Assembly (NCBI GenBank): GCA_902778665.1
Contig: CACYYN010000028.1
Location: forward strand, 1 to 34,724
Origin: Oscillospiraceae bacterium
GTDB taxonomy: Bacteria > Bacillota > Clostridia > Oscillospirales > Oscillospiraceae
Length of the DNA stretch: 34,724 nucleotides
Direction of reading: 5' to 3'
This document shows, one piece after another, positions 1 through 34,724 of the stretch (position 1 is its first letter; every line of letters starts with the position of its first letter). A program made the position numbers and the translations under genes. The notes below the pieces were generated by a model. That model did no database searches. It had not been told where the DNA came from and was given only the letters and a program-made list of their open reading frames with translations.

Positions 1-425
1 GACAAATATACACACGCTGCTTTCCGGCAATGTGGTTGAGTGGGCGCCGTGCTGACAAACAGGAAGCGGAAACGCAGCTATTAAAAACCGTTCCAATGAC
101 GGAGAAGGTATTGCATTCCGGAAGAATATTCTGTAGAATAATAGAAAGACAAAGAGCGAAATCAGCCCGAAGCGCGCTATCGGAGAAAACCGCTGCAGAC
201 TGCCGCGTTCGCAGACGAACGGAGCAAACGGATACGAATGCTCCCAACTACAGCAACAACTATAACAACAACTACAACTACATCTACAACTGCAACGAGG
301 GGGATGTTGAGGCGTTTTGCAGCATTTGCTGCAGAACGAAGATGACCGATCCAAACTATTTTTGCGTAAAGCTCCGCCCAAGGCGGCCTTTACGCCAGCA
401 GTATAGAAAGAAAACAGAGGGGAAA
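1..425 (+). other. Gene debris upstream of the first intact gene
   Basis: No intact gene can be supported here. One frame is open from position 30 into the gene starting at 426, but it has no ribosome site and a composition unlike its continuation. Around 246-300 there is an A/C-rich tract that reads as Thr repeats in one frame and Asn/Tyr repeats in another. In a third frame, 341-376 reads DDRSKLFLRKAPPKAAFTPAV and then stops. These look like the frameshifted, low-complexity tail of a lost gene, perhaps a phage or plasmid replication protein of the kind that often ends in Thr/Asn repeats. The identity is a guess. Confidence 0.3.
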
Positions 426-971
426 ATGCTAAAAATCAATCAGATGACAGTCACAGACGGTACGGGTGCAGCACTGGTTTCTGACAGTGTGAAGGAATAC
501 ATTGTGGAAGTGAATTATTCTTATCAGGATAAACCTTATCGCGTATCGATATACAAAGGGGAACTGCTGGAGAGCTATGACGAGCTGCAATACAGCATGC
601 GTTCTCGTTTTGCGGAAATCTTTATCTGCCTGCGAAGAGGGATCAGCACCTGCAACAGTTTTTTCGGCACCGGCATTCTTCAGAAAATTGCAAGCTCCAT
701 CACCTTTGAGGAAGAGGGCAGTAAGTATACAGCCGTCAATCACTTCCTGTATCAGGGAGAGGAATATTTAGCGACCGTTGTGAAAGATTATTCTTCCGAA
801 ATTCCGGTCTATACGTATACCGTTTCCGGCATCAATCTGGAGAATATTGAAGCCTATCCGGCGCTGTACCACGCCCTGGATTCGGAATTCTATCCGGTCC
901 TTGCAGATCTGGACCGTGATCTCGAGAAGTACATGGAAGGCAAAACAGACAGGGGAGGGCAGCAGGCATGA
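426..971 (+). CDS. Hypothetical protein of a phage/ICE-like gene pair
   Basis: A 181-residue soluble protein that I do not recognise. It is acidic toward the C-terminus, with no signal peptide or membrane segment. The ATG at 426 was chosen because AGAGGGG lies about six bases upstream; the longer open frame back to 30 has no such site and low-complexity sequence. Its stop overlaps the next start by ATGA (968-971), so the two are translationally coupled and probably work together. The middle (residues about 55-90) is hydrophobic/aromatic and the end is strongly charged. No function is proposed. Confidence 0.7.
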   Translation: MLKINQMTVTDGTGAALVSDSVKEYIVEVNYSYQDKPYRVSIYKGELLESYDELQYSMRSRFAEIFICLRRGISTCNSFFGTGILQKIASSITFEEEGSKYTAVNHFLYQGEEYLATVVKDYSSEIPVYTYTVSGINLENIEAYPALYHALDSEFYPVLADLDRDLEKYMEGKTDRGGQQA

Positions 972-1390
972 GCAGGAAGAAGGAATATCCGGGTTATCTG
1001 CTATATTTTGACCAGATGCAGGGCCTCGTGGAATCCTGTACCGATGAGGAACTGGGGATGATCCATCGGGCGATCTTCTACTATGCACAGGACAGGAAAG
1101 AGCCCGAGGAACTCCCGAAGGAATTCCGCATGGTCTGGCCTGCCATCCGGCGAAAACTCGATGAGGACCGGGATGCCTATGAGGAAAAATGTCGGTCAGC
1201 CGCATACAGTGCCACGGTGAAAGCGGCAAAGGCAAAGGGCCAGCCGGCACCGGACAGAACGCTTTTTGATGCCATGTATAACAGAGGAGCCGGCTTCACC
1301 ACGAGAAAGCTAAAGGAGCAGGAGTTTGAGCAGATGAGAGAAGAAAAACTTGCCATGCTGGAGAACATGCCAAAGTCCGGCCGGGGTTGA
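968..1390 (+). CDS. DUF6291-like phage/plasmid protein
   Basis: A 140-residue protein whose first 80 residues resemble the DUF6291 N-terminal region found in phage and integrative-element replication-type proteins: a short aromatic start (YLLYFDQM), an acidic helix (TDEELGMIHRAIFYYAQ), a WPAIRRKLDEDRDAYEEKC segment and a basic Ala/Lys helix. Known members often continue into a low-complexity tail; this one has a short charged helical tail instead. It is coupled to the preceding gene by a 4-base overlap and followed 100 bases later by a strong terminator, so the pair forms the 3' end of one transcript. The family call comes from pattern recall, not from a search. Confidence 0.6.
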   Translation: MSRKKEYPGYLLYFDQMQGLVESCTDEELGMIHRAIFYYAQDRKEPEELPKEFRMVWPAIRRKLDEDRDAYEEKCRSAAYSATVKAAKAKGQPAPDRTLFDAMYNRGAGFTTRKLKEQEFEQMREEKLAMLENMPKSGRG

Positions 1391-1491
1391 GCTGAAACAG
1401 AATATGCCTGCCCGATATGCTCTGCCTGCCCTCGGTGCCCTGTCCTTCAGAATGCTCTGCGAAACTATTTCAAATTAAATTCCCAGTTTCC

Positions 1492-1527
1492 CACTTTCCC
1501 TCTGTACGGAGAGGGAAAGTGTTTTTT
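1492..1527 (+). terminator. Rho-independent terminator
   Basis: A perfect 12-bp stem (CACTTTCCCTCT at 1492-1503 with AGAGGGAAAGTG at 1510-1521), a six-base loop and then TTTTTT. It closes the two-gene unit ending at 1390. Confidence 0.9.
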
Positions 1528-1548
1528 CTTTCATAGGACAGAGGGAGG

Positions 1549-1603
1549 TTTCCTGTCGCCCGTAAAGGGAATGGGGATTACGTCGTGTTTCCCGACGGCA
1601 TCC
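1549..1603 (+). repeat. Dispersed palindromic repeat, copy A
   Basis: Copy A of a short repeat seen five times in the window. The core at 1573-1603 contains ACGTCGTGTTTCCCGACG and the arms are imperfectly self-complementary (GGGGATTACGTCG against CGACGGCATCC). About 25 bases upstream of the core (CTGTCGCCCGTAAAGGGAA) also match copy B at 5481-5506 closely, so A and B share about 55 bases. It lies outside genes, just after the terminator at 1527. Confidence 0.8.
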
Positions 1604-1837
1604 TATCTGAGCCTTATGATTCAATACGGAAAATAAGGGGCTGGAAAATTTGGACCATGTAACTGGAAGCCCAGGCAAAATGCCAAAGGCTGAAGTATTG
1701 TTTTGTCAGTTCAGGTTTTTCCTGCGGCAGGACAGTAAAACAAATGCCTCCCGGGGTTTACAATCTGGGCGAGACTAAGACATCATATGCTTCTATTAAT
1801 TCATCCGCTTCAAATTGAATTCTGATAAAAATTTATA
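1604..1837. other. Intergenic, no gene seen
   Basis: Nothing that looks coding. The only structure noted is a weak inverted repeat, TTGTTTT (1698-1704) with AAAACAA (1737-1743), enclosing CCTGCGGCAGG. The last 40 bases become AT-rich as they approach the promoter at 1838. Confidence 0.5.
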
Positions 1838-1875
1838 TTGACATTTTTGTCCAAATAGGTATACTAAGATAGTAT
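1838..1875 (+). promoter_or_regulatory. AbiE promoter with overlapping operator candidate
   Basis: TTGACA (1838-1843), a 16-base spacer and TATACT (1860-1865). A perfect inverted repeat, ATACTA-AGA-TAGTAT (1861-1875), overlaps the -10 box, and GACA-TTTT-TGTC overlaps the -35 box. AbiEi antitoxins are known to repress their own operon by binding inverted repeats at the promoter, so these are plausible binding sites for the product of the gene at 1928. The assignment of the repeats is inference. Confidence 0.75.
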
Positions 1876-1927
1876 TAAAATATCCGCTTCTCATTTATTT
1901 CACGCAAAAAATTGAAGGACTATTCTT

Positions 1928-2527
1928 ATGCGAAGTATAGATACCATCTGCTCGGTGTTTGACGCCTATGGAGGCATGATGCGCACCGGAGATCTAAGCC
2001 ATGAAAAAATCTATTACGCTGACATCCAGTGGCTGATCCGTCAGGGATATATAGAAAAAGTACGGACCGGTTATTACCAGTGGGTTAAAAATACCAATCC
2101 CAGCGAACTACGTACGGTCGCCCGCCTCTTCCCCGATGGGATCCTGTGTATGGATACGGCGCTCCGGCATTACGGGTACAGCGACCGAACGCCGGCGGAA
2201 TGGCACATTGCGGTAAGCAAGGATTCAAATAAGACCCGTTTCCATATCGACTATCCTTTTGTGAAGCCCTACTTTGTGGAGCCTGATCTCCTTGAACTCG
2301 GCCTTACCTCATGCGAGATGGACGGGATAACTGTCCGCATTGTGGATAAAGAACGGGCAATCTGCGATTGTCTCCGATATCGCAACAAGATGGATCGGGA
2401 GATTTTCAATAAGGCCATCCAAAGCTATATCTCCGATCAGGAGAAAAGCATTCCGACCTTGATAGCCTATGCGAAACCGTTTCGCGTGGTCAAGCCGGTT
2501 CGAGATCTCATAGGAGTGTGGTTGTAA
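1928..2527 (+). CDS. abiEi: Type IV antitoxin, AbiEi family
   Basis: A 199-residue AbiEi-type antitoxin and transcriptional repressor. The N-terminal 60 residues read as a winged helix-turn-helix (LSHEKIYYADIQWLIRQGY, then EKVRTGYYQWV as the wing). The rest is the AbiEi C-terminal domain, with the conserved LFPDGILCMDTAL and VRIVDKERAICDCL segments. In characterised AbiE systems this protein represses the operon and antagonises the nucleotidyltransferase toxin without stable binding. AAGGA lies about ten bases before the ATG. The stop overlaps the toxin start as TAATG. A second, unrelated-looking AbiEi lies at 4649-5191. Confidence 0.9.
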   Translation: MRSIDTICSVFDAYGGMMRTGDLSHEKIYYADIQWLIRQGYIEKVRTGYYQWVKNTNPSELRTVARLFPDGILCMDTALRHYGYSDRTPAEWHIAVSKDSNKTRFHIDYPFVKPYFVEPDLLELGLTSCEMDGITVRIVDKERAICDCLRYRNKMDREIFNKAIQSYISDQEKSIPTLIAYAKPFRVVKPVRDLIGVWL

Positions 2528-3423
2528 TGCCAGATCAAGCAGCATCTGTACTCACAAGACTGAAAAACAAGGCAAAGACCATTGGTATCAGCTACCAGCA
2601 ATGCCTGCAACTCTTCTTCCAGGAGGAGTTTCTGCGCAAGCTGGCCTCCTCTCCGTATAAAAACAATTTCATTCTCAAAGGCGGGTTATTCATCTATACG
2701 CTGACCAACTTTGAGAGCCGTGCAACGGTAGATGTGGATTTCCTGCTGCGCGGACTGAGCAACGACATGTCTCGCATGGATGAGATCATCGCCGAAATCT
2801 TGGCCGTGCCCACCGGGAATGATTTTATCCGCTTCGAGGCAAAGCCCACGGCGCCGATCGCTATGCAGCGGAAGTATCACGGGATCAGCACCCAAATCAC
2901 TGGCTACATCAAAAACGTCCGAGTCCCCTTCTCGGTTGACATTGGTGTAGGCGATATCATCGTTCCCGGAACGACTGCACGTACCATGCAGACTCAGCTT
3001 GACGGCTTTGATACGCCGGAGATTCTGACCTACTCGCTGGAAAGTACTGTAGCAGAAAAGCTCGATGCCATCCTACAGCGCTTTGAGTTGACCAGCCGCA
3101 TGAAGGATTTCTATGACATTTATTATCTCTCCCGGAACTTTGACTTTGAGGGAGAAAAGCTGAAAACCGCGCTGCAGAAAACGCTACATAACCGCGGCAC
3201 ACTCTATGGAGAAGATAGTTTTGCCCGCATCCTCGCTCTTGTGGAGGACGAGAACATGAATGTAAAATGGCGGCATTTCCTGCGGTCGCTTGGCAGCATG
3301 GAGCCGTGTTTTCCCGATGTGATGGACGCCATCGACGCATTTTTGCATTTGGTGTGGGATGCCATGATCCGAGAGAAGCCGTTGCCGAAAACATGGCACG
3401 CGGCCGAAACGCACTGGATGTAA
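2527..3423 (+). CDS. abiEii: Type IV toxin, AbiEii/AbiGii nucleotidyltransferase
   Basis: A 298-residue AbiEii toxin of the DNA polymerase beta-like nucleotidyltransferase superfamily. The nucleotidyltransferase core is visible: FILKGGLFIYTL, then RATVDVDFLLRG (the metal-binding Asp pair), followed later by STVAEKLDAILQRF and RMKDFYDIYYLSR, which are conserved in the family. Family toxins act on RNA in the cytoplasm and some serve in phage defence. I chose ATG 2527 because it overlaps the antitoxin stop in TAATG. A GTG three codons upstream is in frame but has no better ribosome site. Full length and apparently intact. Confidence 0.92.
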   Translation: MPDQAASVLTRLKNKAKTIGISYQQCLQLFFQEEFLRKLASSPYKNNFILKGGLFIYTLTNFESRATVDVDFLLRGLSNDMSRMDEIIAEILAVPTGNDFIRFEAKPTAPIAMQRKYHGISTQITGYIKNVRVPFSVDIGVGDIIVPGTTARTMQTQLDGFDTPEILTYSLESTVAEKLDAILQRFELTSRMKDFYDIYYLSRNFDFEGEKLKTALQKTLHNRGTLYGEDSFARILALVEDENMNVKWRHFLRSLGSMEPCFPDVMDAIDAFLHLVWDAMIREKPLPKTWHAAETHWM

Positions 3424-3553
3424 GAAACAGGAGATAGGAATATGTGCTACAGAAGAATTATCCTTTTTTCCTGCCATTTTCAGAATGATCTCATAGATTG
3501 CATCGGTGTATCTGCTCTGGACGATCAGCTCACTGCACATTCTGTTCAGTGCC

Positions 3554-3793
3554 GATGAAAAAGTTTGGACTATGTTTGCCGACTGCCGGAATATCCTTGA
3601 AATCTCCGACCCGGTATATACTTTCACAGAAGTAATGGATCACATAGACCTGAAGAAATACTTTGCAAAGGAAGGCTACAGAGGAACAGGTCGCCCAAGA
3701 TGTGATTGCGTAAAAATGTTGAAAGTAATACTGTTTGCTTTCATGGAGGGCGGATATGAATCACTGCGACAGCTGGAAAAGCTATGTAAGTAA
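3554..3793 (+). pseudogene. IS1182-like transposase, N-terminal fragment
   Basis: About 80 residues match the N-terminal region of IS1182-type transposases: EISDPVYTFTEVMDHIDLKKYF, a Gly-Arg-Pro-Arg turn, then VKMLKVILFAFMEGGYESLRQLEKLCK. Intact relatives continue with a Thr-Asp-Ile-Arg-Phe-Met-type segment and the catalytic domain. Here a stop follows the final Lys at once and the sequence becomes AT-rich. No terminal inverted repeats are visible. The fragment sits in the gap between the two convergent AbiE operons and may mark how they came together. Confidence 0.75.
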
Positions 3794-3842
3794 AATGTGT
3801 TATGCAACGTTTTTGTACTTCTTTTTTATTATAGTTTTGCTG

Positions 3843-4649
3843 TTAAAAGGTAATGCTCTTTATGAATGCAAGATCCTTTTCCAAAGCCGCCTCATCAGGA
3901 ATATCAAGCCAATTTTTATCTGACTTGTGAAGCTCCCTCAGATAGTCTGTATTTGTAAACATTAGTTCTATTCTGTTGATAACTGCTTTCATTTCTGACA
4001 CATTCCTTAGGGTGGGATCGTCAAAAATATATTTCTGAATGCAGTCCTTCAGTTGCTCCATATTTACACGTTCGCTCAGATAGCAGATATCGTAGACATC
4101 CTTGTATCTGGTGTTGCGGACTCCGAACCTCACCATGGATTTGAGCTTTTCCGTAATCATCTGCGCCGGAGAGTTTATGAGAAGGCTTACGGTGTCTTCC
4201 TGGAAGCCTACGTCAAATGCATATCCATCCTGCTCAATGGAGAGGTCGTTATGTACGCCGAGATCCATTTTCAGGGATATAGTGGTTCCCTCTGTATCCG
4301 TGACGGAAATGAAGATACGTTTTCCGTTGTAATCCTGATGATTGAGTTCAATGATTTTTCCGTTAAGCTTTATGCTCAGCCCGTCGATGCAATCCAGCTT
4401 TTCCACAAATCTGCGAATGGAATCGTCGGATATGGAATATCTGATAAAATCAAGATCGAGATCCTGAGTAGCACGCCGGGCATTACCGGAAATGCTTCTC
4501 ATGACAACACCGCCTTTTATCGTGGCATTTTGAGCCATGCCGCTGTCGGCTATGGCCTTCAGTACGATGTCCTGCCCGAGCTTTGACTGGGCTTTCTGCT
4601 CACTGTACCCGGACGCCTTGATTTTTTCTATTTCTTCATACAGATTCAT
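3843..4649 (-). CDS. abiEii: Type IV toxin, AbiEii/AbiGii nucleotidyltransferase (second system)
   Basis: A 268-residue nucleotidyltransferase toxin, clearly a different lineage from the one at 2527. Visible motifs: NATIKGGVVMRSI, RRATQDLDLDFIRY (metal-binding acidic motif), MITEKLKSMVRFGV and RYKDVYDICYLSE. The start overlaps the antitoxin stop by TAATG (4647-4651), the same coupling as in the first system. The gene runs toward the first AbiE operon, so the two toxins end tail to tail about 420 bases apart. The region looks more AT-rich than the metabolic genes to the right, which fits horizontal acquisition. Full length. Confidence 0.92.
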   Translation of the reverse strand: MNLYEEIEKIKASGYSEQKAQSKLGQDIVLKAIADSGMAQNATIKGGVVMRSISGNARRATQDLDLDFIRYSISDDSIRRFVEKLDCIDGLSIKLNGKIIELNHQDYNGKRIFISVTDTEGTTISLKMDLGVHNDLSIEQDGYAFDVGFQEDTVSLLINSPAQMITEKLKSMVRFGVRNTRYKDVYDICYLSERVNMEQLKDCIQKYIFDDPTLRNVSEMKAVINRIELMFTNTDYLRELHKSDKNWLDIPDEAALEKDLAFIKSITF

Positions 4650-5191
4650 TAAAGCACCTCCATCTGTATCATGTTCATTAGTTTTGCGCCGTTTTTGAAC
4701 ATGGCGGAATATTCCTCGACGATTCCGAAGTCCAGCTCGAAAGAAAGCTTGCGGTAATTATTAATGATTTCCTTATAATAGTCCATTGGTATCCGGGTCC
4801 TAAACCTCATAAGCTCGATCAACATACGCTCCCTATCATATACGCGGATGCTGGAATTGTTGTACTGTATTTCTGTGATACCGGCATCAAATATTTCGTC
4901 TGTCTGAAAGGACTGTATGACACGAGGATCCTTTATCCTTGTATCTGATCTTTTGGTCGCAAGGTAATAATGATCGGAGATCACATCGGTCAGGGAATGG
5001 TAGTAAAAAGCACTTTTCCAGGTGCACACCGTTCTAGGGTATTTCCGCATGATCACATCTATTTCAGAAGCATTCCGTTTGGTAGAATATATTCCCCTTT
5101 CCTTCATGAAAAGAGCCCCGCTTCCGATTTCTTTTTTTATTTGATAGTCACTTCCGTATTTATCCAGACATTCCTGATACGTCAAAAGCAT
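4649..5191 (-). CDS. abiEi: Type IV antitoxin, AbiEi family (second system)
   Basis: A 180-residue antitoxin-type protein. The N-terminal DNA-binding part is shorter than usual (LTYQECLDKYGSDYQIKKEI, then LFMKERGIYSTKR). The C-terminal part has the AbiEi-like CTWKSAFYYHSLTD, IRVYDRERMLIELMRFR and MDYYKEIINNYRKL segments. The start at 5191 is set by a strong AGGAGGG just upstream; an in-frame ATG 11 codons earlier (5224) lacks one. It precedes the toxin gene, overlapping it by one base, and has its own promoter at 5257-5284. Confidence 0.88.
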   Translation of the reverse strand: MLLTYQECLDKYGSDYQIKKEIGSGALFMKERGIYSTKRNASEIDVIMRKYPRTVCTWKSAFYYHSLTDVISDHYYLATKRSDTRIKDPRVIQSFQTDEIFDAGITEIQYNNSSIRVYDRERMLIELMRFRTRIPMDYYKEIINNYRKLSFELDFGIVEEYSAMFKNGAKLMNMIQMEVL

Positions 5192-5221
5192 GGAATCACC
5201 CTCCTTATTGAAGTGATCATT

Positions 5222-5284
5222 CACACAGATGGCAGTTCGTGTGTATAATCGCTTTAATTATAGCACCGATTCGAGAAAAATCAA
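5222..5284 (-). promoter_or_regulatory. Promoter and operator candidate of the second AbiE operon
   Basis: Read on the minus strand: TTGATT (5279-5284), a 16-base spacer, TATAAT (5257-5262). Downstream of the -10, CACAC (5222-5226) and GTGTG (5239-5243) form an inverted repeat. The octamer GTGTGTAT (5239-5246) recurs in the right arm of the long palindrome at 5296-5337, so the same regulator may touch both sites. AbiEi is the natural candidate; that is inference. Confidence 0.7.
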
Positions 5285-5295
5285 GAGAATATTAA

Positions 5296-5337
5296 AGTAA
5301 ACATACACACGACAATTATACTGTGTGTATGTTTACT
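5296..5337. repeat. Perfect 15-bp inverted repeat
   Basis: AGTAAACATACACAC (5296-5310) and its exact reverse complement (5323-5337), separated by 12 bases. It lies just upstream of the minus-strand AbiE promoter, outside any gene. There is no T-run, so a terminator is unlikely. Options are an operator for AbiEi, a recombinase or transposon end, or the relic of an insertion. Confidence 0.9.
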
Positions 5338-5380
5338 GAAAACGAGCCTTTCACATCCGCGAGAGGCTGATTTTTTGGTG

Positions 5381-5480
5381 GTGCGCCCGGCGGCGCACGT
5401 TCTAAAGGGTGAAAGTCCCAGATCTGCCGACAGCGGGAAGGATGCAGTCAAGGTCAAGGACTTCATCGTGAGACGGGGGC
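5381..5480 (+). other. Group II intron 5' end remnant
   Basis: The segment begins GTGCGCCCGGCGGCGCAC and continues TTCTAAAGGGTGAAAGTCCC. This resembles the conserved 5' start and early domain I of bacterial group II introns (GUGCGCCC..., ...GGGUGAAAGUCCC). No reverse-transcriptase gene or domain V follows; after about 100 bases the sequence runs into repeat copy B. It is therefore a stub. The identification rests on motif recall. Confidence 0.55.
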
Positions 5481-5537
5481 GGTTTTCTGCCGTCCGCAAA
5501 GGGAAAGGGGATGACGTCGTGTTTCCCGATGGCATCC
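5481..5537 (+). repeat. Dispersed palindromic repeat, copy B
   Basis: Core at 5507-5537, with ATGACGTCGTGTTTCCCGAT between GGGG and GGCATCC. The upstream flank (5481-5506) is close to the flank of copy A. It lies between the intron remnant and the 3' end of the truncated ATPase gene. The following 5538-5635 holds no gene that I can support. Confidence 0.8.
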
Positions 5538-5635
5538 GCTTCAGATGTCTCAGTTGCATTTTGTGAAAAAACCGTCCCGGTTTCTGAGGCATTTAAAGGA
5601 CTTACCGGGCCCGCCTGGGTAGACACTATGTTTTT

Positions 5636-6525
5636 CTACAGACAGAAGCTCATATATGCAGGAAGATAGATAATGCCGTTTGCTTCCTGATAGCTTTTTG
5701 GGTGAATGACATACGCGTTTTTAATTCTTTTCCTTCCATACCGGTTAAGAAAAGCAGAAAGAGAAGTGGTGGTGTAATTTTTGGAGGATTTCACTTCAAT
5801 TGCATTAAGCTTTCCGCTGATTTTTGAACCCTCGGAGATGAGAAAATCGATTTCCATGTCGTTGCGATGCAACGTTTCATTATAGTGGTTATAGTAGTAA
5901 AGCTTGTGCCCGCCGGCAGTGAGGCACTGTGCTACAGCATTTTCAAAAAACATCCCTTTATTGACTGACAGACGATTTTTAAGGATCTTGAGATACAGAT
6001 TTTCTTCCGCAAGCTGGGATTCATCGAAGGTGTGGCTTATGAGAAGACCTGTGTCACATAGATAGCACTTGATGTAGGTTCTGTCTTCGTTCAATGACAA
6101 TCCGACGTTGGGATCTGTAGAATTGAAACATTCGTTAACTATCATAGAATCTGAGAGCCAGAAAAAAGTTTCTTCATAATCAATGCCTTCTCCGCCTTCA
6201 ATGCTTTTAAGCCTGACTCTTTTTTCGTGCTGAGATAGAAAGGCCGGTATCTGATCAAATACAGAAAGAACTTTTGTCCTGTAGGAGGAAGCAATTTTTC
6301 CTATATCATTTCTATAGGTCACAAGAATATCCCGTTTCTCAACATCCGCAGCATGGAAGCTTTTTCCGCTTTCAAGATATTTGCTGACTGCCTTCGGCAT
6401 ACCGCCGACAAGCATATACTCCCGGAACAGAAGTCCGGCCTTGTTATGCATATGCTCATCCGGCGGGATGTGTTTTTCAAAGCACATCCGGATATAACGA
6501 AGCAGCTGGCTTTCTCCTTTTACCG
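5636..6525 (-). pseudogene. ATP-binding protein with DUF4143, 5'-truncated
   Basis: The frame encodes the C-terminal half of the widespread AAA-plus-DUF4143 ATPase family: LLFREYMLVGGMPKAVSKYL, then YRNDIGKIASSYRTKVLSVF, YKCYLCDTGLL-like and MFFENAVAQCL segments, and a nuclease-like tail with DMEIDFLI and LNAIEVKSSKNY. The N-terminal AAA domain with its Walker A and B motifs is missing. The frame stays open upstream to 6751, but that part is unrelated sequence that includes repeat copy C. Homology seems to begin near 6525. It probably yields no functional product. Confidence 0.8.
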
Positions 6526-6609
6526 TCAAAACGCAGAGTATAAAAATCAAATATAACCGATAAAACGCAAGGTAAATGAAAAGAAATGGTATTTTGGCTC
6601 TTTGAAAAA

Positions 6610-6636
6610 GATGCCGTCGGGTTTCACGACGCCATC
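6610..6636 (+). repeat. Dispersed palindromic repeat, copy C (diverged)
   Basis: GATGCCGTCGGGTTTCACGA followed by CGCCATCC, in the same orientation as the other copies. It differs from copy E at three positions, two of them forming compensating partners in the hairpin (CC/GG against AC/GT). It lies about 85 bases beyond the break in the DUF4143 ATPase gene. Confidence 0.7.
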
Positions 6637-6777
6637 CTGCTGTGTTAAGAAAAAAAGATAGGTCGTGAACGGAATCGACCAACTCCGGAGCATGCCATAT
6701 GATATAATATATCATGGAAAGATCGGCAGAATCTGCGGACCCGGGTTGCAATGCCCTGCGGTATCTGATAAAATCTG
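6637..6777. other. Intergenic, no gene seen
   Basis: Nothing coding is supported between repeat copy C and the promoter at 6778, nor in 6526-6609. A small AT-rich palindrome (GATATA-A-TATATC) occurs near 6700. Confidence 0.4.
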
Positions 6778-6843
6778 TTGACAGTTCTAAACAGTTAGAG
6801 TATACTATCTATAGTTAGAAATAACTAATTCGATTTCAGGAGG
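6778..6843 (+). promoter_or_regulatory. Strong promoter and ribosome site of the secreted protein gene
   Basis: TTGACA (6778-6783), an exact 17-base spacer, TATACT (6801-6806), then AGGAGG (6838-6843) five bases before the ATG. Between them AGTTA-GAAA-TAACT (6813-6826) forms a small perfect inverted repeat near the expected transcription start, a possible operator. Confidence 0.85.
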
Positions 6844-6848
6844 TTTTC

Positions 6849-7994
6849 ATGAAAAAGTTTTTAGCGGTTTTACTCTCTGCCATGATGCTTTTTACGCTCG
6901 GCGCTTTCGCCGGGGCGGAAGAGACTGCTGAGGTGGCTGAAACACCGAAAACAGAAGAAAATGCTGAAGTGACAGAAAGTGCTGCAGCGTCTGAAACGCC
7001 GGAGGCACCGGTCATCCCGTCATCGGCGGATGGTCCCGTTGAGATTTCCACCGCGGAGGAGCTGAAAGGCATGCTGTATAATCTCAGCGCTGACTATGTG
7101 CTGACGGCGGATGTGGATCTCGCCGGGGAGGAGTGGACACCTGCCGGTATTTTTATGCCTGCAAGCATGGAGCCTGAGGAGCAGGAGATTCCTTCCACCG
7201 GTTATGCCTTTACCGGAACCTTTGACGGCAACGGCCACACAATTTCCAATCTTCGCATCAATCAGCCCGAGGGATTTGGCGTAGGGCTTTTCGGCTGCAT
7301 CGCCAACACAAAAGTGGGCAACTTCACACTGGAAAACCCAATCGTTGACGGCACTGCCATGGCAGCAGGCGCGGTAGGCTATGCCTACAATTCCACCGTC
7401 TATGATGTGAAGATTGTCGGCGGCAAGGTAACGGCCCATCCGTCTGAGCTGAGCGCAGAGGGGATGTACGGCGGAGTCGTCGGCGCAGGGATGAACAGCC
7501 TGATCACCGGCTGCAGCGCTGACGCGGAAATTATTATTCCGGACGGTTCGGCAAATGCGGGCATTGTCGGCGGCGGGCTGGAGGGAACCTCCGTGGTTGA
7601 CTGCACGGCAACAGGTTCCGTTACGGCAGGGGCTGACTGCTACGGCATCGGCGGCGTTTCGGGCTGCGGCTTCGGAGCGGAGGAATTCACCAACTGCAAG
7701 GCAGTGGATGTAACCCTCTCCGTTGGGGAAAACTCCTTCTGGATTGGCTCTGTTACCGGGTATGCCGGCGGATATGAGCTGCCTGAAGCAGGGGTTCCGG
7801 TCACTGTGTTTACCGGCTGCACGGCTGAGAATGTGACGATCATCCGCCTTGCCGGCAGGGATGAGCTGGTGGGAGGTGCCTTCTACAACGAGATGGCCGC
7901 AGAGACCTACGGCGCCCCTTATGATGAACCGACAGTATTTGTGATTCAGGATGATGCACCGGCCGCAGAGGAGCCCGCAGAGGGCGCTGCCTGA
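6849..7994 (+). CDS. Secreted GLUG/beta-helix repeat protein
   Basis: A 381-residue exported protein. It has a clear signal peptide (MKKF, a hydrophobic core, cleavage near AGA-EE at residues 21-24), then an acidic Glu/Ala/Thr-rich linker to about residue 60. A repetitive Gly-rich domain follows, with GLUG-like units: YAFTGTFDGNGHTISNLRI, VGLFGCI, YGGVVGAG, NAGIVGGG, YGIGGVSGCG. Each unit ends in a short strand carrying Cys or Asn, a pattern typical of right-handed beta-helix surface proteins. No sortase motif or membrane anchor is visible at the C-terminus (AAEEPAEGAA), so it may be released. A strong promoter sits just upstream. Function unknown; adhesion or cell-surface binding is a guess. 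Confidence 0.85.
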   Translation: MKKFLAVLLSAMMLFTLGAFAGAEETAEVAETPKTEENAEVTESAAASETPEAPVIPSSADGPVEISTAEELKGMLYNLSADYVLTADVDLAGEEWTPAGIFMPASMEPEEQEIPSTGYAFTGTFDGNGHTISNLRINQPEGFGVGLFGCIANTKVGNFTLENPIVDGTAMAAGAVGYAYNSTVYDVKIVGGKVTAHPSELSAEGMYGGVVGAGMNSLITGCSADAEIIIPDGSANAGIVGGGLEGTSVVDCTATGSVTAGADCYGIGGVSGCGFGAEEFTNCKAVDVTLSVGENSFWIGSVTGYAGGYELPEAGVPVTVFTGCTAENVTIIRLAGRDELVGGAFYNEMAAETYGAPYDEPTVFVIQDDAPAAEEPAEGAA

Positions 7995-7998
7995 GTTT

Positions 7999-8136
7999 AG
8001 CTGATGCGCCGATGAAGGAGCGGACAGACTCCAGCTGCATCGTTCCTTCCCGGCGGCCCATCTGATATACCCGCTCCAGCTCGTCGGGATTGTTCTCTGT
8101 CCTGCCGATGCCGAGCGCCTCAGGGGGGCGGATTAC
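7999..8136 (-). pseudogene. Patatin-family phospholipase, C-terminal remnant
   Basis: About 45 residues on the minus strand (VIRPPEALGIGRTE, NPDELERVYQMGRR, then a short helix) match the extreme C-terminus of bacterial patatin-like phospholipases. In these, a VIRP...GR.E..P..L...Y..G pattern follows the catalytic domain. The Ser-Asp catalytic domain is absent; upstream the frame meets the hairpin at 8142-8169 and then the preA end. A gene remnant. Confidence 0.6.
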
Positions 8137-8141
8137 CAGAG

Positions 8142-8169
8142 ATTGGCCGGAGGATTCCCTCCGGCCAAT
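8142..8169. repeat. Perfect 12-bp hairpin
   Basis: ATTGGCCGGAGG, loop ATTC, then the exact reverse complement. There is no proper T-run on either strand (TTCCTT follows on plus). It sits between the convergent ends of the secreted-protein gene and preA and abuts the patatin remnant. It could be a weak bidirectional terminator or another mobile hairpin. It is unrelated to repeat family A-E. Confidence 0.8.
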
Positions 8170-8203
8170 TTCCTTCATCTGGCGGTGATAGCACATCTTT
8201 TAT

Positions 8204-9700
8204 TCAGGCTCGTTTGATCCGCTTTCTGCCCGGGGTGATTGCCCTTGCCGGACAGATAAGCACACACAGATGACAGCCCACACACCTTTTCCCGTCTAAA
8301 ACGGGCTTGCGGTCCTTACCGAGGTGAATTGCCTGATGCCCGCCGTCTGCGCAAGAGATTGCGCAGCGTCCGCATCCGATGCATTTTTCCCGGTGAAACA
8401 TCGGGAAGACGATGGTGTCCCGTTCCAGCACGTCGGTGGTCTCACTGATGGAATCAAGACCTATTCCCCGGGCTTCCTCCAGACAGGAGAAGCCTTTTTC
8501 CGCCAGATACAGATTTAATCCCGCCTTCAGGTCGTCGATAATGCGGTAGCCGTACTGCATCACCGCTGTTGTGACCTGAATGCTGCCGGCGCCCAGCAGG
8601 ATATACTCAAGTGCGTCACGCCATGTCTCAACACCGCCCATCGCGCTCAGGTGCATGCCGACGAGTTCCGGATTCTGCCCGAGCTCTGTGATAAAGCGCA
8701 GAGCGATGGGCTTTACGGCGTTTCCGCTGTATCCGCCGACCGCCGACATGCCATGTACGGCCGGTGCCGAGACGTATGTATGGGCATTCACGGCAATAAT
8801 GCTCTTGATGGTGTTGATGGCAGCAATTCCGTCCGCTCCGCCCCGCTTTGCAGCCTCAGCCGCGGGGCTCATTTTTGCCACATTCGGTGTGAGTTTGGCA
8901 AGGATGGGGATCGATGCACCGCGCCGCGCGGCAGCAGTAAACCGTTCCACCAGTTCCGGCACCTGGCCGATGTCAGAGCCTAGGCCGCTGTCTGCCATGT
9001 TCGGGCATGAAAAGTTCAGTTCAATCGCATCCGCACCGTTTCTTTCGCACTGGCGTGCCAGATCCTCCCACTCTGCATCATTCTGCCCCATGATGGAGGC
9101 CAGGATGAACTTGGTGGGATAATCGGCCTTCAGCCGGCGGAAAATCTCCATGTTCTCTGCCACACTGTGATCGGAGAGCTGCTCAATATTCTTAAATCCG
9201 ATAATGCTGCCGTTATCACCGGCAAGGGCGGAAAAACGCGGGGATGCCTCGTGAATCTCAAAGTTGCAGATTGTCTTGAACGACACACCTGCCCAGCCTG
9301 CCTCAAAAGCACGGGCGCACATATCATAGGTGCTGCCGACCACGGAGGAAGAGAGCAGAAAAGGGTTTTCCAGCGGCACACCGCACATCTCTGCGCGGAG
9401 CCGGTCTTCATTTTCCGGGAGAGTTACTTCCAGCTCCGGCTTTACCTCATCATGAAGCCGCGTCATCAGGGTGCGGACAGGCACCTCGCCGGACCGTACA
9501 CACGCAGCCTCACAGGGTGCGGGGCATTCTGCGCAGGGATTCTCAAACGGAAAGCGGGAAGCCGCGGCATGCTCATCGTCAAACCAGATGCTGCGGAGCA
9601 TCGAGGCAGGGTCAAGGCGCTTGCACGCAGTGCTGCACGGAGCATCGGCACAGAGCACGCACCTTAGCATGTCTGCACGGTAGAGCTTCTTTTCAAACAT
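8204..9700 (-). CDS. preA: PreA-like dihydropyrimidine dehydrogenase subunit with N-terminal Fe-S domain
   Basis: A 498-residue iron-sulfur flavoenzyme. Residues 14-67 carry eight Cys (14, 17, 22, 26, 56, 59, 63, 67), the two-cluster helical domain normally found at the start of PreT/DPYD/GltD proteins. Residues about 105-420 are the FMN-binding TIM barrel of PreA/DHOD type (NFSCPN at 229-234, then AKLTPN and GYSGNAVKPIALR). The tail has two ferredoxin motifs (Cys 440/443/446/450 and 473/476/479/483). In PreTA, PreA reduces uracil/thymine with electrons from PreT. The loop that holds the active Cys in mammalian DPYD reads GLGSDIGQ here, with no Cys, as I recall for E. coli PreA. No PreT partner is adjacent. 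GGAGG precedes the ATG. The pyrimidine substrate is unproven. Confidence 0.82.
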   Translation of the reverse strand: MFEKKLYRADMLRCVLCADAPCSTACKRLDPASMLRSIWFDDEHAAASRFPFENPCAECPAPCEAACVRSGEVPVRTLMTRLHDEVKPELEVTLPENEDRLRAEMCGVPLENPFLLSSSVVGSTYDMCARAFEAGWAGVSFKTICNFEIHEASPRFSALAGDNGSIIGFKNIEQLSDHSVAENMEIFRRLKADYPTKFILASIMGQNDAEWEDLARQCERNGADAIELNFSCPNMADSGLGSDIGQVPELVERFTAAARRGASIPILAKLTPNVAKMSPAAEAAKRGGADGIAAINTIKSIIAVNAHTYVSAPAVHGMSAVGGYSGNAVKPIALRFITELGQNPELVGMHLSAMGGVETWRDALEYILLGAGSIQVTTAVMQYGYRIIDDLKAGLNLYLAEKGFSCLEEARGIGLDSISETTDVLERDTIVFPMFHREKCIGCGRCAISCADGGHQAIHLGKDRKPVLDGKRCVGCHLCVLICPARAITPGRKRIKRA

Positions 9701-9845
9701 ACAGATCCTCCTTTTTTAGTTTTATTGTTTCATCTCTGCCATTGCCATCATTATAACGGTATACTAAAGAAGATTTCAAGTGGTATTTCCTGATTGAATT
9801 ATTTTTCTTTTCTTCCGCAGACCAATCTGATAATAGTTAGGCACA

Positions 9846-9900
9846 GCTTCAGCCTGCGAAGGAGAATGACGTCGTGTTTCCCGACGTCATCCCCTGAAGC
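9846..9900 (+). repeat. Dispersed palindromic repeat, copy D, within an outer inverted repeat
   Basis: Core at 9865-9892: ATGACGTCGTG, TTT, CCCGACGTCAT, then CC. It is enclosed by a further perfect inverted repeat, GCTTCAG (9846-9852) and CTGAAGC (9894-9900). It lies between the divergent preA and E2-like genes, directly upstream of the promoter at 9911. Confidence 0.85.
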
Positions 9901-9910
9901 AACGGGAGCC

Positions 9911-9939
9911 TTGACAAAGAATCAGTCCCGTGGTATATT
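9911..9939 (+). promoter_or_regulatory. Promoter of the E2-like gene
   Basis: TTGACA (9911-9916), an exact 17-base spacer, TATATT (9934-9939); the start codon is 35 bases further on. It begins ten bases after the end of repeat copy D, so the repeat may influence it. Confidence 0.8.
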
Positions 9940-9973
9940 CCGGCAGACAAAAGAAATCCTGGAGACATACTTT

Positions 9974-10846
9974 ATGAGCAAAAAAAGAGAACACTGGGGA
10001 GACCGGCCGGACGGCGTGCTGCTGCGTGATCTGGATTCCCTGCACTTTATCACGGGCATCATCTACCCCAACCGGTGTGACAACGAGGCCTATATCAGCG
10101 AAAGGATTGACCTCACCAATATCAACGCCTTTCTGGAGAAGAAGAATGCCGCCAACCCGGAATATCACTATAATCTCTTTCAGCTGATTGTGACGGCGCT
10201 GGTGAAGGCCATCACCCTGCGCCCGAAGATGAACCGCTTTATCGTCAACAGCAACTTCTACCAGCGCAAAGAGGTCTCTGCCTCCTTCGTTGTGAAGAAG
10301 CTCTTCGCCGATAACGGTGCCGAGGCCCTGGCCTTTCTTCACACGAAGGAGACGGACACCCTCGACACCATCCATCAGTACATCTATGAGCAGGTGAGTG
10401 AGTGCCGCTCAGAGAAGGTTGACAGCTCCACCGGCGCCATGGACATCCTCAACAAGCTGCCGCGCTGGCTTTCCAAATCAGCGGTGAAGTTTATCATGTG
10501 GCTGGATAAGCACGGGCGGGTACCATATGATATGATTGCAACGGACCCGTACTATTCTTCTGTGGTTATCTCCAACCTGGGCTCGATTAAGATGAAGAGC
10601 GGCTACCACCATCTGACCAACTGGGGCACCTGCTCCATCATCTGCCTCATCGGCGAGGTGAAGGACAGGCCCGTCTTCCTCGGCGACAACAAGTATGAAC
10701 TGCGGCCTACGGTGGATATCGGCCTCACCATTGATGAGCGCCTGGCAGACGGTTATTATTACTCCAAAACCCTCCGCCTGATCCGGAAGCTTCTGGAAAA
10801 CCCGGAGCTTCTGGAGCTGCCCCTGAACGAAAAAATAGAATACTGA
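9974..10846 (+). CDS. E2-like/CAT-fold acyltransferase domain protein, catalytic His missing
   Basis: A 290-residue protein with the fold signature of the catalytic domain of 2-oxoacid dehydrogenase E2 subunits and chloramphenicol acetyltransferase: YNLFQLIVTALVKAITLRPKMNRF near residues 66-90, VVISNLGSI in the middle, and a final LTIDERLADGYYY. It has no lipoyl or peripheral-subunit-binding domain and no E1/E3 genes nearby, so it is not part of a normal dehydrogenase complex. Active relatives carry His in DHRxxDG; here the motif is DERLADG (residues 254-260), with Glu255 in place of His. ATG 9974 follows GGAGA and the promoter at 9911; an upstream in-frame ATG would run through the repeat and promoter. 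Function unknown. Confidence 0.8.
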   Translation: MSKKREHWGDRPDGVLLRDLDSLHFITGIIYPNRCDNEAYISERIDLTNINAFLEKKNAANPEYHYNLFQLIVTALVKAITLRPKMNRFIVNSNFYQRKEVSASFVVKKLFADNGAEALAFLHTKETDTLDTIHQYIYEQVSECRSEKVDSSTGAMDILNKLPRWLSKSAVKFIMWLDKHGRVPYDMIATDPYYSSVVISNLGSIKMKSGYHHLTNWGTCSIICLIGEVKDRPVFLGDNKYELRPTVDIGLTIDERLADGYYYSKTLRLIRKLLENPELLELPLNEKIEY

Positions 10847-10891
10847 CCTTCATCTGCTACAGCAAAAATGCTGCTTCAGGCAGAAAGATAA

Positions 10892-10922
10892 CCGGCTCTC
10901 CCGTGAATAACGGGAGAGCCGG
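10892..10922. terminator. Hairpin between convergent genes, likely bidirectional terminator
   Basis: A perfect 13-bp stem (CCGGCTCTCCCGT with its reverse complement at 10910-10922) and a five-base loop. There is no long T-run on either strand, so termination strength is uncertain. It lies between the ends of the E2-like gene and ilvD. Confidence 0.65.
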
Positions 10923-10994
10923 CTGACTTGTAAGGAATGTACGAGTGGATGGAGCTGCAAAGAGGGAGTCTCTATCCGCTGCAGCATAGAGGAA

Positions 10995-12656
10995 TTACTG
11001 CAGAATGGCGCCCTTGTCTGCGGAGCTGACCAGCTTGGCGTATCTCGCCAGATAGCCGGTTTTCACCTTCGGCTCGGGGCAGACCCATTTTGCCCGGCGT
11101 TCGGCCAGCACCTCGTCAGAGACTTTCAGTTCGATGCAGCAGTTGGGGATGTCGATGGCGATCATATCGCCCTCTTCCACCAGGGCGATGGTCCCGCCGG
11201 CTGCAGCTTCCGGGCTGACATGGCCGATGGATGCGCCGCGTGTTGCGCCGGAGAAGCGGCCGTCAGTGATCAGCGCCACACTGGACCCTAAGCCCATGCC
11301 GACGATGGCGGAGGTGGGGTTGAGCATTTCACGCATGCCGGGGCCGCCTTTGGGACCCTCATACCGGATGACCACCACATCGCCGGCGTTGATCTTCTTA
11401 CCGTAGATGGCGGCAATGGCTTCCTCTTCCGAGTCGAACACTCTGGCCGGGCCTTCGTGTACCATCATTTCCTGTGCCACGGCAGACTGCTTGACAACGC
11501 AGCCGTCTTTGGCCAGATTCCCACGCAGCACGGCGATGCCTCCGGTTGCGGAATAGGGATTGTCGATGGGGCGGATGATCTCCTCATCGAGATTTCTGGC
11601 TCCCTGCAGGTTTTCCTCCATGGTTTTGCCTGTCACAGTCATCACGCTGAGATCCAGCAGATCCTTTTTCGTGAGCTCCTTCATCACGGCATAAACGCCG
11701 CCTGCCTGCTCCAGATCCTCCATGAAGGTGTCACCGGCCGGCGCCAGATGGCAGAGGTTCGGGGTAGCAGCGGAGATGGTGTTGGCAGTGGTCAGGTCAA
11801 TTTCCACACCGGCCTCATGGGCAATGGCGGGCAGGTGCAGCATGGTGTTGGTGCTGCAGCCGAGTGCCATGTCGACGGTTTCCGCATTGTGGAAGGCAGC
11901 GGGGGTCATAATGTCACGTGGGCGGATATTCTTCTTTACCAGCTCCATAATCTGCATGCCGGCGTGCTTGGCCAGCCGCAGGCGGGCGGAGTAAGGGGCG
12001 GGGATGGTGCCGTTGCCGGGCAGTGCCATGCCGATGGCCTCAGTCAGGCAGTTCATGGAGTTGGCGGTGTACATGCCGGAGCAGGACCCGCAGGAGGGGC
12101 AGGCGTTTTCTTCATAGTCACGCACGCCGTCCTCGTCCAGCGTGCCGGCGTGGTAGGCGCCCACTGCCTCGAACATGTGGCTGAGGCAGGTGCGTCTGCC
12201 GTCCTTCAGATGGCCGGCCAGCATGGGTCCGCCGGAGACGAAAATGGTTGGGATGTTCAGGCGGGCAGCTGCCATCAGCAGACCGGGCACGTTTTTGTCG
12301 CAGTTGGGGATCATGACAAGCCCGTCAAACTGGTGGGCAATGGCCATGGCTTCGGTGGAATCGGCGATCAGGTCACGGGTGACAAGGGAGTATTTCATGC
12401 CGATGTGCCCCATGGCAATGCCGTCACACACTGCGATGGCCGGGAAGACCACCGGGGTCCCGCCGGCTGCAGAGACGCCTGCCTTGACCGCATCGGCGAT
12501 CTTGTCCAGATTCATGTGGCCCGGGATGATCTCGTTCCAGGAGCTCACCACGCCGATAATCGGGCGGCGGATCTCCTCGTCGGTGAAACCGAGAGCATAG
12601 AGCAGGCTGCGGTTCGGGGCGCGTTCAACGCCTTTTTTGATGAAATCGGATTGCAT
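10995..12656 (-). CDS. ilvD: Dihydroxy-acid dehydratase
   Basis: A 553-residue IlvD/Edd-family dehydratase. It removes water from 2,3-dihydroxy-isovalerate or 2,3-dihydroxy-3-methylvalerate to give the 2-oxo acid precursors of Val, Leu and Ile. Iron-sulfur cluster Cys motifs are visible: NCDKNVPG near residue 120 and [19 protein letters not shown] near 190. Length and motifs favour IlvD over the longer sugar-acid dehydratases. It is the last gene of a minus-strand run after dctP-dctQ-dctM, 58 bases behind dctM and about 3 kb from leuB. ilvBN and ilvC are not in the window. AAAGGAA precedes the ATG. Confidence 0.93.
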
Positions 12657-12714
12657 GGAAAGGTTCCTTTCTTTTGTGATGATAGATTGGAAAAGCAGGG
12701 GGTTAGCCCCGGCC

Positions 12715-13977
12715 TTACAGAATCGGGATCAGAAGGGGAACAAACACGATCATCAGGAAGACAATGATCAGACCGATCAGATAGGGCACAACGGCCTTTG
12801 CGATTTTCTCAATCGGCAGGCCGGTAATCCCTGTCGCCACAAACAGGTTGATGGCGACCGGAGGCGTGATCATGCCGATGGCAATGCCGACGACAAACAG
12901 AATGCCGAAGTGCAGCGTGGAAACGCCCAGCGCCCGCACCAGCGGCAGAAACACCGGCGTGAGGATGATGATGGCGGAGGAGGTCTCCATAAAGACGCCG
13001 GCGATCAGGATGATGACGGAGATCAGCATCATGATGATATACTTGTTCTGGGAGATGGAGAGCACGGCGTTGGCGATCGACTCCGGAATCTTCCAGTTTG
13101 CCAGCACCCAGCCGAAGGGGCCGGAGCAGGCGATGATAATCATGATGACGGCACTGGTGCGTGCAGAACCTTTCATAATCTCAAAAAGACCCTTGAGCGT
13201 CAGATCTCTGTAGATAAAGGCGGAAACCAGCACCGCGTACACCACAGCTACTGCCGCGGCTTCCGACGGGGTGAAATATCCGGAAAAGATTCCGCCCAGA
13301 ATAATCAGCGGCATCAGGATACCGGGAATTGCTCTGAAAAAGGACCTCGCGATATTGCGGAAGGAAAACCCCGTCCCCTTCGGGTAGTGGTTTTTGTAGG
13401 CCTGAACCAGCGCAATGCCGATGAGGGCAATGCCCATCAGCACGCCGGGCAGGAAGCCCGCCTTGAAAAGCCGGTTGACGCTCTCTTCCGCAATGACGGC
13501 ATAGAGCACCATGGGCACGGAGGGCGGAATCACCACGCCGATGGTACCGGCTGCGGCAATCAGTGCGGCGGCCTCCGCTTCCGGATAGCCGCGGCGCTTC
13601 AGTTCGGGAACCAGCGTTCCGCCGACGGCGGCGGTTGTCGCGGCGCCGGAGCCGGAGATAGCGGCAAAGAACATGCCCGCCAGCACCGACACCACCGACA
13701 GCCCGCCGCGAAGCACACCCAGCAGAGACTCACAGAATTCCACCAGCAGCTTGGAGATTTTCCCCTTGGAGAGAAGATCTCCCGCGAGGATAAAGAAGGG
13801 AACCGCGATCAGGGAGAAGGAATTGCAGGCCTCAAACATACGCTGAATCAGAATCAGCAGTTTTCCCTGACCAAGGCCGGAGAGCACCGTGACCCCTGCA
13901 GCGGTACAGATGGAGAAGGCGACCGGAACACCGAGCACCAGAAGCAGAATAAAGACACCAAACAGAATAAGACCCAT
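12715..13977 (-). CDS. dctM: TRAP transporter large permease DctM
   Basis: A 420-residue, highly hydrophobic membrane protein of the TRAP DctM family, the sodium-coupled transport channel. Family stretches are visible: [65 protein letters not shown] and [20 protein letters not shown]. About a dozen membrane segments are expected. Its ATG directly follows the dctQ stop (TAAATG) with GGAGG inside dctQ, so the two permease subunits are tightly coupled. ilvD follows. The substrate is unknown, though the branched-chain neighbours make a short branched carboxylate worth considering. Confidence 0.93.
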
Positions 13978-14454
13978 TTACGCTTGCCTCCTTCCGGTGA
14001 TTTCCTCCAGCGTCATCACAAAGGCGTGATACATGCATACGCCGAGGCCGATGGGCAGGCACATATAGATATATTTCATCTTGATCGGCAGTGCCGCCGC
14101 AGTGCGCACCTGCTTGTTGCAATACATGATGCCGTAATAGAGCAGCGCGGCAAAGAGGCAGAAGCAGATGATATGCACCATGATACGCAGCACTCGCTGC
14201 GCCTTCTCCGGGAAGAGCCCCTGCACCGCCGTGATGGCGATGTTGCCGCTGCGTCTGTAGACGCAGGAAGCACCGATAAAGGTAGACCAGATCAGAAGAA
14301 ACCGTGTGACTTCTTCCGACCAGGAAAGAGCGGTGAACCAGATGCGGCAGATAATTTGAGCTGTGGTGATAATCACCATTGCTCCGATCATGATCACAAT
14401 CAGAAATCCGCAGATTTTATCCAGTACATCGCCGATTTTTTGAAGAACTTTCAT
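13978..14454 (-). CDS. dctQ: TRAP transporter small permease DctQ
   Basis: A 158-residue small TRAP permease with four hydrophobic segments. The first is near residues 12-35 (CGFLIVIMIGAMVIITTAQIICRIWF), followed by the family signature LSWSEEVTRFLLIWSTFIGA. The ATG at 14454 was chosen over an in-frame start at 14520 because AGGAG lies upstream and the longer version would code through the hairpin at 14483-14528. It pairs with DctM in the membrane and abuts it directly. Confidence 0.9.
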   Translation of the reverse strand: MKVLQKIGDVLDKICGFLIVIMIGAMVIITTAQIICRIWFTALSWSEEVTRFLLIWSTFIGASCVYRRSGNIAITAVQGLFPEKAQRVLRIMVHIICFCLFAALLYYGIMYCNKQVRTAAALPIKMKYIYMCLPIGLGVCMYHAFVMTLEEITGRRQA

Positions 14455-14482
14455 GAATCGTTCAACTCCTGTTATGCAGGCA

Positions 14483-14528
14483 GCAGGGCATTGAGAAGCT
14501 GCCTGAGAGGCATATCTCAATGCCCTGC
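14483..14528 (-). terminator. Intercistronic hairpin between dctP and dctQ
   Basis: Perfect 14-bp arms (GCAGGGCATTGAGA at 14483-14496; reverse complement at 14515-14528) with an 18-base loop that contains a further small stem. There is no T-run. Placed just after the binding-protein gene, such hairpins commonly give partial termination or protect the upstream message, so DctP is made in excess over the permeases. Confidence 0.75.
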
Positions 14529-14565
14529 CGCTATGGTTCAGAAAGGGTTCGTCAGCAGAAAAATG

Positions 14566-15552
14566 TTATGCCAGTTCAGCCTGAATACGGGCAATGTAGT
14601 CGGCATACTGGGGGTACGCATCATACACAACCTGAACAGCCTCGCGGAAGGAATTGACATCGGGGTTCTCGATTACTTCAATGCCGTTGTCCTTGATTTC
14701 CTGCAGCTGGCCGGCTTCCTTCTCGGCAACCCATGCGCGTTCATACTCGGCTGCTTCCTGAGCGGCGTTGACGAAAATCTCCTGCGTTGCCTCATCCAGG
14801 CTGTTGAAGAGGTCAAGGCTCATGGTGATGATAGCAGTGGAGTAGGAGTGGCGGTCCAGCACGCAGTATTTCTGATTGTATTCCCACATTTTGTAGGACC
14901 AGATAACATTGATGGGGTTCTCCTGGCCTTCCACGGTTCCCTGCTGGAGAGCGGTCAGCGTATCCTGCCAGTTCATGGGCACGGCATTGACGCCCAGTGC
15001 CTTGAAGGTGGCGGTGTAGATTTCATTTTCCATCACACGCAGCTTCAGCCCGGCAACGTCGGCAGCGTTTGCAACCGGCTTTACAGAGTTGGTGATATTG
15101 CGGAAGCCGCGCTCTGCGTAGGCAAGGCCCTTCAGGTTGGCATCTTCCAGCGTGTCAAGGAGCTCTTTACCGATGTCACCGTCAAGAATCTTGTAGGCTT
15201 CTTCGTTGCTCGCAAAGAGGAAGGGCATATCCAGCACGCCCATCATAGCGGAGTAGTTGACAAACGGGCCGGCGGTGATGATGCCCATGTCCAGCATCCC
15301 CATGCTCATTTGCTCCAGCATGTCGGCTTCGCCGCCCAAGGTGCCGTTGGGATAGATCTCAATAACATATTCGCCGTTGGTGCGCTCTTTGACCAGCTCG
15401 GCAAACTTTTCCGCAGCGACCTGGAAAGAGTCCTGCTCGTTAACGGTGGTGCCGAACTGGAGGGTCGTCTCGGCGCTGGCGCTGACAGCTGCGATGGAGC
15501 AGACCATCATGACGGCCAGCATCATGGCAAAGAGTTTGGTCAGTTTTTTCAT
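14566..15552 (-). CDS. dctP: TRAP transporter solute-binding protein DctP
   Basis: A 328-residue exported binding protein of the DctP family. The signal peptide is MKKLTKLFAMMLAVMMVCSI with cleavage near ASA-ET, type I rather than lipoprotein; no Cys lipobox is visible, which is slightly unusual for a Gram-positive and leaves anchoring unclear. Typical features follow: YPNGTLGGEADMLEQMSMG, the FRNITNSVKP segment, GLKLRVMENEIYTATFKALG with the carboxylate-binding Arg, and TVEGQENP. It delivers an organic acid to DctQM. GGAGA precedes the ATG, and a 125-base leader runs from the promoter at 15684-15712. Confidence 0.93.
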   Translation of the reverse strand: MKKLTKLFAMMLAVMMVCSIAAVSASAETTLQFGTTVNEQDSFQVAAEKFAELVKERTNGEYVIEIYPNGTLGGEADMLEQMSMGMLDMGIITAGPFVNYSAMMGVLDMPFLFASNEEAYKILDGDIGKELLDTLEDANLKGLAYAERGFRNITNSVKPVANAADVAGLKLRVMENEIYTATFKALGVNAVPMNWQDTLTALQQGTVEGQENPINVIWSYKMWEYNQKYCVLDRHSYSTAIITMSLDLFNSLDEATQEIFVNAAQEAAEYERAWVAEKEAGQLQEIKDNGIEVIENPDVNSFREAVQVVYDAYPQYADYIARIQAELA

Positions 15553-15683
15553 GTTGTTTCTCCTTTTACAGAAATATTGTTATTTTCAAAGCCTGTCAGG
15601 CAATTGAAACGGGATAATGGTGCGGGAAACAGTTTGAAGAATAGGAGATGACGCCTGATAGAAACCTGCCGTGACTAAAATGA

Positions 15684-15712
15684 ATTCTATAACAGCCTGC
15701 CCGCAATGTCAA
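15684..15712 (-). promoter_or_regulatory. Promoter of the dctPQM-ilvD unit
   Basis: On the minus strand TTGACA (15707-15712), a 17-base spacer and TAGAAT (15684-15689); TATAGA two bases upstream of that is an alternative -10. It separates the transporter unit from leuB, which ends at 15801. Confidence 0.75.
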
Positions 15713-15721
15713 CAGAATTTG

Positions 15722-15757
15722 CCGGGAAGATAACAAATACGTACCGGGAAGAAAACA
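15722..15757 (-). repeat. Tandem 14-base direct repeat upstream of the dctP promoter
   Basis: CCGGGAAGATAACA (15722-15735) and CCGGGAAGAAAACA (15744-15757), one mismatch, 22 bases apart, which is about two helical turns. They lie just upstream of the -35 box, where an activator would bind. Confidence 0.6.
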
Positions 15758-15800
15758 GATGCATACAACCGGTGTGAGGAGCGGAAGAAGCAAAATGCGC

Positions 15801-16871
15801 TCAGATCCGCTCCAGAATGGCCTGCGTCATCTCCGAGCAGGAGAGCACCTCCTGCCCGGGGCCGGCGATGTCATTGGTCCGGCAGCCGTCCCGCAGGGCT
15901 TTGTCAATGGCGGCATCAATGCAGTCCGCCTCCTGCTGCAGGCTGAAGGAATAGCGCAGCATCATCCCGGCGGAGAGAATGGTGGCGATGGGGTTGCAGC
16001 GCCCCGTGCCGGCGTATTTTGGGGCGGAGCCGTGGATGGGTTCATAGAGACCTCTTGTGCCGTCACCCAGAGAGGCGGAGGGCAGCATGCCGATGGATCC
16101 GGTGATCTGGCTTGCCTCGTCGGAGAGAATATCCCCGAACATATTGGTGGTCACCATCACATCAAACTGGGAGGGGTTGCGTACCAGCTGCTGGGCGGCA
16201 TTGTCCACCAGCATATCCTCCACGGTGACGCCCTCGTATTCCTCTGCTATCCGATGGACCACCTCACGCCAGAGCCGGGAGGTCTCCAGCACGTTCGCCT
16301 TGTCCACGCTGACCACTCTGCCGGAACGCTTCTGCGCGGCGGACATGGCAACACGTGCAATGCGCTCAATCTCCATGACGGAGTATGCCTCCGTGTCATA
16401 GGCTTCCGGGCCGAGAGGGCCGTTCCGCCTGCCGCGCTCGCCGAAGTAGATGCCGCCGGTCAGCTCCCGGACGATCAGCAGGTCAAATCCGTTTTTCACC
16501 GTGTCCGGGTGGAGAAGGCACTTGCCGATGAGGGAGGGATAGAGCTTGGCAGGACGGAGATTGGTGTAAAGCCCCATGGCCTTCCGGATGCCGAGAAGGC
16601 CCTTTTCCGGGCGGATATCAGCCGGAAGATTGTCCCATTTCGGTCCGCCGACAGCACCCAGCAGAACGGAATCTGCAGCCAGACACCCGTCCAGTGTCTC
16701 CTGCGGCAGGGGGACGCCCGTCTCATCAATGGCAATACCGCCCAACAGATATTCGCTGAAGCGGAACGTATGCCCGTATTTCTCAGCAACCTTCTGCAGA
16801 ACCTGAACGGCACTGTCAACGATTTCGGGCCCGATGCCATCTCCCTTGAGAAGCGCAATGGAAAGGTTCAT
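15801..16871 (-). CDS. leuB: 3-isopropylmalate dehydrogenase
   Basis: A 356-residue NAD-dependent decarboxylating dehydrogenase, the third enzymatic step of leucine synthesis. Visible features: LLKGDGIGPEIVDSAVQVL at the N-terminus, the substrate segment LYTNLRPAKLYP, ELTGGIYFGERG, VDKANVLETSRLWREVV, and the metal-binding NMFGDILSDEASQITGSIGM. Its ATG overlaps the leuD stop by four bases (ATGA). It is the last gene of leuACDB on the minus strand. No clear terminator is seen before the dctP promoter. Confidence 0.96.
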   Translation of the reverse strand: MNLSIALLKGDGIGPEIVDSAVQVLQKVAEKYGHTFRFSEYLLGGIAIDETGVPLPQETLDGCLAADSVLLGAVGGPKWDNLPADIRPEKGLLGIRKAMGLYTNLRPAKLYPSLIGKCLLHPDTVKNGFDLLIVRELTGGIYFGERGRRNGPLGPEAYDTEAYSVMEIERIARVAMSAAQKRSGRVVSVDKANVLETSRLWREVVHRIAEEYEGVTVEDMLVDNAAQQLVRNPSQFDVMVTTNMFGDILSDEASQITGSIGMLPSASLGDGTRGLYEPIHGSAPKYAGTGRCNPIATILSAGMMLRYSFSLQQEADCIDAAIDKALRDGCRTNDIAGPGQEVLSCSEMTQAILERI

Positions 16872-17377
16872 ACCTGTCCCTCCTTGTTCGCATTCTGCTT
16901 GTCTTTCAGATAGGACAGCAGGCCGCCGTGTGAGATGATGTTTTTAATAAAGGGCGGGAAGGCGACCGCCTGAAACTCCGCCCCGGTGGTCTCGTCTGTG
17001 ATTTTTCCGGTGTCATAGTCTACTGACACCATGTCTCCGGGCTGAATTGCCTCGGCGGCTTCCGGGCACTCCAGAATGGGGAAGCCGATGTTGATGGAAT
17101 TGCGGTAAAAGATGCGGGCAAAGCTTGCCGCTATCACACAGGAGATGCCGCTTGCCTGAATGGCGATGGGGGCGTGCTCTCTGGATGATCCGCAGCCGAA
17201 GTTCCATCCCCCGATCATGATGTCACCCTGATGAGGCTGTCCGGCAAAATCCGGGTCAATATCCTCCATGCAGTGCTTTGCCAGCTCTGTGGGGGAAGGA
17301 GCATTGAGGTAACGGGCGGGGATGATAACATCGGTGTCAATATTGTTGCCGTATTTCAAAGCTTTTCCGGTAACCAT
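16868..17377 (-). CDS. leuD: 3-isopropylmalate dehydratase small subunit
   Basis: A 169-residue small subunit of isopropylmalate isomerase. It has the swivelling-domain hallmarks: KYGNNIDTDVIIPARYL near the start, GGWNFGCGSSREHAPIAI around residues 57-75 and a RIFYRNSINIGFPIL segment. It pairs with LeuC. The start at 17377 follows AGGAGGG seven bases upstream; an ATG 12 codons earlier lacks one and would overlap leuC. It overlaps leuB by four bases. Confidence 0.95.
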   Translation of the reverse strand: MVTGKALKYGNNIDTDVIIPARYLNAPSPTELAKHCMEDIDPDFAGQPHQGDIMIGGWNFGCGSSREHAPIAIQASGISCVIAASFARIFYRNSINIGFPILECPEAAEAIQPGDMVSVDYDTGKITDETTGAEFQAVAFPPFIKNIISHGGLLSYLKDKQNANKEGQV

Positions 17378-17390
17378 GATTTGTCCCTCC

Positions 17391-18650
17391 TTAAAGATCT
17401 TCCGGCGAAGCAAGGCAGCCTTTTACGGCGCTTGCTGCGGCAATGGCAGGAGAGGCGAGAATCACTTCACTCTCCGTGTGGCCCATTCTGCCGACGAAGT
17501 TCCGGTTCGTGGTGGAAACCGCTCGCTCGCCCTCGGCGAGGCACCCCATATGCCCGCCCAGGCACGGCCCGCAGGTGGGCACAGAGAACACACACCCGGC
17601 CTCGAGGAAGGTTTCAGTCAGGCCCTCCTTCAGGCACTGCATGCTGACATCCTGCGTGGCGGGGATCACAATACAGCGAATTCCCGGGGCAACCTTTCTG
17701 CCCTTGAGCAGGGAAGCGGCACACCGCAGGTCTGAAATGCGGCCGTTGGTGCAGGAGCCGATCACCACCTGGTCAATCGGCATGCCCTTCACCTCGTCAA
17801 TGGTGCGCGTGTTGGAGGGGAGATGCGGCAGGGAGACCGTGGGCTTCAGCTCACTAAGGTCAATTGTGACAACGGATGTGTACTGCGCGTCGGAGTCCGC
17901 TTCATAGACAGTCCAGGGCCGGTTTACTCGTTTTGAAATATATTCAACGGTTTTTTCATCCACCGGGAAGATCCCGTTCTTGGCTCCTGCCTCAATTGCC
18001 ATATTGGCGATGGTGAAGCGGTCGTCCATGCCGAGCTCGGCAACGCCCGGTCCGGTGAATTCCAGTGACTGATAGAGAGCGCCGTCCACCCCGATCTGAC
18101 CGATCAGATGGAGAATTACATCTTTTCCGGTGATCCATTTTCCGGGCTTGCCGGTTAAAACCACCTGTATGGCGGAAGGCACCTTGAACCAGTTTTCTCC
18201 GGAGGCCATCCCGGCTGCCATATCGGTGGAGCCGACGCCGGTGGAAAATGCGCCCAGTGCGCCGTAGGTGCAGGTGTGGCTGTCTGCCCCGATGATCAGC
18301 TCACCCGGCGCGGCAAGGCCCTTTTCCGGCAGCAATGCGTGCTCAATGCCGGCCTGACCCACATCATAGAAGTGGGTTATTGCATGTTCTTTTGCAAATT
18401 CACGGGCTGTTTTGCACAGCTGTGCCGACTTGATGTCTTTGCAGGGGGTGTAATGGTCCAGGACGATGGCAATTTTGTCTTTATCGAATATGTCGGTGAA
18501 TCCGGTGTCACGAAAAACCTTTATGGCGACAGGGGTCGTCACGTCATTGCCCAGAACAAGATCCAGCTTCGCCTCAATCAGTTCTCCTGCCTTAACGGAG
18601 GGGAGATTGGCGTGGGCGGCCAGAATCTTCTGTGTCATCGTCATACCCAT
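17391..18650 (-). CDS. leuC: 3-isopropylmalate dehydratase large subunit
   Basis: A 419-residue aconitase-superfamily large subunit, the two-subunit type shared with homoaconitase. It has [47 protein letters not shown] and [10 protein letters not shown]; the Cys in the last two and in HTCTYG are cluster ligands. It isomerises 2- to 3-isopropylmalate with LeuD. The length (about 420) matches the archaeal/clostridial form, not the roughly 470-residue enterobacterial form. AGGAGG sits eight bases before the first of three close ATG codons. It starts just after the leuA stop. Confidence 0.95.
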
Positions 18651-18653
18651 GGG

Positions 18654-20189
18654 TTATTCCTCCTTTTTGGCTGTGGCGGCGCAAAGTTTGTTGACCGCCG
18701 TGATGTATGCAATAATGCTGGCCTCCATCACGTCGGTGGAAAGCCCCTTCCCGGTGTAGGACCGGCCGTCTGCGATCAGCTTCACGGTGACATCGCCGAG
18801 CGTGTCTTTGCCCTGGGAGACCGAGTGGATGTTATAGATGTCAAAGGTGTGCTCCACCGGCTTGACAATGCTGTCAATGGCGTTGAAGGCGGCGTCAATC
18901 GGCCCGTCGCCCAGGCGCACATCCTCAAACTTTTCACCGTCCTTTTCCAGGCTGACGGTGCAGGTTGCAGTGGTGAAGTTGGAGGTGTGAAGGGAGAACC
19001 AGTTCAGGCGGTATCCGGTTTCTTCCACGTCCTCATCTGCCCGGATGCGGTGCTCTGCGATAGCCTCCAGATCCGCATCGGTGATATTTTTCTTTTTGTC
19101 GCAGAGATCCTTGAACTCGGCAAAGCAGCTGAGAAGCTCCTCTCTTGTGAGGTTGTATCCCAATGCCTTGAGCCGCTCCTCCACCGCATGCTTGCCGGAA
19201 TGCTTCCCGAGGACAATGTTGTTGGTGTGGATGCCCAGTGCCTCCGGGGTCATAATTTCGTAGGTTTCCTTGTTTGCCAGCACACCATGCTGATGGATGC
19301 CGGACTCGTGGGCAAAGGCATTGCGCCCGACGATCGGCTTGTTGAGGGGTGCGGTCTGGCCAATGATGTTGTAGACCGTTCTGCTGGTGCGGGCGATCTG
19401 CGTGGCGTCAATGCGCGTGGTGTAGGGATAAATGCCGGGGCGGGTGCGCATTGCCATAACCACCTCTTCCAGTGCGGTGTTGCCTGCCCGCTCACCGAGG
19501 CCGTTTACCGTGCACTCAATCTGCCGCGCCCCACCCAGCACACCGGCGAGGGAATTGGCCGTTGCCATGCCCAGATCATTGTGGCAGTGCACGGAGAAGA
19601 CGGCTTTGTCACTGTCAGGCACCTTTTCCCGCAGGTATGTGATCAGATCCCGCATTTCCGAAGGGGTTGTATAGCCCACCGTGTCGGGAATATTTACGGT
19701 GGTGGCTCCTGCGCGGATAGCAGCATCCACAATCTTCACCAGAAAATCCCAGTCGGACCGGGTGGCGTCCTCGGCGGAAAACTCCACATCGCTGCAGTAC
19801 TTCTTCGCATGAGCGGTCATGGCGAAGGTGGTTTCCAGCACCTGTTCCGGGGTCATCTTCAGTTTGTATTGCATATGCACGGGGCTTGTGGCGAGAAACA
19901 GGTGGATCCGCGGAGCGGCAGCGCTTTTTACAGCGTCCCATGCCGTGTCAATATCCAGCTTGCTGGCTCTTGCCAGAGAGGCGACGCTGCAGTCCTTCAC
20001 GGTTTCCGCGATCGTCTTCACCGATTCAAAATCACCGGGAGAGGAGATGGCGAATCCCGCCTCTATAATGTCCACCTTCATTCTTTCCAGGCACCGCGCT
20101 ATTTCAATCTTCTCCTTGAGATTCATGGAGCATCCGGGGGATTGTTCACCGTCCCGCAGGGTGGTGTCAAATATGACGAGCTGATCCAT
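18654..20189 (-). CDS. leuA: 2-isopropylmalate synthase
   Basis: A 511-residue LeuA, which condenses acetyl-CoA with 2-oxoisovalerate, the committed step to leucine. The N-terminal DRE-TIM barrel carries FDTTLRDGEQSPGCSMNLKE and the metal-binding HCHNDLGMATANSLAG, with NGLGERAGNTALEEVVMAM. The C-terminal third is the leucine-sensing regulatory domain (VRLGDGPIDAAFNAIDSI, then VTVKLIADGRSYTGKGLSTD). It is the first gene of leuACDB, behind a 315-base leader with an attenuator. AAAGGAA lies upstream of the ATG. Confidence 0.96.
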   Translation of the reverse strand: MDQLVIFDTTLRDGEQSPGCSMNLKEKIEIARCLERMKVDIIEAGFAISSPGDFESVKTIAETVKDCSVASLARASKLDIDTAWDAVKSAAAPRIHLFLATSPVHMQYKLKMTPEQVLETTFAMTAHAKKYCSDVEFSAEDATRSDWDFLVKIVDAAIRAGATTVNIPDTVGYTTPSEMRDLITYLREKVPDSDKAVFSVHCHNDLGMATANSLAGVLGGARQIECTVNGLGERAGNTALEEVVMAMRTRPGIYPYTTRIDATQIARTSRTVYNIIGQTAPLNKPIVGRNAFAHESGIHQHGVLANKETYEIMTPEALGIHTNNIVLGKHSGKHAVEERLKALGYNLTREELLSCFAEFKDLCDKKKNITDADLEAIAEHRIRADEDVEETGYRLNWFSLHTSNFTTATCTVSLEKDGEKFEDVRLGDGPIDAAFNAIDSIVKPVEHTFDIYNIHSVSQGKDTLGDVTVKLIADGRSYTGKGLSTDVMEASIIAYITAVNKLCAATAKKEE

Positions 20190-20259
20190 CGCTTGTGACG
20201 TTTCCTTTCTTCACGATTGAGTTTGTCGGGATGATTGCTTTCTGTCGCATCTGAGCGGG

Positions 20260-20300
20260 AAAATAAAAACCGTGCGATCCGAAAAGTCAGATCACACGGT
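20260..20300 (-). terminator. Attenuator terminator in the leuA leader
   Basis: Read on the minus strand: a 14-bp stem (ACCGTGTGATCTGA with TCGGATCGCACGGT, two G-U pairs), loop CTTT, then TTTTATTTT. It lies 70 bases before leuA and inside its own transcript, since no other minus-strand gene reads in. Its apex TGACTTTTCG (20280-20289) is exactly complementary to CGAAAAGTCA in the leader peptide gene (20396-20405), a possible antiterminator pairing. Confidence 0.88.
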
Positions 20301-20387
20301 GACAGAAACAGGATTGGGACAACCGGATGGTTCCGATTGCGGGTCTTCCGATCCGGAAAGCCCGGGAATTTTTTGCTTCACCCGTAT

Positions 20388-20480
20388 TCAGAACATGACT
20401 TTTCGCACTATCTCTCCGCCGGTAAGTCGCAGAGAAATAGCGCCGGTAAGCATCAGAATGTTCTGAACGGCAAGAACCAT
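20388..20480 (-). CDS. Leucine-operon leader peptide
   Basis: A 30-residue open frame (ATG at 20480, TGA at 20388) with GAGG seven bases upstream, beginning 24 bases after the predicted transcription start. It contains five Leu, four Val and three Ile, starting MVLAVQNILML. Within it, 20429-20440 and 20408-20419 form a 12-bp hairpin with two G-U pairs. Codons 26-28 supply the antiterminator strand, eight bases before the stop. A ribosome that finishes would cover that strand and let the terminator form; one stalled on Leu/Ile codons 9-19 would leave it free. Coding status is inferred from layout and composition. Confidence 0.72.
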   Translation of the reverse strand: MVLAVQNILMLTGAISLRLTGGEIVRKVMF

Positions 20481-20510
20481 GAGAAAACCTCATACATAAA
20501 AGTTGTGCTG

Positions 20511-20539
20511 AGTTTAACACACGATAGATGGATTGTCAA
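20511..20539 (-). promoter_or_regulatory. Promoter of the leuACDB operon
   Basis: On the minus strand TTGACA (20534-20539), an exact 17-base spacer, TAAACT (20511-20516). Transcription should start near 20504, giving a leader of about 315 bases. Further upstream, CCCAAATT and AATTTGGG flank 20552-20588 as an inverted repeat that might end the AEC transporter transcript. Confidence 0.85.
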
Positions 20540-20596
20540 TTAACAGATTACCCAAATTCAGACTGGTAAAAGAAGCCAAATTTGGGCAGGACACCA

Positions 20597-21535
20597 TCAG
20601 AATGCACCGAGATTGCGGAAAAGCACACACCAGAAAAACAATGTGAAGCAGGAGAGAATAGACGTCATCACCACAATATCTCCGGCCAGATCCGCATCGC
20701 CCCCCATCTGCTGGCTCATGGTGAAGGAGGAGACGGCAGCGGAGGAGGCAAAAACAGAGATCAGCGCTGCAAACTCCATGCCGCGAAAACCCAACAGATA
20801 TCCGGCTGTCAGAAAAACGGCAGGATTAATGATCAGTTTGAATACGGTGACGGCGGTGATCTGCTTCGCAAATTTTGCAAGGGTGTCAAAATGGAAGAAT
20901 GCGCCCAGCAGAAACAGCATGACCGGAGAAGCCGCGCCGGCCATGGAGGTGATTGCTTTTTCTACACTCTCGGGAAAACGGATCTTCAATACTAGACACA
21001 CCACGCCCGCCGCTGTTGCAAGGATCAGCGGGTTTTTGACAATGCGCAGCAGCACATCCTTCGGCCGCACATTGTCTCCTCCGTAAAGAGAAAGGGCAAT
21101 CACGGCCAGAATATTAAATTCCGGTATGACCACTGCGCCGAGAATGGCCACGGGAGCAATATCTTCATAAGGGACCAGTACGCTGGCAATAGACATGCCG
21201 ATCAGGGTGAAATTGGAACGGAAAATACCCTGAATGATAACACCTTTCTGGTTTCTGCGTGTGGCAGTCACTTTTGCGACTGCAAGGCCGAAGAGAAACT
21301 CTGCCAGAACCCCCAGCACGGTGTAGAGCATCAGCCTGGGTTTGACGGCTGTGCTCAGGTCGGAAGAGTAAACAGCCTGAAAAACACTCAGCGCAAGAAA
21401 AACGTTGAAGACAACTTTGTTAAACCGGCCGACATCCCTGTCGTCCAGCAAATTGCGCACCTTGGCAAGGTATCCAACTGCCATGTAGATGAACAGCGGC
21501 AGCACCGCATTCAGGCTGATCTGAAAGCTTTCCAT
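20597..21535 (-). CDS. AEC family transporter
   Basis: A 312-residue membrane protein of the auxin-efflux-carrier (AEC) family, with about ten hydrophobic segments in two halves. It starts NAVLPLFIYMAVGYLAKVRNLLDD, has the family-typical NKVVFNVFLALSVFQAVY and GIFRSNFTLIGMSIASVLV, and ends with SSAAVSSFTMSQQMGGDADLAG. Bacterial members export or exchange small carboxylates such as malate or amino acids. It follows the D-2-hydroxyacid dehydrogenase gene by 79 bases on the same strand, so it may carry that enzyme's substrate or product. AGGAG precedes the ATG. Confidence 0.9.
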   Translation of the reverse strand: MESFQISLNAVLPLFIYMAVGYLAKVRNLLDDRDVGRFNKVVFNVFLALSVFQAVYSSDLSTAVKPRLMLYTVLGVLAEFLFGLAVAKVTATRRNQKGVIIQGIFRSNFTLIGMSIASVLVPYEDIAPVAILGAVVIPEFNILAVIALSLYGGDNVRPKDVLLRIVKNPLILATAAGVVCLVLKIRFPESVEKAITSMAGAASPVMLFLLGAFFHFDTLAKFAKQITAVTVFKLIINPAVFLTAGYLLGFRGMEFAALISVFASSAAVSSFTMSQQMGGDADLAGDIVVMTSILSCFTLFFWCVLFRNLGAF

Positions 21536-21614
21536 ACAATTCTTCTCCTGCTCGTTGGGGCTGGGTTCTGACGAACTTTCCGGCGGGGATCGTCAGGGTT
21601 CGCGGCAGCGTGTT

Positions 21615-22589
21615 TTATGCCTCGCGAGGCTTGTTGACAACGTTTATGGGGTTCCCTTCCAGATAGGAGCGGAGATTACTGACGGAGCAGTCCATAATCC
21701 GCACTCTTGCTTCCTTCGGGGCCCAGGAGATATGCGGGGTAATCAGGCAGTTTCTGGCCTTGAGAAGAGGGTTGTCACCCATAATGGGCTCGGAGGAGAC
21801 AACGTCCAGCCCGGCAGCATAAACTTTGCCGCTGTTCAGCGCATCTGCAAGATCCTGTTCCACCACCAGCTGGCCACGGCTGTTGTTGATGAGAATCACG
21901 CCGTCCTTCATCTTGGCAATGGTCTCTTTGTTGATCATTCCCTCCGTTTCCGGGAAGAGAGGGCAGTGCAGCACAACCACGTCGGAGCTGGCAAGCAGGG
22001 TGTCGCGGTCAACGTATTCGGCTATGGCGCGGCCTTCTTCCGTCGGGCGGCTGCCGCTTGCCAGAACCGTCATGCCCAGCGCTTTTGCGATTCTGCCTGT
22101 GGTTTGACCGATTTTCCCAAAGCCGATAATGCCCATGGTCTTTCCGGCCAGCTCTATGAGCGGATAATCCCAGAAGCACCAGTCGGGGCTTTGTTCCCAC
22201 CGTCCTTCATGCACTGCCTCGGAGTGGTGTGCAACGTGGTGGCAAATCTCCAGCAGCAGGGCTATGGCAAACTGACCGACAGCGGCCGTGCCATAGGTCG
22301 GGACGTTAGAAACCGGAATTCCCTTTTCCCAGGCGTAGGTATAATCCACAATATTATAGCCGGTTGCCAGCACGGAAATATATTTCAGGCTGGGGCATTG
22401 GTCTATCACCTCTCTGCGGATCGGGCACTTGTTGGTGAAGACAACCTCAGCGTTACCGATACGCTTCGCAATTTCGGCATTATCGTAGGGGGTGCGGTCA
22501 TAGACGGTCACATCACCGAACTCCTGCAGCCTTTCCCAGCTGAGATCCCCCGGGTTTTCGGTATATCCGTCCAGAATAACAATTTTCAT
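21615..22589 (-). CDS. D-2-hydroxyacid dehydrogenase (glycerate/hydroxypyruvate reductase type)
   Basis: A 324-residue NAD-dependent dehydrogenase of the D-isomer family. The Rossmann motif is MGIIGFGKIGQTTGRIAKAL near residues 150-170. Catalytic residues fall in NNSRGQLVVEQDLADAL (Arg), GLDVVSSEP (Glu) and LITPHISWAP (His). The ISVLATGYNIVDYTYAWEKG segment resembles glycerate dehydrogenase (HprA) more than lactate dehydrogenase, but the substrate cannot be fixed. It is upstream of the AEC transporter, with its own promoter at 22640-22668 and GGGAGG before the ATG. Confidence 0.9.
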   Translation of the reverse strand: MKIVILDGYTENPGDLSWERLQEFGDVTVYDRTPYDNAEIAKRIGNAEVVFTNKCPIRREVIDQCPSLKYISVLATGYNIVDYTYAWEKGIPVSNVPTYGTAAVGQFAIALLLEICHHVAHHSEAVHEGRWEQSPDWCFWDYPLIELAGKTMGIIGFGKIGQTTGRIAKALGMTVLASGSRPTEEGRAIAEYVDRDTLLASSDVVVLHCPLFPETEGMINKETIAKMKDGVILINNSRGQLVVEQDLADALNSGKVYAAGLDVVSSEPIMGDNPLLKARNCLITPHISWAPKEARVRIMDCSVSNLRSYLEGNPINVVNKPREA

Positions 22590-22639
22590 GGCTGAGCCTC
22601 CCAGAATGTGATCAAATTATCTGTTGAAAACAGAAATTA

Positions 22640-22668
22640 ATTTTGCCACGCGGAAAAATGAATGTCAA
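22640..22668 (-). promoter_or_regulatory. Promoter of the dehydrogenase-AEC unit
   Basis: On the minus strand TTGACA (22663-22668), a 17-base spacer, CAAAAT (22640-22645; a weak -10). Divergent from the promoter at 22710. Confidence 0.6.
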
Positions 22669-22709
22669 TAATTTTGTGTTTCAGACGAGGATTTTGGGCA
22701 GAACTTCTA

Positions 22710-22738
22710 TTGAGGTTTATAGTTTCCTGTATTATAAT
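22710..22738 (+). promoter_or_regulatory. Promoter of the DMT-malic enzyme-MFS operon
   Basis: TTGAGG (22710-22715), a 17-base spacer, TATAAT (22733-22738), 40 bases before the transporter start. Confidence 0.75.
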
Positions 22739-22777
22739 GCAAAAAGTTTTTTAATTGTCACCGGGAGGGCTGCATCT

Positions 22778-23659
22778 ATGAGCGCAAAAACACTTGCAGA
22801 GCGCAAAGAGCTGACTGTGCACCAGTCAGAGCTGCTGATGGCGGCAGTGATCATCGCAAGGAGCACCTCCTTCGTCATCTCAAAGCTGACGGTGGCCGCT
22901 ATGAGCCCCTTTAATATCCTGGCCGTCCGTTTTCTCTCGGCATTTGTCATTCTGTTGCTCCTGTTCCATAGGCAGATGAAAAGGTGCACGGGAAAGATCT
23001 TCCGAAACGGTGTGGTGCTGGGTATTGTCTACACCTTCGTGATGGGGTTTGAAATGACAGGCATCCAGTACGCAGAGACATCTCTGGCGTCTCTGATTGA
23101 GAATTCTGCCTTCATTCTGGTTCCGGTTCTGGAAATCCTGTTTCTGCACCAGTTTCCGAAGCGCTCGGTCACAATCGGCATGGTGCTGGCCTTTTGTGGC
23201 CTTCTGATTCTGAACTTTTCGCCGGGCGTAAAAATCAATTTCGGCTGTATCTATCTGTTTGCGGCCATGGCGTTTTATGCCCTCGCCATTTTCCTCACCG
23301 CAATCTTTGCGAAAGAGGGGGAGCCTCTTCTTGTGGGCATTGTGCAGATCGGCACCATGGGTGTGCTGTCACTGCTTTGCTCCCTTCTGTTTGAAGATTT
23401 TCGCGTTCCCTCCTCCGGACGGGAATGGGTGATGATCCTCTTCCTGGCGGTCGTTTGCAGTGTGTTCGGCTTCACCTTGCAGCCGGTCGCGCAGCGCGGG
23501 CTTGAAGCTGATCGGGCGGGAATGTTCTCTGTGCTGAATCCGCTTGCCGCTATTATCTGGGGCAATCTGATTCTCAGTGAGCCCATCACCCCGACAAAGA
23601 TAACAGGCGCTGTTTTTATCGTGGTAGGAATCCTGTTTCCAATCCTGTTTAAAAGATAA
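22778..23659 (+). CDS. DMT family (EamA) transporter
   Basis: A 293-residue membrane protein with ten hydrophobic segments in two EamA repeats (MAAVIIARSTSFVISKL at the start; FGCIYLFAAMAFYALAIFLT beginning the second half; PLAAIIWGNLILSEPITPTKI near the end). EamA proteins export metabolites such as amino acids. The start at 22778 has GGGAGGG upstream and lies after the promoter; an earlier in-frame ATG would overlap the promoter. It is the first gene of a plus-strand operon, 26 bases before the malic enzyme. Substrate unknown. Confidence 0.88.
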   Translation: MSAKTLAERKELTVHQSELLMAAVIIARSTSFVISKLTVAAMSPFNILAVRFLSAFVILLLLFHRQMKRCTGKIFRNGVVLGIVYTFVMGFEMTGIQYAETSLASLIENSAFILVPVLEILFLHQFPKRSVTIGMVLAFCGLLILNFSPGVKINFGCIYLFAAMAFYALAIFLTAIFAKEGEPLLVGIVQIGTMGVLSLLCSLLFEDFRVPSSGREWVMILFLAVVCSVFGFTLQPVAQRGLEADRAGMFSVLNPLAAIIWGNLILSEPITPTKITGAVFIVVGILFPILFKR

Positions 23660-23685
23660 ATCTGACACTGAAGAGAGGAAGAAAG

Positions 23686-24861
23686 ATGGATTACGCAAAA
23701 GAATCACTGAAAAAACACTATGAGTGGAGAGGAAAACTTGAGATTGTGCCCCGTGCACCGGTGGATGACAGGGAGAGTCTGTCTCTTGCCTATACGCCGG
23801 GGGTTGCGCAGGCCTGCCTGGAGATTCAGAAGGATGAGAATCTCAGCTATGATCTGACACGCCGGTGGAACACCGTCGCCGTTGTGACGGACGGAACGGC
23901 TGTCCTCGGCCTGGGGGATATCGGGCCGGTTGCCGGTATGCCGGTGATGGAGGGAAAATGCGTGCTCTTTAAAGCCTTCGGCGGCGTGGACGCGATTCCG
24001 CTGTGCGTGGCATCGAAAGATGTGGATGAAATCGTCAATACGGTAGCCCTGCTGGAGGGTTCCTTCGGCGGCGTGAATCTGGAGGATATTTCCGCACCCC
24101 GCTGCTTTGAGATTGAAAGAAAGCTGAAAGAACGCTGCAGCATCCCCATCTTTCATGATGACCAGCACGGGACGGCAGTTATTACCCTGGCAGGGCTCAC
24201 CAACGCTCTCAAACTGGTGAAAAAGAATCTTCCGGAAGTGCGCATCGTCATCAACGGAGCAGGAGCTGCCGCAACTGCTATTACAAAGCTCCTGATCTCG
24301 GCCGGAGCTGTGGATGTGACGCTCTGTGACCGCAGCGGAGCCATCTATAACGGCAGGCAGGAGCATATGAATCCCGCCAAGCAGGAGATCGCCGATCTGA
24401 CCAACCCGCAGAGACGGAAGGGGAGCCTTGCCGAGGTGCTGAAGGGTGCCGATGTGTTTATCGGAGTTTCGGCACCGGGAGTTGTAACAACAGATATGGT
24501 AAAAACAATGAATCGTGATGCGATCATTTTCGCCTGCGCAAATCCCACACCGGAAATCTTCCCGGAGGATGCGAAAGCAGGCGGCGCTGCAGTCATCTCC
24601 ACAGGGCGCAGTGATTATCCGAACCAGATCAATAATGTGCTGGCCTTTCCCGGGATCTTCCGCGGTGCGCTGGATGTGCGTGCAAGCGACATCAATGATG
24701 AGATGAAGATAGCCGCGGCCAACGCACTGGCAGGCCTGATTTCCGATGAAGAGCTCTCGGCTGACTATATCATTCCCGCCGCGTTTGACGTGCGAGTGAA
24801 GGATGCGGTGGCTGAGGCAGTAAAGGCGGCGGCGTATAAAACCGGCGTCGCAAGAATCTGA
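23686..24861 (+). CDS. NAD(P)-dependent malic enzyme
   Basis: A 391-residue malate dehydrogenase (oxaloacetate-decarboxylating) of the short bacterial type: malate to pyruvate and CO2 with NAD(P)H. Visible: SLAYTPGVAQACLEI, VVTDGTAVLGLGDIGPVAGMP, KAFGGVDAIPLC, the metal site EDISAPRCFEIE...IFHDDQHGTAVI, and the Rossmann motif VINGAGAAATAITKLL. Near the end, FACANPTPEIFPEDA and NNVLAFPGIFRGALDVRA are typical. There is no phosphotransacetylase-like extension. GAGAGGAAG precedes the ATG. The gene sits between two transporters, one of which may carry malate. Confidence 0.95.
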   Translation: MDYAKESLKKHYEWRGKLEIVPRAPVDDRESLSLAYTPGVAQACLEIQKDENLSYDLTRRWNTVAVVTDGTAVLGLGDIGPVAGMPVMEGKCVLFKAFGGVDAIPLCVASKDVDEIVNTVALLEGSFGGVNLEDISAPRCFEIERKLKERCSIPIFHDDQHGTAVITLAGLTNALKLVKKNLPEVRIVINGAGAAATAITKLLISAGAVDVTLCDRSGAIYNGRQEHMNPAKQEIADLTNPQRRKGSLAEVLKGADVFIGVSAPGVVTTDMVKTMNRDAIIFACANPTPEIFPEDAKAGGAAVISTGRSDYPNQINNVLAFPGIFRGALDVRASDINDEMKIAAANALAGLISDEELSADYIIPAAFDVRVKDAVAEAVKAAAYKTGVARI

Positions 24862-24878
24862 CAGGGCGGAAGTTGTAA

Positions 24879-26093
24879 ATGAAGAAATTCGGCGAAGGCA
24901 GCTACAGAGAAGTTTTTAAACCCGATTCGGAATACCGGCCCTTCTTTATCTCACTGCTGGCGTTTGGTCTCGGATATGGAATCTATAAGGGCGTCATAGA
25001 CAACTACCTTGCTGAAATTGTTGTGATGACGGAGTTCGACCGCGGCGTCGCGGAATTCTTTCGGGAGCTGCCGGGTCTGCTTCTCGTGTTTATTCTTGCT
25101 GCCTGCTATATGCTCTCGGCTGAGCGCCTGTATCAGGCGGGGGCAGTGATTATGCTTGCCGGCATGGGGATGCTGGGCATTGTGCCTGCCTCCAAGGCTC
25201 TCGTTACGATAGCAATCTGCATTTATTCCCTGGGGGAGCATATCCAGCTCGGCATGAAGAACACACTGACGCTGGAGTATGCGAAACCCGGCCAGAGCGG
25301 AGCAGCAATGGGATATCAGAATTCTGCCAATCAGGTCGGCCATCTGGTAGGCTATGTGGTGATTATTATCTGCTTTCTGTTTCTGGGCTCCCGAAGACCG
25401 TATCGCCTGTTTTTTATGATTGCAGCAGCCTTCACAGCCGTGGGGATGATTGAATCCTATCGTCTCAGAGGGCACAGCGAGACGGACAAGACCAAAAGCC
25501 GCTTTTACTTCCGCAAAAAGTTCTTCAAATTCTATATGCTGGAAGTGTTTTACGGTGCAAGAAAGCAGGTGTTTTTCACCTTCGGCCCCTATGTGCTGAT
25601 TCTCTTTTACGGAGCGGGAGCGGGGGTTATCAGCCTTCTCTTTGCCATTTCATCCATAGCAGGATTTGTAATGGCTCCGATTGTCGGCAGAATTATCGAC
25701 AGGGTCGGATACAAAATCGTGATGATTTCAGACACGCTGATCCTCGTTATTGTCTGTTTCTTCTACGGCTTCGCGCATCATATCTTCCCGCGGGATGTGG
25801 CATTTGTGGTGTGCTGCATCAACTACGTGCTTGACTCGGTTATTTCTCTCGCCTCTATGGCGTCGAGCGTTTATGTGCAGGATATCGGAGAGAGCCATGA
25901 GGAGATTCGGGCAACGCTTTCCACCGGTATCTCGGTCAATCATCTGATCACAGTGCTTATAGCTCTGTTCGGCGGGCTGATCTGGCAGAAACTGGGCATC
26001 GAAACACTCTTTATCCTCTCTGCAATCCTTGGCCTGTGCAACAGCGCCTATGCCGCCACAATCAAGGTGAAGCCGAAACCTGCCGCCGACTGA
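24879..26093 (+). CDS. Major facilitator superfamily transporter
   Basis: A 404-residue MFS-type protein with about twelve hydrophobic segments and a central cytoplasmic linker (residues about 195-215, RGHSETDKTKSRFYFRKK). The second half contains the MFS-like turn GRIIDRVGYKIVMI. It starts 17 bases after the malic enzyme stop with only a weak ribosome site, so it depends on the operon. It is followed by palindromic repeat copy E, which may act as the transcript end. Substrate unknown. Confidence 0.85.
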   Translation: MKKFGEGSYREVFKPDSEYRPFFISLLAFGLGYGIYKGVIDNYLAEIVVMTEFDRGVAEFFRELPGLLLVFILAACYMLSAERLYQAGAVIMLAGMGMLGIVPASKALVTIAICIYSLGEHIQLGMKNTLTLEYAKPGQSGAAMGYQNSANQVGHLVGYVVIIICFLFLGSRRPYRLFFMIAAAFTAVGMIESYRLRGHSETDKTKSRFYFRKKFFKFYMLEVFYGARKQVFFTFGPYVLILFYGAGAGVISLLFAISSIAGFVMAPIVGRIIDRVGYKIVMISDTLILVIVCFFYGFAHHIFPRDVAFVVCCINYVLDSVISLASMASSVYVQDIGESHEEIRATLSTGISVNHLITVLIALFGGLIWQKLGIETLFILSAILGLCNSAYAATIKVKPKPAAD

Positions 26094-26124
26094 CAGAATC
26101 TGAAAAATGTACTATGAATAAAAT

Positions 26125-26156
26125 GGGGATGACGTCGTGTTTCACGACGTCATCCC
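26125..26156. repeat. Dispersed palindromic repeat, copy E (perfect hairpin)
   Basis: The best copy: arm GGGATGACGTCGTG (26126-26139), loop TTT, exact reverse complement (26143-26156). It fills the 64-base gap between the convergent MFS and guaA genes, ending two bases from the guaA stop. It probably works as a bidirectional transcript end or message-stabilising hairpin there. Confidence 0.9.
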
Positions 26157-26157
26157 T

Positions 26158-27708
26158 TTATTCCCACTCGACGGTGGCGGGAGGTTTGGATGTGATGTCA
26201 TACACCACCCGGTTGACGCCCTCCACTTCGTTGACAATCCGTGAAGAGGCACGGGCAAGAAGGTCATAGGGCAGATGCGCCCAGTCAGCGGTCATGAAAT
26301 CATCCGTGCTGACGCAGCGCAGTGCCACCGTATATTCATAGGTGCGACCGTCTCCCATCACACCGACGGTCCGGACATTTGTGAGCACTGCAAAGTATTG
26401 GCTTACATTGCTGATATTGCCGGCCGACTCCAGCTCTTCCCGGAAAATCGCATCCGCTTCCCGCACAATTTCGAGTTTTCTGCGCGTGACATCCCCAATG
26501 ACGCGAATGGCTAGCCCCGGACCGGGAAACGGCTGACGACTGATCAGCGCTTCCGGCAGGCCAAGCTCTCTGCCCAGCTGCCGCACTTCATCCTTGAAAA
26601 GCATGCGCAGCGGTTCCAGAATTTCCCGAAACGCAATGTGTTCCGGCAGCCCGCCTACGTTGTGATGGCTTTTGATCACGGCGGAGCTTCCCGTGCCGGA
26701 CTCGATGACATCCGGGTAGATGGTTCCCTGGGCGAGAAAATCTATTTTGCCGAGCTTCTTCGCTTCCTCCTCAAACACACGGATGAATTCTTCCCCAATA
26801 ATTTTCCGCTTCCTTTCGGGGGAATGGATGCGGGCAAGACGGAGCAGAAATCGCTGTTCGGCATTGACACGGATAAACTGAAGGTCACGCCCGGAAAATG
26901 CAGCCTCAATCTCGTCCGCTTCATTTTTGCGCATCAGACCGTGGTCCACAAAGATGCAGGTGAGAGACTTCCCAATGGCTTCAGAGAGAAGAGCTGCAGC
27001 AACGGAGGAATCAACCCCGCCGGAAAGAGCCAGCAGCACCTTGCCTGACCCGACTTTGGCACGAAGTGATTCCACTGTCTGTTGCCGGAAGTCTGCCATG
27101 CTCCAGTTACCCTGGCAATGACATATCCGGAAAAGAAAGTTTCGCAGCATATCGAGTCCGTGATCGGTATGCGTAACCTCGGGATGAAACTGGACGCCGT
27201 ACAGCTTCCGGGAACTGTCATAGATACATGCGGCAGGGCACGCTGTAGAATAAGCTGCGGCAGCGAATCCCTTTGGTACAGAGGAAATAACATCTCCGTG
27301 GCTCATCCAGGTGATACTTTCACCCGGCAGATCGGAGAAAAGCTCACAACGGTCATCAAACCGGGTCACGGCTTTACCGTACTCCCGGGCGGTATTGGTT
27401 TGGGCGGGAATCACTGTTCCGCCAAATTGCCGGGCCAGTAGCTGACATCCGTAGCATATGCCGAGGATCGGGGTCCCCAGAGAATAAATCTCCGGTACGG
27501 GATGAGGAGATCCCTCCTCATAGACGCTTCCCGGCCCGCCGGAGAAAATAATTCCTGAGGGCTGAAATGCATTTATTGCGTTGAGAGAAAGAGAAAAGGG
27601 TTTTACTTCGCTGTAGACGCCGCACTCTCGTACACGCCGGGCAATCAGTTGGCTGTATTGACCGCCGAAATCAAGAATGAGAATATTCTGTGGGGTCTGA
27701 ACGGTCAT
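26158..27708 (-). CDS. guaA: GMP synthase (glutamine-hydrolysing)
   Basis: A 516-residue GuaA, converting XMP, glutamine and ATP to GMP. The N-terminal class I glutaminase runs to about residue 190 ([12 protein letters not shown]; nucleophile Cys in [10 protein letters not shown]; His-Glu in [10 protein letters not shown]). The PP-loop ATP pyrophosphatase follows ([16 protein letters not shown]), and the dimerisation domain holds [13 protein letters not shown] and ends [15 protein letters not shown] 27708 overlaps the upstream gene's stop by ATGA and is followed directly by the [19 protein letters not shown] start typical of the family; the longer frame is upstream-gene sequence. Intact and full length. 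Confidence 0.97.
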
Positions 27709-28829
27709 TTGCTCTCTTCTTCCCACACCGGATGCTTCAGGACCCATTCCCCAAGTTCGTTTTTCTCAAAGAGGTCTCTGTTATAGAATTTGTCCACAAT
27801 TCCCCAGAATTCCGATTCCGAATATCCGCAGAATGAACAGAAATCCCGGACGCAGAGGGGATCCAGCTTGCTGTCATGCTCTTTTACCAGCTCAACGGCT
27901 TTCTTCCGGTCAATCAGGCCATAACGGATAAAACGTGAGGCATAGTCCGTGGCACTGGTGTGCCCGAATTTGGGGTACTTCAGCCAGGGATGCACCAGAT
28001 AGGCACGGCTGTCGACCTGGTCAAAGTCTTCTATGCAGAGGGTTCTGCGCCACTCGTGGGTGAGATCATGGAAGCCGCGGGAGGCAGCAAACACAGCATT
28101 TTTCACGCTGTTCCACGGCACAAAGTAGGAAATATAAATCGGGTCAAGAGAATCGAGAATACTCTGCTCCGGTGCACGGGTCAGATACAGATCCTTTGCC
28201 GTTACACCTGCGTTGGTGATCAGCTCCTCTTCATCAATTCCGGAGGCTACTCCGTTGAAAAGCTGCTCCTTGGCGCTGTAGGTCTCTTTGTATCCCGCCC
28301 CGCCGTATTCATAGCTGATGTTTTCTCCGTAGACAAGCAACGGAGTGTGAAATTTTGCGGCCATATAGAGCGGATAAGTATAGATCAACCGATCCACATA
28401 CCAGGTGGGCTGGCCGTACCGCTCAAACATATAGCGCATCAGTTTTTTCTGTGCTTTGATATCCGGCTTCATGCTGATAATGCTGCAGCCGAACTCCTCC
28501 GAGATGTTCTGAAGGTTGTGCTTTCCCGCTTCTGTCATGGGGAAGTTGTCTTCCACCGTGAAGAGAATCGGGTTCATATGCAGCACTTCCTTCATCAGAT
28601 GGACCTGAAAATGGGAATCCTTCCCGCCGGAAACGGCGATGGCACAGTCATACCCGTCTCCGTTCATGCCGCGGTATTTATCACAGAGTGCCTCCAATTC
28701 CTGAAAACGTGCATCCCAGTCAATGCTCTTTCGGTGCTCGTAGGACTGGCATGCCGAGCAGATACCTTCTTCGTTAAAGGTGATTCCCGGCCGGGTATCC
28801 GGCATAACGCATTTTTTGCAATATCTCAT
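27705..28829 (-). CDS. N-acetyl-sugar amidotransferase-like PP-loop protein
   Basis: A 374-residue protein matching the WbpG/PseA-type N-acetyl sugar amidotransferase family. It has a Cys-rich start ([24 protein letters not shown]), the PP-loop [19 protein letters not shown] near residues 65-83, a [14 protein letters not shown] segment, ENISYEYGG, and a C-terminal Cys cluster ([17 protein letters not shown]). Family members amidate surface-sugar carboxylates with ammonia from HisH/HisF-like partners. Here neither partner nor any polysaccharide gene is nearby; guaA overlaps it by four bases. GGAGG precedes ATG 28829. The substrate in this setting is unclear. Confidence 0.85.
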
Positions 28830-28853
28830 GGTGATATCCTCCTGTTTCATAAC

Positions 28854-28900
28854 AAAAAAAGGCAACGACATCCGAAGAGCACGCTCTCAAGACGCCGTTG
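28854..28900 (-). terminator. Promoter-proximal terminator/attenuator before the amidotransferase-guaA operon
   Basis: On the minus strand a ten-pair stem with two G-U pairs (CAACGGCGTC with GATGTCGTTG) is topped by a second six-pair stem (GAGAGC/GCTCTT) and followed by TTTTTTT (28860-28854). It begins only about seven bases after the predicted transcription start and ends ten bases before the ribosome site, so it must be read through for the operon to be expressed. Confidence 0.85.
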
Positions 28901-28913
28901 TCTTTTCAATTGC

Positions 28914-28942
28914 AATATACATCTTTTTTCTGAAAAAGTCAA
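28914..28942 (-). promoter_or_regulatory. Promoter of the amidotransferase-guaA operon
   Basis: On the minus strand TTGACT (28937-28942), an exact 17-base spacer, TATATT (28914-28919). The start should be near 28907, so the transcript would open with the terminator hairpin. Confidence 0.78.
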
Positions 28943-29046
28943 TGAAAGGGCACAAGGTATTCATATCCAAAGAAAATAGAAATCATCCGGAATAAGAATG
29001 TATAGAATTGATAAACGCCGATATTTTGTAATACTATTAAGTGTGC

Positions 29047-29052
29047 TATAAT
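29047..29052 (+). promoter_or_regulatory. Extended -10 promoter candidate of the amidohydrolase gene
   Basis: TGC-TATAAT (TATAAT at 29047-29052), with no good -35 box 17 bases upstream. An alternative, TTGATA-18-TACTAT, lies just before it. If the extended -10 is right, the ATG at 29069 would be only ten bases into the message, which favours the start at 29111. Confidence 0.5.
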
Positions 29053-29110
29053 AGGATTAGTAAAGTGCATGCCGCTTGCAACAGATGAGGAAGAGAGTAA
29101 AAAACGTATT

Positions 29111-30727
29111 ATGAGGACAATATATTATAACGGCAAGGTATACACCGGAGAACTGCCTCTGCAGGAAGCGTTTTCGGTGACGAACGGACTTTTTGATGGC
29201 GTCGGCCGTAACGAAGATATCCTCTCTGCTGCAGTGGAGAATGACAGGTGCATTGATCTGAAAGGAAGTTTCGTCTGTGCCGGATTTAATGACTCCCATA
29301 TGCACCTTCTGGGCTTTGGCCAGTCCCTTCATGCAGCGCAGTTGGCAGCGCATACCGGCAGCCTGTCAGAGCTGCTCCGATATCTCAGAGAGTACTTTAC
29401 CCGGCATCCGGTCAGGGAAGGGCAGTGGCTGACAGGCCGAGGATGGAATCAGGATTACTTTTCGGATGCGCGGAGAATGCCTGACAGGAAAGATCTGGAT
29501 CGGATTTCAACAGATGTCCCTATTGTCATCACGCGAGCATGCGGTCATTGCTGTGTTGTGAATTCCAAGGCTCTGGAGCTGGCGGGGATTTCCGCTGCAA
29601 CACCATCTCCGGAGGGCGGAAAAATCGGCATGGAAAACGGAGTTCCCGACGGAAGGCTTTATGACAACGCTATTGACCTGCTGAGAACTTCTATGCCCCT
29701 TCCCGAGATGGAAGATCTGAAGGAGATGATTCGCCTTGCCACCAGGGCCCTCAATTCCTACGGGGTTACCAGTTCTCAAACGGACGATTACTGTGTCTTT
29801 CGTGCCATTCCTTTTGAACAGGTTAATCGGGCCTACCGTGAGCTGGAAGAAGCCGGCGAGCTGACAGTGCGGGTTTACGAGCAGAGTAATATTACAACCC
29901 TTGCAGACCTGGAAGTATTTGTGGAAGCCGGAAATGTAACAGGCTCCGGGAGTGACTTCTTCCGGATCGGACCGCTCAAAATGCTGGGAGACGGTGCCTT
30001 GGGCAGCCGCACGGCATGTCTGTCTGTCCCCTATCCCGGAGAGAAAGACAATCGGGGCTTCTGCCTTTTTTCCGCTGACCATATGAATGAAATGGTGTCT
30101 TACGCCAATGCACACAATATGCAGGTCGCAATTCATGCCATCGGGGAAGCCTGTCTCGACCGGGTGCTTGATGCGGTTGAGCTTGCCCTTCAGAATCATC
30201 CGCGCCGGGACCACCGGCATGGGGTGGTGCACTGCCAGGTCTCCCGTGCCGACCAGCTGGAGAGAATCCGGAATCTTGATATGCATGTCTATGCACAGTC
30301 CATTTTTCTGGACTACGATAATCACATCGTTCCGCAGCTTATCCCGTCTGAACTGGCTGAGACCAGTTATAACTGGAAGACCCTGTTGAAAAACGGTGTG
30401 TCGGTTTCCAATGGATCTGACTGCCCCGTGGAACTGCCGAATGTGATGGCGGGGATCCAGTGCGCGGTTACACACTGCTCTCTGGACGGAACCGGCCCTT
30501 ACCTGCCGAATGAGGCATTTACGGTGCAGGAAGCACTGGACAGCTTCACCATTCGCAGTGCCGAGGCGAGCTTTGAGGAAGACCGGAAGGGCAGAATCCG
30601 CCAAGGCTATATGGCAGATTTTGTAATTCTGAACCGGAATCCATTTGAGACGGAGCCGGAACAGATCCACAGCATTCAGGTGCTCGCCACCTATGTAAAC
30701 GGCACCTGCGTATACTCCGCTCAGTAA
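29111..30727 (+). CDS. YtcJ-like amidohydrolase
   Basis: A 538-residue metal-dependent hydrolase of the YtcJ/amidohydrolase_3 family. Metal ligands are visible in GFNDSHMHLLGFG (HxH, residues about 60-70), AIHAIGEACLD, RHGVVHCQVS and SNGSDCPVELPN (the late Asp). The N- and C-terminal beta-sandwich parts are present (TIYYNGKVYTGE; GYMADFVILNRNPFE). No signal peptide, so it is probably cytoplasmic. Relatives hydrolyse amides, cyclic ureas or formamides; the substrate is not predictable. The start at 29111 was preferred because GAGGAAGAGAG lies upstream, though ATG 29069 is possible. Divergent from the guaA operon and followed by a terminator. Confidence 0.87.
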   Translation: MRTIYYNGKVYTGELPLQEAFSVTNGLFDGVGRNEDILSAAVENDRCIDLKGSFVCAGFNDSHMHLLGFGQSLHAAQLAAHTGSLSELLRYLREYFTRHPVREGQWLTGRGWNQDYFSDARRMPDRKDLDRISTDVPIVITRACGHCCVVNSKALELAGISAATPSPEGGKIGMENGVPDGRLYDNAIDLLRTSMPLPEMEDLKEMIRLATRALNSYGVTSSQTDDYCVFRAIPFEQVNRAYRELEEAGELTVRVYEQSNITTLADLEVFVEAGNVTGSGSDFFRIGPLKMLGDGALGSRTACLSVPYPGEKDNRGFCLFSADHMNEMVSYANAHNMQVAIHAIGEACLDRVLDAVELALQNHPRRDHRHGVVHCQVSRADQLERIRNLDMHVYAQSIFLDYDNHIVPQLIPSELAETSYNWKTLLKNGVSVSNGSDCPVELPNVMAGIQCAVTHCSLDGTGPYLPNEAFTVQEALDSFTIRSAEASFEEDRKGRIRQGYMADFVILNRNPFETEPEQIHSIQVLATYVNGTCVYSAQ

Positions 30728-30790
30728 GAAATGAGAAAAATGAAGCTGACGTCAGAAATGTGACATACGCCGCAGACGGAGCGCAGAAAT

Positions 30791-30823
30791 GAAGAGCACA
30801 TCAGAAATGGTGTGCTCTTTTCA
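30791..30823 (+). terminator. Rho-independent terminator after the amidohydrolase
   Basis: AAGAGCACA (30792-30800), a ten-base loop, TGTGCTCTT (30811-30819), then TT. It lies between convergent genes and may also end the purB transcript on the other strand. Confidence 0.8.
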
Positions 30824-30871
30824 ACTGAAATGTTGTTCTCGGACGGATTGATATGTTCTCAACAAAATGAT

Positions 30872-32287
30872 TCAGAGATTGATGTTCTCAGAAAGACCGG
30901 CAGAATCGGATAGCATCGGCATGATCTTCTTCAGAAATTTCTCCACCTGTTCCGGACACCGCCCGATATATTGCTGAGGGTTTAAGATCTCTTTTAATTC
31001 CTGATCATTCAGACTGAAAACAGGGTCAAGTGAGAGTAGCTCCAACAGATTGCAGTTTTCACCCTCCTTTATTTTCGCTGTTGCCTCCATCGAGTATTTC
31101 CGGATTATCTCGTGAAGAGCCTGACGGTCGCCGCCCTGCTTCGTCGCCTCCATCATGAGCTTTTCCGTGGCAATAAACGGAAGAAATTCGTTTACTGCCT
31201 TTGAAATCATTTTTTCGTTGACGCAAAGGCCTTTTGTTACGTTCTGCGTGAGTCTTAAAATAGAATCAGCGCATAGAAACCCCTCGGGCATCGATATACG
31301 GCGATTTGCAGAGTCATCCAGCGTCCGCTCCAACCACTGTGCAGATGCAGTCAAAGGGGCATTCATTGCATCTGTAATCAGATATCGGGCAAGCGAGCAG
31401 ATCCGTTCACATCGCATCGGATTTCGTTTGTAAGGCATGGCAGAAGAGCCGATCTGGTTGTCTTCAAATGGTTCTTCTACCTGCCTGTCATGTTGAAGGA
31501 GCCGTATGTCACATGCCATTCGGTAAGAACTCTGGGCTATGGATGAAAGCGCGTTCAGAATTCGACTGTCAACTTTTCGGGGATAGGTCTGGCCGCATAC
31601 GTCAAAGCATTCGGAAAAACCAAAGTCCGCGGCGAGGCTCGCGTTCATCGCATCGATCTTTTTTGTGTCTCCCGCAAAGAGATCCAGAAAACTTGCCTCT
31701 GTTCCTGTTGTACCGCGGCATCCGAGAAATCGGATCTGTCTGAGAGCAAAATCTATTTCTTCCAGATCTGATAGAAAATCCTGTATCCACAGGGAAGCTC
31801 TCTTGCCGATCGTAACAAGCTGTGCAGGCTGATAATGTGTGTATCCCAGAGTGGGGGTTTCTTTATACTGCTCAGCAAATTCAGACAGGTTTTTTATCAC
31901 CGACAGAAGCTCTGAGCGTATATATATCAGAGCATCCCGATATAGGATCAGATCTGCATTGTCAGTTACATAGCAACTGGTGGCACCCAGATGGATAATT
32001 CCTGCTGCCGAAGGAGCAGCCTTCCCAAAAGCATATATATGGGCCATTACATCATGGCGTACTTCTTTTTCTCTTTTCCGAACAAGCTCATAGTCAATGT
32101 CTGTAATATGTGCAGACATTTCATTGATCTGGTCGTCTGTAATGGAGAGACCGAGTGCTTTCTCTTCCTTTGCGAGGGCGAGCCAAAGCTTTCGCCATGT
32201 TTGATAGCGTGTATCGGCTGAAAACAGATTGAGCATATATTCAGATGCGTAACGAGTGGAAAAAGGAGATTCATAGCGGTCGTTCAC
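30872..32287 (-). CDS. purB: Adenylosuccinate lyase
   Basis: A 471-residue fumarase/aspartase-superfamily lyase, which cleaves SAICAR to AICAR and adenylosuccinate to AMP. Visible: RHDVMAHIYAFGKAAP, IIHLGATSCYVTDNADLIL, the GYTHYQPAQ segment and the signature GSSAMPYKRNPMRCERI, which holds the catalytic Ser loop. Length fits the eukaryote-like form of about 470 residues. The start is GTG at 32287, chosen because GGGAGGTGG lies six bases upstream and no in-frame ATG fits. It is 48 bases behind purA, clearly one operon, as both act on adenylosuccinate. Confidence 0.95.
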   Translation of the reverse strand: MNDRYESPFSTRYASEYMLNLFSADTRYQTWRKLWLALAKEEKALGLSITDDQINEMSAHITDIDYELVRKREKEVRHDVMAHIYAFGKAAPSAAGIIHLGATSCYVTDNADLILYRDALIYIRSELLSVIKNLSEFAEQYKETPTLGYTHYQPAQLVTIGKRASLWIQDFLSDLEEIDFALRQIRFLGCRGTTGTEASFLDLFAGDTKKIDAMNASLAADFGFSECFDVCGQTYPRKVDSRILNALSSIAQSSYRMACDIRLLQHDRQVEEPFEDNQIGSSAMPYKRNPMRCERICSLARYLITDAMNAPLTASAQWLERTLDDSANRRISMPEGFLCADSILRLTQNVTKGLCVNEKMISKAVNEFLPFIATEKLMMEATKQGGDRQALHEIIRKYSMEATAKIKEGENCNLLELLSLDPVFSLNDQELKEILNPQQYIGRCPEQVEKFLKKIMPMLSDSAGLSENINL

Positions 32288-32335
32288 GATGTGCCACCTC
32301 CCGGCATAATTGTACGTATTTCCTGACTGATCATC

Positions 32336-33610
32336 CTATTTTATAATAATGCTGCTACGCTCTGCTCCTACAGATATAAATCTCACCGGGCAGTGAATGG
32401 CATCCTCCAGATATGTCACATATCTCTGGGCGGCTATGGGCAGATCGTCCCAATGCCGTATGCCTGATATATCACAGTGCCACCCATCCAGATACTCAAT
32501 GACCGGTTCTGCTCTGCTCAAATCCCCAGGGAAGGGGAAAAAGTCGGTTTCTGTCCCGTCCAGACGGTAGCGCACACACACGGGAATATAATCCATATAA
32601 CTGAGCACGTCAAGTTTGGTCAAGGCTATCTGCGTGGCACCCTGTAATGCTACACCATAGCGCGTGGCCACCAGATCAATCGGCCCGACACGTCGCGGTC
32701 GTCCGGTTTTTGCCCCATATTCTGCACCTGTTTCTCGAAGCCTTTTGCCATCTTCACCGAATAATTCACATACAAACGGGCCTTCCCCGACGCAGGTAGA
32801 GTAGGCCTTGACAACACCGATCACTTCGTCGATCTTTGCTGTAGGCAAGCCGGAACCGATGGGCGCATAAGCTGCCAGCGTGTTGGAAGAGGTTGTGTAA
32901 GGATATATGCCGTAATCCAGATCGCGCAGAGCTCCAAGCTGGGCCTCAAACAAAATACGCTTTTGCTCCATTTGAGCTTTTTGCAGATATGCTCCGGTAT
33001 CGCAAATAAAGGGGAGAAGCGGTTCACAGAATTCCTGCAGCCATATCTCCAGCATTTCAAAGGTGTAAGGATCAGCTCCGTATACTTGGGTCAAAACAAG
33101 GTTTTTCCACTCAAGAAGATCATAAAGATGTGTTTTTAATGCATTTTTATTTCGCAGCTCCCCGGCAAGCACCGTTTTCTTCTGATACTTATCTGAATAA
33201 AAGGGCGCAATTCCCTGCCTGGTAGAGCCGTACCGCTTGTCTGATAAACGCAGTTCTTCCAGCTCATCCAGATCTCTGTGCCAAGGTAACAGCAGAGAAG
33301 CACGCTCACTGACCAGCAGATTATGCGGTGTGATTTCAATGCCTCTTTCTCTTAGTTCCTGTATTTCCTTCCAGAGATTTTCCGGATCTAAGGCTACACC
33401 ATTCCCAAGCACATTGACGGTACCATCTCTGACTATTCCGGAGGGAAGCAAATGAAGTGCAAATTTGCCTTTATCATTGATGACGGTGTGCCCTGCATTT
33501 CCTCCGCCCTGATACCGTACTACAATGTCGAAGTACTCCGTAAGGAAATCAACCATGCGGCCCTTTCCTTCATCACCCCAGTTGATTCCCACTATGGCAC
33601 AGTTACTCAT
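32336..33610 (-). CDS. purA: Adenylosuccinate synthetase
   Basis: A 424-residue GTP-dependent PurA, joining IMP and aspartate to form adenylosuccinate. The N-terminus has the P-loop-like INWGDEGKGRMVDFL (catalytic Asp and Lys), RYQGGGNAGHTV and LLPSGIV. GSTRQGIAPFYSDK binds IMP, and GAKTGRPRRVGPIDLVATRYG and LTKLDVLSYMDYIPVCVRY complete the core. GGAGATG precedes the ATG. It is upstream of purB in the same operon and 64 bases behind the ammonium transporter gene, whose transcript may run into it. Confidence 0.96.
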   Translation of the reverse strand: MSNCAIVGINWGDEGKGRMVDFLTEYFDIVVRYQGGGNAGHTVINDKGKFALHLLPSGIVRDGTVNVLGNGVALDPENLWKEIQELRERGIEITPHNLLVSERASLLLPWHRDLDELEELRLSDKRYGSTRQGIAPFYSDKYQKKTVLAGELRNKNALKTHLYDLLEWKNLVLTQVYGADPYTFEMLEIWLQEFCEPLLPFICDTGAYLQKAQMEQKRILFEAQLGALRDLDYGIYPYTTSSNTLAAYAPIGSGLPTAKIDEVIGVVKAYSTCVGEGPFVCELFGEDGKRLRETGAEYGAKTGRPRRVGPIDLVATRYGVALQGATQIALTKLDVLSYMDYIPVCVRYRLDGTETDFFPFPGDLSRAEPVIEYLDGWHCDISGIRHWDDLPIAAQRYVTYLEDAIHCPVRFISVGAERSSIIIK

Positions 33611-33622
33611 TTTATCATCTCC

Positions 33623-33673
33623 ATTGATTAAATCAATCAGCCCGGAGAGTCCTGAAACTCATTCAGGCTTTTT
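33623..33673. promoter_or_regulatory. Palindrome and hairpin between amt and purA
   Basis: ATTGATT-A-AATCAAT (33623-33637) is a perfect palindrome just upstream of the purA ribosome site. Next to it CCTGAA-ACTCA-TTCAGG (33651-33667) is followed by TTTTT on the plus strand only. The T-run faces the wrong way for the minus-strand genes, so the hairpin is not a convincing terminator for amt. The palindrome may be an operator. Confidence 0.45.
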
Positions 33674-33674
33674 A

Positions 33675-34724
33675 TTATTCCACATCCTGCAAGGCATCAT
33701 ATCCTTCTTCACCGGTTCGAACTTTAATGACATTTTCAACGTCATATACAAAAATCTTCCCGTCCCCGATGTGCCCTGTATACAATACTTTCTTTGCGGT
33801 TTCAATGACATCCCGCACAGGGATTGCACTGACAACGATATCCACCTGAACCTTTGGCCGGAGATCGCTTTCTACGGCGACACCGCGGTAATACTCCGGC
33901 TGACCCTTCTGAATTCCGTATCCCATCACATGGGAAACAGTCATGCCTGTAATGCCGAGCTTGCTCATGGCGTCCTTCAGCGCGTACAGACGCTCTTCCT
34001 TGAATACAATTTCCACTTTGGTGTATTTGTGCCCGTCAGCATGGAAAGCTGCCTCCCGTCTTACAGGGACGGCCTCCGCAACCGGCGCGGTGCCGGTAAC
34101 GGCAACAATGGGCTCACCGGTGGAATAATCTGCATATTTATCAACGGCAGGCGCAAAATCAGCATAGGCGCTTGGAAGACCGTGCTCGCTGATGTCAAGC
34201 CCTGCCAGTTCATCAGCCGGATCGGCACGAAGCCCATTCGTCTTCTGAATGATGCGGAAGGTAACAGCAAGAGCGGCAAAAGCATACAGGGCGACAGAAG
34301 CAAACCCGAGAAGCTGTATGCCCAACTGACGGAATTGACCGGTGTAAAAAAGCCCGTTCAGACCGGCAGGAGCATCCGGTGTGGCCAGTAGGCCGACAGC
34401 AATCGTTCCCCAGACTCCGTTTGCCATATGTACGCCTACTGCACCCACGGGATCATCGATATGGCACTTCAGATCCAGCACCTCGACGACGACCACCACC
34501 AGTATGCCCGAAACAATTCCAACAATAATCGCACCCAATGCATCCAGTGCATCGCATCCTGCGGTGATCCCTACCAGCCCGGCCAGTGAGGCATTCAGGC
34601 ACATGGAGACATCCGGCTTTCCGTTCTTTTTCCATGTATAAATCATGGTGGTGCAGGTAGCTACGGACGGAGCAATGGTGGTGGTAAGAAAAATTGAGGA
34701 TAACTCCGAGGGGGAGGTGGCTGC
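33675..34724 (-). CDS. amt: Ammonium transporter fused to a C-terminal PII domain (partial)
   Basis: Only the last 349 residues are in the window; the frame runs open past 34724. The first 160 or so are the second half of an Amt/AmtB channel: NASLAGLVGITAGCDALDALGA, HIDDPVGAVGVHMANGVWGTIA with the pore His, then the last membrane helices. After a linker of about 60 residues rich in Ala, Pro and Val comes a complete PII (GlnB/GlnK) domain: KVEIVFKEERLYALKDAMSK, the T-loop GYGIQKGQPEYYRG with the position-51-type Tyr, and TGHIGDGKIFVYDVENVIKV. The regulator that normally binds and plugs the channel is thus tethered to it. Fusions of this type are known in some clostridia. Confidence 0.93.
   Translation of the reverse strand, partial: AATSPSELSSIFLTTTIAPSVATCTTMIYTWKKNGKPDVSMCLNASLAGLVGITAGCDALDALGAIIVGIVSGILVVVVVEVLDLKCHIDDPVGAVGVHMANGVWGTIAVGLLATPDAPAGLNGLFYTGQFRQLGIQLLGFASVALYAFAALAVTFRIIQKTNGLRADPADELAGLDISEHGLPSAYADFAPAVDKYADYSTGEPIVAVTGTAPVAEAVPVRREAAFHADGHKYTKVEIVFKEERLYALKDAMSKLGITGMTVSHVMGYGIQKGQPEYYRGVAVESDLRPKVQVDIVVSAIPVRDVIETAKKVLYTGHIGDGKIFVYDVENVIKVRTGEEGYDALQDVE

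Follow-up and report, generated by a model that had tools for sequence, protein, structure and literature searches.

The window, the 34,724-nucleotide stretch of DNA analyzed here, is one contig of a draft genome (79 contigs, 84% complete) of an Oscillospiraceae bacterium, and carries leuACDB directly 3' of a leader transcribed from the minus strand. The features of the leader and operon, all on the minus strand, are as follows in the order in which they are transcribed.

20534 to 20539, minus strand: promoter −35 element TTGACA, from the sequence
20511 to 20516, minus strand: promoter −10 element TAAACT, separated from the −35 element by a 17-nt spacer, from the sequence
20488 to 20492, minus strand: Shine–Dalgarno-like TGAGG of the leader frame, 7 nt 5' of the ATG at 20480, from the sequence
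20388 to 20480, minus strand: leader peptide frame MVLAVQNILMLTGAISLRLTGGEIVRKVMF, 30 codons, stop at 20390-20388, Leu, Ile, or Val at 12 of 30 residues
20459 to 20468, minus strand: outer helix P1, 5' strand, partner 20386-20395, from RNAfold
20429 to 20443, minus strand: internal hairpin P2, 5' strand, from RNAfold and covariation
20405 to 20419, minus strand: internal hairpin P2, 3' strand, from RNAfold and covariation
20396 to 20405, minus strand: putative antiterminator strand CGAAAAGUCA (DNA CGAAAAGTCA at 20405-20396), exact complement of the terminator apex
20386 to 20395, minus strand: outer helix P1, 3' strand, directly after the 10-mer, from RNAfold
20301 to 20387, minus strand: linker with two predicted hairpins, from RNAfold
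20269 to 20300, minus strand: predicted intrinsic terminator hairpin, 14 bp (with G-U), 4-nt loop CUUU, from sequence, fold, and covariation
20280 to 20289, minus strand: apical target UGACUUUUCG, the loop plus three bases on each side (DNA TGACTTTTCG at 20289-20280), from the sequence
20260 to 20268, minus strand: U tract TTTTATTTT, 3' of the terminator hairpin, from the sequence
18654 to 20189, minus strand: leuA, 2-isopropylmalate synthase (NCBIfam TIGR00973, NF002086)
17391 to 18650, minus strand: leuC (TIGR02083)
16868 to 17413, minus strand: leuD (TIGR02084 just below the cut-off, TIGR02087 above it)
15801 to 16871, minus strand: leuB (TIGR00169)

TRAP transporter genes lie 3' of the operon (12715-13977 and 14566-15552, minus strand), and a gene weakly resembling an auxin efflux carrier lies 5' of it (20597-21535, minus strand).

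The promoter, the 30-codon frame, and its 12 Leu, Ile, and Val residues, all claimed in a first-pass annotation of this DNA, were re-read on the minus strand, and the 14-bp terminator with its T-run before leuA was confirmed by sequence and by RNAfold. As judged from sequence, the window holds the parts of a candidate leader-peptide attenuator, that is, a short frame rich in end-product codons behind a promoter and a Shine–Dalgarno element, and a predicted intrinsic terminator between this frame and the first structural gene. Promoters are found in the same place in relatives (TTGACA-17-TAGTAT in genome G020 and TTGACA-17-TATAGT in G623). The internal hairpin, originally given as 12 bp, is larger in the RNAfold structure, where it comprises 15 bp (20443-20429 with 20419-20405) and is accompanied by the outer helix, P1, which shows a paired A-U to G-C change in G020. 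Ile and Leu codons sit within the P2 5' strand and just 5' of it. The reported lack of tandem Leu codons holds for the window, which has Leu-Met-Leu, and not for its close relatives, which have tandem Leu (NLLLTG). The 10-nt exact complement between 20396-20405 and 20280-20289 stands as described, and 0 of 400 dinucleotide shuffles of the leader reach it (p = 1/401). The locus is best read, as first proposed, as an attenuator with a leader peptide and a pairing that involves the terminator loop; its 10-mers are kept in relatives and covary in distant leaders.

A covariance search found no T-box, the motif that the first-pass annotation had named as speaking against its own reading, either at the gathering score in the window or at E ≤ 10 within 20100-20700. 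No Rfam family reaches the gathering score in the window or in 15 related loci. Weak subthreshold Rfam rows within 20100-20700, including LhrC (E 5.5) and CRISPR-DR45 (E 0.008), were taken as chance; the latter covers 20101-20124 inside leuA and is probably fortuitous. A ligand-binding riboswitch, or a protein-binding leader that operates without ribosome stalling, would be compatible with the strong folding of this conserved RNA (z = −5.5 versus shuffles, RNAfold) and with the fact that part of the frame is not conserved. We regard such a device as very unlikely given the lack of an Rfam match at the gathering score, the Ile/Leu/Val-codon frames that precede the strand in the 30 leaders modeled below (with the fewest such codons in the ilvB leader of the source genome), and the many paired versions in which strand and loop occur, unlike a ligand pocket.

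A leuA match (E ≤ 1e-35) is found in five of 102 genomes of the genus, namely the source genome, G020, G024, G337, and G348, and the leader is present in all five. Leucine synthesis looks sporadic in the genus, although many of the 102 genomes are incomplete. The 10-mers, which were expected to persist in close relatives, are kept in the four other leuA genomes, with ten Watson–Crick pairs in three of them and nine plus one G-U pair in the fourth. The peptide, whose conservation was expected as well, is not conserved to the end of the frame, whereas the nucleotides of the 10-mer are kept. In the alignment, a 1-nt shift ahead of the antiterminator strand separates the window frame from that of its relatives, which read ...NSAKSHAL... 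or similar where the window ends ...GEIVRKVMF; the 10-mer stretch is read in another frame in RUG311, and in G605 the leader stop codon precedes it. Because of the 1-nt shift in the window, it is the RNA rather than the C-terminal peptide that is conserved, and selection on that peptide (NSAKSHA) was set aside, the nucleotides but not the frame being kept in the window, RUG311, and G605.

To place the leader in a wider context, a covariance model derived from 13 leuA leaders was searched against 400 genomes of the family. At E ≤ 0.001, this search gives 14 matches from 12 genomes, with 13 of the matches before leuA or ilvB (the exception is in G724); one of these 13 is a second copy of the leader before the ilvB gene of the source genome itself. 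This copy (L171:866-1064, contig C6) is shortened, with a P2 that appears degraded by eye, and the ilvB frame is split into two pieces of 134 and 246 aa, reflecting either decay or an error in the draft. Among family matches at E about 1e-3 or worse, L154 (G311) is a real ilvB leader, whereas L152, L153, L155, and L173 look like chance; matches of the same quality in G484 and G758 are real ilvB leaders by position. The order-level search (335 genomes) reveals ten carriers at E ≤ 0.001 distributed over five families. Eight of these loci fall outside the family, seven before ilvB and one before leuA as judged by the resemblance of the downstream frame; taken singly, they are weak in the shuffle test (p from 0.01 to 0.57), and 8 to 10 of 10 positions pair in registers set by hand. 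A search with the fixed pattern GAAAAGTC..TGACTTTTC returned matches in nine of 295 order genomes and was abandoned, as the matched letters identify the leader in the source genome alone.

Several leaders are unusual in arrangement. Members of genus g168 harbor tandem attenuators before leuA (L130, L135, L136, L137, and L138), both of which comprise a frame rich in Ile, Leu, and Val and a terminator; the loop match of the second attenuator was tested and that of the first judged by eye. Genome G585 has closely similar leaders before both leuA and ilvB (L122 and L172), which suggests that the attenuator was copied between operons. In Synergistaceae, short Leu/Ala-rich frames followed by terminator-like hairpins (by eye) precede leuA at L042 and L044, possibly representing another type of attenuator.

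The gene ilvB is present in 206 of the 400 family genomes; 80 ilvB upstream regions from these genomes were included, together with 30 further such regions. A total of 161 leuA/ilvB upstream regions was screened, and a terminator-like hairpin is found in 124. Of 67 regions without a T-box pattern, 21 show complementarity between apex and leader by the shuffle test (p < 0.01), versus 0 of 57 with a broad T-box pattern; the 21 count one genome twice (L016 and L113) and include close relatives as well as L214. The last of these passes without a recognized leader and was taken as chance. The broad T-box pattern occurs in 68 of the 161 regions and the attenuator in others, in genomes of the family and elsewhere. 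T-box patterns occupy the sites before ilvB or leuA in sister genomes, whereas no T-box was found in the window; the control system, T-box or attenuator, is swapped before the same genes.

The strand and apex sequences reveal how the two elements change together. The window pair CGAAAAGUCA/UGACUUUUCG becomes UGAAAAGUCA/UGACUUUUCA in G348, with a C-G to U-A double change. The ilvB leader of the source genome has CAAAAAGUCA/UGACUUUUUG, with a G-C to A-U double change, and the G134 version, CCAAAAGCUA/CAGCUUUUGG, has three double changes and one mismatch. Genus g31 harbors eight target versions among nine genomes, including strand/apex versions CUAAAUGUUA/UAACGUUUAG, CCAAACGUCG/UGACGUUUGG, and CAAUUAGUCA/UGACUGAUUG; the corresponding pairs are GGUUUUGCCU/AGGUGAAACC in g168 and GAUUUGCGUU/GGCGCAAAUC in G428. 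In pairing registers chosen by eye, so that the numbers lean in favor, 320 of 340 strand–apex positions pair over 34 leaders, and 230 of 250 pair over 25 distinct pairs versus 157.9 ± 8.4 with permuted partners (reached by 0 of 20,000 permutations). Genus g31 alone gives 73 of 80 paired positions versus 58.8 ± 4.1 (4 of 20,000). Weak partners are those of G506 (6 of 10 positions paired), G478 (7), and G605, G642, and G432 (8 each).

When the register is left free within segments of 17-18 nt around the hand-set sites, the duplex energy over 42 leaders is −15.3 versus −8.9 ± 0.5 kcal/mol for permuted partners (0 of 20,000), and no other partner beats a leader's own in 10 of the 42. When the free-register analysis is confined to the five distinct pairs from the order-level search, they are indistinguishable from permutation (1320 of 20,000). 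Fixing the columns by the model (29 loci as input, 12 usable pairs that are distinct) leaves a small excess of pairing, 94 of 120 versus 89.9 ± 1.2 (21 of 20,000), and in a whole-leader swap test 6 of 23 targets have their own partner as the single best one. Within alignment A3, with its 12 distinct leuA leaders, the 10-mer helix is nearly invariant, with one pair changed on both sides and a percentage paired that is reached by 29 of 500 shuffles. Because this helix hardly varies in A3, the comparative case rests on the wider, hand-registered sets; the covariation that the first-pass annotation sought in the 10-mers is thus seen in wider leader sets, with near invariance in the 12 closest. In those 12 leaders, changes on both sides are seen at 7 of 11 P2 consensus pairs and at 10 of 14 pairs of the terminator stem, together 17 of 25 (0 of 500 shuffles), for a structure predicted from the same alignment. 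The notion that the complement arose by chance and has no function draws on the fact that it comprises just ten nucleotides in the window; the shuffle tests, the paired changes, the free-register duplex energies, and the similar placement in five families leave it with next to no probability.

We next consider which part of the terminator is engaged. In a textbook attenuator, the antiterminator competes for the 5' arm of the terminator, and the loop match would simply be the most visible part of this interaction. Apex-only tests were carried out with 31 of the 34 leaders, leaving out the weak G506, G478, and G432. The 10-mer duplexes are far better than permuted ones (native −10.4, permuted −4.38), whereas in the same 31 leaders there is no excess for the leader 3' flank paired with the terminator 5' arm (native −5.31, permuted −5.65) or for the P2 3' strand paired with the terminator 3' arm (native −3.82, permuted −4.26). 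Likewise, the linker (20304-20395 in the window) pairs with the 5' arm no better than do shuffled linkers (mean z +0.57, 31 leaders) and worse than permuted linkers, with 2999 of 3000 permutations lower; the mean z for apex versus leader is −2.88. These permutation and shuffle tests thus give no conserved pairing with the terminator 5' arm of the kind expected of a textbook 2:3 antiterminator. Position +1 beyond the 10-mer is almost never paired (3 of 30), although +2, +4, and +6 pair often (24, 20, and 20 of 30), a point in favor of competition for the arm.

Folds truncated after the loop are relevant here as well. In 29 leaders, the apical target is occupied at 0.76 (by any upstream base) and the 5' arm at 0.55 on average, the latter a value that competition for the arm could also produce; the 5' arm finds some partner in these folds, with no conservation of that partner evident from the permutation tests. 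Six E. coli attenuators, folded in the same truncated manner with the ribosome at the control codons, serve as controls. Five of the six have an arm occupancy of 0.45-0.73 and a loop occupancy of 0.03-0.20, unlike the leaders here, while the his control also uses its loop (0.57). In most g31 leaders, the target forms a long loop that leaves the arm out, whereas in g168 and G428 the target takes in part of the 5' arm. On balance, we find it rather unlikely that these leaders operate by textbook competition for the 5' arm.

We consider it probable that the window harbors a ribosome-mediated transcription attenuator of leuACDB with an antiterminator directed at the terminator apex. The analysis supports this assignment through the parts present, their conservation, the paired changes, the complementarity restricted to the apex, and the predicted effect of ribosome stalling. 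The last of these was modeled by folding the RNA downstream of the ribosome, truncated at the target, for 30 of the 34 leaders (G506, G478, G432, and G642 left out). Of 573 A-site codons at which a stall is predicted to free the strand (P ≥ 0.5), 299 encode Ile, Leu, or Val, compared with 123 of the 514 other codons (Fisher p = 7e-22), in line with the first-pass proposal that a stall on Leu/Ile codons would release it. Mean target occupancy in the Ile/Leu/Val stalls is at least 0.63 in 28 of 29 leaders, with G605 at 0.38.

The positions of the strand and stop codon further define the model. The strand starts 66-96 nt from the start codon in the modeled leaders and 49 nt from it in the ilvB leader of the source genome. 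The stop codon lies +5 to +41 nt from the 3' end of the strand, apart from three leaders at −15 to −19 and the source genome's ilvB leader at +103. A ribosome at the stop would be close enough to hide the strand, as first proposed, in the window (+5 nt), whereas the stop lies 7 to 103 nt beyond the strand in 26 of the 30 modeled leaders, so that refolding of the leader hairpin would have to help in most of them. When no ribosome is present, 18 of 30 leaders have a strand–apex pairing probability below 0.2, while in the window it reaches 1.00; because the window strand pairs with the apex even then, either its default state differs or the model is incomplete.

In the mechanism that we propose, the leader frame would be translated as RNA polymerase copies the linker. 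When charged tRNA-Leu/Ile/Val is scarce, the ribosome would stall on Leu/Ile/Val codons in and around the 5' strands of P1 and P2, so that neither helix would close and the strand CGAAAAGUCA, just behind P2, would remain free. It could then pair with UGACUUUUCG once the terminator 5' arm and loop have been transcribed, and the occupied loop would hinder nucleation and closure of the terminator, allowing transcription to continue into leuA. When amino acids are plentiful, the ribosome would reach the stop codon; in the window it would sit on or beside the strand, and in most relatives it would have moved past, where P1 and P2 could close over the strand. With the strand hidden, the loop would be free and the terminator would form. 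We infer the identity of the amino acid sensed, the prevention of termination by pairing, and the way in which a loop-only duplex would defeat a 14-bp stem; because the 10-bp strand–apex duplex (−11.7 kcal/mol) is weaker than the terminator by itself (−22.0 kcal/mol), the effect would have to be kinetic.

Pairing of the loop might have the opposite consequence, with a pseudoknot that stabilizes or positions the terminator and so aids termination, or might affect RNA stability once termination has occurred. Closure of the stem around a paired loop is possible in principle, and we infer, rather than see, antitermination by loop pairing in our main reading. Stalls at Ile, Leu, and Val codons are predicted to free the strand, however, and a biosynthetic operon that terminated more often under starvation would be regulated in the wrong direction; furthermore, a fully paired 10-nt loop would be expected to strain the stem. 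Such a role for the pairing therefore seems quite improbable.

Beyond the apex-directed attenuator of the window, the same design precedes leuA or ilvB in members of five families of the order, which makes the finding wider than a single locus. We lean toward a subclass of attenuators in which antitermination occurs by capture of the terminator apical loop alone, and which would stand in for T-boxes upstream of ilvB and leuA across parts of a single order of Clostridia. In such a subclass, the stem would stand outside the contest and be free to drift, while lock-and-key versions of the loop would diverge between operons and stack in tandem, as before leuA in g168. These leaders would represent a second control system for branched-chain amino acid (BCAA) genes in Clostridia, beside T-boxes. 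They also make possible a clean test of whether loop occupancy during transcription can disarm an intrinsic terminator, for which many natural key-and-loop pairs are available.

The attenuators of the E. coli leu, ilv, thr, his, trp, and phe operons combine a frame rich in end-product codons, alternative structures, and a terminator before the first gene, with the choice between structures dependent on ribosome stalling. The leader described here has the same short frame, alternative structures, terminator, and stall logic. In the E. coli attenuators, the antiterminator covers the 5' arm of the terminator, whereas the complementarity conserved in the present leaders does not extend beyond the apex. 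We read the logic as that of known ribosome-mediated attenuation and the geometry of the antiterminator as different. In the literature searched, mostly outside subscription papers, we recognized no description of a terminator-loop-directed antiterminator in a leader-peptide attenuator.

The accessible parts of several papers describe related systems. In Bacillota, ribosome-mediated BCAA attenuation is supported by mutants for Rli60 before ilvD of Listeria monocytogenes; its 13-aa peptide is followed by a 2:3 antiterminator and a 3:4 terminator as in the textbook case, in contrast to the apex-directed pairing here (PMC5864092). Leader-peptide attenuation of a BCAA gene has also been reported, with mutants, for ilvD of Staphylococcus aureus, which likewise has a Leu/Ile-rich peptide, a terminator, and an antiterminator predicted to form without disrupting the terminator stem–loop; the predicted partner of the freed motif is the poly-U tail in S. 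aureus and the loop in the leaders studied here (PMC5794164). Leader peptides in place of T-boxes have been reported in Firmicutes before hisS (PMC2965389), and weak riboswitch candidates include the ilvD motif of Veillonella and the ilvB motif of Leptospira (PMC8632094). The three-hairpin attenuator of Corynebacterium glutamicum ilvBNC resembles our leaders in having an anti-antiterminator, an antiterminator, and a terminator, and in controlling an ilvB operon (PMC11857589). The LEU element of Actinobacteria likewise couples a Leu-codon leader frame to a pseudoknot before leuA, although its base stem involves the leuA Shine–Dalgarno sequence and the accessible text describes no pairing with a terminator loop (PMC1262725). 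Loop contacts decide transcription attenuation in pT181-type antisense systems as well, where they are made by an antisense RNA in trans and involve no leader peptide in the account available (PMC3753616). Finally, textbook attenuation is a choice between two hairpins that share an arm, whereas the comparative evidence presented here puts the choice at the terminator loop.
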